From NCBI GenBank assembly GCA_013334325.1, contig JAAXXT010000009.1:1-64000 (forward strand): a DNA stretch of 64,000 bases, in the 5' to 3' direction. Each line of letters starts with the position of its first letter. The first letter of the stretch is position 1. Shown piece by piece: positions 1-64,000 of the stretch. The DNA comes from Erysipelotrichaceae bacterium. GTDB taxonomy: Bacteria; Bacillota_I; Bacilli_A; Erysipelotrichales; Erysipelotrichaceae. The translations under genes and the position numbers were made by a program. The notes under the pieces are model-generated. The model worked only from the letters and a program-made list of their open reading frames with translations. It did not search any database and had not been told where the DNA came from.

Positions 1-47
1 ATCTGTCCATGAATCAAACGTTCATCGATTCTAAAGAATGTAACCAT
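1..47 (-). CDS. PTS system mannose/sorbose-family EIIB subunit, N-terminus only (cut by window edge)
   Basis: Minus strand reads ATG GTT ACA TTC TTT AGA ATC GAT GAA CGT TTG ATT CAT GGA CAG = MVTFFRIDERLIHGQ, the typical EIIB-Man/Sor N-terminus with phosphorylatable His; AGAGGA upstream as SD. Not in the ORF track. Confidence 0.85.
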   Translation of the reverse strand, partial: MVTFFRIDERLIHGQ

Positions 48-58
48 AAGTCCTCTTT

Positions 59-469
59 CTAGAAGAAGTCGTCTGAAACGAGTGCTTCTTTGTCTTGTTT
101 GACCAATCTTAATGCTTGTCTGCTATTCTCTATGATCTCAAGCAGATCTTGTTCACTTAACCACTGATCACAAGCGACCAGTTCCAACACAAGAGCTAAA
201 TTTATTCCAGCGATCAGCGTCGTATTGGAACGGTCAGCGACGCAATACAATTCAGAGTTGACACTACCTCCATATAGATCCGATAACAAGAAAACTTGGT
301 CATTAGCTTCTACGGTTTTATAGAAAGCATTTAATGCATTGTCTAATCGAGTTTCATCACAATAAGCATCGAAGACGGTCACCTGATCTGCTTTTCCAAG
401 TAATATTTCGAGTGATGTTTTGATCCCCGAAGCAAAGCGCCCATGGCTGGCGATAAAGAATCTTCTCAT
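59..469 (-). CDS. PTS mannose-family EIIA component
   Basis: 136 aa, N-terminal ASHGRFASGI (active-site His) and DLYGGSVN typical of EIIA-Man. Confidence 0.85.
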   Translation of the reverse strand: MRRFFIASHGRFASGIKTSLEILLGKADQVTVFDAYCDETRLDNALNAFYKTVEANDQVFLLSDLYGGSVNSELYCVADRSNTTLIAGINLALVLELVACDQWLSEQDLLEIIENSRQALRLVKQDKEALVSDDFF

Positions 470-482
470 GTTTTCTCCTTTG

Positions 483-496
483 CGAAAGCGCTAACA
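483..496. promoter_or_regulatory. cre-like (CcpA) site CGAAAGCGCTAACA
   Basis: 13/14 match to TGWAANCGNTNWCA, about 15 nt upstream of the EIIA start. Confidence 0.5.
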
Positions 497-611
497 AACT
501 GTCAATAACATCATAATTGCACGATGAAATCCTGTGTAGTGCTTCTTTATCTCACTGCTAAGGGCAATTACACCTATGTGCCCTTAAGTAAGTGCAATAA
601 AAAATCCGATG

Positions 612-2591
612 TTACTCGGATGTTAGACAGGCTTTGATCATATTGACATATACATCTTCAGAAGGTTTCTCCAAGAGTTCCATAATCGGTTCTTTGGTTA
701 CCATCATCATACGACTGATGTTCTCATATACTTTAGTTATTTGTGGATTTCGGCTAAAGTCTGCGATAAATACCACAATCGTTGATATTTCTCCTCGCGA
801 CCATGGGACAGGATCCTTTAATGAATAGATCTCTATAGCTTTATCATTGCACATGTTGTAAGGAAGAAAGATTGGGATGAGATCATCCATAGAGTTATAA
901 GAGGCAAACTTCTCGTTTTCGATCATCATTTCTTCTAATAAACTTGAGTTTGTTTCATCTTTACCATGTTTATAAGCAATCAATTTAAACATCGCAGGAA
1001 TACTCTCAAATGCAAAATTACGATAGATTTTAGTTTTTGTAACATCTGGTAAGAATTCTCTAAATTGGTAAGCATTGACAAGTATCTCATCAAAGAGAAT
1101 ATTGAATTGATTTGGTCGAGATACAGCAGCGACCATTACATGGGGGATCTGATAATTATAAGAGAATTCAGGATTGTTCATAATAACACAATCGATTGTT
1201 TTAGGATCCATACCTCTAATCTCATAAAGTTCTACAGGACGATTGGTTGCGATCATTGGCGCAAAGCGATTATTGATCCGATTGACTAATTCTTGGGCTG
1301 TTTCTTTTCCTGCCCAAGCCACCGTTACAAGATTCAATTTGCGAATTTCAAAGCGAATAGAGTTTAGGGCACCATAAAAACAATACGCTAAATTTATTAG
1401 AGATCGTGTGTTTATTCGAGAGTAATATTTCGATTCAATGAGACTAACTGTACTTCGTGCCAGTTCCATTGATAAAGGACACCCTTCTATTTCTTGATTC
1501 GTAATCGAGTTGCCTATGCTTTGGTGTGTTGATATACCAAACCTAATTTGAGATAAAATAGGCAAAAGTATAGTTATTAAACTACTATGAAGTTGCTGCG
1601 TATCTCTGAAATCTATTTCCCATATTGAATTAATCCTATCTATGATTTCAGACGATAGTACAGTCGCTTCTTGAAGATATTGCATATCTTCCTTAATGTC
1701 AGATTTACATAGATCCCTTGTACAGTGGAAAAGGATTGCGATATAAGCGGTCTCATCTTCATCCAAGTTAAAATCATCGCAACAATTCAATGCCTTTGCC
1801 ACATCGACAGCTACTGAATATTCAGGATAACTTTGGGCCTCTAAGCGAATCTCCTCTTCTAATATAATCTTATAACCATCTAGTCTACGATTGCGCGTAA
1901 TTAAGAGATAAAAAGCCAATCGCAATGTTTCAGAATCAGTCGAAGATATCCCGCTTTCTCTAAGTACTTTTAAATAGGCATGTCTTATTCTTTGTCTTTC
2001 CTCTTCTGTACATCGTAAAATGTGTGCGAATTCAGGTGAAGACTCATTGACTTTGATTTTATGATAATGATTGACCACTAGTTCCGTCATGGCCATTCTT
2101 AAATTGAATTCTGCTCCTATGATCTTGATCCCATGACCTATTTTGGAATCTACTTGGAGATGATACGAGTTAAAGAAAGAATAGATTTGTTTGATCTCAG
2201 CTTTGATCGAAGATCTTGATAAGTACATATTATCTGCCAAATCATCGAGTTTAATGTAAGTATTACTGGCAACTAAAGTTCTTGCGATATGAATAAAACG
2301 AGCCATTCTATCGGTCACAAAGGTTCCTAAAAGGACACTGTTATACATGAGCTGATCATAAAAAGGTCTAAACTTAGATTCATCTAGAATCTTATAAGTG
2401 TAGCCCATACTTTTCGTTGAGATCAGTTCTACCCCTTGACTCAGCATGATCTCCCTTACGTTGGCCATATCAGATTTAACGGTACGAGGGCTTACAGAGA
2501 TGATCTCTGAGAGTTTCTGAGAGGTGATTGGTTTACCTGCTTCTACAATGTGATAAATCAATCGTAGGTCACGGTTGTGTATTTCCTGCAT
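612..2591 (-). CDS. PRD-containing PTS-regulated transcriptional regulator (HTH + PRD + EIIB-like + EIIA-like domains)
   Basis: N-terminal HTH (SQKLSEIISVSPRTVKSDM), PRD-like middle, C-terminal EIIB/EIIA-like region. Start moved to MQEIHN, preceded by AGGGAGAA. Confidence 0.8.
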   Translation of the reverse strand: MQEIHNRDLRLIYHIVEAGKPITSQKLSEIISVSPRTVKSDMANVREIMLSQGVELISTKSMGYTYKILDESKFRPFYDQLMYNSVLLGTFVTDRMARFIHIARTLVASNTYIKLDDLADNMYLSRSSIKAEIKQIYSFFNSYHLQVDSKIGHGIKIIGAEFNLRMAMTELVVNHYHKIKVNESSPEFAHILRCTEEERQRIRHAYLKVLRESGISSTDSETLRLAFYLLITRNRRLDGYKIILEEEIRLEAQSYPEYSVAVDVAKALNCCDDFNLDEDETAYIAILFHCTRDLCKSDIKEDMQYLQEATVLSSEIIDRINSIWEIDFRDTQQLHSSLITILLPILSQIRFGISTHQSIGNSITNQEIEGCPLSMELARSTVSLIESKYYSRINTRSLINLAYCFYGALNSIRFEIRKLNLVTVAWAGKETAQELVNRINNRFAPMIATNRPVELYEIRGMDPKTIDCVIMNNPEFSYNYQIPHVMVAAVSRPNQFNILFDEILVNAYQFREFLPDVTKTKIYRNFAFESIPAMFKLIAYKHGKDETNSSLLEEMMIENEKFASYNSMDDLIPIFLPYNMCNDKAIEIYSLKDPVPWSRGEISTIVVFIADFSRNPQITKVYENISRMMMVTKEPIMELLEKPSEDVYVNMIKACLTSE

Positions 2592-2662
2592 TGTGGTATT
2601 CTCCCTGTAACACACATTATAAACAACTTACTTAAGCTTAGGAACACTTTTTTGTGAAATAA

Positions 2663-2680
2663 AAGAGACTCTCGTCTCTT
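2663..2680 (-). terminator. Rho-independent terminator after folT-like gene
   Basis: Minus strand AAGAGAC-GAGA-GTCTCTT followed by TTATTT. Confidence 0.7.
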
Positions 2681-3491
2681 ATTTTTTTAATCGCTGTAGA
2701 CTTCTATAAATGAAATACGCTAAGAAAGTATTCAAGACCACAAAGAAACTGGCTTTGATACTTCGGACAATGACTTGTATCTCAAATGGGATCCCATAAA
2801 GCTGAGTGATCCAAAGCGGGGTCAAGATCACATTGATAAGGACCTCTATAATGATCACCGATAAGAGCCATTTTTGAAACAGAGATTGTTGAAGATCTTT
2901 ATTTTTTAATTTTCGATATATGAAATAGGTAATCGGTAGTATCGCTAAACTTAAGCTAATCAAAGCGATCTTCACAGGTGTATCTAAGACGTAAGTCACA
3001 GATGAAGCCGTCACAGAACTCGTGTTTATGATAAACAGAATACTCGACCCATAAAGTAAAGCTACCATCCCTAAAATAAACAGTTTTAGTTGATTAGGAT
3101 ATTTCTTTGCGAAGAGAAAAACCACTCCTGGGATGATCCCAATCAAAGCTTTGTTTAAAGTAAATCCAATATATGGAGATACTACAGTTCCACTGGCCAA
3201 TTCTAAGAGATCTTCTAAGACCCCTGCGATCATTCCCCACCAAGGTCCAAACAGTGCTCCTGATATCATGATAGGGAGCTGAGAGAACCCAAATTTAAGG
3301 GATGGGAAGCCAAACAAAGGAATCATGATCGATAAGTAAGCAGCCAATACCATAGACAATAGACTCATAAAACTAACGATGACCATCGTTTTTAGTTCAA
3401 ACTTGGTTTTAGTGGTTACTTGAACAAGAGCTATGATCGATACTAAGGCAATGCTGATCATCAACACATAGGTAAGATTACTTGAACTCAT
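2679..3491 (-). CDS. folT: ECF transporter S component, folate-type
   Basis: Hydrophobic, FolT-like LKFGFSQLPIMISGALFGPWWGMIAGVLEDLL; overlaps folC. Confidence 0.75.
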   Translation of the reverse strand: MSSSNLTYVLMISIALVSIIALVQVTTKTKFELKTMVIVSFMSLLSMVLAAYLSIMIPLFGFPSLKFGFSQLPIMISGALFGPWWGMIAGVLEDLLELASGTVVSPYIGFTLNKALIGIIPGVVFLFAKKYPNQLKLFILGMVALLYGSSILFIINTSSVTASSVTYVLDTPVKIALISLSLAILPITYFIYRKLKNKDLQQSLFQKWLLSVIIIEVLINVILTPLWITQLYGIPFEIQVIVRSIKASFFVVLNTFLAYFIYRSLQRLKK

Positions 3492-4735
3492 AGTTCTTTT
3501 CCTAAAAGTTCAGGCAAGATCTTCTGTCTTACTTCAGAGATGAAGTATAGAGACCCTGTGATTAATAATGAGCCCCCTTTAGATCTCAAAATGCCTTTCT
3601 TAATGGCTTCTTTAGGATCTTTGACTTTTTCAACAGGAAAATCTTTCGCCAATAGATCAACAGTAGAAGCACGATAGAAATCAAATTCAGTTACGATCAA
3701 ATGAGGTGTCACATCCAACATCTGTCCAATCATCTTATCTGTTTCTTTATCTTTTAATGCACTAAAGACCACAAAGATCGGTTGAGGCAACAACTTAACG
3801 CTTTCCTTTAAGGCGGCGATCCCATGAGAGTTATGAGCACCATCTAAGATGATCAGCGGTGTATCGCTTACTTTCTCGAAACGGCCCTTCCATTCAGCTT
3901 TTAATAAGCCATTGATGATGGCTTGATCAGAGATCTTAAGACCTAAGTTCCTTAAGAATAATGCAGCCTCACAAGCAGTTGCGGAATTCTTGATTTGATA
4001 AAGCGCCATCGTAGAGAGATGGATCGTTAATCCTTGATAGATGTAACTTAAACCCTCTGTACTAGAAAGCTTTTTGATTTTAGAAAGTTGAATCAAAGGG
4101 GAATGATGAAGCTCACAGACTTCATTGAAAACTGATAAACAAACCTTCTTAGGTTCTGCGGTAAGACAAGGAACTTTATCTTTGATGATCCCTGCTTTTT
4201 CTTTTGAGATGAGTTTTAAGGTATGGCCTAAAAGTTCCATATGATCAAAACCGATCGTGGTGATGATGGATAGTAAAGGTGTAACGATGTTTGTAGCGTC
4301 TAAGCGACCACCTAATCCAACCTCATATAAGGCATAGTCTACTTTTTGTTCTTTAAAATAAGTCACCGCAAAAAGCATATCGATCTCAAACATCGATAGA
4401 TTGTTGGCTTCGATAAAGTGATAAAAACGATTCCCATAGATGAGTAATTGTTCATCGGTGATGTAGACATCGTTGATTCGAATACGATCGTTATGAACGA
4501 TTAGATGAGGTGAGGTAAAAGATCCTACTTTATAGCCTGCTTCTTGAAGGATGCTTCTTAGATAGTTGGTTGTAGAACCTTTCCCATTGGTTCCTGCGAT
4601 ATGGATACATTTGATCTCATCTTGAGGATTGCCTAAATCATTCATGGCTTTCTTAAAATGATCAAATCCAAATCGACCTTTAGCCATACGTGCTTCTGAA
4701 TAAGTGATGAAATCTTCGATCGTCTTGAACATCAT
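3488..4735 (-). CDS. folC: Folylpolyglutamate synthase/dihydrofolate synthase
   Basis: HIAGTNGKGST P-loop, EVGLGGRLDATN, LDGAHN. ATG start overlaps the ung stop (ATGA). Confidence 0.93.
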   Translation of the reverse strand: MMFKTIEDFITYSEARMAKGRFGFDHFKKAMNDLGNPQDEIKCIHIAGTNGKGSTTNYLRSILQEAGYKVGSFTSPHLIVHNDRIRINDVYITDEQLLIYGNRFYHFIEANNLSMFEIDMLFAVTYFKEQKVDYALYEVGLGGRLDATNIVTPLLSIITTIGFDHMELLGHTLKLISKEKAGIIKDKVPCLTAEPKKVCLSVFNEVCELHHSPLIQLSKIKKLSSTEGLSYIYQGLTIHLSTMALYQIKNSATACEAALFLRNLGLKISDQAIINGLLKAEWKGRFEKVSDTPLIILDGAHNSHGIAALKESVKLLPQPIFVVFSALKDKETDKMIGQMLDVTPHLIVTEFDFYRASTVDLLAKDFPVEKVKDPKEAIKKGILRSKGGSLLITGSLYFISEVRQKILPELLGKEL

Positions 4736-5382
4736 AAGCACCAGTTAATTTCTTTCCTGCCATTTTTAAGTAAAAAGGCATTCGTTTTTGAGAAAGGCTT
4801 AGAACCATAGAATCCTCGATACACTGATAATGGTGATGGATGAGGTGCCATCAAGATCAAATGCTTAGGATCAGTAATCAAGCTTGCTTTAGACTGAGCG
4901 TTTTTTCCCCATAAGATAAATACACAAGGCTCAGGATGTTTGTTGCATAAACTAAGTATCCTATCTGTAAAGATCTCCCAACCTTGATCTTGATGAGATA
5001 AAGGTTGATTGGCTTCTACAGTAAGGATCGTATTTAAAAGTAAGACGCCTTGTGTAGCCCAAGGAATAAGCGATCCAGATCGTGGAGGAATACATCCAAG
5101 ATCATCGCTTAACTCTTTAAATATGTTTTGTAGACTAGGAGGAAAATCAATCCCAGGATTCACAGAGAAACATAAGCCATGAGCCTGATGAGGCTGATGA
5201 TAAGGGTCTTGTCCAATCAAGATCACCTTAAGTTCATTATAGTCAAAATAAGAGAAGGCATTGAAGATTTGCTCTTTTGGAGGATAGATAATCTTAGAGT
5301 CATAAGCTTCTTTTAGGAAAAGAGAAAGCTTCTTAAAGTAAGCTTCTTCGAATTGGCCTTTGATGATCTCGTTGAAGTTCAT
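4732..5382 (-). CDS. ung: Uracil-DNA glycosylase
   Basis: VILIGQDPYHQPHQAHGLCFSV and APHPSPLSVYRGF motifs. Confidence 0.97.
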   Translation of the reverse strand: MNFNEIIKGQFEEAYFKKLSLFLKEAYDSKIIYPPKEQIFNAFSYFDYNELKVILIGQDPYHQPHQAHGLCFSVNPGIDFPPSLQNIFKELSDDLGCIPPRSGSLIPWATQGVLLLNTILTVEANQPLSHQDQGWEIFTDRILSLCNKHPEPCVFILWGKNAQSKASLITDPKHLILMAPHPSPLSVYRGFYGSKPFSKTNAFLLKNGRKEINWCL

Positions 5383-5383
5383 A

Positions 5384-6589
5384 TTAGACCCGCTTTAAGT
5401 GGTCTCTTTGACGATGATAGTTACCTGCATAGATGACCAAGATCGGAGCGAAGATCGCTGAACAGAAGACTGCAACGGCCATATACATAGATTCAGGTAA
5501 AAAGACAGAAGCGATTAAGATAAAGCCCATACCGATCAATCTTCCAATATTCAGCATGACTTCTTTGATGATCATATGTCCATAGACAGAGCCCTTTTCC
5601 ATATAATCTTGCATCGCATTCATGACGATGATCGAATAAGGATTGATAAAGAAAGGTGCTGCGATCGCATTGATCGTCCCATAAATCAAAGCACCAACTA
5701 AATTAGGACTTAGAACCAAAACCATAGCTGCCCCAAATAACGCAAAGGCCCCATAAGTATAGAGCTTTAAACGATTGTCTCTTCGTTGAACCTTACGTAC
5801 GATGGTTGACCCAACGATACCTAAGATTGAAAAGACAATCAAAAGCGTTGAATATAAAGATCCTACTGAACCTAAGGCATTGTATAAAAGAAGTCCCATA
5901 ATGACCAGTGTAGCTGAGTCTCTGATCCCAAAGATAAGATGAGATGTCATCATATATCTCCATTGAGGATCATTTTTGATCTTGAATTTATCAAGTAAGG
6001 TAAAGTTATCCTTACACGCAGCCACATCGATCGTAGAGGATAAATAAGCTGTAAAGGTATGAAGTAAGATAACCAATTGAAAAATAAAGAGATAACCTTG
6101 AGTATCCGTTGAAGAGAAGCTTACGATCAAAGCCGCAATCGAAGGTGCCAATACCGTTGAGATCGCATTGGTGATACTCATCGTCGTCACAAACATCGCT
6201 CTAGTTTTCTTCTCAGAGACCGCTAAACTGAGGTTATTGGCGGAGAACCAATACATGCCTTCTCCTATCCCAAAAGCTACCCCAATCAAATAAATGAAGG
6301 CATAATTCGTTTTAATCAATTCAGTAAAGGTCAATAAGAAACCTAATGTAGCGATGATGATCACTAGACCACTGGTTAAGGAAGTCGCTAAACGAGTACG
6401 TTTACCTAAGATTCCTCCGATTAAGAAACCTAAAGGAAAAAAGCCAAAACGAATCATCGCATAGATGGTCATTTCGACTAAGGAACCTGTAAAGGCATAA
6501 AGATATACGTTTACGAAGACGCCGCTCATGGTTCCTGATAAGAAATATAAGGCATTGACCACTAACAGTCGTTTTTCGTTTTTAGTCAT
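5384..6589 (-). CDS. MFS transporter
   Basis: About 12 predicted TM segments, MFS-like repeat architecture. Confidence 0.7.
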   Translation of the reverse strand: MTKNEKRLLVVNALYFLSGTMSGVFVNVYLYAFTGSLVEMTIYAMIRFGFFPLGFLIGGILGKRTRLATSLTSGLVIIIATLGFLLTFTELIKTNYAFIYLIGVAFGIGEGMYWFSANNLSLAVSEKKTRAMFVTTMSITNAISTVLAPSIAALIVSFSSTDTQGYLFIFQLVILLHTFTAYLSSTIDVAACKDNFTLLDKFKIKNDPQWRYMMTSHLIFGIRDSATLVIMGLLLYNALGSVGSLYSTLLIVFSILGIVGSTIVRKVQRRDNRLKLYTYGAFALFGAAMVLVLSPNLVGALIYGTINAIAAPFFINPYSIIVMNAMQDYMEKGSVYGHMIIKEVMLNIGRLIGMGFILIASVFLPESMYMAVAVFCSAIFAPILVIYAGNYHRQRDHLKRV

Positions 6590-7913
6590 TTGGGATAACC
6601 TCAGGTTGATTCAATTCATCACTTACACGCTGAGCTTCTTGAATGATCAAAGCTTGAGCTTCTTCTAGACTTATAGTTTTATCCCATAGTTGTCTGATCG
6701 TTTTCATAAGATCCATTCGATAATAGAGCTCTATCGCTAAAGTATCAGGATGATTAGGATACGCAATGACAGGTTCTCCACTAGAGTGCTGATAGGCTAT
6801 GGCCATTTCTCTACGATGAGGATCTTCAAAGATGAGATAAGGTAATGAGATCTTAGTAACCAAAGGTGTTAGTTTAGTATGATCAATGATCAGTTGGACA
6901 CCTTTAATGGATTTTAAGATACGAATAAGTTCATGGGCAGCACTTGGATAAAAAGTATCCTTATTGATCCCAAAACCACTGGTGCTTACGGTAGGTGATA
7001 ATTCATTTTCGAGATAGCTAGGGAATTTAGATACGGTCCATTCACTTAAGGCAGCCGCATCGCTTTCAGCGATATTCATCCACGGTCCCGCTAAAGTAAA
7101 TACGAAATCATCATTGACCAAGACTTCATCGAGTTTCCATGTATAGGTTTCTGAAGTAGCGGTTTCACTATGATTCCAATTGATCGATGAAAGTTCTTGG
7201 ATAAATGATAGGCTTGTCTTAAAGGCTTCTGAATCAAACCCTGGTTTAAGTGCATCATAGGAATCAAATAAACTAAAGCCTCCTGCAGTCAAGAAAGGAT
7301 AGAAAGAAATGGGTTCATTTAAAGCTAAAGGCAAGACATTCACTTCAAGTGAATCCCATAAAGGCTTTAATTCTAAGATCTTCTCAAAACTATCGACACT
7401 GTCGATTAATCCATCTTCGTTGAGGTCATCTAGTGAGAGTCCTAAAAGTTCTAATCTTGTCTTATTGACCAAGAAGGCAAACCCTGTCGCTGTCATAGGG
7501 ATGAAGTTTAAATGATCATAGTTTAAAGCGAGTACTTTTTCAAGATCGACATTCTTCGTCAAGGCTTCGTCCATAGGATATAAGGACGCATGAAGTTGAC
7601 CTGCTTGTTGCTGGGTAATGAATAAGACATCTTGAGTGCCTGCTGTTTCATTAGTGAGCTCATAGCTCACATGTCCTGCATACTCTGGATGATACCAATC
7701 CCAATACTCCACCACAGCTTGTCCATATTCTTCATTAGGAACCAATATTTTTAAAGAGGCATGAGCTTCGATCTTAAACGAATTTTTATTCGCATCAAAA
7801 CAAACGGTCAAGCCATCGGTAATACAATCTTCTGCCTTTACCACTTGAACAGCTGTGAAGCTTCCAAGCAATAAGAGGGCAATCAAAATCAGTTTCTGTA
7901 GTCGTGTGTCCAT
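6582..7913 (-). CDS. Extracellular sugar-binding protein (MalE-like) with internal EF-hand/dockerin-like loop
   Basis: Signal peptide (LIALLLLGSFTAVQVVKA), MalE-type fold motifs, DLNEDGLIDSVD loop; paralog of the 23383-24804 product. Confidence 0.8.
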   Translation of the reverse strand: MDTRLQKLILIALLLLGSFTAVQVVKAEDCITDGLTVCFDANKNSFKIEAHASLKILVPNEEYGQAVVEYWDWYHPEYAGHVSYELTNETAGTQDVLFITQQQAGQLHASLYPMDEALTKNVDLEKVLALNYDHLNFIPMTATGFAFLVNKTRLELLGLSLDDLNEDGLIDSVDSFEKILELKPLWDSLEVNVLPLALNEPISFYPFLTAGGFSLFDSYDALKPGFDSEAFKTSLSFIQELSSINWNHSETATSETYTWKLDEVLVNDDFVFTLAGPWMNIAESDAAALSEWTVSKFPSYLENELSPTVSTSGFGINKDTFYPSAAHELIRILKSIKGVQLIIDHTKLTPLVTKISLPYLIFEDPHRREMAIAYQHSSGEPVIAYPNHPDTLAIELYYRMDLMKTIRQLWDKTISLEEAQALIIQEAQRVSDELNQPEVIPND

Positions 7914-7958
7914 AAGTGCGTCCTTATTCTATCAAATATGACCTGCTCTTTCAAATAA

Positions 7959-7980
7959 AGACTGCATTTTCATGCAGTCT
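7959..7980 (-). terminator. Rho-independent terminator after transketolase
   Basis: AGACTGCA-loop-TGCAGTCT then TTATTT on minus strand. Confidence 0.75.
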
Positions 7981-7984
7981 AATT

Positions 7985-8911
7985 TTAGATATGACGCTTT
8001 ACAGCGGCGATGATTTCTTTTGAAGTCAAACCATATTTTTCTAATAGAGCGTTAGGTGTTCCACTTTCACCGAAGGTATCATTGATCGCAACGACCTCCA
8101 TCAAGGTAGGACACTTCGCAGCCAAGACTTCCGCTATGGCTGAACTTAATCCACCATATTTAGAGTGTTCTTCTGCCGATACGATAAGTTTCGATTTCTT
8201 AGCCAACTTAACGATGAGTTCTTCATCGAGAGGTTTGATTGTATGGATATTGACGACAGTAACTTCTACGCCTTCAGCTTTTAGAGCTTCATAAGCCAAG
8301 AGCGCTTGTTGAACCATAACACCTGTAGCGAATATGGTGATGTCTTTGCCTTCTTTTAATACGACCCCTTTACCCAACTGCCATTTATAATCAGGCGCAT
8401 TGACGGTATCGACAGCACCTCTTCCTAATCTAATATAGAATGGACCATTGATATTAGCGATGGCGTTGATGACTTGTGCAGTTTCGATGTCATCGCAAGG
8501 TTGAACCACGGTCATCCCAGGAATCCCACGCATAAGCGAAATATCTTCTATGGATTGATGAGATGCCCCATCTTCACCCAAGGTGATACCCGCATGAGTA
8601 GCACAGATCTTCACATTAAGATGAGTATATCCAATCGAGTTACGTACGATCTCATAAGCACGACCAGCCGCAAACATCGCAAAGGAAGAAGCATAGACAG
8701 TATTACCACAAGTCGCTAGACCTGCCGCAATACCCATCATATCGCATTCTGCGATCCCTACATTAAAGTGTCTAGAAGGACACACTGCTTTAGCGTCATA
8801 AGTCTTCGTTGATTTAGAAAGATCAGCATCCAAAACGATGACTTTTTCATCTCTTACGATAAGTTCAGCCAATGCTTTTCCGTAAGCTTCACGGGTTGCC
8901 ATTTTTGCCAT
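7985..8911 (-). CDS. Transketolase, C-terminal subunit
   Basis: Pyr/C domains of split transketolase; GIAECDMMGIAAGLA, HAGITLGEDGASHQSIED. Confidence 0.92.
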   Translation of the reverse strand: MAKMATREAYGKALAELIVRDEKVIVLDADLSKSTKTYDAKAVCPSRHFNVGIAECDMMGIAAGLATCGNTVYASSFAMFAAGRAYEIVRNSIGYTHLNVKICATHAGITLGEDGASHQSIEDISLMRGIPGMTVVQPCDDIETAQVINAIANINGPFYIRLGRGAVDTVNAPDYKWQLGKGVVLKEGKDITIFATGVMVQQALLAYEALKAEGVEVTVVNIHTIKPLDEELIVKLAKKSKLIVSAEEHSKYGGLSSAIAEVLAAKCPTLMEVVAINDTFGESGTPNALLEKYGLTSKEIIAAVKRHI

Positions 8912-8912
8912 A

Positions 8913-9725
8913 TTAAACGAGCTCCTTCAAGGCCGCTTCAGCCTGTTCGGGTGTCGGTGCGACACCATGCCATCCTGCTTGATTCTCCATAAAGCTAACA
9001 CCTTTTCCTTTGATCGTCTTAGCGATGATCACAGTAGGTTGTCCTTTAATGGTTCTTGCTTTCGCATAAGCATCTAAAAGTTGATTATAGTCATGGCCAT
9101 CTACGTATAAGACGTGCCATCCAAAAGCTTTGAATTTTTCATCTAAAGGTAAAGGATTCATAACCTTGGTGATGTCTCCATCGATCTGTAGACCGTTTTG
9201 ATCTAAGATGACCAAAAGATTATCTAATTTATAATGAGCTGCAGCCATCGCTGCTTCCCAAACCATACCTTCTTGGCTTTCCCCATCCCCAACCAGTGAA
9301 TAGACTCTGAAGTCTTGATTGTGGATCTTATAAGATAAAGCCATACCTACTGCGGCTGAGATCCCTTGACCTAAGGATCCAGTAGACATATCTACCCCAT
9401 CCACATAGTTCATATTAGGATGACCTTGTAGTTTAGAATTTATTTTTCTAAAGGTTAAAAGTTCTTTCTCTTCGATAAAACCTTTTTCGCATAAGACAGC
9501 GAAAAGTAAAGGAGAGGCATGTCCTTTAGATAAGACAAATTTATCTCTTACCTTATCTTTGACATTACTCTTAGTGATGTTCATTTCCTCAAAATATAAA
9601 CTGACTGCGATCTCAGTGGCTGAAAATGAACCACCGATATGACCAGACTTAGCTTCTGTAACCATCTTGATGATGTTTCTACGAACTCTTAAGGCTATTT
9701 CTTGAAGGGCTGCAATATTGCGCAT
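8913..9725 (-). CDS. Transketolase, N-terminal (TPP-binding) subunit
   Basis: LSKGHASPLL, GSLGQGIS, GDGESQEGMVWEAAMAA. Start moved to MRNIAALQ. Confidence 0.92.
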   Translation of the reverse strand: MRNIAALQEIALRVRRNIIKMVTEAKSGHIGGSFSATEIAVSLYFEEMNITKSNVKDKVRDKFVLSKGHASPLLFAVLCEKGFIEEKELLTFRKINSKLQGHPNMNYVDGVDMSTGSLGQGISAAVGMALSYKIHNQDFRVYSLVGDGESQEGMVWEAAMAAAHYKLDNLLVILDQNGLQIDGDITKVMNPLPLDEKFKAFGWHVLYVDGHDYNQLLDAYAKARTIKGQPTVIIAKTIKGKGVSFMENQAGWHGVAPTPEQAEAALKELV

Positions 9726-9804
9726 GGTGTTCTCCTTATAAATAATATTATACACAGGATGAATTGACTTTGATACAACTGGAACAAATAATCCTATCCC
9801 TGTA

Positions 9805-9818
9805 TGTAAGCGCTTTTT
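9805..9818. promoter_or_regulatory. cre-like site in divergent tkt/GH13 promoter region
   Basis: TGTAAGCGCTTTTTT, about 12/14 to TGWAANCGNTNWCA. Confidence 0.4.
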
Positions 9819-9849
9819 TATGATAAACTTATTGTATTAGGAGAAAATT

Positions 9850-11922
9850 ATGAGTAAAAATCTACGAAAAATCGCTGAATCCTTACATAAACAAGGCAAG
9901 GCTAATCCTGGACTAATGAATTATGCGATTCCTGATCTATGGTATAATGCCAAGAGTAAAGTAGAACACCTAAGCGTCAACGATGGTCATGTCTTAGTCA
10001 ATCCTTACTTATTCTATGAAGCGATAATAAACGATGTCTTTTTATCTAAAGATGACAAGGATCTTTCTCCTTATTATCTAGATCATAAAGTAGAAAAAAA
10101 GTTATCCAATGGAAATTGGATCAAGAAAAGCAACGTCTATTCGATGATGATAAGATCCTCTGGATCCTTCGATCATGATCGGACAGGACTTCTTGAAGCC
10201 AAGAATCTTCTTGGGTTAAAAGACACAGGAACCTTCATAAAGACCTTAGCTTATTTACCTACTTTAAAACGATTAGGAATCGATGTTTTATATCTACTTC
10301 CTATCGCTAAGTATTCTTTAAAGGATAAAAAAGGTGAATTAGGATCTCCTTATGGGGTCTCAAATTTCTATCAATTGGATCCAGGACTAAAAGATCCTAT
10401 GAGTCCAGACACTTCCGTTGAGGAAGAATTCAAAGCTTTCGTAGAAGCAGCCCATCTCTTAGACATGAAGGTCATCATCGACATCATCCCTAGAACCAAC
10501 TCTGTGAATTCAGATATGATCCTTGATCATCCTGATTGGTTCTATTGGATCGGCTTAGAAGACTTACCAGGATATAAGCCTCCGATGGCTGAAGGCTTAA
10601 AAGCTTGTTTACCTCCTAAAGTAGAATACTTTAAAGAACTCTTTAAATCACCTGAAGTCGAAGAACATCTTCATAAGTTCAAAAAGAATCCAAAAGAAGC
10701 TGATCCTAAAGCATGGGCCAAGCTTCTAAAGAATTTCGATCCTTCTAAAACAGAGATCTTAGATGCGGTACGTGAACAATTTAAATTGACCGTAGCACCT
10801 GCTTTCTCAGATCATATCAATGATCCTCAACCTGCTTGGAGCGATGTGACTTTCTTTAGGCTCTATCTGGATCATCCACTAAACTCTCAACCTTTCTTAA
10901 AAGAACTAGGGACTTTTGAACCTTATATCTTGTTTGATGTGGCGAAAAGCTCACTCAATCCTGGTAAGAAACCCAATAAAGAACTATGGGATATGCTTTC
11001 TGGGATCATTCCTTTCTATCAAGCGAATTTCGGAATAGATGGGGCTCGTATCGATATGGGACACGCTTTACCTGCAGAACTCATCAATATGATCATATCC
11101 AAGGCCAGAGACATCGATTCTAACTTCTGTTTCATCGCTGAAGAACTCGATCCAGTAAACGCAAAAGCTTCCATTGAGAAGGGCTACAATATGATCATCG
11201 GAAATGGTTTCATGATGGAACCTAGAGTTGATCAAGGTAGCTTCAATGAATTCGTCTATTCCGCCAAAGACTTAGCTTCTCCTGTCTTTGCGTGTGGTGA
11301 AACCCACGATACACCACGACTTGCGAATCGTAAAGGCCAAGAAGTCTTAAGTAAGATGTTGAGCATCTTCAACCTCTTTATCCCAAATACAGTACCTTTC
11401 CTAAACTCAGGTCAAGAAGTCTATGAGAAACAACTCATGAATACAGGCTTGGATACTTCTCCAGAAGATGTCTTGGCTTTACCTGAAACTGATCCTTTGT
11501 TTAAGAAGTTGGCTCTGTTTGATGCCTATGCTTTCCATTATCTACATCCTAAACGTTGGGAATTGATTGAAGTCCTAGAAGAAGCCAACACCATTCGTAA
11601 AGGCATCCTTAGTGAAATCATCGATCTTAAGAAATCATCTTATCTAGGTTTCGGAGCTCCTTGGGATACCGCAGCTGGTGTCGCCTATGAAAGCAAAGAC
11701 AAGGTCACCTTGATCATCGCTAACACAGATTGTTTCAACGATAAGCAACATCAGATCCGTTGTGCTACCTTACCTGAAAGATTCCTAAAAGAAGACGCCA
11801 TCGCTAAACAGATCTTCTCATCTGAAAAGGTTGAGCAATTACCTGTCGTTATGGATTTCGCCAATAACCTTTGGGTCCAATTCAAAAAAGGCGAAGTTAA
11901 GATCTTCGAGATTACTTTATAA
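9850..11922 (+). CDS. GH13-family alpha-glucan-active enzyme, cytoplasmic, possibly maltosyltransferase-like
   Basis: GIDGARIDMGHALP (nucleophile region), FIAEELD (acid/base region), GETHDTPR; no signal peptide; region I reads DIIPRTNS, not DVVxNH. Confidence 0.8.
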   Translation: MSKNLRKIAESLHKQGKANPGLMNYAIPDLWYNAKSKVEHLSVNDGHVLVNPYLFYEAIINDVFLSKDDKDLSPYYLDHKVEKKLSNGNWIKKSNVYSMMIRSSGSFDHDRTGLLEAKNLLGLKDTGTFIKTLAYLPTLKRLGIDVLYLLPIAKYSLKDKKGELGSPYGVSNFYQLDPGLKDPMSPDTSVEEEFKAFVEAAHLLDMKVIIDIIPRTNSVNSDMILDHPDWFYWIGLEDLPGYKPPMAEGLKACLPPKVEYFKELFKSPEVEEHLHKFKKNPKEADPKAWAKLLKNFDPSKTEILDAVREQFKLTVAPAFSDHINDPQPAWSDVTFFRLYLDHPLNSQPFLKELGTFEPYILFDVAKSSLNPGKKPNKELWDMLSGIIPFYQANFGIDGARIDMGHALPAELINMIISKARDIDSNFCFIAEELDPVNAKASIEKGYNMIIGNGFMMEPRVDQGSFNEFVYSAKDLASPVFACGETHDTPRLANRKGQEVLSKMLSIFNLFIPNTVPFLNSGQEVYEKQLMNTGLDTSPEDVLALPETDPLFKKLALFDAYAFHYLHPKRWELIEVLEEANTIRKGILSEIIDLKKSSYLGFGAPWDTAAGVAYESKDKVTLIIANTDCFNDKQHQIRCATLPERFLKEDAIAKQIFSSEKVEQLPVVMDFANNLWVQFKKGEVKIFEITL

Positions 11923-11925
11923 AAC

Positions 11926-11954
11926 AAACGCATGAACTTAGTTCATGCGTTTTT
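11926..11954. terminator. Bidirectional terminator between convergent genes
   Basis: AAACGCATGAAC-TTA-GTTCATGCGTTT followed by TT on plus and preceded by A-rich sequence; overlaps the CotH-like stop. Confidence 0.8.
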
Positions 11955-13404
11955 ATTGACACTCTGTCGTAGGCATTCTCATATTCTTTACTTTATAAGT
12001 CTGAACACAATAGTAGATTCTTACCCCATCAGGTAGACCCATAGGTTTCGCATAGGTCCTTGTCTTAGATCTCGAGGCATCCTCGTGATAGAGCTTATAG
12101 GCCATTTGATACGCTTTAAGATACTTAGGATAAGTAAATACAGTAGTGACCTGTTGATTGAGTGTTTCCAAATAAGCTGAGACAAAAGGATCATAGGTCG
12201 ATAAGATGGTCTTGGATAATAATGGTACGATATCTACTACCCCATTGGATGAATACTTATCTAGAGGTAAGATACTCTTCATTTCTTGCCCATCAGGATT
12301 CCAATCCGTTATACCTAGACCTTTATCCAAGTCTGTCGGCAGAAAATTCAGTTTTGGTGATTTCGATGAATCGAAATATAGATAATAATTATTGGCGTTG
12401 TATCTTATGTCATCAGGATTCCCAAACAGATAATTCATCGCATTGAACTTCATAAATTCATCGAGATTTACACTCTCATTAAGATAATCATATAGCGACT
12501 TATCTGATTTGGTTTGATAGGTCTTGATGAAATCTCTTAGATCAGAACCATGATTGGTGTCTTCATTGGTTTTAATGTCATAGGGAGGGAAATAATTCTG
12601 TTCTTCTTTTTTGACGCCGAAATAGAGTGGTGTCGTTCCAGTCATATTGGCAGGAACCATCTGCCAGAGCGCTTTATATAGATTGCCTGTTTGATCATCT
12701 TTAGAATATCTCTTTTGTAGAAATTCATCGTCTACAGGTTCAATCATCGTCATGACCCCTTGATCGATCTCTTTCCCATCGATGGAGAAGATCACATGAA
12801 CCAAGCTCGCTTTAGAACTTGGGATTCCCGCATCTTCATACAGTTGATACCCATAAGATTCAGTGATGTAGGGATCCGTTGTATCCTTACTCCAGACAGA
12901 GGTCCTATTCCACTTTAAGACAAGATTCTCTAATCCATAGAGATCTCTTTTTTTACGTGCCTTATAGTATTCGGAATCAACTTTTAAATCAAAGGTCTCA
13001 TCGAAAGAAACTCTCCAATGAAGAGAATTCATCGAATAACCATCATATTGGATCAAGTATCGAGAAAAGACATTCCCGTGGGTCCTTAATCCAACCTCAT
13101 TGATTCTTATCTTTTCTTTCCCATCTTCGCGATAGATAAAATTAGCGCTCACATAGGAGCTGATCCGATAGTTTCCATATTTCTCAAAGACTTTATTCAT
13201 ATCGACATCGAGTTGATCAAGGCTTTTTGCCTTTACTTCGATTACGATCTCATGATAAATAGATGGATCGAAAAAATCGAAGTAGTCTTGGCTTGCGGTT
13301 ACTCCGTTTTTAACGATGTTTTCTTTATTTAGGATGGTAGCCCCTGAAGTACAGGCACTTAGAAATAAACTAAGTGCCCATATCAGGATGAATTTTTGTT
13401 TCAT
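11953..13404 (-). CDS. CotH-like (spore-coat-kinase family) lipoprotein
   Basis: Lipobox LFLSACTSG; CotH-type NEVGLRTHGN, NYLFGNPDDIRYNANNYYLYFD, NFLPTDLDKGLG. Confidence 0.8.
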   Translation of the reverse strand: MKQKFILIWALSLFLSACTSGATILNKENIVKNGVTASQDYFDFFDPSIYHEIVIEVKAKSLDQLDVDMNKVFEKYGNYRISSYVSANFIYREDGKEKIRINEVGLRTHGNVFSRYLIQYDGYSMNSLHWRVSFDETFDLKVDSEYYKARKKRDLYGLENLVLKWNRTSVWSKDTTDPYITESYGYQLYEDAGIPSSKASLVHVIFSIDGKEIDQGVMTMIEPVDDEFLQKRYSKDDQTGNLYKALWQMVPANMTGTTPLYFGVKKEEQNYFPPYDIKTNEDTNHGSDLRDFIKTYQTKSDKSLYDYLNESVNLDEFMKFNAMNYLFGNPDDIRYNANNYYLYFDSSKSPKLNFLPTDLDKGLGITDWNPDGQEMKSILPLDKYSSNGVVDIVPLLSKTILSTYDPFVSAYLETLNQQVTTVFTYPKYLKAYQMAYKLYHEDASRSKTRTYAKPMGLPDGVRIYYCVQTYKVKNMRMPTTECQ

Positions 13405-14684
13405 TTTTTAGGGATAGAGAAAATGATTGGGCGATTGCTTAGAGACAACACCCCATGACGGATCTCAACTTGTTCATTTGTTAATGAGTGTGTATAGATG
13501 CCTTCAGGTAAGCTCACATTAATGACGCCTGTTTCCATGCCTACATTAAAGATGCCTACTCGAATTTCTTCTTTATTCTCATATTCAAAATGAAGGATAT
13601 CTTTTTTGTGTGAAACGATTTTATAGTGATCATCTTGAGCGAATATCGGATCTTTCTTCATTTTCGCTAAAGCTTTTATCATTTTAACCATCTCAGGATC
13701 AAGCTTGGTCCAATCAACTGGATCTTTCTCAAATAATCGAGGTAAATGATCCGTACCTGTTTCTACACCGAAGTGTAGGAAAGCGATGCCTTTGGCGAAG
13801 AAACAATAACCCAACCAATTCATCGTCTTATCATAGGATTGGGTAAAGAAACGTATCCTCGCATTGTCATGATTTTCGACGTTTCTCGCTTTGACATAGT
13901 TCTTCGGATAAATGATCTCTTGTAAACGATATCGATTTCTTAGTTCTTCTAAGGGGTGTTCACCTTTGAGATAACCTAAGAATTTTTCTTGATTGTCATA
14001 GTCGTATTCTAAATCGAAGTATTTATAAACTTCAGAATCGCTTAAGCAAGTATAGCCTTCATAACGTAAGAAACTTAAGAACCAAGGATCTACGCTTTCC
14101 GCTAAGAAGGTAAGCTGTGGATTAACCCTTTTGAGTTTAGGAAAAGCAAACTGATAAAAAACTTCTGGGATCATAGGGGCGACATCAAATCTGAATCCAT
14201 CGACACCTAGATCGACCCAATACAATAACGCATCCGTTAATAATTCTATTAATTTAGGATTATTATCGAATTCAAAATCAGCGATGTCTGTCCAATCCCC
14301 GATCTTATTGGTGAGATGTCCATCTTTCCAATGATAGAATTCAGGATGTTCCTTGACCCAAGGATGATCAGGTGCAGTATGATGATAGACCACGTCCAGC
14401 ATCAATCTCATGCCTCTACTATGGGTTTCTTTTACGAGTTTCTTGAAGTCTTCTAAAGTACCTAGATCTTCTGAGATACCTTTATAGTCTCTGATCGCAT
14501 AAGGTGATCCATAGACCCCTTTTCTTTCTTTGATCCCAATTGGATGAATGGGTAAAAGATATAGGATATCTGTACCTAAGTCCTTTATACGATCAAGATC
14601 CTTGATGAGGGCATTAAACGTTCCTTCTTCAGAATAGTTTCTTACGAAGACCTGATAGATGAATTGATTACGGTATTTTTGCAT
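13401..14684 (-). CDS. GH13 alpha-amylase family protein, cytoplasmic
   Basis: LDVVYHHT, GVDGFRFDVAPM, FLAESVD, VENHDNAR. Confidence 0.88.
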   Translation of the reverse strand: MQKYRNQFIYQVFVRNYSEEGTFNALIKDLDRIKDLGTDILYLLPIHPIGIKERKGVYGSPYAIRDYKGISEDLGTLEDFKKLVKETHSRGMRLMLDVVYHHTAPDHPWVKEHPEFYHWKDGHLTNKIGDWTDIADFEFDNNPKLIELLTDALLYWVDLGVDGFRFDVAPMIPEVFYQFAFPKLKRVNPQLTFLAESVDPWFLSFLRYEGYTCLSDSEVYKYFDLEYDYDNQEKFLGYLKGEHPLEELRNRYRLQEIIYPKNYVKARNVENHDNARIRFFTQSYDKTMNWLGYCFFAKGIAFLHFGVETGTDHLPRLFEKDPVDWTKLDPEMVKMIKALAKMKKDPIFAQDDHYKIVSHKKDILHFEYENKEEIRVGIFNVGMETGVINVSLPEGIYTHSLTNEQVEIRHGVLSLSNRPIIFSIPKK

Positions 14685-14698
14685 GTTTTTTCTCTTTA

Positions 14699-16222
14699 CT
14701 ATTTTAACATCAACACAACGCTATTGTAGGCACCTACACTTAGTTTTCCACCACTAATTTTTGCCGGGCTTTGCTTATAATTATAGATTTGATCCGCAAT
14801 CTTGTAATCTGAAAAGTCGTACTCCAGTGTTTTTTTCGTTTCGCTCAAATTGTGGATAACAATAATGGATTCTGTCGCACTACTTGATTTGACAGCATAG
14901 ATTTCCGAACCAACATCCAAAGCTTCGACAGTCCCCTCAGTAATCAAATCATAACTGTTTTTAATGGAGATGACGCGTCGGTAATGCGATAACAGGGAAT
15001 TGCTATCTACTATCGCTTGGGCGACACCCGCTTTGTAAACCCAAACATAATCAGCCCCAGAAGGACCAATCGTTTGGCCGGTCTTATCTTTGATGTCCCA
15101 AATCATTGGAAGACGTTTATTCTCATCTTTTCCACTACCTCGTAGGCTAATTTCTTCTCCGTAATAGATAAAAGATCTACCTGGCATGAGTAAATATATA
15201 GATGCCATTAGTTTGCTTTTGTACAAATCTTTTTCTGAAAAATATGCTGCGCTTCTGCCTTGATCATGGTTCGATAAGAAAATTGCATCGATAACATCAG
15301 GGTTGGCTATTCTGGCATTATTGAGATAGCTGACAACCGTGGTAGCCAATTCACTGCCGGCAGAGTTTCGTATGCTTGAGGCGATTTTTCCCTCTGGTTG
15401 AGAAAATTGGAAATGGAATAAACTATCAATTTCAGAACCATAAAGACTCATAATGGTGTCATCTGTTGTCCAAGCTTCACCTACTATGTAAGCATCCGAT
15501 TTTATTTCCTTTATTGATTGTGATAACCAAGACAAAAATAGTCTATTTTTTTCTACATCACCTGTAAAAAATGAAGTTACTGCATCAAGTCTAAAACCTT
15601 TGACTCCTTTGTTTAACCAAAATGAAATTATTTGCTTAAGTTCATTCTTAACATTTTCACTTTCAAGATTCAAATCAGGCATTCCACTCCAAAACCGAGC
15701 TTCATAGAAGTAACCCTTACCCAAGGCAGAATAACCTGACTTCGCTTCCTTAGTAAAATTATAGTAGTCACAATATGATTCGGGGAGATCACAAGTTCCA
15801 TTCAAAATATTCTTTTTCGCTTCTACAAACCAAGGATGATTAACCGATGTATGATTCACAACCAAATCAATAATTATATCTATATCCATTGATGTAGCTC
15901 TTGATACTAATTTCGTGAAGTCATCAAGAGTTCCATATTTAGGATCAATATCATAGTAATTTGTCACATCATACTTATGATATGTAGGCGAGGGCATAAT
16001 TGGCATTAACCACAGACCACCTATCCCCATTGATTGGATATAGTTCAACTTCTCTGTGACTCCATTGATATCACCTAAACCATCTCCGTTGGTGTCATAA
16101 AAAGACCCAACGAAGATTTCGTAGTAAACATAATTCTTATCAGACTGAACGATGGTGATTTTAGAACTTGTACAACCGAAAAGCAAAAAGCAAGACAATA
16201 CTAATAAAATTTTGTTTTTCAT
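14699..16222 (-). CDS. Extracellular GH13 alpha-amylase/neopullulanase-type lipoprotein
   Basis: Start moved to MKNKILLVLSCFLLFGCTSS (lipobox); DLVVNHTSVNHPW, GFRLDAVTSF, VGEAWT, SNHDQGR. Confidence 0.9.
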   Translation of the reverse strand: MKNKILLVLSCFLLFGCTSSKITIVQSDKNYVYYEIFVGSFYDTNGDGLGDINGVTEKLNYIQSMGIGGLWLMPIMPSPTYHKYDVTNYYDIDPKYGTLDDFTKLVSRATSMDIDIIIDLVVNHTSVNHPWFVEAKKNILNGTCDLPESYCDYYNFTKEAKSGYSALGKGYFYEARFWSGMPDLNLESENVKNELKQIISFWLNKGVKGFRLDAVTSFFTGDVEKNRLFLSWLSQSIKEIKSDAYIVGEAWTTDDTIMSLYGSEIDSLFHFQFSQPEGKIASSIRNSAGSELATTVVSYLNNARIANPDVIDAIFLSNHDQGRSAAYFSEKDLYKSKLMASIYLLMPGRSFIYYGEEISLRGSGKDENKRLPMIWDIKDKTGQTIGPSGADYVWVYKAGVAQAIVDSNSLLSHYRRVISIKNSYDLITEGTVEALDVGSEIYAVKSSSATESIIVIHNLSETKKTLEYDFSDYKIADQIYNYKQSPAKISGGKLSVGAYNSVVLMLK

Positions 16223-16223
16223 G

Positions 16224-17075
16224 TTAGCCTTTAGTTGAACCACCAGTGATTCCACTGACGTAGAATTTTTGCATATAAATAAAGAGAATTGATATTGGAA
16301 TAGCAATCAGAACTGCCCCAGCAGCAAATCGAGTAAAATACATGAAAATATTTTCTCTTGATAGCATCCTATATAGACCTAATGCTACTGTATAATTTTG
16401 GTAGTTATCTTTCATAATTACGCTGACAAAAATAAAATCCATCCATGGACCCATAAATGACATTAGGATCGTATAAATGACTATTGGTTTCGACAATGGA
16501 AGTGTTATTTTCCAGAAAATCGTATTTTTATTTGCACCATCGAGCATTGCAGATTCATCAATTGCCTTTGGTATCGTATCAAAGAACCCCTTTGAAATAT
16601 AATATCCCATTGCGGCTCCTCCTGAGTAAACCAACACTAATGCAAATAAAGTTTGAGTTAATCCAAAGGATTTCAATATATGATAAATAGCAATCATTGC
16701 CATAAATCCTGGAAACATACCGAGAATCAATGCTATATTCATCATTGGTTTTCTCATTTTAAATCTTAAGCGGCTCAATGCATAACTTGTCATAAGTACT
16801 AATATTGTAGATACAGCTGCGGTGCAAATCGCAACAATGAGTGTATTTAAAAACCATCTTGGATAGTTGAATAATGATGTATCAGTAAATAACTTGATAT
16901 AGTTATCAAAAGTATACGATTTTGGCAATATATAAGAAGTATATGACCCTGGTTCCTTTCTAAAGGAAATCAAAACTAGCCAAAATATAGGTAAGATCCA
17001 AACAAATGATAAAATTCCGAGAATGGAATGTATAAACCCGTTGGCTATTCTTTCCTGCGTTCTCATGTTTTTCAT
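16224..17075 (-). CDS. Maltodextrin-type ABC transporter permease (MalG-like)
   Basis: EAA motif (ESAMLDGANKNTIFWKITLPLSKP), six TM. Confidence 0.92.
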   Translation of the reverse strand: MKNMRTQERIANGFIHSILGILSFVWILPIFWLVLISFRKEPGSYTSYILPKSYTFDNYIKLFTDTSLFNYPRWFLNTLIVAICTAAVSTILVLMTSYALSRLRFKMRKPMMNIALILGMFPGFMAMIAIYHILKSFGLTQTLFALVLVYSGGAAMGYYISKGFFDTIPKAIDESAMLDGANKNTIFWKITLPLSKPIVIYTILMSFMGPWMDFIFVSVIMKDNYQNYTVALGLYRMLSRENIFMYFTRFAAGAVLIAIPISILFIYMQKFYVSGITGGSTKG

Positions 17076-18448
17076 TGGAACTCATCCTCCTTCTTCGCTG
17101 ACGATGTTTTGTTATAGACTAAAAGTGAGAAGAAAGCACTTAGTAAGAAAATAAATATCCCAATAGTTGATGCTAGTGAATAATTCTGTTCATTTACAGT
17201 CAGTTTATACAACCAAGTAACGAGTAAATCTGTTTTACCTGCTTGATAATAATTTAAGGTTAACGGACCACCACCTGTCAAAAGGTATATAACATTAAAA
17301 TTATTGATATTTCCAATAAACTGAGTAATGAGATATGGTCCAGTCACAAATAGCATATAAGGTAATGTGATCTTCATGAATTGAACTCTAGCATTAGCAC
17401 CATCAATTTTTGCACTTTCGTATAAATCTACCGGTATATTCATCAAAATTCCCGAGGTAATGAGCATGGAATAAGGAACACCGACCCATAAATTAACTAT
17501 AATAACCGTAAATTTTGCAACATCTCCGTTAGACAAGAAAGGAAAGAAGTCTTTCACAAATCCTAGTTGTCTTAATATAACATTTAAAGTTCCTTGATCA
17601 GCAAGTAATTGAGACATCAGCAACAAGCTCACAAATTGCGGTACGGCAATCGTAATTACGAAAATAGTTCTCCAGAATTTCTTGAGTTTGATTCCTTTTT
17701 TATTAATCATCAACGCCAATATCATACCCAAAATGTAATTCAAGGCTGTTGCTAAGACTGCCCAAACAAGTGTCCAGATAAGAAGACCAAAGAAAGTAGT
17801 TGATTTGAGCGGATCATTCCATAAAGCATCTTTGAAATTATTGAACCCAACCCAAGTAAATAGATTGCCTGGAGGTTGATGATTTTTATCAAAGTTTGTA
17901 AATGCAATTAGAATCATAAAAATTAGTGGTAATATCGTAAACATAAATGTTCCAATAACAGGAATAGTTAATATCGTTACGTGGTATTTTTCATTGAGAT
18001 AGAAATCAATCTCTTGTCTAAAGTTTCTTGGTCTAATACCATTATTAATTGAAACTTGATTCGCATAACAGGTTTTTAGATTAGATAAATATACTAGGAA
18101 GAAGCTTATGACAACAAATATTGTTGCTACACCAAACAAAAGCATCAACATTGAATTATCTCCAGGATATACTACGTAGATTCCTCTTACCTCATCAAAT
18201 ATCCTAGTTTGACCAACTGTACCTAATGTTTGAAGTCCAATAATGTAATCTAGTCCTCTGATAATCATAAATAAGATAAAAGTGATTTGGAAAAAAAGAT
18301 AAGCTAAGCCCTTGATAATTTGTCCTCTTGTAAACATACCAAAACCCATTATGAGGCCTGATAATCTTGTAGATAGATCACCCTTTATAAAACACATTAT
18401 GTATTTATTGAACAAATCATGAATTGAAGTTAATGCTTTTTTAACCAT
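17072..18448 (-). CDS. Maltodextrin-type ABC transporter permease (MalF-like) with N-terminal extension
   Basis: EAA motif YESAKIDGANARVQFMKITLPYM. Confidence 0.92.
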   Translation of the reverse strand: MVKKALTSIHDLFNKYIMCFIKGDLSTRLSGLIMGFGMFTRGQIIKGLAYLFFQITFILFMIIRGLDYIIGLQTLGTVGQTRIFDEVRGIYVVYPGDNSMLMLLFGVATIFVVISFFLVYLSNLKTCYANQVSINNGIRPRNFRQEIDFYLNEKYHVTILTIPVIGTFMFTILPLIFMILIAFTNFDKNHQPPGNLFTWVGFNNFKDALWNDPLKSTTFFGLLIWTLVWAVLATALNYILGMILALMINKKGIKLKKFWRTIFVITIAVPQFVSLLLMSQLLADQGTLNVILRQLGFVKDFFPFLSNGDVAKFTVIIVNLWVGVPYSMLITSGILMNIPVDLYESAKIDGANARVQFMKITLPYMLFVTGPYLITQFIGNINNFNVIYLLTGGGPLTLNYYQAGKTDLLVTWLYKLTVNEQNYSLASTIGIFIFLLSAFFSLLVYNKTSSAKKEDEFQ

Positions 18449-18529
18449 GTTTTTCTCGCTTTTCTCACTTATTTAAAAATAAGGGCAATATTTTAGTATT
18501 GCCCTTTTTGTTTACTTCTTAATCTACGA

Positions 18530-19711
18530 TTAGGAGCCGTTAGCCTGCAATACCCAAGCATCAAGCATCTCTTGAATTGTCTTGGAATAGTCTTTTGTTT
18601 CCATTGCTAAGCCGAAAGCTTCTCCAGGTCCCCAATAAGAATCAGGTACGCTGTTCTGACTAATTGCAAATGCAGCTTGAGCAGCTAAAGCAGCCAAAGC
18701 GACATCAGCAACAACTGTAGTACTTGTCGCAGCTTTAATATTACTTGGACCAAGTTTACGAGTTTCGAAGCGTTTAATCTGATTGGCTTCATTGGTCAAG
18801 AATTCTGCTAGAGCCATAGCTTCTTCAGGGAATTTAGTAAGCGCATTAACGCCCATCAATTTATAACCCGCAAAGCTTCCCATTTGTGTGGAAGTTGTTC
18901 CCAACATGTATGAAGGCAACTTTGTAGCGGCATAATTAGCACCTAAAACTGTAGAAATATCTGAAGCATTCCATGTTCCAGAAACACCAGCAGCAATTGT
19001 TGTACCAATGTTACCTTTTAGGTAAGCATCATCACCAGTAACGAATGCAGAGTTAGCAGTAAAGGATTTAATAAATTCACCGACCTTTAAACCAGTAGCA
19101 TTATTGAAGTCGATAACTTTCTTCCCATCAACGGTTTTGAAAGTGTTTCCAGCCCCAATAAAGAATGAAGCAATATACCAACCATTAGATACATCCATGA
19201 ATACTTTCTTGTTTGCTGTAGCAGCTTTTGTCAACATAGTATCGAGGGATTTCACATCGTCAGCACTGAAAACGCTCTTATCATAATACAAGAAATAACC
19301 ATTGTCAGCAGTGACTGGATAAGCATATAGCTTTCCACCAACAGTTGAAACATCAATAGAACCTGCGACATTGGCAGCGATAATAGCAGCCTTATTCAAG
19401 GTTACTTCATAAAGAGCCCCTGCATCTACTAAGCCAGAAATTTGATCATTCGGGAAAGAAAATACATCAGCGGCAGCTTCTGGATCTTCCAAATATTTTG
19501 TTTTGGCATCCGGTTCGCCTACAACACCCAAAGTAATAGTGTAGATCTTATCTGTGTTAGCAGCGATAAAAGCATCTACCATTTCTTGAAGCATTACTTG
19601 ATCTTCTTGAGAGCCCCAAACCTTCAAAGTAACTTCTGTTTTCTTCTTTGTACAAGCCGACAAAGAAGCAACTAACAACAATGCAGAGAGCAGTAAAATA
19701 ATCTTCTTCAT
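18530..19711 (-). CDS. Maltodextrin-type ABC substrate-binding lipoprotein (MalE-like)
   Basis: Start moved to MKKIILLLSALLLVASLSACTKKK (lipobox) behind AGGAGG; next to MalFG-like genes. Confidence 0.9.
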   Translation of the reverse strand: MKKIILLLSALLLVASLSACTKKKTEVTLKVWGSQEDQVMLQEMVDAFIAANTDKIYTITLGVVGEPDAKTKYLEDPEAAADVFSFPNDQISGLVDAGALYEVTLNKAAIIAANVAGSIDVSTVGGKLYAYPVTADNGYFLYYDKSVFSADDVKSLDTMLTKAATANKKVFMDVSNGWYIASFFIGAGNTFKTVDGKKVIDFNNATGLKVGEFIKSFTANSAFVTGDDAYLKGNIGTTIAAGVSGTWNASDISTVLGANYAATKLPSYMLGTTSTQMGSFAGYKLMGVNALTKFPEEAMALAEFLTNEANQIKRFETRKLGPSNIKAATSTTVVADVALAALAAQAAFAISQNSVPDSYWGPGEAFGLAMETKDYSKTIQEMLDAWVLQANGS

Positions 19712-19734
19712 TTCATTCCTCCTATGGTATCCAC

Positions 19735-19763
19735 CAATGTAAGTGGTTACATTGATAATTATA
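19735..19763 (-). promoter_or_regulatory. Promoter -10 (TATAAT) with adjacent perfect palindrome CAATGTAA-GTGG-TTACATTG, upstream of malE-like gene
   Basis: Inverted repeat 19735-19754; minus-strand TATAAT at 19758-19763. Confidence 0.65.
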
Positions 19764-19835
19764 CCACCCATATTTTGCATTTTCCACTCATATGTTCACA
19801 AATATTTCACTTTTGGTCGTGAACTAATTATTCTA

Positions 19836-19848
19836 GAAAACGCTTTCC
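19836..19848. promoter_or_regulatory. cre-like site (minus strand GGAAAGCGTTTTC)
   Basis: GAAAGCGTTTTC core matches cre consensus; upstream of malE-like promoter. Confidence 0.5.
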
Positions 19849-19902
19849 CAGAATGTTGTGTGGTTTAGATATACTTCAAGACACTCTATACTGCATAAAA
19901 AA

Positions 19903-19926
19903 ACAAAAGAGGTTTAACTCTTTTGT
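19903..19926 (-). terminator. Rho-independent terminator after the ABC ATPase gene
   Basis: ACAAAAGAG-loop-CTCTTTTGT then T-run on minus strand. Confidence 0.75.
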
Positions 19927-19932
19927 TTCATT

Positions 19933-21024
19933 TTAGATAATGGCTTTGGTGGTTTCTTTATCGAAGAAATGTAGTTTCGTTACATCCATGGCCAATTTAA
20001 TGGTGTCATGAGCGTGTACGTCAACTCTAGCGGATACCTTCGCCAAGATAGGTTGATTACCGAAACGTCCATGAAGGATGAATTCATGACCCAAAAGTTC
20101 AGAGACTTCAATATTGAAATCAAATGGTGTATCTGGGAATGTTTCTGCGACGATGCCTTCATAATGGATGTCTTCAGGACGGATACCCAATACGAGTTCT
20201 TTGCCTTCTAGATCTTTTAGGGCTTCACTGAACATCTTAGGAACCATAAATGATTTATTGTCGACTTCGAAACGGCCTTTAGCGTATTTTCCAGTGATGA
20301 AGTTCATCGCAGGAGCACCAATGAAGTTCGCAACGAACATATTGTTTGGATGATTATAGATTTCTTTTGGTGTACCGATCTGTTGGATATAACCGTCTTT
20401 CATAACGACGATTCTGGTAGCCATGGTCATAGCTTCAGTTTGGTCATGGGTGACATAGATGGTAGTAGCATTCAGACGTTCATGAAGTTTAATGATTTCA
20501 GATCTCATTTGAACACGTAGCTTAGCATCTAGATTGGACAAAGGTTCATCCATCAAGAATACCTGCGCATTACGTACGATGGCTCTTCCCAAGGCAACAC
20601 GTTGACGTTGTCCACCAGACAACGCTTTAGGTTTACGATCCAAGAAGTTTTCGATTTCTAGAATACGTGCAGCTTCTTTAACGCGTTCGTCGATCTCATG
20701 TTTAGGAAGTTTCTTTAAACGAAGACCGAAAGCCATGTTTTCATAAACAGTCATGTGTGGATACAAAGCGTAGGATTGGAATACCATCGCGATGTCTCTG
20801 TCTTTAGGAGCGGTCAAATTGGAGAACTTATCATTGATGAACAATTCACCTGATGAGATTTCTTCTAGACCGGCGATCATTCTTAAAGTCGTGGATTTAC
20901 CACAGCCTGAAGGACCGACCAAGACGATGAATTCTTTGTCTTTGATGTCGAGATTGAAATCGAAGACGGCTTGGACATTATTGTCGTAGATTTTGTTGAT
21001 GCCTTTTAATTGTAGTGTTGCCAT
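19933..21024 (-). CDS. msmK: Carbohydrate ABC transporter ATPase (MsmK/UgpC type)
   Basis: [35 protein letters not shown]-terminal TOBE-like regulatory domain. Confidence 0.93.
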
Positions 21025-21073
21025 AGTTTAGGTTTACCTCGTTTTTATTTTACACCCTAGTTATTGATTTGAT

Positions 21074-21090
21074 TTGTGCAGTATGCACAA
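21074..21090. promoter_or_regulatory. Perfect palindrome TTGTGCA-GTA-TGCACAA upstream of msmK-like gene (candidate activator site)
   Basis: Read directly; lies between the PucR-like regulator stop and the ATPase gene, about 25 bp upstream of a TAAAAT -10-like hexamer (21047-21052, minus). Confidence 0.6.
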
Positions 21091-21654
21091 TTAACCTAAA
21101 ATAGATGATTTTATGGTGAAATAGGTCTGTAAGAAGGCTGCTAAGTTGCTTTCTCTTAGATCTAATCCTGTTTGATCGATAAACTTAGCCAATCGATATG
21201 AGAAGGTATTGCGATGCACATACAGTAAGCTTGAAGCTAAGACAGAGTTTCCTCCTGTAAGTAGATACATACGAGCTGTTTCTAAGACTTCTTTTGAGAC
21301 TTTCGATAAAAGCTGATCTAGACTAAGCATCAAACGATGATCTCCTTTTAAGGTCTCTAGTAATAAGACATCTCCTAGATCTATAATCTTACCAGAATGA
21401 TGTTCACTCGCAATAGACAAAGCTAGCCTCATTAAAGCTTCATTATCGAAACCGATAACCATAGTCATCTTTATCCCTAAATCATCTCTTAGAGGCTCAT
21501 AAAGAACTCTAAGTTGAATAGCGTGAGCTTTACTGATGATGAACTTCGCCGTTCTTTGATCCAACCAAGTAAAATCGCTTCCATAGCTTAAACAAAAAGC
21601 CTGGATGTCTTGTTCACGATGGGTTTCTACAGTATTAAGATAAAGGGTTAACAA
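21091..21654 (-). CDS. PucR/CdaR-type HTH transcriptional regulator (short)
   Basis: C-terminal ASSLLYVHRNTFSYRLAKFIDQTGLDLRESNLAAFLQTYFTIK matches the PucR_C HTH pattern. Confidence 0.8.
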   Translation of the reverse strand: MLTLYLNTVETHREQDIQAFCLSYGSDFTWLDQRTAKFIISKAHAIQLRVLYEPLRDDLGIKMTMVIGFDNEALMRLALSIASEHHSGKIIDLGDVLLLETLKGDHRLMLSLDQLLSKVSKEVLETARMYLLTGGNSVLASSLLYVHRNTFSYRLAKFIDQTGLDLRESNLAAFLQTYFTIKSSILG

Positions 21655-21655
21655 A

Positions 21656-23353
21656 TTAAAAGGCCTCTACTATCATAGCTTCATAAGGTTTTAGATGAAG
21701 CACTTTTCTGATATGCACATTTTGATAATTGTTGAAAATCACATGTTTATACTGACTCGGTAAGGTAAAGTCATGAGGATCTCTACTAAAGTTACAGATG
21801 ATCATCAAGTGTTGAGACGCTGTCTTTCTATGATACGCGAAGACATTTTCATCCTTAGGATGGATCAGTTTAAAATCTCCACAGATTAAGGTCTCAGAAT
21901 ATTTACTATCTTTACGAATTCTGATCAAGGTTCTATAGGTATTTAAAATAGAATCCTTTTCAGCTTGTTGTTTTTCTACGTTGATCAAGCTATAATTGCC
22001 TACGTTTTTCTGATGAGGGACATGCGTAGAGAAACCAGCATAAGCTTGATCATTCCACTGCATCGGTGTTCTCGCATTGTTTCTAGAGGTTCTTCTTAAA
22101 TGAGAAAGAATCTGTTCTTCTGAAAGATGGGTTTTAGCTTGTTTAGCGTAATTCTTGACCCAGACATCGGTAAAATCATCGATGGAGGTATAATCCACAT
22201 TGGTCATCCCAATCTCTTCTCCATTATAGATGAAAGGAGTTCCTGGTAAAGTTAAAAGTATCGTTCCTAATAAGGTTCCTGATTCTCGATGAAAGTGAAG
22301 AGGATCTCCGTATTGGCTCATGACTCTAGGATGATCATGGTTCAACCAATAATGAGGCATCCATCCTTTACCTTTCATCCCTTGGATCCATAAGTTAAAG
22401 GTACGCTTCATATCTAAGACGTTGATCCTTATATCTTCATCTTTTAGATTATCATTCCCAAAGATATTGTTTTTCCAACAAGTATCAAAGTTAAAGACCA
22501 TATTAAAGATGTGGGCATCATAGCCTGCATATTTTACCCCAGCTTCGACAGAAGCCCCACCTCCGACCTCGCCTACAGTCATACAATCATATTTACTTAA
22601 TACTTTCTCATTGAATTCTTTTAAGTAATCAAAGAGCTCTGGTCGATTAGAGAACTTACCCCAATCAGGGGCTACATGATGGGCATTTAAAGGCATCGTT
22701 GAATCAGTAAAAGAAAGCTCTCGTGCTAAGTGAGCGATCGCATCGACTCTAAATCCATCGATCCCTTGATCAAGCCACCATGAGGCCATCTTAAACATCT
22801 CTTGCCTTAAGGCAGGAGAATTCCAGTTTAGATCAGGCATCTTATCAGAGAAGATCTTCATATAGTATTGATTGGTGATGGGGTCATGATTCCACGCAGA
22901 ACCTTCAAAGAAGCTACCCCAATTGGTAGGCGCATGAAGATGTCCATGAGAGTCTTTCTTCCCATCTTGCCAAATATAGTAATCCCTTTTGGGATTAGAT
23001 AAGGAGGATCTTGATTCGATGAACCAAGGATGTTCATCGGAAGTATGGTTTAAAACGAGGTCTAGAATGATCTTGATGCCTCTTTTATGGGCTTCTTTGA
23101 TGAGATCTTTGGCGTCTTGTAGAGATCCAAATAAAGGATCTACATCATAAAAGTCACTGACATCATAGCCATTATCATCCATAGGTGATTTATAGAATGG
23201 CCCGATCCAAATAAGATTGATACCTAGATCTTTGATGTAGTCTAGTTTAGATATAATCCCTTTAAGATCTCCTACCCCATCATTATTACTATCATAGAAA
23301 GATCTAGGATAGATCTGATAACCTACTGCATTCTTCCACCATGTTTTATCCAT
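21656..23353 (-). CDS. GH13 oligo-1,6-glucosidase/alpha-glucosidase
   Basis: WWKNAVGYQIYPRSFYDSNNDGVGDLKGI, LDLVLNHTSDEHPWF, GFRVDAIAHLA, NHDHPRVMSQYG. Confidence 0.95.
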   Translation of the reverse strand: MDKTWWKNAVGYQIYPRSFYDSNNDGVGDLKGIISKLDYIKDLGINLIWIGPFYKSPMDDNGYDVSDFYDVDPLFGSLQDAKDLIKEAHKRGIKIILDLVLNHTSDEHPWFIESRSSLSNPKRDYYIWQDGKKDSHGHLHAPTNWGSFFEGSAWNHDPITNQYYMKIFSDKMPDLNWNSPALRQEMFKMASWWLDQGIDGFRVDAIAHLARELSFTDSTMPLNAHHVAPDWGKFSNRPELFDYLKEFNEKVLSKYDCMTVGEVGGGASVEAGVKYAGYDAHIFNMVFNFDTCWKNNIFGNDNLKDEDIRINVLDMKRTFNLWIQGMKGKGWMPHYWLNHDHPRVMSQYGDPLHFHRESGTLLGTILLTLPGTPFIYNGEEIGMTNVDYTSIDDFTDVWVKNYAKQAKTHLSEEQILSHLRRTSRNNARTPMQWNDQAYAGFSTHVPHQKNVGNYSLINVEKQQAEKDSILNTYRTLIRIRKDSKYSETLICGDFKLIHPKDENVFAYHRKTASQHLMIICNFSRDPHDFTLPSQYKHVIFNNYQNVHIRKVLHLKPYEAMIVEAF

Positions 23354-23382
23354 ATTGTTCCTCTCTCAATAAGTCGATCTAC

Positions 23383-24804
23383 TTAACGTTCTTCGTTCGC
23401 TTCAGCAAGTAATGCATCAGAAATCGTAATCAAATCTGCAATAGATTGATCAATAGACTTAGAACCATCCCAAATTGCAATCTGAGCATCATTCAAGAAT
23501 GATTGATAATAAGCAACACTCATCGCGCTCAGTTTCTTGTTATTTGGTATGGTTTCGAAATATTCAGAAGAACTATATAAGAACCCATACATCAAATCTT
23601 CTTGGATATTATTAGCTTTAAATATCGGAATATATATGGAATCATTTGAAAGTGAAGGGGCATATTTTGTATTATCAACCAATGCTTGAAACCCTGCCTT
23701 TGAATAAATCAATCTACCCAATTCATGAGCAGCGCTTCTAAATTTAGTATTGGTACTAATAACGAGTCCTTTTGTATTAACTAAGGTCGATTGGTGATTA
23801 CCGTTATAGGTTGGCAAGGCTGAAACGATGAAATCAGAACCAGTATTTGCTTCAGCTGTAGTTAGATCCATCCAAGTCCCCAAAAAGCCAAACGGTGCAA
23901 TTTCACTATCTAAAACATCTTCCCATCTCCAATTCATTTCTACACCTGGAGATAAAGTTTCTGATCCATCTTCAGCGATTTCTACAGAAATGAAAGAAGC
24001 TTTCGCATCTTCTAAAAATTCAAATCCAGTTTTAAATTCCAGATCATCATATCCAGGATCTAAAGGTCCATTTTCGAACATCTGCCACCCAGTAGATGAC
24101 AAGTGGTGGTAGTCAGACCACTGATTGTTTAAAGTTAAAGGAAAAAGAGTTTCAATTGGTTTCCCTTTATACATTGGACGATCACCTGTATACCAAGAAG
24201 CTAAGAGAGAGAATATTTCTTCCCAAGTATCGAATGCATCAGGCAAATTATCATTATTGGCATCAATTGTACTTAAGTCAATCATTTCCAACATTGTTTT
24301 ATTCCAAACGAAAACCAAACCATAATCATATAATATGGGGGCATAAACTAGATTTTCTGTGGTATTGACGGAATTTAAGAAAGACTCAACTGAATTGTCT
24401 TTTAGGGTATCAGTAAGTACCTTATCAAACGCAAGAAACTTTTCTGAATTCTTGACCACCTCACTATCATGCAATATATATATATCAGCATCATTATAGA
24501 TTTGATCAGAAATAAGCCCAGACTCATTTCTTTTACTATTAATAAAAGTAACCGCCCCAATCGAATCTGGATGAGCATTGTTCCATATCTCAACAATGGC
24601 TTCCCCCCATTTGTCGTCATCCACACTTACAACAAGGTGTGCATCAGATTCTATCTTGTATTGTTCTAATTTTTCATCAAAACAAATTGTGGTCCCATTT
24701 AGCTCAATATCATCACAGGTCATTAACTTATTAGTACATGCAGATAAAGTACTAATAATCATAAGTGAGACCAACGAAAGAAATAATGATTTTCTTTTCT
24801 TCAT
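23383..24804 (-). CDS. Extracellular sugar-binding lipoprotein (MalE-like), paralog of the 6582-7913 product
   Basis: Start moved to MKKRKSLF; lipobox LSACTNK; shared C-x(7-9)-CFD N-terminal motif and DANNDNLPDAFD loop. Confidence 0.82.
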   Translation of the reverse strand: MKKRKSLFLSLVSLMIISTLSACTNKLMTCDDIELNGTTICFDEKLEQYKIESDAHLVVSVDDDKWGEAIVEIWNNAHPDSIGAVTFINSKRNESGLISDQIYNDADIYILHDSEVVKNSEKFLAFDKVLTDTLKDNSVESFLNSVNTTENLVYAPILYDYGLVFVWNKTMLEMIDLSTIDANNDNLPDAFDTWEEIFSLLASWYTGDRPMYKGKPIETLFPLTLNNQWSDYHHLSSTGWQMFENGPLDPGYDDLEFKTGFEFLEDAKASFISVEIAEDGSETLSPGVEMNWRWEDVLDSEIAPFGFLGTWMDLTTAEANTGSDFIVSALPTYNGNHQSTLVNTKGLVISTNTKFRSAAHELGRLIYSKAGFQALVDNTKYAPSLSNDSIYIPIFKANNIQEDLMYGFLYSSSEYFETIPNNKKLSAMSVAYYQSFLNDAQIAIWDGSKSIDQSIADLITISDALLAEANEER

Positions 24805-24869
24805 ACACACTCCTATTGAGACATATTATGACAATTTTTAACTATAACATCAAGTAGATAGTACCTTTT

Positions 24870-24881
24870 AAGCAATTGCTT
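24870..24881. promoter_or_regulatory. Perfect palindrome AAGCAATTGCTT
   Basis: Read directly, about 66 bp upstream of the SBP start; same AAGCANNTGCTT pattern as the glgP upstream site. Confidence 0.4.
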
Positions 24882-24893
24882 TCTTCCTAGAAA

Positions 24894-24921
24894 TTGACAT
24901 TTATAGTGTATCGTTTACAAT
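24894..24921 (+). promoter_or_regulatory. Predicted sigma-A promoter TTGACA-16-TACAAT
   Basis: TTGACA 24894-24899, TACAAT 24916-24921; faces the sortase gene ~270 nt downstream. Confidence 0.5.
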
Positions 24922-25189
24922 AACACTTGGGATTATAAAGATAAAGAATGAATAATCTCTCCATTGATGTTTCTTATTATTAGACTTATCTCGTTTTAGT
25001 TTACGAAGGATCTTGGGAATGGATTGCTCATAAGACCCTATTAGTAATCAAAAAAACATGCTTGTCTAGATCATCAACTCAAGTTCAGACCCATGTGAAT
25101 GCCCAATAATGTGAAACATCCTGTATACTGAAAGCAGCTGTGTTTTATGTAGTGCTTATGATATCAAGTTGATACAGATCGGATAACCT

Positions 25190-25957
25190 ATGATTACCAA
25201 TGATAAAATCAGAATAACTTTACGTGCTATATCCATCATATTTCTTGTATGGGCTCTCTTTTTGTTTGGTCAAGATGCCTATAGTACGATGAATCATCAA
25301 CAAGAAAACACCATCCTCGAAGACATCAAAGAAAACATCAGTGAGGAAATCATCGATACCACAGGTACTTTACCAGAAGAAGTCAAACCTGAAGACATCA
25401 TGGGATCTGTTGAATTCTTCAATCGACTAAAAGCCGCTAACGATGACTACATCGGTTGGATCTATCTACCTGGTCTTAAGATCGATCATCCTGTTGTCGC
25501 GGCACCTAATAATTCCTATTATCTTAATCATGGTTTCTATAAGTCCTACAATATGTATGGGACGATCTTTGCGGATTATCGCAATGAAGATCTCTATTTA
25601 GAACCTCATTTGGTTATTTATGGTCATCATATGAAGAATAAGTCGATGTTTAGTTATTTAGATACTCTAAGAAACAAAAGCAATTACTCAGCCAATAAGA
25701 TCATTGAGATCTATACTTCAGAAGGTTTAAAGAAATACATCATCTTCTCCGTTCATGCAGTAGATGCGGCTACCACTTCATTGAGTCTTCCTTATGAAGC
25801 TGACATTAAAACATTGATCGCAAGTTATACAAAAAAAGCCCTCTATAAGACGGGCGTAGATACTTCTAAAGCGACTCAAGTATTGACCTTAGTGACCTGT
25901 ACCTTAGCGGTCACCAATGGACGTCTACTGGTTCACGCGATTCCTTATAACGAGTAA
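25190..25957 (+). CDS. Class B-like sortase
   Basis: N-terminal TM anchor, VIYGHHM (His), LTLVTCT (Cys), TNGRLLVHA (Arg). Confidence 0.88.
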   Translation: MITNDKIRITLRAISIIFLVWALFLFGQDAYSTMNHQQENTILEDIKENISEEIIDTTGTLPEEVKPEDIMGSVEFFNRLKAANDDYIGWIYLPGLKIDHPVVAAPNNSYYLNHGFYKSYNMYGTIFADYRNEDLYLEPHLVIYGHHMKNKSMFSYLDTLRNKSNYSANKIIEIYTSEGLKKYIIFSVHAVDAATTSLSLPYEADIKTLIASYTKKALYKTGVDTSKATQVLTLVTCTLAVTNGRLLVHAIPYNE

Positions 25958-28105
25958 TTACTTCTTCGCAAAGACCACTAAAGTATAAGGATTGATCGTT
26001 ACGTTTTGAGCTTTGACGGAATCTAGTAGACCTGCCTCATTGGCTAAGATTTCTACGAAATCATCGAAGTGTTCATAATAGATTTGATTGGTAGGATTGA
26101 TATAGACCCATAACTCATGATATGGGTTTTTTCTTTCACAGGTATAATGGATCACCAACATCCCATCGAAGTTTCTAAAAGAAACTCTGTTTTGGATCAT
26201 CGTAGAACTGGTCATTCTAAAGATAGGCAAACGTTTACGTAAAGCAATCAAATCTTTGGTGTATTGATAAACTTCTAGATGGCGTTCTTTTCTTAACCAA
26301 TCAACTTGATTGATCGCATCTGAACTACGATAAGAGTTATGTTGACCATTCTTGGTCCTACAGAATTCTTGACCTGAATGTAGGAAAGGTGTCCCTTGAG
26401 CCAAGAGCACAGAACCTATCATCAGTTTCTGTTTCTTGATCCTTATTTCCCGGGAATCTTCTTTACAGCACTCTTTTAATTTATCCCATGAAGTATGATT
26501 ATCATGACATTCGACATAATTGACGCTTTGGGTAGGTTGATCAAAGATCTTCACTAAGCCAGGGATACAATTGCCTACCATGGCCCCTTTCATCGCATCA
26601 ATAAAAGAAGCATCTCCAGAGGCATAGCCCTTCATGGTGATCTCATCAGGTGAGGTTCTTCCTTTAACGTGTTCTCTAAAGAAATCGTTGAAGTGAGCGA
26701 TATGAGGCATCTTAGATTGATTGCCCATATTGGCTTTCATCTCTTCAGGCAATATTGTAGGCATATTCCAGCCTTCCCCATAGACGATAGAATCAGGTTT
26801 TAAGGCCTTACATTGAGCTTCTACTGCATTCATCGTATCTACATCTAAGACACCCATTAAATCAAAACGGAACCCATCCACATCATAGGCTTCCATCCAA
26901 CATTTAACGCTATCTAGAATAAACTTACGAACCATCAATCGGTTAGAATCCACATCGTTATTACAGAAGGAACCATTGGATAAAGCCCCAGAAGAAGATC
27001 TTCTAAAGTAATAATAAGGTACTACTTTCTCAAACGCATTGGATTCCATCTCATAGACATGGTTATAGACGACATCCATGATGACTCTTATGCCTTGTTT
27101 ATGAAAAGCTTGGACCATTTGTCTCGCTTCTAATACTCGTTTTAATGGATCTTTAGGATCGCTTACGAAGCTTCCTTCAGGGACATTGTATTGAAGAGGA
27201 TCATAGCCCCAATTATAGAAAAGCGAAGGATTGTCTTCATCGACTGTAGAGAAATCATACATAGGCATGATTTGGACATGGGTAACCCCTAAATCAACGA
27301 TATGGCTTAAGCCTGTGATCGTCCCAGAAGGCGTCTTCGTATTAAGTTCAGTTAAACCTAAATACTGACTACGAGACTTAACCCCTGATTCAACTTGGGC
27401 CGTAAAGTCTCTTACACTGAGCTCATAAATGACCGCATCTGTAGGATGAGAAAAAGGTGGTAAACGATGAGCGAATCTTTCCACATCGACCAAGTTGTAA
27501 TCGATGACGACGGAAGCGGTATTATTGGAAGTCGCACTTCGTGCGATAGGATCACTTGATGTATTCCAATTCCCATTGACTAAGACATGGTAAAGATACT
27601 GACGCCCATGAAGATTGCCTCTTACGTTAAAACGAAAGACACCTTTATCAGTTCTCTTCATCTCAAAGCTCTTTTTAGGCGTATCCATCAACTCTAATAT
27701 AACTCGGGTCGCAGTAGGCGCCCATAAGGTAAAGTCTGTCCCATCATTACTAGGATGGACTCCTAGATCATCCCCATCATAATAGAATTCTTGATCAAAA
27801 CGAGCCGTTTTCGTAATCAATGAATATTGAAGAGGGACCTTTAAACCGTGTTCCTCGGTGACCTCATAAGCTTGGCCTATCTCAATGACTTCGTTGGTTT
27901 GAATGATGTATTTATTATAGTCCCCTTGAGAAAGTTCAAAATTTAAGATAGGACACTTACTTACAGAACCATCTGGTTTCTTTAAGTAAAAAACGTCAGA
28001 TTTCCCATTATAGAACTGACGAGATAAATAGATGGTGATCAACCCATAATCATCTAAATGGGCTTCGTATTTTACACTTTTTCTCACGTTTAGATTATAC
28101 CTCAT
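25958..28105 (-). CDS. pulA: Type I pullulanase
   Basis: YNWGYDP signature, CBM48-like N-terminus, DVVYNHVYE, GFRFDLMGV, YGEGWNMPT, VECHDNHT. Confidence 0.95.
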   Translation of the reverse strand: MRYNLNVRKSVKYEAHLDDYGLITIYLSRQFYNGKSDVFYLKKPDGSVSKCPILNFELSQGDYNKYIIQTNEVIEIGQAYEVTEEHGLKVPLQYSLITKTARFDQEFYYDGDDLGVHPSNDGTDFTLWAPTATRVILELMDTPKKSFEMKRTDKGVFRFNVRGNLHGRQYLYHVLVNGNWNTSSDPIARSATSNNTASVVIDYNLVDVERFAHRLPPFSHPTDAVIYELSVRDFTAQVESGVKSRSQYLGLTELNTKTPSGTITGLSHIVDLGVTHVQIMPMYDFSTVDEDNPSLFYNWGYDPLQYNVPEGSFVSDPKDPLKRVLEARQMVQAFHKQGIRVIMDVVYNHVYEMESNAFEKVVPYYYFRRSSSGALSNGSFCNNDVDSNRLMVRKFILDSVKCWMEAYDVDGFRFDLMGVLDVDTMNAVEAQCKALKPDSIVYGEGWNMPTILPEEMKANMGNQSKMPHIAHFNDFFREHVKGRTSPDEITMKGYASGDASFIDAMKGAMVGNCIPGLVKIFDQPTQSVNYVECHDNHTSWDKLKECCKEDSREIRIKKQKLMIGSVLLAQGTPFLHSGQEFCRTKNGQHNSYRSSDAINQVDWLRKERHLEVYQYTKDLIALRKRLPIFRMTSSTMIQNRVSFRNFDGMLVIHYTCERKNPYHELWVYINPTNQIYYEHFDDFVEILANEAGLLDSVKAQNVTINPYTLVVFAKK

Positions 28106-29237
28106 TTAATGTGCTATGCAAGAAGAGAGTCCCTACGAATGTCCCAAAAAGACATAGTAGGATCATCCCTAGAAATCCAAAGCTTTGATAGAATAAAGGT
28201 CCAAATCCATTCACCAATAACCCATACACAGCCCCTGTTAAACTCATCAGCATGATCACTGTTCCGCTTTGTCGACTATAACGTACAGCCAACATAGGAT
28301 TGATCAAACCTACGATCGTATCGTAGCCTAAAGAAAAGACCACAGACACCGGAATGATGATCAATGGATTAAGACTTACCATTGGGATTAAACCCACTAA
28401 AGCAACGTATAAGCCTCCCTGAAAGAGCTTGGTCATCCCAAATCGTTTATTCAGAAAGAAGATCACAAACGCAGAGGCAATCGATCCTAATCCTATCATC
28501 GAGTAGATCGATGAGATCTCTATCTGAGAATAACCTTTCTCACTTAAAAATACACTGAGAAAGTTAAAGAAGATAACGCCTGGTAAACCTGTCGCTAAGC
28601 TTACTCCTAAGAACCTTCTTACGGTCTTATCTTTTAATAAGAGCTTGAGATCGATAAGCGTAAGATGATCTTGATGAGATGAGCTTACATGAGGAATCAT
28701 AAACAAGGCCAACCATAAAACAACACTTAATCCAAATAGACATAGATATAGAAATTGAAAACTAGTCGCTTCTACGATCGATGAGGCTAAGATCGGTGAT
28801 ACAAAGACCCCTAACGCAAAGGATAACTTTAAGAAAGCAGAAGTATTGCCCATATGTTTATGGTCCAAGAATTTTGATAGGTAAGACACGATAAGTCCTA
28901 ATATGGCGAAGTATCCTAAGCCTACTAAGAAACGAGCACTAAAATACATCAGTACCGTTGAACTAAATGCCGCTAGTAGATGACCTAAGACAAAGATAAA
29001 GGTCCCACCGATCAAGATCGACTTGGTTCCTCTTTTATCCGCTAAATATCCAAAGATGGGTGATAAGAGCCCTGCCGCAACGAAACCTAGATTCAAGAAG
29101 GTCGCGTTCGATGAAGGTAAATCATAAAAAGAGGTAATACTTGGCGCTAACGAAAAAACCATACTCATCGTAACACTGGCCATAAATTGAAGGATCAATA
29201 AGATCCCGATCGTGATTTTTTTGTTTAGTAAAGTCAT
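28095..29237 (-). CDS. MFS transporter
   Basis: 12 TM; GYLADKRGTKS motif A. Confidence 0.85.
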   Translation of the reverse strand: MTLLNKKITIGILLILQFMASVTMSMVFSLAPSITSFYDLPSSNATFLNLGFVAAGLLSPIFGYLADKRGTKSILIGGTFIFVLGHLLAAFSSTVLMYFSARFLVGLGYFAILGLIVSYLSKFLDHKHMGNTSAFLKLSFALGVFVSPILASSIVEATSFQFLYLCLFGLSVVLWLALFMIPHVSSSHQDHLTLIDLKLLLKDKTVRRFLGVSLATGLPGVIFFNFLSVFLSEKGYSQIEISSIYSMIGLGSIASAFVIFFLNKRFGMTKLFQGGLYVALVGLIPMVSLNPLIIIPVSVVFSLGYDTIVGLINPMLAVRYSRQSGTVIMLMSLTGAVYGLLVNGFGPLFYQSFGFLGMILLCLFGTFVGTLFLHSTLNEV

Positions 29238-29317
29238 TACATTACTTTACACGATAAAGCTCTGTTCGTAAAGCGAAGGCTCTGTCTATACTCCAATAAA
29301 AAACAGCTTTTCAGCTG

Positions 29318-31720
29318 TTAGTTTTGTAAAGATTTGATATGCCAGATCTCTTCTGCGTATTGTCTGATCGTACGATCTGATGAGAAGAATCCAGATTGAG
29401 CGATATTGACCAAGCACATCTTGGCCCAATAAGTCTGATCGTTGTATCGACGTTGGACTTCTTCTTGGGCATCCACATAGGATCTAAAGTCAGCTAAGAG
29501 GAAGTATTCATCGTTTCTAAACATCAGTTCATCATAGATGATCTTGAATTCATCACGACTTTCACTAAACGAACCATCGATTAATGAATCTACCACGGCC
29601 TTTAGTTCAGGATCCGCATTGTATTTATCCCATACATTGTAGCCTTTTAACTTAAGGGCTTCGATGTCGTCTACTTTTAATCCAAAGATCACATCATACT
29701 GTGGACCTACATGTTCATGGATCTCCACATTGGCTCCATCTAAGGTACCTAAGGTCAAAGCTCCATTCATCATAAACTTCATATTACCTGTACCACTGGC
29801 TTCTTTACCAGCAGTTGAGATCTGTTCAGATACATCGGCTGCATTCATTAAGATCTCCGCTGTAGAGACATTATAGTTAGGTAAGAATACCACTTTGATG
29901 AATTTAGAGATCATAGGATCGTTATTAGCGACCGTTCCAACGCTGTGGATAAGCTTAATAACCTTCTTCGCGAAATAATAGCCAGGTGCTGCTTTCGCCG
30001 CAAAGATAAAGGTCCTTGGGGTCATCGTAAAGCTAGGATCCTTCTTGATCTTTTGGATCAAGTAGATGATATGCATCACATTAAGCAATTGACGTTTATA
30101 AGCATGTAGTCTTTTCGCTTGGACATCAAATATAGAATTCGTATCGACTTTGATCCCTGTCGTTTTTTCGATATGGGCCGCTAAGATCTTTTTACGTTTG
30201 GCTTTGACTTCTAAGAAAGCTTTTTGGACCTTAGGTTTATCGATGTGTTCCATGAGACGTAGTAAGGTCTCAGGTTCATAGAGATAATCTGAGCCTATTG
30301 TCACATCCAAGAGATCCTTCAACTGAGGATTAGAATAGACAAGCCATCTTCTATGGGTGATTCCATTGGTCTTATTGTTGAATTTTTCAGGGAATAATAA
30401 ATAGAAATCTTTGAAGAGATCCTTGATCAAGATGTCTGTATGAAGTTTCGCGACCCCATTGACGGAGAAAGCCGAAACGATCCCTAAATGAGCCATTTGG
30501 ACTTGTCCATCACGAATGATGGATACTCTATTGATCAAATCGGTCTGTTGAGGATATTGACGTCTAACGCCTTCTAAGAATCTTCGATTGATTTCTTCGA
30601 TAATCATATAGATACGAGGTAATAGTCTTTGGATATAATCGATAGGCCATTTCTCTAAAGCTTCAGCCATGACCGTATGATTGGTATAAGCGAAGATGCG
30701 TGATACAATCGGCCAAGCTTCATCCCATGTATAGTGATGTTCATCCATAAGGACTCTCATGAGTTCAGGAATAGCTAAGATCGGATGGGTATCATTCAAT
30801 TGGAATACGAGCTTATCAGCCATATTGTCTAAAGAAGGATAGACTCTAAGATGAGCCTTAATGTTAGAAGCGATCCCAGCACTACTAAAGAAGTATTGTT
30901 GTTTCAAACGTAAGAAACGTCCATGTTCAGTAGAATCATCAGGATATACGTTTTGACAGATTTCTCTGAGTTCATTGATGTATTGTCTAAAATCTTTATC
31001 GGTAGGTAAATTATCAGAAGCTTCAGCTGACCATAGTCTTAAGGTATTGGTTTGATCAGTACCTCTTCCTACAATAGGCATATCATAAGGAACCGCTAAT
31101 ACAGACTCATAATCGACATGGTTAAATATGATCTCCACGCCTTCGCCTTTCTGCATTTCGATTCTTCCCCAAAATTTGACTTCTACAGCGTGTTTAGGTT
31201 TACGAACTTCCCATACATTGCCTAAACGAAGCCATTGATCAGGAACTTCGACTTGGTAACCATCGACGATCTTTTGTTTAAAAAGCCCATATTCATATCG
31301 AATACAGTTCCCATGACCTGGTAAGCTCATCGAAGATAAGGAATCCATAAAGCACGCCGCTAAGCGTCCTAGACCTCCATTACCTAGACCAGCATCAGAT
31401 TCCATGTCTTCTAGTTGATTAAGATCGATGTCGAGTTCTTTTAACCCATCTTTGACCACATCATAGATCCCAAGGTTCATAAGGTTATTGGTTAGTAATC
31501 TTCCGATTAAGAATTCCATCGAAAAATAAACCAATTGTTTGGCTTCTAACTGGGCTACTTCTTCCTTGGTATTCTTCCAATGGATCGAAGCATAATCCCT
31601 AACCATTTCTCCTAGAACCATATAACGTTCAGTACGATGCGATTCTGAAACTGAACGACCATAATTTTCAATAACTCTTTGCGCAAAATCTCGCTTAAAT
31701 TCAAATTTGTCTTTAAACAT
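29318..31720 (-). CDS. glgP: Glycogen/maltodextrin phosphorylase
   Basis: DAGLGNGGLGRLAACFMDS, DTHPILAIPELMR, EASGTGNMKFMMNGALTLGTLDGANVE (PLP region). Confidence 0.97.
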   Translation of the reverse strand: MFKDKFEFKRDFAQRVIENYGRSVSESHRTERYMVLGEMVRDYASIHWKNTKEEVAQLEAKQLVYFSMEFLIGRLLTNNLMNLGIYDVVKDGLKELDIDLNQLEDMESDAGLGNGGLGRLAACFMDSLSSMSLPGHGNCIRYEYGLFKQKIVDGYQVEVPDQWLRLGNVWEVRKPKHAVEVKFWGRIEMQKGEGVEIIFNHVDYESVLAVPYDMPIVGRGTDQTNTLRLWSAEASDNLPTDKDFRQYINELREICQNVYPDDSTEHGRFLRLKQQYFFSSAGIASNIKAHLRVYPSLDNMADKLVFQLNDTHPILAIPELMRVLMDEHHYTWDEAWPIVSRIFAYTNHTVMAEALEKWPIDYIQRLLPRIYMIIEEINRRFLEGVRRQYPQQTDLINRVSIIRDGQVQMAHLGIVSAFSVNGVAKLHTDILIKDLFKDFYLLFPEKFNNKTNGITHRRWLVYSNPQLKDLLDVTIGSDYLYEPETLLRLMEHIDKPKVQKAFLEVKAKRKKILAAHIEKTTGIKVDTNSIFDVQAKRLHAYKRQLLNVMHIIYLIQKIKKDPSFTMTPRTFIFAAKAAPGYYFAKKVIKLIHSVGTVANNDPMISKFIKVVFLPNYNVSTAEILMNAADVSEQISTAGKEASGTGNMKFMMNGALTLGTLDGANVEIHEHVGPQYDVIFGLKVDDIEALKLKGYNVWDKYNADPELKAVVDSLIDGSFSESRDEFKIIYDELMFRNDEYFLLADFRSYVDAQEEVQRRYNDQTYWAKMCLVNIAQSGFFSSDRTIRQYAEEIWHIKSLQN

Positions 31721-31736
31721 CCAAGACCTCCTTAAA

Positions 31737-31754
31737 AAGCACGTGCTTATTTTA
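31737..31754 (-). promoter_or_regulatory. -10-like TAAAAT directly abutting palindrome AAGCACGTGCTT upstream of glgP
   Basis: Palindrome 31737-31748; minus-strand TAAAAT 31749-31754; SD AAGGAGG follows. Confidence 0.5.
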
Positions 31755-31782
31755 GCATAAAACTTGCATAATGCTCAATGTT

Positions 31783-33606
31783 TTATCGACGGTACTCAAA
31801 CATGATCCCCGCAAATGGGGCAATTCTGATGTTGATGGACTGAGGATATCCATGTGAAGGATAGTCTTCTGAGTTGAGCGGGAAGTAATTACACATGTTG
31901 TTTCCGTTATAAATATCCTTCTCAGTGTTCATGATTTCTGTATAAAGACCCGCATGAGGAACCCCTAAACGGAAGTGTTCAAACGCATTAGGCGTCATAT
32001 TCAATACGACCACTACAGTTGAATGTTCATCTTCTCTTTGGTAAGAATAAATGCTTTGGCTCGCATTATCCGCATCGATCCATTTGAATCCAGGATGCGC
32101 ATAGTCTTGATTGCTTAAGGCTGTATGATAAAAATAGACATGGTTTAGATCTCGTATATAGCGATGGAACTTGTTGTGGGCATCAAAACCCAATAAGAAC
32201 CAATCCAGTTCAGTGCTTTCATCGAATTCTTTAAACTGGGCCAATTCATTGCCCATAAAGTTAAGTTTCTTCCCAGGATGAGTCATCATATATAGATAAA
32301 GGTTTCTTACTTGAGAGAACTTCTGTTCATAAGAGCCCCACATCTTATTGATGATGGTTCCTTTCCCATGGACAACTTCATCATGAGATAAAGGCAAGAT
32401 AAAGTTTTCTGAATAGAAATAAGCCATAGAGAAGGTCAATTGATGATGATGGAATTGTCTATAGATAGGATCTAACGCGTAATACTTCAAGGTATCATTC
32501 ATCCAACCCATATCCCACTTATAGTCAAAACCAAGACCCATATCGGTCGTAGGATGGGTAACTTTAGGAAAGTCTGAGGAATCTTCCGCGATCATGGTGA
32601 CACCAGGATAGCGTACATTGAGGTAATAGTTCAATCGACGAATAAAAGCCACAGCCCCATCATTGGATCCATTTTGTTTATTGCCGTGCCAATAGATGAG
32701 GTTACTTACCGCATCAACTCGTAAACCATCGATATGATAGGTCTCCATCCAAAACGAAGCAGAAGACATCAAGAAGGATCTTACTTCTTCTTTCCATAGA
32801 TCGAAGTTCTGTGTATCCCATTGACTATTCGCATCTTTTTCATTTTGATATTCATAAAGGGCTGATCCATCAAAGTATCTTAAACCGAAATCATCTTTTA
32901 CGAAATGAACAGGGACGAAATCTAATATGACACCGATATTATTGATGTGGCATTGATTGATCAAATGCATGAACTGTTTAGGTGTCCCATAACGTGAAGT
33001 TAATGAGAAATAACCATGGGCTTGATATCCCCAACTACCATCAAAAGGATGCTCAATAAGAGGCATCAGTTCGATGTGGGTATAACCCATGTCTTTGATG
33101 TAAGGGATAAGATGATGAACCAGTTCTTCATAGTTCATCCAAAATAAACCATCTCGCTTCATCCAACTACCTAGATGAAGTTCATAGATGTTCATGGGTT
33201 CATTAAAATGTTTGCGTCGTTTAGAGATCCATGTCTTATCGTTCCAATTGAAACCTGATAGATCTACAACGAGATTACCTACCTTAGGTCTAACTTCACA
33301 CGCAAAAGCATAAGGGTCGCTCTTTTCGATCCAGAATCCATCTTTCTTTTGGATCTTGTATTTATACAAGCTCCATTCTGTAACTCCAGGGATAAAGATT
33401 GACCAAGACCCATCGTGATCTCGATGAAGATCTATGCCTTCCCAATTGTTGAAAGATCCAGATACAAGTATGCGTTGTGCTTCAGGTGCATAGACACTAA
33501 AACGAACGCCTGTTTGGTCTTTTTCCTTTTCTAAATGTGCCCCATAAACCTTGTGGGCATCAAGACAATGACCTTCATGAAACTGTTTGATGATCTCTTG
33601 ACGCAT
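31783..33606 (-). CDS. glgB: 1,4-alpha-glucan branching enzyme
   Basis: ELHLGSWMK, HPFDGSWGYQAHGYFS, GLRVDAVSNLIY, AEDSSDFP, LPLSHDEVVHGKGT. Confidence 0.97.
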   Translation of the reverse strand: MRQEIIKQFHEGHCLDAHKVYGAHLEKEKDQTGVRFSVYAPEAQRILVSGSFNNWEGIDLHRDHDGSWSIFIPGVTEWSLYKYKIQKKDGFWIEKSDPYAFACEVRPKVGNLVVDLSGFNWNDKTWISKRRKHFNEPMNIYELHLGSWMKRDGLFWMNYEELVHHLIPYIKDMGYTHIELMPLIEHPFDGSWGYQAHGYFSLTSRYGTPKQFMHLINQCHINNIGVILDFVPVHFVKDDFGLRYFDGSALYEYQNEKDANSQWDTQNFDLWKEEVRSFLMSSASFWMETYHIDGLRVDAVSNLIYWHGNKQNGSNDGAVAFIRRLNYYLNVRYPGVTMIAEDSSDFPKVTHPTTDMGLGFDYKWDMGWMNDTLKYYALDPIYRQFHHHQLTFSMAYFYSENFILPLSHDEVVHGKGTIINKMWGSYEQKFSQVRNLYLYMMTHPGKKLNFMGNELAQFKEFDESTELDWFLLGFDAHNKFHRYIRDLNHVYFYHTALSNQDYAHPGFKWIDADNASQSIYSYQREDEHSTVVVVLNMTPNAFEHFRLGVPHAGLYTEIMNTEKDIYNGNNMCNYFPLNSEDYPSHGYPQSINIRIAPFAGIMFEYRR

Positions 33607-33617
33607 GAGCTTCTCCT

Positions 33618-35303
33618 TTATTGATAGTGCTTCTGCAAATCTTCTTTAATGGCTTTGAATTTAGATTGAACGGAGACTTGATCCTTGGCAACGATACAGA
33701 AATAGAATTTACACTTAGGTTCAGTTCCTGATGGTCGTATGGCTACCCAAGAACCATCTTCTAAGAAATATTTGATGACGTCAGATTTTGGGAAGTCTAA
33801 GACAGAGCTTTGCCCATTTTCTTCTCTAAGCGAAGTCATATAGTCTTCTTTGACGATGATCTTATAGCCTGCGAAATCATGGATCTTTTCAGTTCTAAAA
33901 TGAGTGAGGATCGTTTTGATTCGTGCGGCCCCATCTTCACCTTTTAAAGTTAAGGATACTTGGTCTTCATGATGGGTCCCAAACTTCTCATAGAGCCCAT
34001 TTAAAACATCGACTAAGGTCTTCCCATGATTTTTATGATAGGTAATGGCTTCCGCTAAAAGTAAGCATGCTTGTATCGCATCTTTGTCTCTTACGAAAGG
34101 TTCAAAGAGATATCCATAGGATTCTTCATAGCCGAAAACGAAGTTCTTTAAATGATTGATTTCATATTGAGCGATCTTATCGCCTATAAACTTAAAGCCT
34201 GTGAGGGTCTTTTCTGTTTCTACCCCATAAAACGATGCGACCTTTTGACCTAGATCTGAAGTCACCACGGTATTAAACATCACTGGATGATCAGGCATAT
34301 TACCGATTTCTCTTCTTGAGGAGAAAAGATAATCGATCAGGATGGATCCTGTTTGATTGCCTGTCAATAAGATATATTCTCCATTATGAAGGACGGCGAC
34401 ACCTAAACGATCCGCATCTGGATCAGTACTTAAGACCCCATCCGCTTTGACTTGTTTGGCCAATTCTATGGCACCTTCATAAGCGATCTTTTCTTCTGGA
34501 TTAGGAGATTTCGTATTTGAGAAATCAGGATCAGGATCACATTGGCTTAAAAGAGGGATCACATAGTATCCTGCTTTGGCTAAACTTTCTCTGACTAAGA
34601 TATTAGCGGTCCCGTGTTGAGGGGTGAAAACCAAACTGACTTTTAATTTATCTTGGTTAGGTCTGAGTTGACATCCTAAGACAGCCTCTAAATAAGGCTC
34701 ATCTACTTCTTTATCGATGATGTGGATCAATTGTTGTTGTTTAGAACTGAGTTCTACGACGATAGATAGTTCATCGTCGATTGCTTTTATTTCTTTAATG
34801 ACTTGATCGATCAGATGAGGAACCAATTGACAGCCCTTATCATCATAGATCTTATAGCCGTTGTATTCTTTAGGATTATGCGAGGCGGTGATAACGATAC
34901 CCCCTTCACAGTTAAGGTATCTTACCGCATAAGAAAGTTCAGGCGTTGGTCTTAAGGATGAGAAGACATAGGACTTGATCCCATGCATGGCTAATACTTT
35001 CGCTGATTCTAGTGCGAATTCTTTAGACATATGGCGATTATCATAAGCGATCGCAACACCTCTTAGTTGAGCTAAAGGGTATTGAAGAAGATATCTTGCG
35101 AAGGCAAGATTCGCTTTACGTATGGTATAGATGTTAAGTCGATTAGGACCTACGCCTAATAGACCTCGCATTCCAGCAGTCCCAAACTCTAAGTCCGTAT
35201 AAAAAGCATCTTGAAGTTCTGCATCAGATGCTTTCTCTAAAAGAACTTTTAATGTAGGATCGAGAGCCTTAAAATTCTTCCAATGGTTGATTTTGTTGTT
35301 CAT
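33618..35303 (-). CDS. Phospho-sugar mutase (phosphoglucomutase/phosphomannomutase family)
   Basis: TASHNPKEYNGYK, DPDADRLGVAV, RPSGTEPKCKFY. Confidence 0.95.
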   Translation of the reverse strand: MNNKINHWKNFKALDPTLKVLLEKASDAELQDAFYTDLEFGTAGMRGLLGVGPNRLNIYTIRKANLAFARYLLQYPLAQLRGVAIAYDNRHMSKEFALESAKVLAMHGIKSYVFSSLRPTPELSYAVRYLNCEGGIVITASHNPKEYNGYKIYDDKGCQLVPHLIDQVIKEIKAIDDELSIVVELSSKQQQLIHIIDKEVDEPYLEAVLGCQLRPNQDKLKVSLVFTPQHGTANILVRESLAKAGYYVIPLLSQCDPDPDFSNTKSPNPEEKIAYEGAIELAKQVKADGVLSTDPDADRLGVAVLHNGEYILLTGNQTGSILIDYLFSSRREIGNMPDHPVMFNTVVTSDLGQKVASFYGVETEKTLTGFKFIGDKIAQYEINHLKNFVFGYEESYGYLFEPFVRDKDAIQACLLLAEAITYHKNHGKTLVDVLNGLYEKFGTHHEDQVSLTLKGEDGAARIKTILTHFRTEKIHDFAGYKIIVKEDYMTSLREENGQSSVLDFPKSDVIKYFLEDGSWVAIRPSGTEPKCKFYFCIVAKDQVSVQSKFKAIKEDLQKHYQ

Positions 35304-35320
35304 AGCGCCTCATAATAAAA

Positions 35321-35340
35321 AGAAGATGAGATCATCTTCT
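35321..35340 (-). terminator. Rho-independent terminator after HPr gene
   Basis: AGAAGATGATCTCATCTTCT then TTTTTATT on minus strand. Confidence 0.65.
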
Positions 35341-35357
35341 GTTTTATGTTTCAGTTT

Positions 35358-35624
35358 TTACTTAATGACCTTTTGGGTTCTGAGAACGTCTTCGATGGTT
35401 TTGATCGCATCTTGTTCGTCATCGCCTTCACATGAAATCGTAACTTCTGATTGGGTTGGGATGCCTAATGACATAACGCCCATAATGGATTTCATATTCA
35501 CGGAACGACCTTTAAAGGCAACCTTAACGTCACATTTAAAGCGGCTTGCAGCGCTCACAGCCACGGTGGCTGGACGAGCATGCAATCCAACTGGATCGAC
35601 AACCAACACTGTAATTTGTTTCAT
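35358..35624 (-). CDS. ptsH: Phosphocarrier protein HPr
   Basis: GLHARPATVAV (His-15) and SVNMKSIMGVMSLGI (Ser-46). Confidence 0.95.
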   Translation of the reverse strand: MKQITVLVVDPVGLHARPATVAVSAASRFKCDVKVAFKGRSVNMKSIMGVMSLGIPTQSEVTISCEGDDEQDAIKTIEDVLRTQKVIK

Positions 35625-35689
35625 AACGTAATTCCTCCTGCTCTTGGCTTAATTGTATCTTATAATCCTTTGCTTTACAACAGTAAACT

Positions 35690-36340
35690 TTAAACACTAT
35701 AGGCTGATGTAAGCGATTTCATGATGGATTCTAAAGTCTTTGAGCTAAGTTCATCACAATGGCTCCCAATCAGAGTTTTTGAGTTTAAGCTAATCGCTAG
35801 TTCTATCGTTTTTTTATAGGCTTCAAGATCTTCACATTCAGGGATCTTTCCTTTCCCATGATCGGCTAAATTATCTCCCATAAACAAGATTCCTTCTTGT
35901 GGATAATGAATCATTAAACCATCGCGTGTATGCCCAGGTGCAGGATAAAGCACCAAAGGACCTATTTGAGTTTTAAAGTCGATCAAGGTATCCGCATAGA
36001 CACAGCCTACTTCTCCTTCTTGGATCTCTTTAAAGTAAGCATAGGATCGATCGAAATCTTCTTCTAGTAAGGTATTAAAAGGTTCACAGGCGATGATCTT
36101 TGAGAATGAAGCGCCTTTAGAACCCCATACATGATCAAAATGAGAATGGGTATAAATCAAGATATTAGGCTTCTTAGGATCACAATAAGGCATAAAATCA
36201 GTTATGGCTTTTGAACCTAAGCCACTATCGATATAGACATTCGCTTCATCTAGACAAATCAAAAAGGTATTGATAAACCAGTCTACCCCTTCAGGATGGA
36301 CCCTTCTTTCATACACATGAGAAGCAAGCTCTCTTATCAT
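35690..36340 (-). CDS. MBL-fold metallohydrolase
   Basis: THSHFDHVWG, PAPGHTRDG, GDNLADH, GSHCDE. Confidence 0.88.
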   Translation of the reverse strand: MIRELASHVYERRVHPEGVDWFINTFLICLDEANVYIDSGLGSKAITDFMPYCDPKKPNILIYTHSHFDHVWGSKGASFSKIIACEPFNTLLEEDFDRSYAYFKEIQEGEVGCVYADTLIDFKTQIGPLVLYPAPGHTRDGLMIHYPQEGILFMGDNLADHGKGKIPECEDLEAYKKTIELAISLNSKTLIGSHCDELSSKTLESIMKSLTSAYSV

Positions 36341-36373
36341 AGTCTCATTATAAAATAAAAATGACGCTTTGCG

Positions 36374-36844
36374 TCATTTATGATAAGTCTGATTTGATAA
36401 GATCTTAAAGCTTCGATAGATCTGTTCTAAGACAAGCACTCTTACGAGCCCATGAGGGAAGGTATTATCTGAGAGCTTCCAAATAAAATCTGCTCTTTCT
36501 CTAAGTTCATCGTTGACCCCTAAAGAACCTCCAATCACAAAGACTACATTCTTTACGGAGCGATTAAAATTGGTTTGGATCAATAAGGCAAGCTTCTCTG
36601 AACTGATCAAGACCCCTTTTAGATCCAGTAAGATCACCCCATCATCTGAGCCTATAGTCGATAAGATCGCTTTGGATTCTTTATCGATGGCTTTTAGATT
36701 AAGTGACTCACTCTCTGTATTAGGCTCATCAGGAAGCTCAATAAGAGAAAGCTTATGAAAGGGCTGTATTCGTTGAGAGTAATCCTCAACCAGACTGACA
36801 AGTGCTTTTTCTTTAAGTTTCCCAACACAGATCAGTTTGATCAT
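36374..36844 (-). CDS. rlmH: 23S rRNA (pseudouridine1915-N3)-methyltransferase
   Basis: MIKLICVGKLKEK, FVIGGSLGVNDELR, FPHGLVRVLVLEQIYRSFKI. Confidence 0.96.
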   Translation of the reverse strand: MIKLICVGKLKEKALVSLVEDYSQRIQPFHKLSLIELPDEPNTESESLNLKAIDKESKAILSTIGSDDGVILLDLKGVLISSEKLALLIQTNFNRSVKNVVFVIGGSLGVNDELRERADFIWKLSDNTFPHGLVRVLVLEQIYRSFKILSNQTYHK

Positions 36845-37926
36845 TCAAGTTTGGCACTGGTGGTATACGAAGTAGTGCCTCTAACGTAAGTCACTTCAAC
36901 GGTATCCCCAACGGCTTTCCCATAAAGCAATCTTCTAAATTGTTTAAATGAAGTCACAGTGGTCCCATCGAAGATCGTAATTACATCTTTCGCTTTGAGT
37001 CCTGCTTTGGCTGCAGGTGATCCTGCTTGGACACCTGTGATCATGATACCTTTATCCAGATCCAATTGGATCCCATAAAAACTCTTTTGAGCGGAAGGCA
37101 TCGTATCGATACTGACCGCAGATACGCCCAATAATGGACGAATGACTTTCCCGTTGGCCATCAATTGTTCAATGATCGGAATGATCTCATTGACTGGGAT
37201 CGCAAACCCCATACCTTCAACACTGCTATCGGCGATCTTCATCGAGGTGATCCCAATAAGTTCTCCTGCCATATTGATGAGAGGTCCTCCTGAGTTGCCT
37301 GGATTGATCGCTGCGTCTGTTTGAAGTACGATAGAATCCCAATCATCTGTCCCATCCCCATCGATATCGACAGGAACGACTCGATCTGTCCCTGAGATGA
37401 TGCCCATGGTGACTGATCCTGAGAATTCAAAACCTAAAGGACTCCCTATCGCTAAGACGGTCTCTCCTGCTTTAACCAAGGAAGAATCTCCTAAATCAAA
37501 GGTCTTGACTGTAAAATCGACTGGGACTTTTAAAAGAGCCAAGTCGGTGAATTTATCAGATCCTACAACGATCGCATCTACTTCTTCTCCGTTGACGAAA
37601 GTCACGGTCACATTGGTTGCCCCATCGATGACGTGATTGTTGGTGATGATGTAGACATTGCCTTCTAGAGATAGATAGATGGCACCACTACCGGTTGAGA
37701 CGAGCTCTGTTTGGTAGTAATTGGATACCCCTACGACTTTAGAAAGGTTATCGGCAACGACTTTGGTAATATTAGTCGTAAATTCAGTATCGACCTCACG
37801 AATGATTTTAACTTCACCCGTAAGTTCCAAAGTATCTAAAAGATTTTTTACTCCGACATACTCAAAAGTAAGTACAGTGTTCCAAATCAATAAGACACCG
37901 ATAATCAAGGTCGCATATTTCTTCAT
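36841..37926 (-). CDS. HtrA/DegP-like serine protease with PDZ domain
   Basis: NNHVIDGA, DLALLKV, INPGNSGGPL, PDZ-like C-terminus; adjacent to rlmH and walJ. Confidence 0.95.
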   Translation of the reverse strand: MKKYATLIIGVLLIWNTVLTFEYVGVKNLLDTLELTGEVKIIREVDTEFTTNITKVVADNLSKVVGVSNYYQTELVSTGSGAIYLSLEGNVYIITNNHVIDGATNVTVTFVNGEEVDAIVVGSDKFTDLALLKVPVDFTVKTFDLGDSSLVKAGETVLAIGSPLGFEFSGSVTMGIISGTDRVVPVDIDGDGTDDWDSIVLQTDAAINPGNSGGPLINMAGELIGITSMKIADSSVEGMGFAIPVNEIIPIIEQLMANGKVIRPLLGVSAVSIDTMPSAQKSFYGIQLDLDKGIMITGVQAGSPAAKAGLKAKDVITIFDGTTVTSFKQFRRLLYGKAVGDTVEVTYVRGTTSYTTSAKLE

Positions 37927-38672
37927 AAGGTTCCTCCTGAGACAGGTTCATTCTGTTTCGCACAATCCAAAGTAATGTCTGGATTAAGCTTGATCTGATG
38001 GGCTTCAAAAGTTTCGACTAAGGTCTGTAAGGCATGTCTCTCTGTATTGGCCTCACTGGATAAATGAGCCAAGTGGATAGACTTCGTATTAATACCTACC
38101 AATTGTGCCAGATAAGCAGCACTGTCTTCATTACTGAGATGACCACTATCCGATAAGATCCTAGATTTAACAGGATAAGGCCGTTGTGTCTGCATCAGTA
38201 ATTCCACATCGTGATTGCTTTCAAAGATATAATAATCTGCATTGCTTAAGTAGATGAAATCCGTTTCTCTTAGATATCCTGTGTCTGTAATATAAACCAA
38301 AGAAGTCTCATGATGTCTAAAGACATAGCCGAAGGTCTCTTCAGCGTCATGGGACAATGGTAAAGGCAGGATCTCTAGATCACCTATGGTGATCCACTCA
38401 TAAGGCACCAAAACCATCGTATCCTCTCGATCTCTTAATCGATGAGGCGCAAAGACGGGTTGATCCTTAAACAGTTTCAACTGACTCACATGATCGATAT
38501 GGCTATGGGTTATCACTACCGCATCAATCTCATGATAGTGTACGCCACAATTATGGAGGGATTGTGTCAAATAGCGTTTTGTATGACCACAATCTAAAAG
38601 AATTTTCGTTGTTTTGGTTTCGATGAGTGTACTGTTGCCTCTTGAACCACTACATAAAACAGTGTATTTCAT
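37923..38672 (-). CDS. walJ: MBL-fold hydrolase WalJ/YycJ
   Basis: MKYTVLCSGSRGNSTLIE, THSHIDHVSQL, ESNHDVELL. Confidence 0.9.
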   Translation of the reverse strand: MKYTVLCSGSRGNSTLIETKTTKILLDCGHTKRYLTQSLHNCGVHYHEIDAVVITHSHIDHVSQLKLFKDQPVFAPHRLRDREDTMVLVPYEWITIGDLEILPLPLSHDAEETFGYVFRHHETSLVYITDTGYLRETDFIYLSNADYYIFESNHDVELLMQTQRPYPVKSRILSDSGHLSNEDSAAYLAQLVGINTKSIHLAHLSSEANTERHALQTLVETFEAHQIKLNPDITLDCAKQNEPVSGGTL

Positions 38673-40174
38673 CAGCAATATAAATATCTACAAGGGTTCA
38701 TCCAAACCCCATTGACCATGACCCCAAAGTGTAGATGAGGTCCTGTAGCATTCCCAGTTTGACCAATGGTTCCAATAACTTCCCCTTTATTGACGACGAT
38801 GCCTTCTACGACCCAGCTTCTTGAACGCATGTGGGCATAATAAGTAATCATCCCATTATTATGATTGATTTTTACATAATATCCAGCGTAAATATTGTAT
38901 CCAACTTCCATAACACGTCCACGATCAGCGGCATAAATAGAGCCCGCATTGGTTGTGGTATATTTCATATCTAAACCTTGATGCCATTGTCTACCATCGT
39001 AGTAACAGTGGAAATGACAAGTCAAATACCTAGGATAACCTATAGGCCAACGTAAGGTTCCTGATCCAATATGAGGGATAATCTTAGTGCCTATTAATAC
39101 GACTTCTCGAATAGGTTGCTTGGTAATGACAGATGAGCTCTCATTACTATCAATCAAGATCCCATTGACATACTTTTCAACATACTTGACATTCTTATAG
39201 CCCACTTTATCATGGGTCTTTATGACAGATAGACCTTCTCTTATGGATGCATCTTTTACGTATAGTGTGGTTTCAGGATAAACGATTTCTTTTGCGAAAC
39301 GTTCTTTGGTTACGACAACGCTTAATGGAGAATCAAAATAGCTTACATTTAAAATGGTCCCAGGTACCAAGATCTGATTTTCCGATTTTATGATCTCACT
39401 ATTGACACTAAGGAGCTGTTGAGCTGTCATTCCTGAAAGATAAGCAATATATTCTAAAGTATCGTAAGTCTTGACCGTATAGGTCTTTAAGGCTTCCGTG
39501 TAACCATAACTTAAGAAATACATAATTTCTGCTTTTGTCTTCAAGATCTCAGAAACTGAAGCCATGGCTGCGGAATATTCCGCTGTTTCTATGACATTGA
39601 TACCGATTTCACGTGTCCCATAAGTTGTAAGTTCTGCAGGCATTTGTTTCTTCTTTAAAAGCTCATACGCATCTAATGAGATGAAGTTTAAAAGGAACTG
39701 TTCTTTAGCTGTCTCAAAATCATTCGTATTCTTAACGTAAATGAGGGCTCCATTAGAGAATTTTATCTTATAGACCTGAACTGAGAATAAAGTATTTTCT
39801 TTTAAATAGTCAAAAATTTGAGTATCCGCATTTTCATAAAAGATGTAACTTTCTTCACTGGTGATAAAGATATCTTCGCCTAGACCAAGCTTTGTCTCAG
39901 GGAAATCAACTTGATACGTCTCTTCATATGCACTCTGTAAGAAAGCATCTAGATCTTCCTGACTGGTCAAAACCCCAATCAATTGATTCTTATGATAGAT
40001 CTTTTTGATCATATGAGGTTGAACATCGACAGCCATGACAGGCTGTTCAACGAGACTAGTTTCTTTGATGTTGATCTTTGTGATTAGGCTTTGGCCTGAT
40101 CCAAAAGTATCCGCTGCGATCATCAATAAGAAGCTCATGACAATCGCAAATAAGATCGTTAAGATTTTCTTCAT
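38672..40174 (-). CDS. M23 peptidoglycan endopeptidase with LysM/G5-like regions
   Basis: HQGLDMKY, YYAHMRS, GPHLHFGVMVNGVWMNP; G5-like segment before the M23 domain. Confidence 0.88.
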   Translation of the reverse strand: MKKILTILFAIVMSFLLMIAADTFGSGQSLITKINIKETSLVEQPVMAVDVQPHMIKKIYHKNQLIGVLTSQEDLDAFLQSAYEETYQVDFPETKLGLGEDIFITSEESYIFYENADTQIFDYLKENTLFSVQVYKIKFSNGALIYVKNTNDFETAKEQFLLNFISLDAYELLKKKQMPAELTTYGTREIGINVIETAEYSAAMASVSEILKTKAEIMYFLSYGYTEALKTYTVKTYDTLEYIAYLSGMTAQQLLSVNSEIIKSENQILVPGTILNVSYFDSPLSVVVTKERFAKEIVYPETTLYVKDASIREGLSVIKTHDKVGYKNVKYVEKYVNGILIDSNESSSVITKQPIREVVLIGTKIIPHIGSGTLRWPIGYPRYLTCHFHCYYDGRQWHQGLDMKYTTTNAGSIYAADRGRVMEVGYNIYAGYYVKINHNNGMITYYAHMRSRSWVVEGIVVNKGEVIGTIGQTGNATGPHLHFGVMVNGVWMNPCRYLYC

Positions 40175-41533
40175 CTATTCACCTTGTCCTTGGGCAGATT
40201 CAGAGATGTTATAGAAGGCATTGATGTTACGTTCAAAAGCTAAGTTTATGCTTCCTGTTGCCCCATTACGATGTTTAGAGATCAAGACTTCTGTGACTTC
40301 AGTTGTTTTTTCTTCTTCTTCACGTTTATAGTAGGATTCACGATATAGGAAAAGTACGATATCCGCATCTTGTTCCAAAGATCCTGATTCTCTTAGATCT
40401 GATAATTGAGGTTTATTCCCAGCTCTTTGTTCAACCATACGAGACAATTGAGACAGCGCCAAGACAGGGGTCTCTAGCTCTCTGGCTAAAGCTTTTAAAG
40501 CACGTGAGATCTCCGATACTTCTTGTTGACGATTGTCTGAGGATCCTTTTCCACTACCTGAGATCAATTGAATATAATCGATAACGATCAGACTTAAAGG
40601 ATGCTCAGCTTGAAGCTTTCTACATTTAGAGAATATTTCTGCGACTCTGATCGATGGTGAATCATCGATATAGATCTTAGTGTTTTTTAGATCAGCTGCA
40701 GCTTCGTTTAAGGCATTCCATTGTTGATTAGATTTAAATTGACCTGTTCTTAGTTCAGATCCATTGATTCTGGATTTAACTGAAAGCATACGTGTGATCA
40801 ACTGTTCAGCAGGCATTTCTAAAGAGAATAATGCGACTGCTTTATCGGTGATCTGGGCCGCATTTAAAGCTACGTTCAACGCAAAAGCTGTCTTACCCAT
40901 AGAAGGACGAGCCGCTAATAAGATAAGGTCTCCTTTTTGAAAACCATTGGTGATACGATCCAATCGACGATAACCTGATGAGGTCCCTGTAATATTGGAA
41001 TGTTGTTCACTCATTTTTTGAATGTTTTCTAAGACATGACCTACAACTTCTTTCGCATCTCTAAATTCACTCGTACGACGAGTTCTTGTTACGTTTAGGA
41101 TCTGTTTTTCAGCTCTATCCATAACTTCATCGATGTCTGCTTCCGCATTAAACCCTTCTTCAGCAATGAGCTGAGAAGTGGTGATCAAGTTTCTTAAGTA
41201 GGCTTTATTTTGGATCAATTCGACATAGTACTTCGTATTGGCTCCTGATACGGAAGTATCAGATAGTTCCATGATCATATTGACTCCACCTACTGCAGTT
41301 AGCACCTTAAGATCATTACATCTTGAGATCAAACTTACAGAGTCGATGGGTTTGCCTTCTTCTTGCATAGACATCATGACTTGAAATAAACGCTTATGGG
41401 CTTCCGCGAAAAAATCCTCTGCTTTAAGTCCCATTTCAATGACAGTACTTACAGCACTAGGATAAACCATCATACTGGACAGTAAAGCTTGTTCAGCTTC
41501 TAGACTGCTGGGCAGTTGACGTTTGAGGGTCAT
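40175..41533 (-). CDS. dnaB: Replicative DNA helicase
   Basis: LPSSLEAEQALLSSMM, LAARPSMGKTAFALN, LIVIDYIQLI. Confidence 0.97.
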   Translation of the reverse strand: MTLKRQLPSSLEAEQALLSSMMVYPSAVSTVIEMGLKAEDFFAEAHKRLFQVMMSMQEEGKPIDSVSLISRCNDLKVLTAVGGVNMIMELSDTSVSGANTKYYVELIQNKAYLRNLITTSQLIAEEGFNAEADIDEVMDRAEKQILNVTRTRRTSEFRDAKEVVGHVLENIQKMSEQHSNITGTSSGYRRLDRITNGFQKGDLILLAARPSMGKTAFALNVALNAAQITDKAVALFSLEMPAEQLITRMLSVKSRINGSELRTGQFKSNQQWNALNEAAADLKNTKIYIDDSPSIRVAEIFSKCRKLQAEHPLSLIVIDYIQLISGSGKGSSDNRQQEVSEISRALKALARELETPVLALSQLSRMVEQRAGNKPQLSDLRESGSLEQDADIVLFLYRESYYKREEEEKTTEVTEVLISKHRNGATGSINLAFERNINAFYNISESAQGQGE

Positions 41534-41535
41534 AA

Positions 41536-41982
41536 TTAAACTCCTTTGACTTGAACCTTAAGTTCACCGACAACGGTACGATGAAGATCGATCTTAAGCA
41601 CATACATCCCAACGGCGTTGATGGGATCGCTTTCTTGGATCTTACGTTTATCGATACTTAGCTTATGTTGTTTTAGTAATTCTTCTGCGATCTGTTTAGA
41701 AGCGATCTTCCCAAAGACACGACCTTTATCGCCTGTCTTCAAAGTTAAAACGACGGTTACTTTGGATAACTGTTCTTTTAAGACATTGGCTTCTTCGATG
41801 GCTTTAGATTCATCATCGAGTTTCTTTTGATTCTGTTCTTCTAATATGGCTTGAGATTGAGAAGAAGCTGGTACAGCGAGTTTATTTCTAATTAAGAAAT
41901 TGCGAGCGTATCCATCTGCGACCTCACAGATCTGGCCCTTCTTGCCGACATTTTTTACGTCACTCAAGAGAATGATTTTCAT
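41536..41982 (-). CDS. rplI: 50S ribosomal protein L9
   Basis: MKIILLSDVKNVGKKGQICEVADGYARNFLI; start corrected from the ORF track; overlaps the gdpP end. Confidence 0.97.
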   Translation of the reverse strand: MKIILLSDVKNVGKKGQICEVADGYARNFLIRNKLAVPASSQSQAILEEQNQKKLDDESKAIEEANVLKEQLSKVTVVLTLKTGDKGRVFGKIASKQIAEELLKQHKLSIDKRKIQESDPINAVGMYVLKIDLHRTVVGELKVQVKGV

Positions 41983-43939
41983 TGTTTTTATCCTCCTCAT
42001 CCACGTTTTGTTGAAGGATCGCTTGTAATTCAGCGAGGACTTCATTGACTGTGGTATTTGATCTTTGTAGACCGGCAGCTGTATAGTGGCCACCGCCATT
42101 CATCTTTTCCATTATAACATGGACGTTAACATTTCCATTAGATCTGGCTGATACTGCCACCTGATCATTGTCATCCATAGCAACCACAAAGGAAGCTTCG
42201 ACCCCTTTTATCCCAAGCATCATATCAGCCGTTTGAGACATGACCGATCGAGAGATCTTTTCGTTAGGTAAAGAGGTGATCGCCATAGAATGGGAATTGA
42301 TCGAGATGTTGTTATAGAGCTTAGCTTTGATCTCAAAGGTCTGATAATCATCTTTTAAGAATTCATCAGCTTTTAAAGGATCAGCTCCGTATTGTTTCAA
42401 TAGCGAAGCGACCTCAAAGGTACGACTTCCTGTTCTATTTCTAAAGCGATTCGTATCGATCATGATCCCAGTTAGAATCATGGTTGCTTCTTCTTTGGTC
42501 AATTCAAAATGCTTAGGTTGATAAGGAATCAGTTCTGTGATCAATTCACAGCACGATGAAGCTGCTGTTTCGGTATACACCATCATAGGATCAAAGGTAA
42601 AGTCTTGATTGCGTCGATGATGATCGATAACGACCACTCGTTTAGATTTCGTGATCAACGAAGGTATGCTTGATTGACTGGCATTATGATGATCCAACAT
42701 GACCACCAAGGACTTCGATTTAAGCACACGTGTGATTTCAGTCTCATCCATAAAGACGTTGGTCTTATCCAGTTCTTCTTTGTATTCTAGATAAGCAAGA
42801 TTCAGTTTCTCTTCTATGCCACCAGCTAATACGATATAGGCATCTTTCCCATTACTACGGGCAATATTACACATCCCAATCGCAGAACCCATACAATCAA
42901 AATCCATCTCTTTATGACCAACTAAGATCACATTATCAGATTTATGGATCAAATCTTTTAAGGTCTGAGCGATGATACGAGCTCTTACTTTACTTCGTTT
43001 TTCTTGAGCTTGAGAACTTCCGCCTAAGTATTCAACTTCTTGATCATAGGCTTTGATGGCGATTTGATCGCCCCCTCTACTTTGAGCGAGTTCTAATGCG
43101 TTGAGTGCCATTTCATCCAACATCTGGACATCACTAGAGCCTTTCCCAAATCCTATAGATAAGGTAATGGCGACATCTAGTTTAGCCGATTCTTCATGAA
43201 TGACTTTCATAATGGAGAAATTATCAGCGATGATCTGTTCAAATAATTGTTGAGTCATGACCAACATCAAACGATTGGTTCTTAGTCTTCTCACCAAGAC
43301 ACCTTGAGCTCTTGCCCATTCGATGATCCTTTGACGGATATTGGTATCGATTTGACCTGTTGTCTTATCATCTGAATACAAGGCTGTTTCTTCATAGTTG
43401 TCCAAATGGACATAACCGATGACCATCTGTTGATTGGTAGTCAGTTCTTTTAGATTATAAAGATCAGTGATGTCTCTAAAGAATAAGGTTTGGCCTTCTT
43501 CTTTCTTTAAGACTTCATAGGTATATTGATCTAATGTCACAGTAACTAAGTCAGCTTCTGAATTAAACAATTGTTGAGTTTCAGGCATCCAACTACTGAT
43601 CTGTTTACCTACGATATGTTCAAAGCGAGATTGAAGGAAATCATTGGCCCAGGTCACATTCAAATTACTGTCATAAGTCAAGATCCCAATATTCCCAAAC
43701 ATAAACGCTTGAGATGCTTCTTCACCGATGATCTGTGATAAAGCAAGATTACGTTTAACTTGAGCAGATTCCACGAAATCAAAAACCCCAATCAATAAAA
43801 CCATATTGATAGCAGCTAAAACCATATCCAACCAATTGATGGATTGTTTCATAAGGTAATGAACCACAAACAAGATCACTGCTTCAATAAGTAAGACCTT
43901 GAATATGTTTGATTTTAGTTTATTCAGTGGGTTTTGCAT
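41960..43939 (-). CDS. gdpP: c-di-AMP phosphodiesterase GdpP (PAS, degenerate GGDEF, DHH/DHHA1)
   Basis: GHKEMDFDCMGSAIGM, DHHNAS, GGGHYTAAGLQ; N-terminal TM. Confidence 0.95.
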   Translation of the reverse strand: MQNPLNKLKSNIFKVLLIEAVILFVVHYLMKQSINWLDMVLAAINMVLLIGVFDFVESAQVKRNLALSQIIGEEASQAFMFGNIGILTYDSNLNVTWANDFLQSRFEHIVGKQISSWMPETQQLFNSEADLVTVTLDQYTYEVLKKEEGQTLFFRDITDLYNLKELTTNQQMVIGYVHLDNYEETALYSDDKTTGQIDTNIRQRIIEWARAQGVLVRRLRTNRLMLVMTQQLFEQIIADNFSIMKVIHEESAKLDVAITLSIGFGKGSSDVQMLDEMALNALELAQSRGGDQIAIKAYDQEVEYLGGSSQAQEKRSKVRARIIAQTLKDLIHKSDNVILVGHKEMDFDCMGSAIGMCNIARSNGKDAYIVLAGGIEEKLNLAYLEYKEELDKTNVFMDETEITRVLKSKSLVVMLDHHNASQSSIPSLITKSKRVVVIDHHRRNQDFTFDPMMVYTETAASSCCELITELIPYQPKHFELTKEEATMILTGIMIDTNRFRNRTGSRTFEVASLLKQYGADPLKADEFLKDDYQTFEIKAKLYNNISINSHSMAITSLPNEKISRSVMSQTADMMLGIKGVEASFVVAMDDNDQVAVSARSNGNVNVHVIMEKMNGGGHYTAAGLQRSNTTVNEVLAELQAILQQNVDEEDKNNENHSLE

Positions 43940-44828
43940 AAGTATATAATACTCTTTTTCTTAGGTCAGTAAAACTGTCAAACAAACCTATGGATACACC
44001 AATAACTGGCAACCTCAAAAATATCAAAAGTGCGAGGATAGTTAACCATGGTTTTTTAGCCAATTTAGCCACCATCAACACAACGATATAGGCATCTATT
44101 GAAAAAATCAAAAGCGAGAATACCCCGAAATTAGTAAGGATGATCTGTAAGGTCACATCATCTGTATAACCCATCAACAAATTACTAAATAGACCCAAAG
44201 ATAATATAGCTGCTAATTTTTTAGGTAATATGATTTGCGATAAAGGTTTCATTGAACGAGTTTTCAATTTTAATCGTCCCAATAATAAAATGGAAAGCAT
44301 ATGCGTTACCAAAGCTTGACCAACAGCCGCCACCAACATCAACATTGGATAAATCGACATGATTAAGGTCTTAATATTAGATGGTAAATCTTTGATTCCT
44401 AATTCACTGAGAAAGGCCAACATCACATCGACTTCTTTCACAAGATCAAATCCAACCAGTTTTGCGATCACGACCATTTCAAAAAAGTAACTGATCGCTG
44501 TCAATAACGTTGTCCAACTCAATAGCCATCCATTATCTTTATCTTTATAGATCCCATATCCATAAACAAGTCCAACAACGACCGCGGTCATCATATAAAA
44601 TAAGCTTACTGGATCCGAAATCATTAGACCCAAGATGATCATCGCTGTACTAAAAAGAAGACCTTGTTTAAATCCATACTTCGCAATGTAAAAAATTGCA
44701 GGTAAAGGCATAATAAAGACAATAAAATCACGAAACAAACTTCCTGTGACTCGATTAGCGATAAGCATTACACCGACAAACGCTAATAACATAGCGCCTT
44801 CGGTAACGGTTCTAACTTGTTTTTTCAT
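43920..44828 (-). CDS. DUF2232 (YybS-like) membrane protein
   Basis: Polytopic membrane protein upstream of gdpP, as in Bacillota. Confidence 0.85.
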   Translation of the reverse strand: MKKQVRTVTEGAMLLAFVGVMLIANRVTGSLFRDFIVFIMPLPAIFYIAKYGFKQGLLFSTAMIILGLMISDPVSLFYMMTAVVVGLVYGYGIYKDKDNGWLLSWTTLLTAISYFFEMVVIAKLVGFDLVKEVDVMLAFLSELGIKDLPSNIKTLIMSIYPMLMLVAAVGQALVTHMLSILLLGRLKLKTRSMKPLSQIILPKKLAAILSLGLFSNLLMGYTDDVTLQIILTNFGVFSLLIFSIDAYIVVLMVAKLAKKPWLTILALLIFLRLPVIGVSIGLFDSFTDLRKRVLYTYAKPTE

Positions 44829-44833
44829 GTAAA

Positions 44834-44857
44834 GTAAAGCTCCACCTTGCGATGGAG
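44834..44857 (-). terminator. Hairpin after rpsR
   Basis: AAGCTCCA-loop-TGGAGCTT then TACTTT on minus strand. Confidence 0.55.
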
Positions 44858-44865
44858 CTTGTGTT

Positions 44866-45099
44866 TTAGTCTGCTACGTAAGGGAGTAATGCCATTTGAC
44901 GAGCACGTTTGACCGCAGTGGCCAACATGCGCTGGTATTTAGCATTGGTACCGGTAACGCGTCGCGGAATGATCTTACCATTGGAAGAGATAAATCTCTT
45001 CAAGAGTTCGATATCCTTATAGTCGATGACCGTAATGTTGTTCTTAGTAAAGTAACATACTTTCTTACGGCCAATTCTTTGTTTTTTATAGACTGCCAT
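44866..45099 (-). CDS. rpsR: 30S ribosomal protein S18
   Basis: [50 protein letters not shown]. Confidence 0.98.
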
Positions 45100-45111
45100 A
45101 ATTCTCCTTTC

Positions 45112-45579
45112 TTAGAATGGAAGATCATCACTGGATATATCCAGTAAAGGCCCTGTATTGAAGTCATCATCATTGACTTGACTTTCATCAGGGAAATAGC
45201 CGGTAGCGGCTTTAGGTGCTTGTTGAGACGGCTGATAATTAGTGCCGGCATTTTGAGGAGCTGGGGAAGTCCCTGTTCGAATCAATTGAACAGAATCACA
45301 ATTAATTTCAGTGACATAGACCTTACGGCCATCTTTGTCATCGTAGTTTCTTGATGTGACACGTCCTTCGATTGCGATCATGTTTCCTTTTTTAGCGTAT
45401 TGATTCATGTAATCAGCGGATTGAGCCCATGCTACACAAGGGACATAATCGGTTTGTTCCTGGTCTTTAAATTTGCGATTGACCGCAATTGTAAACATGA
45501 CCTTGGAAGTCCCGGTTGAAATCTTACTGAACATTGGGTCTCTGGTGAGATTACCAACGACAACAACACGATTAATCAT
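45112..45579 (-). CDS. ssb: Single-stranded DNA-binding protein
   Basis: MINRVVVVGNLTRDP, acidic C-terminus DISSDDLPF. Confidence 0.97.
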   Translation of the reverse strand: MINRVVVVGNLTRDPMFSKISTGTSKVMFTIAVNRKFKDQEQTDYVPCVAWAQSADYMNQYAKKGNMIAIEGRVTSRNYDDKDGRKVYVTEINCDSVQLIRTGTSPAPQNAGTNYQPSQQAPKAATGYFPDESQVNDDDFNTGPLLDISSDDLPF

Positions 45580-45588
45580 AGGTGCTCC

Positions 45589-45879
45589 TTAATTTTCTTC
45601 TAGATTGAGTATAAGTGTTCTTACTACATTTGTATTGATACGTGTTAAGCGGTCGAATTCCTTAATGGCTTCCGGTTCTGCTTCTACGTTCAACAACATG
45701 TAGTAACCTCTTGTCGCAAAGTCGATGGGATAAGCAAATTCTTTTACGCCCCAATCATCTGCTTTACTGATAACCGCACCATTGCTGGTTAGGATACCGT
45801 GTAAAGAAGCGATGAGTTCGTTACGAACTGCGTCTTCCAAAGAAGCTTTGACGATGTACATGATTTCATATTTTCTCAT
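45589..45879 (-). CDS. rpsF: 30S ribosomal protein S6
   Basis: MRKYEIMYIVK; start corrected, GGAGGTGA SD. Confidence 0.97.
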   Translation of the reverse strand: MRKYEIMYIVKASLEDAVRNELIASLHGILTSNGAVISKADDWGVKEFAYPIDFATRGYYMLLNVEAEPEAIKEFDRLTRINTNVVRTLILNLEEN

Positions 45880-45887
45880 GTGGTCAC

Positions 45888-45922
45888 CTCCTTGTGGTCT
45901 AATGGCCTTTTCAGGCAAGGAG
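45888..45922 (-). promoter_or_regulatory. rpsF 5' leader structure (candidate S6:S18 autoregulatory leader)
   Basis: Minus strand CTCCTTG-[GCCT-GAAA-AGGC]-...-CAAGGAG; the 3' arm contains the SD. Confidence 0.55.
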
Positions 45923-45951
45923 TAAATAAATTAATATCTACCCGTTAAAAG

Positions 45952-45980
45952 ATTATAACACCCCAATTAGACCTTGTAAA
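45952..45980 (-). promoter_or_regulatory. rpsF promoter TTTACA-17-TATAAT
   Basis: Read on minus strand, spacer 17. Confidence 0.7.
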
Positions 45981-46003
45981 CCATCCTTAATGATGAAGGT
46001 ATA

Positions 46004-46037
46004 AAAAGATAGCTTCAATAAAGTGAAGCTATCTTTT
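46004..46037 (-). terminator. Terminator after licD-like gene
   Basis: AAAAGATAGCTTCA-loop-TGAAGCTATCTTTT. Confidence 0.75.
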
Positions 46038-46064
46038 AGTCTTATTAAATAACCATTTCTTTGA

Positions 46065-46877
46065 TTATTTTGTCTTATCTAACCAGAATATCGTATTGAT
46101 ATGAGGAGAAGAACGTTTATCTAATGGAGGAGGTGTCATATAATCCCCATAGACTTGAGTTAACCAAGCATGGGTATTCGCAGGCGCTTTTGCCTTAAGT
46201 GTTTCAAAAGGCAATTCGATTTGAGGTATGAATTCTTCTTTTAGACAGGCTTCTTTACCACCATAGCCCCACGCAATGATGCCTATGATCGAACTATCAT
46301 CGAAATCAATCGATCGTACTTCTTTGTCTATGAGTTCTAAGATACGTTTATTCCCATAAAGATGGATCAACTGGATAAGGATCTTCATCATGATATTCTT
46401 TAATGGATTATCCCAATGGTGTTTACGTTTATAGGCTAGGCTCAACAACTTTCTATAGACTCCCATCTTATGATATTTCTTTTTTCTAAGTTCTGGATCT
46501 TCTGGTAAGCCATCTATTGGGAAGATATCGAGATAGACCCCTGCTTTATAATCATAAAGATCCTCGATCAATAGGGTATCCTCATGTATGATTTTCGCAA
46601 AAGGATAAATGTATCCTGGTGATCTTTTAAAGGAATCTATCCTCATCGAAGGTGCTAAACCATCCTTGGTCAATTCAAGAAGTTTCTCATAATCAGGTCT
46701 AGGCATCATCACATCGAGATCATCATCCCAGGGGATAAAACCTTGATGTCTAACGGCTCCTAAAAGCGTGCCATAGGTTAAATAGTAACGCAATTGATGA
46801 GCCTCACAAAAACGAGATAATTCATCAAGCATCTTAACCATGAGTTGTTTAGATTCTATAGGGGTGATTTCTTTCAT
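46065..46877 (-). CDS. LicD-family phosphotransferase
   Basis: YYLTYGTLLGAVRHQGFIPWDDDLDVMMPR, YLDIFPIDGLP. Confidence 0.93.
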   Translation of the reverse strand: MKEITPIESKQLMVKMLDELSRFCEAHQLRYYLTYGTLLGAVRHQGFIPWDDDLDVMMPRPDYEKLLELTKDGLAPSMRIDSFKRSPGYIYPFAKIIHEDTLLIEDLYDYKAGVYLDIFPIDGLPEDPELRKKKYHKMGVYRKLLSLAYKRKHHWDNPLKNIMMKILIQLIHLYGNKRILELIDKEVRSIDFDDSSIIGIIAWGYGGKEACLKEEFIPQIELPFETLKAKAPANTHAWLTQVYGDYMTPPPLDKRSSPHINTIFWLDKTK

Positions 46878-46999
46878 AAATTATCCTCGCTTTAAAGTTT
46901 ACACGATAAACTATGGAAATACTATCTTATTAATTTGCTTGTGAAAAAACAAATAAACGTTTTAATTGAATTTTAATCTTAGACAAGTAAACTAAACCT

Positions 47000-47515
47000 A
47001 TGAACCGTCAATCTGAACTTTTCGACTCCGTATATCACGCCAGTTTTAAGACCTTATCTAAATTTGTCTATTTTAAAACTGCTCAATTGGCGGATGCGGA
47101 AGACATCGTTCAAAACGTATATGCCTCCTATTATCGCTATGTGATCGTTCCCAATAAAACCGTAGATAATCCAGTCGCTTATCTTCTCGAATTGGCGAAG
47201 AATGAATTGGCTTCATATTATAAGGATAAGGCCATCACCAATGAGAATACGGTTGAAGCTGAAGTTGACATCTTAGATAACTTTCCTTCAGAGACAGATC
47301 TCGCTTTAGAAACCATCGAAAAGTTCTCCGTTGAAGCCATCTATGATCAAGTCAAGACCTTACATCCTCTCGATCAAAAGATCATCGCAGGAAGATTTAG
47401 ATATGAACTTACTTTCGCTGAAATCGCTAAACAAGTAGATTTAAGTGAAAACACCATAAAGACTCGATATTATCGAGCCATCCAAACTTTAAAAGATAAA
47501 TTAGACAAAAAATAA
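47000..47515 (+). CDS. ECF-type RNA polymerase sigma factor
   Basis: Region 2 (FKTAQLADAEDIVQNVYASYYRYV) and region 4 (LHPLDQKIIAGRFRYELTFAEIAKQVDLSENTIKTRYYRAIQTLKDKL). Confidence 0.85.
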   Translation: MNRQSELFDSVYHASFKTLSKFVYFKTAQLADAEDIVQNVYASYYRYVIVPNKTVDNPVAYLLELAKNELASYYKDKAITNENTVEAEVDILDNFPSETDLALETIEKFSVEAIYDQVKTLHPLDQKIIAGRFRYELTFAEIAKQVDLSENTIKTRYYRAIQTLKDKLDKK

Positions 47516-47550
47516 ACAATTTATCTTTTTTTGAAACTATTTAAGTAAAA

Positions 47551-47570
47551 CTCATCTCGAACAAGATGAG
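47551..47570 (+). other. Intercistronic hairpin between sigma and anti-sigma-like genes
   Basis: CTCATCT-CGAACA-AGATGAG; no T-run after it. Confidence 0.4.
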
Positions 47571-47597
47571 ACAGGTTTATCCCTAAAGGAGAAGTCA

Positions 47598-49196
47598 ATG
47601 AGTAAACTAAGAAGTGCGATGACGAAAAACGTCATGAACGAAGAGAAGATGTATTCAGAACTAAGTAAAGGTCTAGGTTTAAAAGCCGCCAAGAAGAAAG
47701 ATTCTTTTTGGTTAAGAAACGCCCTCATCAGTGTCAGTTTGGTGTGTTTGGTGGTATTTGGATCCTTCTATGATGGTTTAGGAAAAAACAAGATCTCTGG
47801 ATCTCTCGCAACCGCCATCATATCGATCGACATCAACCCAAGCTTTACCTTAGAAGTCGATGGGAATAATCTCGTCATTTCAATCAAAGCTGAAAACACA
47901 GACGCTGAAAAGATCTTAGTCACTGATCTTATTGGTCAAGATGCGGCTTTAGTCGTTGAAACGATCATCTTAAGAGCTCAAGAAGCTGGTTTCTTAATGG
48001 ATCCTACTTTATCTGATTATGTATTAGTTACTACTGCACCAGCGCATGAAGGTGATGAAAGTGCTGCTGATCATTTAAATGATTTGATTCAAGAAGCATT
48101 GAATAAAGAAGGCACTAGTGATGATGTCAACGTAGCTCTCATCAAAGCAACCCTTCAACAATGGTTAGATGCCTTAGATAAGAACGTTCCATTAGGACTC
48201 TATGTCATTAGTGGATTGGTCAACGTCAACGGTGAAATCATGAGCGTAGCGGATTTCTTCAAGACTTCAGGTAATCTTGAACTCTTAGAAACCATTTCCC
48301 ATATCGTTAAAAAGACGACTTTAAATACTGTATCTTTATTAGAACGTTTCCTTGATCGTCTAGAAAGAGCTGGCGTCGATGTGACTGCCTTAAGAGCTCG
48401 TTTAGTAGCCGACGGTGAAAACCTCGCTGTATTAAAAGCTGATGTCTTGGCTCTATGGGCCGCTTTAGACCCAGATGTACAAGCAGGTTCCAGTTTAAGC
48501 GATACCGCAAAAGCCGACATGAAAGTCGTCATCGAAGGTCTCTTAGCTCAACTGAAGGCCTTAGGACTTGATGTTTCTGGGTATGAAACTTACTTAGCTG
48601 CTGATGGGGCAGATCTACAATCCATCGAAAAAGAATTGGTTGCCTTATTGAACCTCAATGGAGTCGATACATCAACTGGATCTACTTTGACCTCAGCTGA
48701 TAAAGACGCCATCGTTACCTTACTAAACGATATGATCAAACAACTTAAAGCTTTAGGTGTAGATGTAAGTGCTTATGAAGCACTACTCGCAGGCACTAAT
48801 CCTGATCTATATGCATTGGAAACCACATTAAAGGGCTTATTAGCCGCTAATGGGGTCGATACGAGCACAGGTTCTACAAGTGCTGGATCACAGACGCTCT
48901 TCCAAGAACTCTCAGCCAAGATCAATCAACTCAGACTCTTAGGCATCGACGTAACAGCTTTCCTCGCTCGACTCAACGCAGTCAATCCTGATTATGCGGC
49001 ACTTGAACTCGATGTGAATATCGCATTAACCGCTAAGGGGATCGATACTACCACCGGATCAACCACAACTTCAGGTGAAGATGATGATGACGAGGATGAT
49101 GACGAAGATGATGACGAAGAGGATGACGAAGAGGACGAAGATGAACATGAAGAAGAAGACGAAGAAGATGAAGAGGATGATGAAGACGAAGATTAA
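47598..49196 (+). CDS. RsgI-like transmembrane anti-sigma factor with tandem extracytoplasmic repeats and acidic tail
   Basis: Single TM (NALISVSLVCLVVFGSF), then SLATAIISIDINPSFTLEVDGNNLVISIKAENTDAEKIL like the RsgI periplasmic domain; downstream of a sigma gene. Confidence 0.8.
   Translation: MSKLRSAMTKNVMNEEKMYSELSKGLGLKAAKKKDSFWLRNALISVSLVCLVVFGSFYDGLGKNKISGSLATAIISIDINPSFTLEVDGNNLVISIKAENTDAEKILVTDLIGQDAALVVETIILRAQEAGFLMDPTLSDYVLVTTAPAHEGDESAADHLNDLIQEALNKEGTSDDVNVALIKATLQQWLDALDKNVPLGLYVISGLVNVNGEIMSVADFFKTSGNLELLETISHIVKKTTLNTVSLLERFLDRLERAGVDVTALRARLVADGENLAVLKADVLALWAALDPDVQAGSSLSDTAKADMKVVIEGLLAQLKALGLDVSGYETYLAADGADLQSIEKELVALLNLNGVDTSTGSTLTSADKDAIVTLLNDMIKQLKALGVDVSAYEALLAGTNPDLYALETTLKGLLAANGVDTSTGSTSAGSQTLFQELSAKINQLRLLGIDVTAFLARLNAVNPDYAALELDVNIALTAKGIDTTTGSTTTSGEDDDDEDDDEDDDEEDDEEDEDEHEEEDEEDEEDDEDED
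48330..49072 (+). repeat. Four degenerate ~64-aa coding repeats in the RsgI-like protein
   Basis: G[VLI]DV anchors at 48372, 48564, 48756, 48942 (spacing 192, 192, 186 nt); GVDTSTGST/GIDTTTGST linkers. Confidence 0.85.
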
Positions 49197-49216
49197 TTAA
49201 ATCATTTCTAAAGCCA

Positions 49217-49238
49217 AACTCCTTAACGGGAGTTTTTC
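49217..49238 (+). terminator. Terminator after RsgI-like gene
   Basis: AACTCC-TTAAC-GGGAGTT then TTTCTTT. Confidence 0.7.
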
Positions 49239-49282
49239 TTTGTCGTTTGATTGAATCTTAAGATGAGATGACTTATAATGAG

Positions 49283-49445
49283 ATTGCGAAATACGGTGCT
49301 TTTTAAAAGCTCAAAAGGGAATTCGATTAAACGAAGCTGTCCCAGCAACTGTAGGTCCGGACAAGAGGAGACATACCACTGTGAAAACGGGAAGGTTCCT
49401 CAAGGATGAAAGACCAGCCAGTAGACCTGCCCTATATCCGCAACG
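49283..49445 (+). promoter_or_regulatory. Cobalamin (B12) riboswitch
   Basis: GGTGC near the 5' end, AAAAGGGAA, CCAGCAACTGTAGGTCCGGAC, and B12 box AGCCAGTAGACCTGCC at 49416-49431. Confidence 0.92.
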
Positions 49446-49446
49446 C

Positions 49447-49520
49447 TTTTATCTTCTGGGAAAAAGATAAAAAGACAAGCCTGTCTTTTTTCACACATCC
49501 CTTAGATGTGTGTTTTTATT
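49447..49520 (+). terminator. Riboswitch expression platform: overlapping hairpin plus two terminator-like hairpins
   Basis: TTTTATCTT/AAGATAAAA (49447-49473), AAAGACA/TGTCTTT+T (49471-49491), CACACATC/GATGTGTG+TTTTTATT (49492-49520). Confidence 0.65.
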
Positions 49521-49532
49521 GAAGGAGGCAAC

Positions 49533-49964
49533 ATGAAGAAAAATGCAGTAAGAATAGGTTTAGCTTTTTTAGTGTTAGTGTTAAGTTTAGGTGCCTATAA
49601 GATCTATTCAGATTCAAAGTTAGATCAAGGCTCTAAATCCATTCAAATCGTCATCCAAGACGATAAACAAGTCGTCTTATTCGATAAAACGGTCAAGACT
49701 CATGCGGAAACATTAGGAGACCTTTTAGATGAAATGATCGCAGAACAACGTTTAAGTATCGTGTACTCTGGAAACAAGACCGATCTCTATGGACGCTTCA
49801 TCACCAAGATCAATGATCTTGAATCGAAAGAAGCGGGTCCTTGGTGGGTCTATGCTTCCACAACCAACGCTGAATGTATAGCGGCTGGATATTGTGGGGG
49901 AATCGACGTGAATCCTATCCACGATAAAGACATTTTTACTTTCTCTCTAAGTATGGGTTATTGA
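49533..49964 (+). CDS. DUF4430 / transcobalamin-C-terminal-like membrane-anchored extracytoplasmic protein
   Basis: N-terminal anchor; GDLLDEMI and GPWWVYASTTNAECIAAGYCGGIDVNPIHDKDIFTFSLS fit DUF4430. True ATG after GAAGGAGG; the listed start lies in a terminator stem. Confidence 0.78.
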   Translation: MKKNAVRIGLAFLVLVLSLGAYKIYSDSKLDQGSKSIQIVIQDDKQVVLFDKTVKTHAETLGDLLDEMIAEQRLSIVYSGNKTDLYGRFITKINDLESKEAGPWWVYASTTNAECIAAGYCGGIDVNPIHDKDIFTFSLSMGY

Positions 49965-50503
49965 TGAGACCTCTACTAAAATACCTTATCTTAGCCTTAT
50001 TGGCGGCGATGCTTTTTATGGCCCAATTGACCTTGGCACTTTTGCCTAATGTAGAATTGGTGACCTTACTTTTAATGAGTATCGCGGTCCTATTTAAGTT
50101 TAAAGACGGTGTTTTAGTGGTGGTCCTGTTTACCTTATTAGAAGGGCTCTATTGGGGTTTTGCGGATTGGGTCTTAGGTTATCTATGGATATGGAGCCTA
50201 CTTGTCATTTTGACTCAGATCACCAAGCCACTTACCTTAATGAAAGCACATCGAATGGCCATCCTGGGAGGTCTATTTGGCCTGGCCTTCGGTTTCCTTT
50301 TCGCCCTTCAACACGCTGTATTGTATGGTTTATCGATGGGCATCTCCTATTGGATGATGGGGATTGGATTCGATCTACTTCATGGTTTTGCGAATTATAC
50401 TTTGATCTTATTGTTGTTTGAACCGATCAATAAACTTCTAAGTAACTTGATCAGAAAGGCGGAAAGCAGATATGGGCGTCGTAACTACGAAAACGGGAGA
50501 TAA
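49964..50503 (+). CDS. ECF transporter S component (predicted cobalamin)
   Basis: Polytopic membrane protein with S-component-like pattern; riboswitch-controlled; ATG overlaps the preceding stop (TGATG). Confidence 0.7.
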   Translation: MRPLLKYLILALLAAMLFMAQLTLALLPNVELVTLLLMSIAVLFKFKDGVLVVVLFTLLEGLYWGFADWVLGYLWIWSLLVILTQITKPLTLMKAHRMAILGGLFGLAFGFLFALQHAVLYGLSMGISYWMMGIGFDLLHGFANYTLILLLFEPINKLLSNLIRKAESRYGRRNYENGR

Positions 50504-50936
50504 GGGAACTACTTATCTAAAAGACAGTGTGGTCTCAAAAGGATCCTTTAGGGTAGATGCGATGGGCACCATCGATGAGCTTATCGCCAATCTTATCTTG
50601 ACCCAATCGATCACGAAATTGGATCGAGAACTCTTTGAGACCCCTATTAAGAAACTGATTGAAATTGGATCTTACTTAGCGGGTTATAAAGAGGTCCCTG
50701 ACTTCAAACAGACCACTGAATATATGGAGAAGATCATTATGAGTCGAAGGGAAGCTTATAATGGCTTCATCTATCCTTATGATGATCCTAGAAACGCTCA
50801 AATCAATGTCGCAAGAACGATTTGTAGACGTGCAGAACGCACCATCATTCGTCTACACGAAGAAAGCAATCAACCTGAAAGTCTCCTCATATTTATGAAT
50901 AGGCTTTCAGATTATATTTTCGTGCTTATCGGATAA
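50472..50936 (+). CDS. PduO-type ATP:cob(I)alamin adenosyltransferase
   Basis: TKTGDKGTTYL, ARTICRRAERTIIRL, FMNRLSDYIFVL. Confidence 0.9.
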   Translation: MGVVTTKTGDKGTTYLKDSVVSKGSFRVDAMGTIDELIANLILTQSITKLDRELFETPIKKLIEIGSYLAGYKEVPDFKQTTEYMEKIIMSRREAYNGFIYPYDDPRNAQINVARTICRRAERTIIRLHEESNQPESLLIFMNRLSDYIFVLIG

Positions 50937-51021
50937 ATGTAAGAGATAATGAAAACGAACTTTTAGTTTTATATGATAAAATAGTAGCACGATGTTTATA
51001 GAAGAAGGGACGGGAAATCAT

Positions 51022-53535
51022 ATGTATCAGAAAGAAACTATTTTTAAATTAAACCAAGACATCACCACGCATTTCACACACATTTTCCCTATTGAGCCAA
51101 GCTTTTCATTGACCCACGCAGGAGTAAGTCGTTTGGTTATGTTGGATAGATATTCTCAAAAAGACAGAAGTCTTAAGACCCTTGGGGTCAATGACCTCGT
51201 CGTTACCATCGTAAAAGAAGATCCTAAGTTTCCAGCTCGAGGCATTGGGATCATTACGAAGATGGATAAAGAAAAAGAAGAAGTTACTATTAAGCTCGAT
51301 GAAGAATTTAGAGCGATCTTAGAAGATGAGAAGGAAGCCGAAACAGGGCTTATTGTCCGTCCTTTTAAACGAGTAGAAAAACCTTTAGAGATCTATTATG
51401 AACAGATCGCTAAACGTGTAGGTAAGTCTTTAGCGTCCACTGAACAAACTCCTGAACTTAAAGAAAAGTTCAGTGCTTCTTTCGCTGATGAACTCGCTAA
51501 AATGAACATCATCCCTGCAGGTAGAGTACTGTATGGGGCAGGTAGTGGAACACAAGTTACTTACTTCAATTGTTTCGTTATGCCTTTTATTCATGACAGT
51601 AGAGGAGGCATCTCCAGTCATCGTGCAGAAGTCATGGAGATCATGTCTAGAGGTGGAGGTGTAGGAACCAACGGATCTACACTTAGACCTAAGAGCGCCC
51701 CTGCGAAAGGCGTAGGTGGTAAATCATCAGGCGCAGTCAGTTGGCTCAACGATATCGCTAATCTAACCCATTTGGTTGAACAAGGCGGAAGTCGTCGTGG
51801 TGCCCAAATGATCATGTTGGCAGATTGGCATCCAGACATCATCGAATTCATTGTATCTAAGATGCAAAATGCCAAGGTCTTAAAATGGCTCACTGAAAAC
51901 TCAAAAGATTATCAGATCGTAGAAGAAGCTAAACGTAAACTGAAATTCGTTCCTTTGACAAGAGTTGAAAGAGAACTATATGAAGCAGTCGTCGACAGTA
52001 AGAATGCTGCTCCTCAAGTCGTTGAATACGCAAGAGAGATGTTGATCGACGGAGGTAAACTAGAAGTCCACGCCCCTGAATTCTTATCAGGCGCTAATAT
52101 TTCAGTAACCTTTACAAAAGAATTCATGGAAGCAGTTAAACATGACCGCGACTTCGAACTTCGTTTCCCAGATCTACAGAATTATACAAAACAACAAAAA
52201 GATGACTATGATGCCAAGTGGCAAGACTGTGGTGATGTCAGAGAATGGCAAGCCATGGGTTATCCTATCAAAGTCTATAGAACGATAAAAGCCAGAGATC
52301 TATGGGATCTCGTCAGTTTCTGTTCGACCTATTCTGCAGAACCTGGAATCTTCTTCATCGACAACGCCAATGACATGACCAACGCGAAAGCTTATGGACA
52401 AAAAGTCGTCGCCACCAATCCTTGTGGTGAACAACCTTTAGCGGCCTATAGTGTATGTAACTTAGCCGCCATCAACTTAGCCAACTTCGTCGATCGTAAG
52501 AGCGGTAAGATCCTGTATAAGGAACTCGCCGATAGCGTTAAGATCTGTGTACGTATGCAAGATGACGTCATCGACGATACACCTTACTTCTTAGAACCCA
52601 ATCAAAAACAAGCCACTGGTGAACGCCGTGTCGGCTTAGGTGTTATGGGCCTTCATGATCTATTGATCTGGGCTGGTCTACGTTATGGCTCAAAACAATC
52701 CTTGGTCGCCATCGATGAGATCTTTAGAACCATCGCCGAAGCTGCTTATACAGAGTCCATCGACTTAGCCGCTGAAAAAGGATCTTTCCCTTTCTTGACT
52801 AGTCGTGAAGCTTTCATAAATACAGGCTATATGAGACAAATGAACGATGATATCCGTAGTGGTGTCCTCAAACATGGGATCCGTAATTCTCATTTATTAA
52901 CCATAGCCCCTACAGGTTCCACAGGAACCATGGTTGGGGTATCAACTGGTCTTGAACCTTATTTCTCATTCTCCTACTTTAGAAGCGGAAGACTCGGTAA
53001 ATTCATCGAAGTCAACGCCCAGATCGTAGAAGACTGGTTGGCAGTTCATCCAGAATATACACGTCAAACCTTACCTGATTTCTTCGTCTCAGCGATGGAT
53101 CTTACCCCTGAAGAACACGCCGATACCCAATGTGCAATTCAACGTTGGATCGACTCTTCGATCTCCAAAACGGTCAACGCCCCTAAAGGCTTCTCCGTTA
53201 AACAAGTCCAAAAGATCTATGAACGTCTCTATGATGGAAAAGCCAAAGGCGGAACCGTGTATGTCGATGGAAGTCGTGATTCTCAAGTCCTTTCTCTCAG
53301 TAATGATGAAGATAAGAATTGGGCTCAAATGGACCTCGTCAAAGACTTTGGGGTCAACGTCAAAGAACAACAAGTTGAAGAAAAGAAAACAGATCTTAGA
53401 TCTGATCGTATGGATAGAAACATCGGCGTTGAAGTCGGTGATATCTGCCCAATCTGTTTAGAAGGTGTCGTTGAAGAAATCGGTGGATGCAATACTTGCA
53501 CCAACTGTAACGCACAGCTTAAATGTGGTCTCTAA
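51022..53535 (+). CDS. nrdJ: Adenosylcobalamin-dependent (class II) ribonucleoside-diphosphate reductase
   Basis: NPCGEQPLAAYSVCNLAAINLANFV, APTGSTGTMVGVSTGLEPYF, C-terminal CPICLEGVVEEIGGCNTCTNCNAQLKCGL. Confidence 0.92.
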   Translation: MYQKETIFKLNQDITTHFTHIFPIEPSFSLTHAGVSRLVMLDRYSQKDRSLKTLGVNDLVVTIVKEDPKFPARGIGIITKMDKEKEEVTIKLDEEFRAILEDEKEAETGLIVRPFKRVEKPLEIYYEQIAKRVGKSLASTEQTPELKEKFSASFADELAKMNIIPAGRVLYGAGSGTQVTYFNCFVMPFIHDSRGGISSHRAEVMEIMSRGGGVGTNGSTLRPKSAPAKGVGGKSSGAVSWLNDIANLTHLVEQGGSRRGAQMIMLADWHPDIIEFIVSKMQNAKVLKWLTENSKDYQIVEEAKRKLKFVPLTRVERELYEAVVDSKNAAPQVVEYAREMLIDGGKLEVHAPEFLSGANISVTFTKEFMEAVKHDRDFELRFPDLQNYTKQQKDDYDAKWQDCGDVREWQAMGYPIKVYRTIKARDLWDLVSFCSTYSAEPGIFFIDNANDMTNAKAYGQKVVATNPCGEQPLAAYSVCNLAAINLANFVDRKSGKILYKELADSVKICVRMQDDVIDDTPYFLEPNQKQATGERRVGLGVMGLHDLLIWAGLRYGSKQSLVAIDEIFRTIAEAAYTESIDLAAEKGSFPFLTSREAFINTGYMRQMNDDIRSGVLKHGIRNSHLLTIAPTGSTGTMVGVSTGLEPYFSFSYFRSGRLGKFIEVNAQIVEDWLAVHPEYTRQTLPDFFVSAMDLTPEEHADTQCAIQRWIDSSISKTVNAPKGFSVKQVQKIYERLYDGKAKGGTVYVDGSRDSQVLSLSNDEDKNWAQMDLVKDFGVNVKEQQVEEKKTDLRSDRMDRNIGVEVGDICPICLEGVVEEIGGCNTCTNCNAQLKCGL

Positions 53536-53555
53536 AAATCCCGTAAGGGATTTTT
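53534..53555 (+). terminator. Terminator after nrdJ
   Basis: AAAATCCC-GTAA-GGGATTTTT. Confidence 0.75.
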
Positions 53556-53573
53556 ATTTGATATGATAGACCT

Positions 53574-54851
53574 ATGAAACATGTCGTCTATTGGATATCT
53601 CGTGCTTTACGTACGATCGATAATCAAGCCCTCTATGAAGCTCAACAATTTGCCCTTTCTAGACAAGAACCTTTAATTGTCTTTTTCAATCTCATCGATG
53701 ATTTTCCTCATGCGAATACAAGAAACATGGATTTCCTATTAAAAGGTTTAGTTGAAGTCTCTCTTAAACTAAAGAAACTCAATATCTCTACACTCGTTAC
53801 ACAAGGTCAATCCCTTGATCAACTCAAGAAACTCTCAAAAGAGATAGAAATCAGTGCGATATACACTGAACACAATCCACTAAGACCTATTAAACGACTT
53901 CATGAATCCGTCTCAAAATGGGCACTCGAAAAAAAGATCCTTTTTCACAGAATCAATACGGCTTGTGTCATACCTGTATGGATCGCTTCTCCTAAACTAG
54001 AGTATTCCGCGAAGACAATACGCGCTAAAATCATGAACAATTTCGAACCTTATCTTGAGAAAGACTATCCTTTGATTTCTCATCCTTATATTTCTTCGAT
54101 CAATTCTGTTTTTACCTTAGAAGAAGCAGAGAAATTGATGAAGGATAGAAACTGGGAACCATTAACTCTTTCTTCTTTGGTTCCAGGAGAAGACGCCGCC
54201 AATAGAATTTTAGAAGACTTCATAGCTCATCGACTTGAACATTATGATCATCGTAATGAGATCAACTCTCAAGGACAATCCCACCTTTCTGCGTATCTTC
54301 ATTTTGGGATGATTTCCCCTTTAAAAATGATCAGGGACGTAAAGAACTCAAATCACCCCAATGCGCCTTTGTTTATTGAGGAAGCCATGGTTCGTAGAGA
54401 GCTCGCAGAGAATTACTGTTTCTACTGTGATCACTATGATGAACTCAGTGGTGCTTGGCCTTGGGCCCAAGCTTCATTGAACACTCATCGAAATGATCCA
54501 AGAATGTATGTGTATACCCTAAAGCAATTCGAGAATGGGAAGACCCATGATGAACTATGGAATACCTGTCAAAAAATGGTCAGAGAAACGGGTTACTTAA
54601 ATTCTTATTTGCGTATGTATTGGGCAAAGATGGTTCTCTTTTGGAGTGAAAGTCCTGAAGAAGCCATCAAGATATTGATCCATCTCAATGACACTTACTT
54701 CCTTGATGGGAGAGATCCAAATGGGTATACTGGAATCATGTGGAGTGTCGCTGCGGTCCATGATCGTCCTTGGTTTGATAAACCTATCCATGGTTTGATT
54801 AGAGCGATGGGAAAAGATGGAACCTTAAAGAAAACGAAGATAAAACTATGA
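53574..54851 (+). CDS. Class II deoxyribodipyrimidine photolyase
   Basis: MYWAKMVLFWSESPEEA and FLDGRDPNGYTGIMWSVAAVHDRPWF are class II signatures. Confidence 0.9.
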   Translation: MKHVVYWISRALRTIDNQALYEAQQFALSRQEPLIVFFNLIDDFPHANTRNMDFLLKGLVEVSLKLKKLNISTLVTQGQSLDQLKKLSKEIEISAIYTEHNPLRPIKRLHESVSKWALEKKILFHRINTACVIPVWIASPKLEYSAKTIRAKIMNNFEPYLEKDYPLISHPYISSINSVFTLEEAEKLMKDRNWEPLTLSSLVPGEDAANRILEDFIAHRLEHYDHRNEINSQGQSHLSAYLHFGMISPLKMIRDVKNSNHPNAPLFIEEAMVRRELAENYCFYCDHYDELSGAWPWAQASLNTHRNDPRMYVYTLKQFENGKTHDELWNTCQKMVRETGYLNSYLRMYWAKMVLFWSESPEEAIKILIHLNDTYFLDGRDPNGYTGIMWSVAAVHDRPWFDKPIHGLIRAMGKDGTLKKTKIKL

Positions 54852-55342
54852 AACTGAAATTCAAAAAAGACCTCTCAAATAAGCAAATCGCCGCCATCGC
54901 TGTCATAGGCGTCACTTCCCCTTATATCGTTTTCTTTGGCTTTATGATTTCAACCGCAGTTATTCCTAAAGCTCCTGAACAACATGATTTTACTCAATTC
55001 CAAAATCAAGTCGAAAAAATCGATTTAGTCGACTTTGACTACATCGATGATTATGCGGTCCTAGAAACCCTTGATCCACTAAGCAACACTTCTGTTCTAA
55101 ATGACTTATCAAATCTTTGGTTTCATAATTCTGGATATGGAGATCCACCAGGCTTTGGAGGAAAGTGTATCCTGCTTTCTTTTAAGGATGATTCGCACCG
55201 AATCGTTTGTAGTATGGGATATGCCTACTTCAACGACGACGATGAAGATCTACATTTTTTTACTACTGCATGGCGATATATAAAATCAGAAGAGTATAAA
55301 ACTCTTTTAGAACGTTACTTTACTTCTAAACTAGATTATTAA
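54848..55342 (+). CDS. Hypothetical membrane-anchored protein, overlaps photolyase stop
   Basis: 4-nt ATGA overlap; one N-terminal TM; no family recognised. Confidence 0.6.
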   Translation: MKLKFKKDLSNKQIAAIAVIGVTSPYIVFFGFMISTAVIPKAPEQHDFTQFQNQVEKIDLVDFDYIDDYAVLETLDPLSNTSVLNDLSNLWFHNSGYGDPPGFGGKCILLSFKDDSHRIVCSMGYAYFNDDDEDLHFFTTAWRYIKSEEYKTLLERYFTSKLDY

Positions 55343-55362
55343 TCTCATTAAAGGAGAATCCT

Positions 55363-55674
55363 ATGAACGATATATCTTCTTACTTATTAATGGTGGTCAC
55401 CTATACGACCAAACCTGGTTTAAGATCAGCCTTTCATGAAGTTATTTTAAAAGAGGGACTTCAGGAAGCTTCTCGTCAAGAAGCTGGAAACATCGCTTAT
55501 GATTATTTCCTTTCTGTCGATCGTCCTGATGAGCTCTTACTCGTTGAGAAATGGATCGATAAAGACGCATTGTCGCTTCATAAGACCTTGCCTCATTTTC
55601 TAAGACTACAAGCTCTAAAAGATGAGTTTATAAAAAGTGTCTCAGTCGTAATAACTCAGATCGATCCTAAATAA
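55363..55674 (+). CDS. Antibiotic biosynthesis monooxygenase (ABM/YgiN-like) domain protein
   Basis: About 100 aa; GLRSAFHEVILKEGLQEASRQEAGNIAYDYFLSVDRPDELLLVEKWIDKDALSLH pattern. Confidence 0.82.
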   Translation: MNDISSYLLMVVTYTTKPGLRSAFHEVILKEGLQEASRQEAGNIAYDYFLSVDRPDELLLVEKWIDKDALSLHKTLPHFLRLQALKDEFIKSVSVVITQIDPK

Positions 55675-55687
55675 ATGCCTCAACGAG

Positions 55688-55709
55688 AAGAGTCCAACGG
55701 ACTCTTTTT
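55688..55709 (+). terminator. Terminator
   Basis: AAGAGTCC-AAC-GGACTCTTTTTAT. Confidence 0.7.
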
Positions 55710-55746
55710 ATATTTACTGGATGAGAATTGAAACATTATATAATCA

Positions 55747-55774
55747 AAAAAACGCCTCATTTATTGAGGCGCTT
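55747..55774 (-). terminator. Terminator after the ABC ATPase gene
   Basis: Minus strand AAGCGCCTCAATAAATGAGGCGTTTTTTT. Confidence 0.7.
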
Positions 55775-55778
55775 ATGT

Positions 55779-56465
55779 CTATTGATTAATATCTAGGATG
55801 ATTTTCCCATCTTTGATTTCGATGATACGATCTGCTTTTTCGGCGATGTGTTGGTCATGGGTAATGATGAGGAAGGTTGTCCCATACTTACGATTGATCT
55901 CACGCATCAATTGATAGATCTGTTCTGCGGTATCTGAATCTAAGTTTCCTGTAGGTTCATCCGCTAGGATCATCTTAGGTCGATTCATCAAGGCTCTTGC
56001 GATGGCGGTACGTTGTTGTTGACCACCAGACATCTTAAGGGCGTTGTTGTTTTTTACTTTGCTTAAACCTACGAGCTCTATAAGTTCTTCGGCTCTAGCC
56101 ATAGCTTCTTTATCTACAGATCCATGTTGGATACGATAAGGAATCAAAATGTTTTCTAAAGCTGAGAATTCAGGTAAGAGGTAATGAAATTGAAAGATGA
56201 AGCCTAAAGTCTGATTTCTAAGAATGGCCAATTCTTTTGTTTTCATCTTACTGACTTCTTTCCCATTGATGATGATCTCACCACTGGACGGTTTATCCAA
56301 AGTACCTAGGATATTCAACATCGTTGATTTACCTGAACCGGATTGACCGATGATACTACTGAAGGAACCTTCTTCGATGCTTAGATTCACATCGAAGAGG
56401 ACTTGATTCTTTATCTTATCCCCATAGAATTTGGTGATGTTTTTTAGTTCTAGGATCTTAGCCAT
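55779..56465 (-). CDS. ABC transporter ATPase, LolD/MacB type
   Basis: [58 protein letters not shown]. Confidence 0.93.
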
Positions 56466-57609
56466 TACGGATTACCTCGATAGGAGAAAGCTTCTTAGAT
56501 TTTCTCGCTGGAATAAAGGAAGCCACTAAAGCTGAGAAGACAGCGATACTTCCTGATGCTAGGATAAACGGAATATCAAATTCAATCGGTATGATGGGTG
56601 TCCCATCCGCTGCTTTCGCAAAAGTGGTAAAGCTTTGAAGTAGGCCATAGCCTAAAGCCATACCTAAGAGTCCCCCAAAGACTCCTAAAATTAAACCTTG
56701 GAAAATGAAAATCAAGGACGCATTGGAATCATTGATCCCCATGGCTTTTAAGATACCGATCTGTCTAGATTTCTGTAAGACTGTGATCGCTAAAGTACTG
56801 GCGATCCCTAAGACAACTGAAATCAAAACGAAAATCTGAATCATGATGGTTGAGACGGATTGTCCATTTAACCCTGATAAGAGTTCCGCATTTTGAGCTT
56901 TCCAATCCACCATCTTAAGTCCTGTAGGGACGTTTGAACTGAGTTCTAAGGCTAAGGCATCAGCCTTAAAGACATCTTTGACTTGGATCTCGACACTGTT
57001 TATCAAATTGTCTAGACCTAAGAGATCTTGAGCGAAAGAAGGCGTAGATATGACCCAACTGTCATTAAGGGCAGCGATCTTAAGATCTGCGATCCCTACG
57101 ACTTTGACTTCAACTGATTTTAAAGAAGGGGTTTGTAGAGTAAACATATCGTTGAGATTAAGCTTGAGCTGTTCAGCCAAGCCTTTCCCAATAACGATCT
57201 CGGTGTTGTTTGTTGCGAGACGTCCTTCGATCAACTTCGTTTCGATCTTAGCGATGTCTAATGAATCTTGAGAAAGACCTCTTACTAAGACAGATTGGCT
57301 TTGATCAGGTGTGACCCCAAAGGCAGGACCACTGATGGAGAGCCCAACTTTCGTTAAACGTGTATCTTCTTGAAGAGACTTTAGCCAAGAATCATTGATG
57401 GTAAAGCTTTCTCCTCTAACTTCAGTAGATACTGAAATATGAGCTGAACTTCCTATGGTTTTATCCACTAGAGAAGTTTGTAGACCACTGATAAGTAATC
57501 CAATAAAGATCTGAACGGAGATGCCTAATGCGATCCCCAAGATGATCAATATGGTTTGACCTTTATTGTAGGATAGAAAACGTTTTGCGATTTGAAAGGA
57601 AAGCCTCAT
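56458..57609 (-). CDS. FtsX/MacB-like ABC permease
   Basis: N-terminal TM, MacB-PCD-like extracytoplasmic domain, three C-terminal TM; ends [15 protein letters not shown]. Confidence 0.9.
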   Translation of the reverse strand: MRLSFQIAKRFLSYNKGQTILIILGIALGISVQIFIGLLISGLQTSLVDKTIGSSAHISVSTEVRGESFTINDSWLKSLQEDTRLTKVGLSISGPAFGVTPDQSQSVLVRGLSQDSLDIAKIETKLIEGRLATNNTEIVIGKGLAEQLKLNLNDMFTLQTPSLKSVEVKVVGIADLKIAALNDSWVISTPSFAQDLLGLDNLINSVEIQVKDVFKADALALELSSNVPTGLKMVDWKAQNAELLSGLNGQSVSTIMIQIFVLISVVLGIASTLAITVLQKSRQIGILKAMGINDSNASLIFIFQGLILGVFGGLLGMALGYGLLQSFTTFAKAADGTPIIPIEFDIPFILASGSIAVFSALVASFIPARKSKKLSPIEVIRNG

Positions 57610-58229
57610 TTTTTAATGACCTCGCTTGCCTTTAGTAGATCTTCATAGGTCTGACAGACAAGAAGATTCTGTCCTTTAACTCCATTTGGGTTATTCATAA
57701 TGGCTCTTCCACCTAAGATGATCTTAAGCTCAGGATTGGCCTCATTGACTAAACCGATCATCGTATTTAAGCTGCTCATCGTATAGAAGTTAGAGATACT
57801 GATGGCTAACGCATCGAGATGACACTCTCTTACGAGATCTACCAATTCATGTTTAGGTAAACTGTTACCTAAGTAATAGACCTCAAAACCTAATAGTCTA
57901 AGATAATCCGCAGCGATCCTTCCACCCAACTCATGAAGTTCTCCTTCAGGGGTCACAACGGCGATCTTGCGGGTTTTTTGTGTTGGGGCGAGCTTAAGTA
58001 CATAAGGATACATCGCTTCGATGGTGGTCCTTACGATCTGTGTCTTGATGTGTTCTTCCCATACATTGTGATCTTTATTGTCTACATCTTCTAAGGCATG
58101 AGAAAGAATGCCTTGATAGACGCTGATCAAATCGATTTGTTTTTTATCTAAGGCGTTTGTGATCAATGATAAAGCAGTATCTTTATCTAAAGCATTCAAT
58201 GCGTTTAAATACTGTTGTTTAAGTTCCAT
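57606..58229 (-). CDS. Stand-alone B12-binding domain protein (helical cap + Rossmann-like domain, no HTH)
   Basis: VWEEHIKTQIVRTTIEAM cap; VVTPEGELHELGGRIAADYLRLLGFEVYYLG (E-x-H-x-x-G), LAISISNF, KIILGGRAI. Confidence 0.85.
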   Translation of the reverse strand: MELKQQYLNALNALDKDTALSLITNALDKKQIDLISVYQGILSHALEDVDNKDHNVWEEHIKTQIVRTTIEAMYPYVLKLAPTQKTRKIAVVTPEGELHELGGRIAADYLRLLGFEVYYLGNSLPKHELVDLVRECHLDALAISISNFYTMSSLNTMIGLVNEANPELKIILGGRAIMNNPNGVKGQNLLVCQTYEDLLKASEVIKK

Positions 58230-58307
58230 ACTTCTCCTTTTATTATTCTTTAAGTTACTTAACCATTTTAGTGTTTAACCCTTAATAAGTCAAATTATAT
58301 ACCCATT

Positions 58308-58336
58308 AAAAAAACACCTGAATCGAATCAGGTGTT
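58308..58336 (-). terminator. Terminator after lysS
   Basis: Minus strand AACACCTGATTCGATTCAGGTGTTTTTTTA. Confidence 0.75.
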
Positions 58337-58341
58337 AAGGT

Positions 58342-60818
<2,477 letters not shown>

Positions 60819-61688
60819 TTAGTTTGTCCTATGGATATTTAAAAGTTCTTCTTCATTAAAAGTATAGCTCGTATTACAAAAATGACAGGTGATCTCTGCG
60901 CCTTTGTCTTCGTTGATCATGAGTTCAAGTTCATCTTTGTCGATGGTCGATAAGGCATCATGAAGTCTATCTTTACTACAACTACATTTAAATTGTAAGG
61001 TTTGGACTCCCATGATCTCTACTTCATCAAAAAGTGCCAAAGCAATCTCATCAGGCGTCATCCCATCATGGATCATTTCTGAGATAGGACGTAGATGTTT
61101 AACCACGTCTTCTGTCATTAAAAGGTCAGTTTCTGTAGCGCTAGGCATCAGTTGAATGAGTAGGCCACCAGAGGCTAAGATTTCATTTTCTTTCCCAACC
61201 AAGACTCCTAATGAGACAGCAGAAGGTGTCTGTTCACTTACGGTAAAGTAATAAGCGAAATCATCTCCGATCTCACCAGTCTGTAGTTCTACTGTTCCGG
61301 TAAAATCAGCTTTCATATGGGTATTACGAATGACCCTTAAGGTCCCATCTTTCCCAACGGCTTTACCTACATCTAATTTATTGGTTGTTTCATTGATCAA
61401 AAGAACTTCTGGATTAGACACAAAGCCTCTTAATTCCCCAAAAGTATTGGCTTCACATAGTATGGTCCCTAAAGGACCTTTCCCATTGATTTGGACAGTA
61501 ACGCTTTCTCCTGTATCCTTAAGCATAGCCCCTAGCATCGCAGTTGCGCTTAAAGTACGTCCTAAAGCAGCACTGGCGGTAGGAAGTGTATGGTGTCGAT
61601 GAGCTGCCTCAGCGACGGAATCTGTTGAATTAAGCACCATGATACGGATCGCTCCGTTTTTAGTCATGGCTTTAACTAAAGTATCCAT
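60819..61688 (-). CDS. hslO: Redox-regulated chaperone Hsp33
   Basis: AAEAAHRHHTLPTASAALGRTL; C-terminal CSC...CHFC zinc site. Confidence 0.95.
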   Translation of the reverse strand: MDTLVKAMTKNGAIRIMVLNSTDSVAEAAHRHHTLPTASAALGRTLSATAMLGAMLKDTGESVTVQINGKGPLGTILCEANTFGELRGFVSNPEVLLINETTNKLDVGKAVGKDGTLRVIRNTHMKADFTGTVELQTGEIGDDFAYYFTVSEQTPSAVSLGVLVGKENEILASGGLLIQLMPSATETDLLMTEDVVKHLRPISEMIHDGMTPDEIALALFDEVEIMGVQTLQFKCSCSKDRLHDALSTIDKDELELMINEDKGAEITCHFCNTSYTFNEEELLNIHRTN

Positions 61689-61705
61689 TTTTGTCTCCTT
61701 GAATA

Positions 61706-61729
61706 AAAACCCCTGTTGTCAGGGGTAGT
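61706..61729 (-). terminator. Terminator after ftsH
   Basis: ACCCCTGACAACAGGGGTTTTTATT on minus strand. Confidence 0.75.
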
Positions 61730-61734
61730 GTTAT

Positions 61735-63582
61735 TTATGCGGGTAATACTTCGATGACAGGTGTATCGAAAGGTTTGCCTTCGACGATGTTTTGGATCTG
61801 TTCACTGGTGAGGGTTTCTTGTTCCATCAACACTTCAACGATCTTATCCATCAAAGGACGATTGGCCAAGATAAGTGCTTTCGCTTTTTCATAGCCTTCA
61901 TCGATCAAAGCACGTACGCTCTTATCGATCTCAAAGGCGATTTGGCTAGAATAACTTCTTGTGGCGTTATAATCACGACCTAAGAAGACATTGGCTCCAC
62001 TGTGTTCATATTGGATAGGACCTAAGTCGCTCATCCCATAAGACATGACCATTTCTCGGGCAATCTTCGTTGCCTGTTCGATATCACTGGAAGCACCAGT
62101 AGAGATTTCGTTGAACACGATTTCTTCTGCGACACGACCACCAAGAAGGCCTGTGATCTTCGCGATCAAGTCAGTCTTGGTCAATAAGAATTTTTCTTCT
62201 CGTGGGGTCATTAGGTTATAACCACCAGCTGTTCCTCGAGGTATAATGGTTACTTTTTGAACCATATCAGAGTCTTGACACATGAGACCTACGATCGTAT
62301 GGCCAACTTCATGATAGGCCACCAATTTCTTCTCACGTTCACTGTAGGTCTTGGATTTCTTCGCAGGACCAGCGATGACACGATCAATCGCTTCATCTAA
62401 ATGATGCATCGTAATGGTATCTGCGTTTTCACGAACAGCTAAGATCGCAGCTTCATTCAAGACGTTTTCTAGATCAGCCCCTGAGAATCCAGGAGTACGT
62501 TTCGCTAAGGCTACTAAATCAGCTGAATCAGCTAATTTCTTATTTCTCGCATGAACGGCCAAGATAGCTGCACGTCCTTTACGATCAGGTAAAGATACAG
62601 TAATGGTTCTATCAAAACGACCTGGTCTTAATAAAGCAGGATCCAAGACATCTGGACGATTGGTAGCCGCAACGATGACGATCCCAGCGTTATCGCCGAT
62701 CCCATCCATTTCAACCAACAATTGATTCAAGGTCTGTTCACGTTCATCATGACCACCACCTAAACCAGTGCCTCTTTGACGTCCTACAGCATCGATTTCA
62801 TCAATGAAGATGATACAAGGCGCAGTCGCTTGAGCTTTTTTAAACATATCACGGACTCGGCTCGCACCGACCCCAACAAACATTTCAACGAAATCAGATC
62901 CTGAGATCGAATAGAACGGAACATCAGCTTCCCCTGCCACGGCTTTCGCCAACAAGGTCTTACCAGTCCCAGGAGCCCCAACCATCAAGACGCCCTTAGG
63001 AATACGAGCACCCATCTTAGCGAACTTCTTAGGGTTCTTAAGATAGTCGATGAGTTCCATCATTTCTTCTTTTTCTTCATCACAGCCCGCAACATCGTTA
63101 AAACGAACCTTGATGTCGCCTTCTAGTTTAGCTTTGGATTTCCCAAAGTCAAAGGCCTTATTGTTATTACCACCTTGCATACGGGTAATAAAGAAGAAGA
63201 AGAGACCTCCCATCAATAGTAAAGGTACGAAGTTGATGAAGAAGTCTACATAAGGATTGGTTGCATAAGCATCAATGATCTTGACCGTTGTGGTTGAAGC
63301 ATTGATCTTATCCATCAAACCATTGTTTTGAGCTTCCGTATTTGGAATAACTAAAGTATAGTCATATTCTGTGGTTCCATCTTTGACTTTACCAGACAGT
63401 TTGATGACTACGGTCGAAACAGTCACATTGGTTTCAGTGACTTTGTTTTGTTCAAGCAGAGTAACGTATTCAGCATACGTCAGCTTTTTTGTCGTTGTAT
63501 CAAAATTCATGAAGATCAAACTGACAACTGCCAGTGTGACGATCAGATATGGTATAAACGATCCTAATTTTTGATTGCGCAT
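61735..63582 (-). CDS. ftsH: ATP-dependent zinc metalloprotease FtsH
   Basis: [25 protein letters not shown] region, HEVGH zinc site. Start set to MRNQKLG. Confidence 0.97.
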
Positions 63583-63593
63583 TCTAAACTCCT

Positions 63594-64000
63594 TTACAGA
63601 TAACACTCATCTTTTAGTACCCCTACATAGGGTAAATTACGATACTTTTCATTAAAGTCCAATCCAAATCCAATCACGAATTCATTGGGGATTACAAAGC
63701 CTGTATAATCCGCTTCAATAGGGATCACTCGTCGACTTGGTTTATCCAATAAACTTACGATCTTAACTCGTCCAGCACCTTTATTGAGCAAGAGCTTGCT
63801 TACTTCATGAAGGGTCCTTCCGGTATCAACGATGTCTTCTACTAGTAAGATGGAAGCCCCTTTGATGGAACGATCCAAATCTTTAAGGATACGGACATCC
63901 CCAATCGATTCTGTTCCTTCATAGGACTTAACATCCATGAAGTCAAATTCGATATCTATATCAATATAGGTAATCAGTTTGGCCAAGAAAGGCACAGAGC
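63594..64000 (-). CDS. hpt: Hypoxanthine phosphoribosyltransferase (N-terminus cut by window edge)
   Basis: [18 protein letters not shown] motif, [27 protein letters not shown]; frame open to the edge. Confidence 0.92.

Follow-up and report, generated by a model that had tools for sequence, protein, structure and literature searches.

The closest described counterpart of the locus analyzed here is the nrdJ-cbrS-cbrT-pduO cluster of Lactobacillus delbrueckii, reported by Santos et al. 2018 (PMC5997447). The ECF-CbrT complex of that organism transports vitamin B12 and cobinamide, with a Kd of 9 nM for CbrT, and it supports both growth and transport without CbrS (PMC5997447). In L. rhamnosus, K8Q211 is annotated as an 'Additional lipoprotein component of putative cobalamin ECF transporter', and the DUF4430 protein LGG_02295 is encoded beside rtpR, a class II RNR gene (PMC9963975). 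Burroughs et al. 2007 had predicted B12 scavenging for a transcobalamin-like SLBB domain encoded beside CbiO/CbiQ genes (PMC1796856). In animals, the isolated beta domain of human transcobalamin (TC) binds cobalamin (Cbl) without its alpha partner (PMC5599065).

We examined a locus of related content in a 64,000-nucleotide stretch of an Erysipelotrichaceae genome (contig JAAXXT010000009.1), referred to as the window. An earlier sequence-only reading had placed a cobalamin riboswitch, a DUF4430 protein, an ECF S component, a PduO-type adenosyltransferase and NrdJ in that order on one strand, and each part was re-identified, on the forward strand (Table 1). The first three genes overlap or abut, as that reading had stated: cbrS and cbrT share the sequence TGATG, and cbrT and pduO overlap by 32 nt. 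An 85-nt gap (50937-51021) separates pduO from nrdJ. Because gene order is the same in 10/10 of the closest relatives, with the riboswitch present in each, the arrangement is beyond chance. We consider it likely that the locus serves for cobalamin salvage and use, as a module of the CbrS-CbrT-PduO-NrdJ kind, in which CbrS would capture or cap the ligand, CbrT import it, PduO adenosylate it and NrdJ use it.

Table 1. Features of the cobalamin locus, in window coordinates
Feature	Coordinates	Strand	Length	Basis or remark
Promoter-like site TTGAAT-17-TATAAT	49251..49279	+		5' of riboswitch
Cobalamin riboswitch aptamer, RF00174	49277..49449	+		86.4 bits against a gathering score of 31.5, E 6.6e-20
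Tandem hairpins, T run after the second; intrinsic-terminator-like expression platform	49470..49512	+		
cbrS-like gene, DUF4430 / transcobalamin-beta-domain protein	49533..49964	+	143 aa	Profile and fold search
cbrT-like gene, ECF S component for cobalamin	49964..50503	+	179 aa	PDB 6fnp
pduO-type cob(I)alamin adenosyltransferase gene	50472..50936	+	154 aa	PF01923, E 6.6e-34, over cut-off
Extended -10 promoter motif TATGATAAAAT in the pduO-nrdJ gap	50972..50982	+		
nrdJ, AdoCbl-dependent class II ribonucleotide reductase gene	51022..53535	+	837 aa	NF005991
Intrinsic-terminator-like hairpin 3' of nrdJ	53533..53556	+		-12 kcal/mol, z -5.1

The start of cbrS was set at ATG 49533 because a Shine-Dalgarno sequence, aaggagg, precedes this codon and not ATG 49506. 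Taken alone, the protein scores 13.9 bits against PF14478, below the cut-off of 23.8, and a PF14478 search of its own genome did not recover it. We therefore rely on the family, an alignment of 39 members, each encoded adjoining an S gene. PF14478 is matched by 24 of these 39 (best E 8.1e-21), and a search with the family profile returned 3u7z (1.3e-21), which is a solved bacterial structure of DUF4430 type, and Transcobalamin-1 (0.0016). The AlphaFold model of the window protein (pLDDT 91) shows a membrane helix at the N terminus and, beyond it, a globular domain with the transcobalamin beta-domain fold; its top 19 Foldseek matches were all 3u7z or transcobalamin, intrinsic factor or haptocorrin. 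Profile and fold agree, and the DUF4430 assignment is settled at the family level, with the window protein predicted to be a homologue of the transcobalamin/intrinsic-factor beta domain. The description 'bacterial analogue of transcobalamin' holds for the shared beta domain, as a homologue, and fails for the alpha toroid, which is absent. Since the human beta domain binds B12 in isolation, the lone DUF4430 domain is a plausible B12 binder. The transmembrane anchor spans residues 2-26, is preceded by MKK and has no lipobox cysteine; from the modelled helix and an orientation inferred for it, the protein is predicted to be extracytoplasmic and membrane-anchored. CbrS/DUF4430 is a widely conserved protein that is apparently untested so far, as no experimental test was found in the openly accessible literature that was searched.

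The S component had been read as one for cobalamin, and both its sequence, which falls in the CbrT family, and its cobalamin-linked gene context bear this out. Its sole credible PDB sequence match was 6fnp, CbrT of L. delbrueckii (E 4.9e-11 with the single protein), and a profile built without 6fnp still matched it at E 6.5e-17. The AlphaFold model (pLDDT 93.6) has the six-helix S-component fold; Foldseek gave high-probability matches to RibU, ThiT and HmpT/FolT-type proteins with weak E-values, and 6fnp was absent from that list. Cobalamin binding and transport by the window CbrT may be expected from the proven L. delbrueckii homologue. For the remainder of the transporter we turned to the genome, an assembly of 1.95 Mb in 51 contigs, 98.8% complete, which was queried family by family and in which absences are not absolute. 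EcfT-EcfA-EcfA' genes were found beside truA, rplM and rpsI and would constitute a housekeeping ECF module shared with CbrT. No BtuC-type permease was found in the genome, and no CobS was found there either; together these absences are consistent with dependence on imported B12. FecCD matches considered as BtuC were rejected, being ABC-3 (zinc-type) and LivH-type branched-chain amino-acid permeases. Another ECF module, whose S component is of the riboflavin type, lies at L075 (G000:C14), where two nearby genes resemble SAM-hydroxide adenosyltransferases as judged by eye.

The two enzymes of the locus are identified by their family profiles. PduO reaches 100 bits against NCBIfam PduO_Nterm (TIGR00636), just under the cut-off of 108.45, in addition to its PF01923 match. 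NrdJ scores 1365 bits against NF005991 (cut-off 854) and has an NPCGE motif and C-terminal cysteines; its start is likely at 51022. The genome yielded no other PF02867 protein and no NrdD (class III), and NrdJ thus appears to be its only detectable RNR, which would probably make B12 capture essential in this lineage. The view that the module supplies deoxynucleotide synthesis stands in that respect and is too narrow in another: genes were also found for glutamate mutase S with GlmL, for a radical SAM protein of the B12 type and for a small protein that would bind corrinoids, so the module would serve more than NrdJ. The genes for subunit S of methylaspartate (glutamate) mutase and for GlmL lie at L109 (G000:C51, near 65 kb) and represent a further consumer of AdoCbl. 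The small protein, a putative B12 binder, is encoded within the window at 57612-58229 on the reverse strand, 4 kb from nrdJ; it is nearest to CarH/methyltransferase corrinoid domains, and no HTH domain was detected in it.

Across the order, the S gene was found in 104/196 genomes, and the DUF4430 gene adjoins it in the same orientation, on either side, at 77/80 loci (39/40 and 38/40 in the two sets of loci). Divergence of the DUF4430 proteins correlates with that of the S proteins (r 0.83; 0/9999 permutations), a correlation to which shared species history contributes. All 21 genomes with NrdJ, among the 196, also had an S match (hypergeometric 5.8e-7, kinship ignored). Among the first 40 loci, 19 have a cobalamin aptamer directly upstream, and some of these lack PduO or NrdJ. 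Many distant relatives carry the DUF4430-S pair with no riboswitch, PduO or NrdJ detected, and not all such pairs need therefore be for B12. At L035, the DUF4430 ORF (5576-5863, reverse strand) is shorter than the copy of its close relative L036 and is possibly broken or mis-assembled.

These elements suggest how the module would work. When AdoCbl is scarce, the riboswitch would let transcription through the tandem terminator hairpins into cbrS-cbrT-pduO. The beta-grasp domain of CbrS, tethered outside the membrane by its one helix, would most likely capture or cap corrinoids over the outward-facing cavity of CbrT and so raise the local concentration of B12 or the specificity for it. CbrT would join the shared ECF A/A'/T module to carry B12 across the membrane, PduO would adenosylate the imported B12, and NrdJ would use the AdoCbl to produce deoxynucleotides. 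Because ECF-CbrT imports B12 without CbrS, the DUF4430 protein probably serves as an accessory for capture or as a lid and not as an essential receptor, and on the same published ground (PMC5997447) the phrase 'receptor feeding transporter' may overstate its necessity.

The near-invariant pairing and the co-divergence with the S gene would suit a binder of the ligand and a protein partner of CbrT equally well. CbrS could accordingly be pictured as a subunit accessory to CbrT, which it would stabilise or gate without itself binding B12, comparable to CbiN of cobalt ECF importers. Its single transmembrane anchor and the ability of ECF-CbrT to work alone are in keeping with that picture, but CbrS has specifically the fold of the beta domain that binds cobalamin and that, in humans, does so by itself, and we judge a non-binding subunit unlikely. 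A general scavenger of corrinoids or their precursors (cobinamide, other cobamides), which would widen the range of CbrT rather than act as a B12 receptor, accords with the acceptance of cobinamide and varied upper ligands by CbrT and with the scavenging of B12 or precursors proposed by Burroughs et al. (PMC1796856). With no CobS found, however, cobinamide is not obviously completable to cobalamin, and we hold this role to be improbable. Capture or capping of B12 at CbrT remains the role that we favor for CbrS.

The window CbrS further contains a CX5C insertion, with C115 and C121 in the loop between strands 4 and 5. Throughout the 39 family sequences the two cysteines are either both present (20/39) or both absent, and the insertion appears specific to this CbrS subfamily. 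A disulfide would be the simplest reading of the pair; any role of the loop at the ligand is speculation. One could imagine CbrS and CbrT forming a composite cobalamin site, with the beta-grasp domain standing as the transcobalamin beta domain and the S component replacing the alpha toroid, so that the ECF importer would carry a capture lid on its outside; the CX5C loop, on the B12-contact side of transcobalamin, would lock or even chemically handle the corrinoid. We put this forward as a doubtful proposal.

The control region 5' of cbrS contains the sole RF00174 copy found in the genome, which scores over the gathering cut-off and keeps the conserved core. TATAAT lies directly 5' of the aptamer in 9/9 relatives compared. 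Downstream of the aptamer, the hairpin at 49492-49512 is the stronger of the two (-10.2 kcal/mol, z -6.1; the first has z -1.45), and its strong stem and T run make transcription attenuation the likely mode of action, as read from the aptamer, the tandem hairpins and knowledge of the riboswitch family. Further upstream on the forward strand, 47000-49193 holds a gene for an ECF sigma factor and, after it, one for an RsgI-type anti-sigma protein that has a long acidic tail and repeated segments.

How far this control extends into nrdJ is a separate matter. The motif TGnTAnnAT is present in the pduO-nrdJ gap at 10/10 loci (the window, L034 and L036-L043), as compared with 3.6% of background 95-nt windows; the gap is otherwise poorly conserved, and the element kept is TATGnTAgAAT. 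An upstream ATTTTCA in the gap is common to several relatives. A general sigma-70 scan gave counts no higher than shuffles (4/11 in one run), and only the conserved extended -10 motif was therefore taken as promoter evidence. Since it recurs at all ten loci, nrdJ probably has its own promoter, and the riboswitch would govern mainly cbrS-cbrT-pduO. The pduO-nrdJ interval yielded no terminator, so operon read-through into nrdJ is possible. A strictly co-regulated operon of riboswitch and four genes, with NrdJ also turned down by AdoCbl, would agree with the common strand, the order kept in 10 relatives and the missing terminator, but it has the motif-bearing gap against it and would repress the sole detectable RNR while its cofactor is abundant, and we give it little credence. 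A promoter of its own, by contrast, fits an enzyme that should not be shut off when its cofactor is plentiful, and nrdJ would probably stay on under those conditions. The 'unit ending in NrdJ' of the sequence-only reading is thus sound as gene order and doubtful as regulation.

The gene set and the capture proposal are already published or annotated (PMC1796856, PMC5997447, PMC9963975). The L. delbrueckii cluster encodes the same four functions as the window, with a homologous CbrT (27% identical over the aligned region), and an L. delbrueckii-type locus was recovered at L126, where the cbrS position holds a DUF4430 homologue (HMM E 4.7e-17). The 6fnp sequence served as the query for this recovery; searches with CbrT at class and phylum level stopped short of Lactobacillus. 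L126, the cleanest copy, has an ORF in the nrdJ position followed by DUF4430, cbrT and pduO, its CbrT being 98% identical to that of L. delbrueckii; in L127, the record that bears the L. delbrueckii name, the locus has fragmentary ORFs, with a DUF4430 match at the same position. The L126 record (JAEDAG010000008.1) is titled Faecalicatena absiana yet carries L. delbrueckii-like DNA and may be contaminated. The two arrangements differ in order, cbrS-cbrT-pduO-nrdJ behind a riboswitch in the window as opposed to nrdJ-cbrS-cbrT-pduO in L. delbrueckii, and Rfam found no cobalamin riboswitch in the Lactobacillus loci. The Lactobacillus ORF in the nrdJ position has about 739 aa, and the window NrdJ matches weakly, in L128 and L129 only. 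The anchors also differ: CbrS of L128, L129 and L131 is an apparent lipoprotein, with a cysteine after the signal stretch, whereas the window CbrS is transmembrane-anchored and has the paired-cysteine loop. L. rhamnosus K8Q211, to which annotation gives the same proposed role, likewise differs from the window CbrS in anchor type.

Like the SLBB proteins of Burroughs et al., the window protein is a secreted or anchored beta-grasp domain of the transcobalamin clade, associated with ECF transporter genes in an organism in which CobS was undetected; unlike them, it is linked with a riboswitch and an S gene of CbrT type, and it stands alone, without an alpha toroid. With animal transcobalamin, intrinsic factor and haptocorrin it has the beta-domain fold in common (TM-score 0.49-0.59 by query length), but it lacks their alpha/alpha toroid, is only ~10-17% identical, is membrane-tethered and is encoded beside an ECF transporter gene. 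To these systems the present locus adds the riboswitch-led order, an NrdJ that appears to be the sole detectable RNR, a separate nrdJ promoter motif and the subfamily CX5C insertion. The widely conserved CbrS/DUF4430 is now tied to a characterised B12 importer, CbrT, which raises the question of whether an ECF importer can work with a binding protein on the outside that has a common origin with the human B12 carriers.
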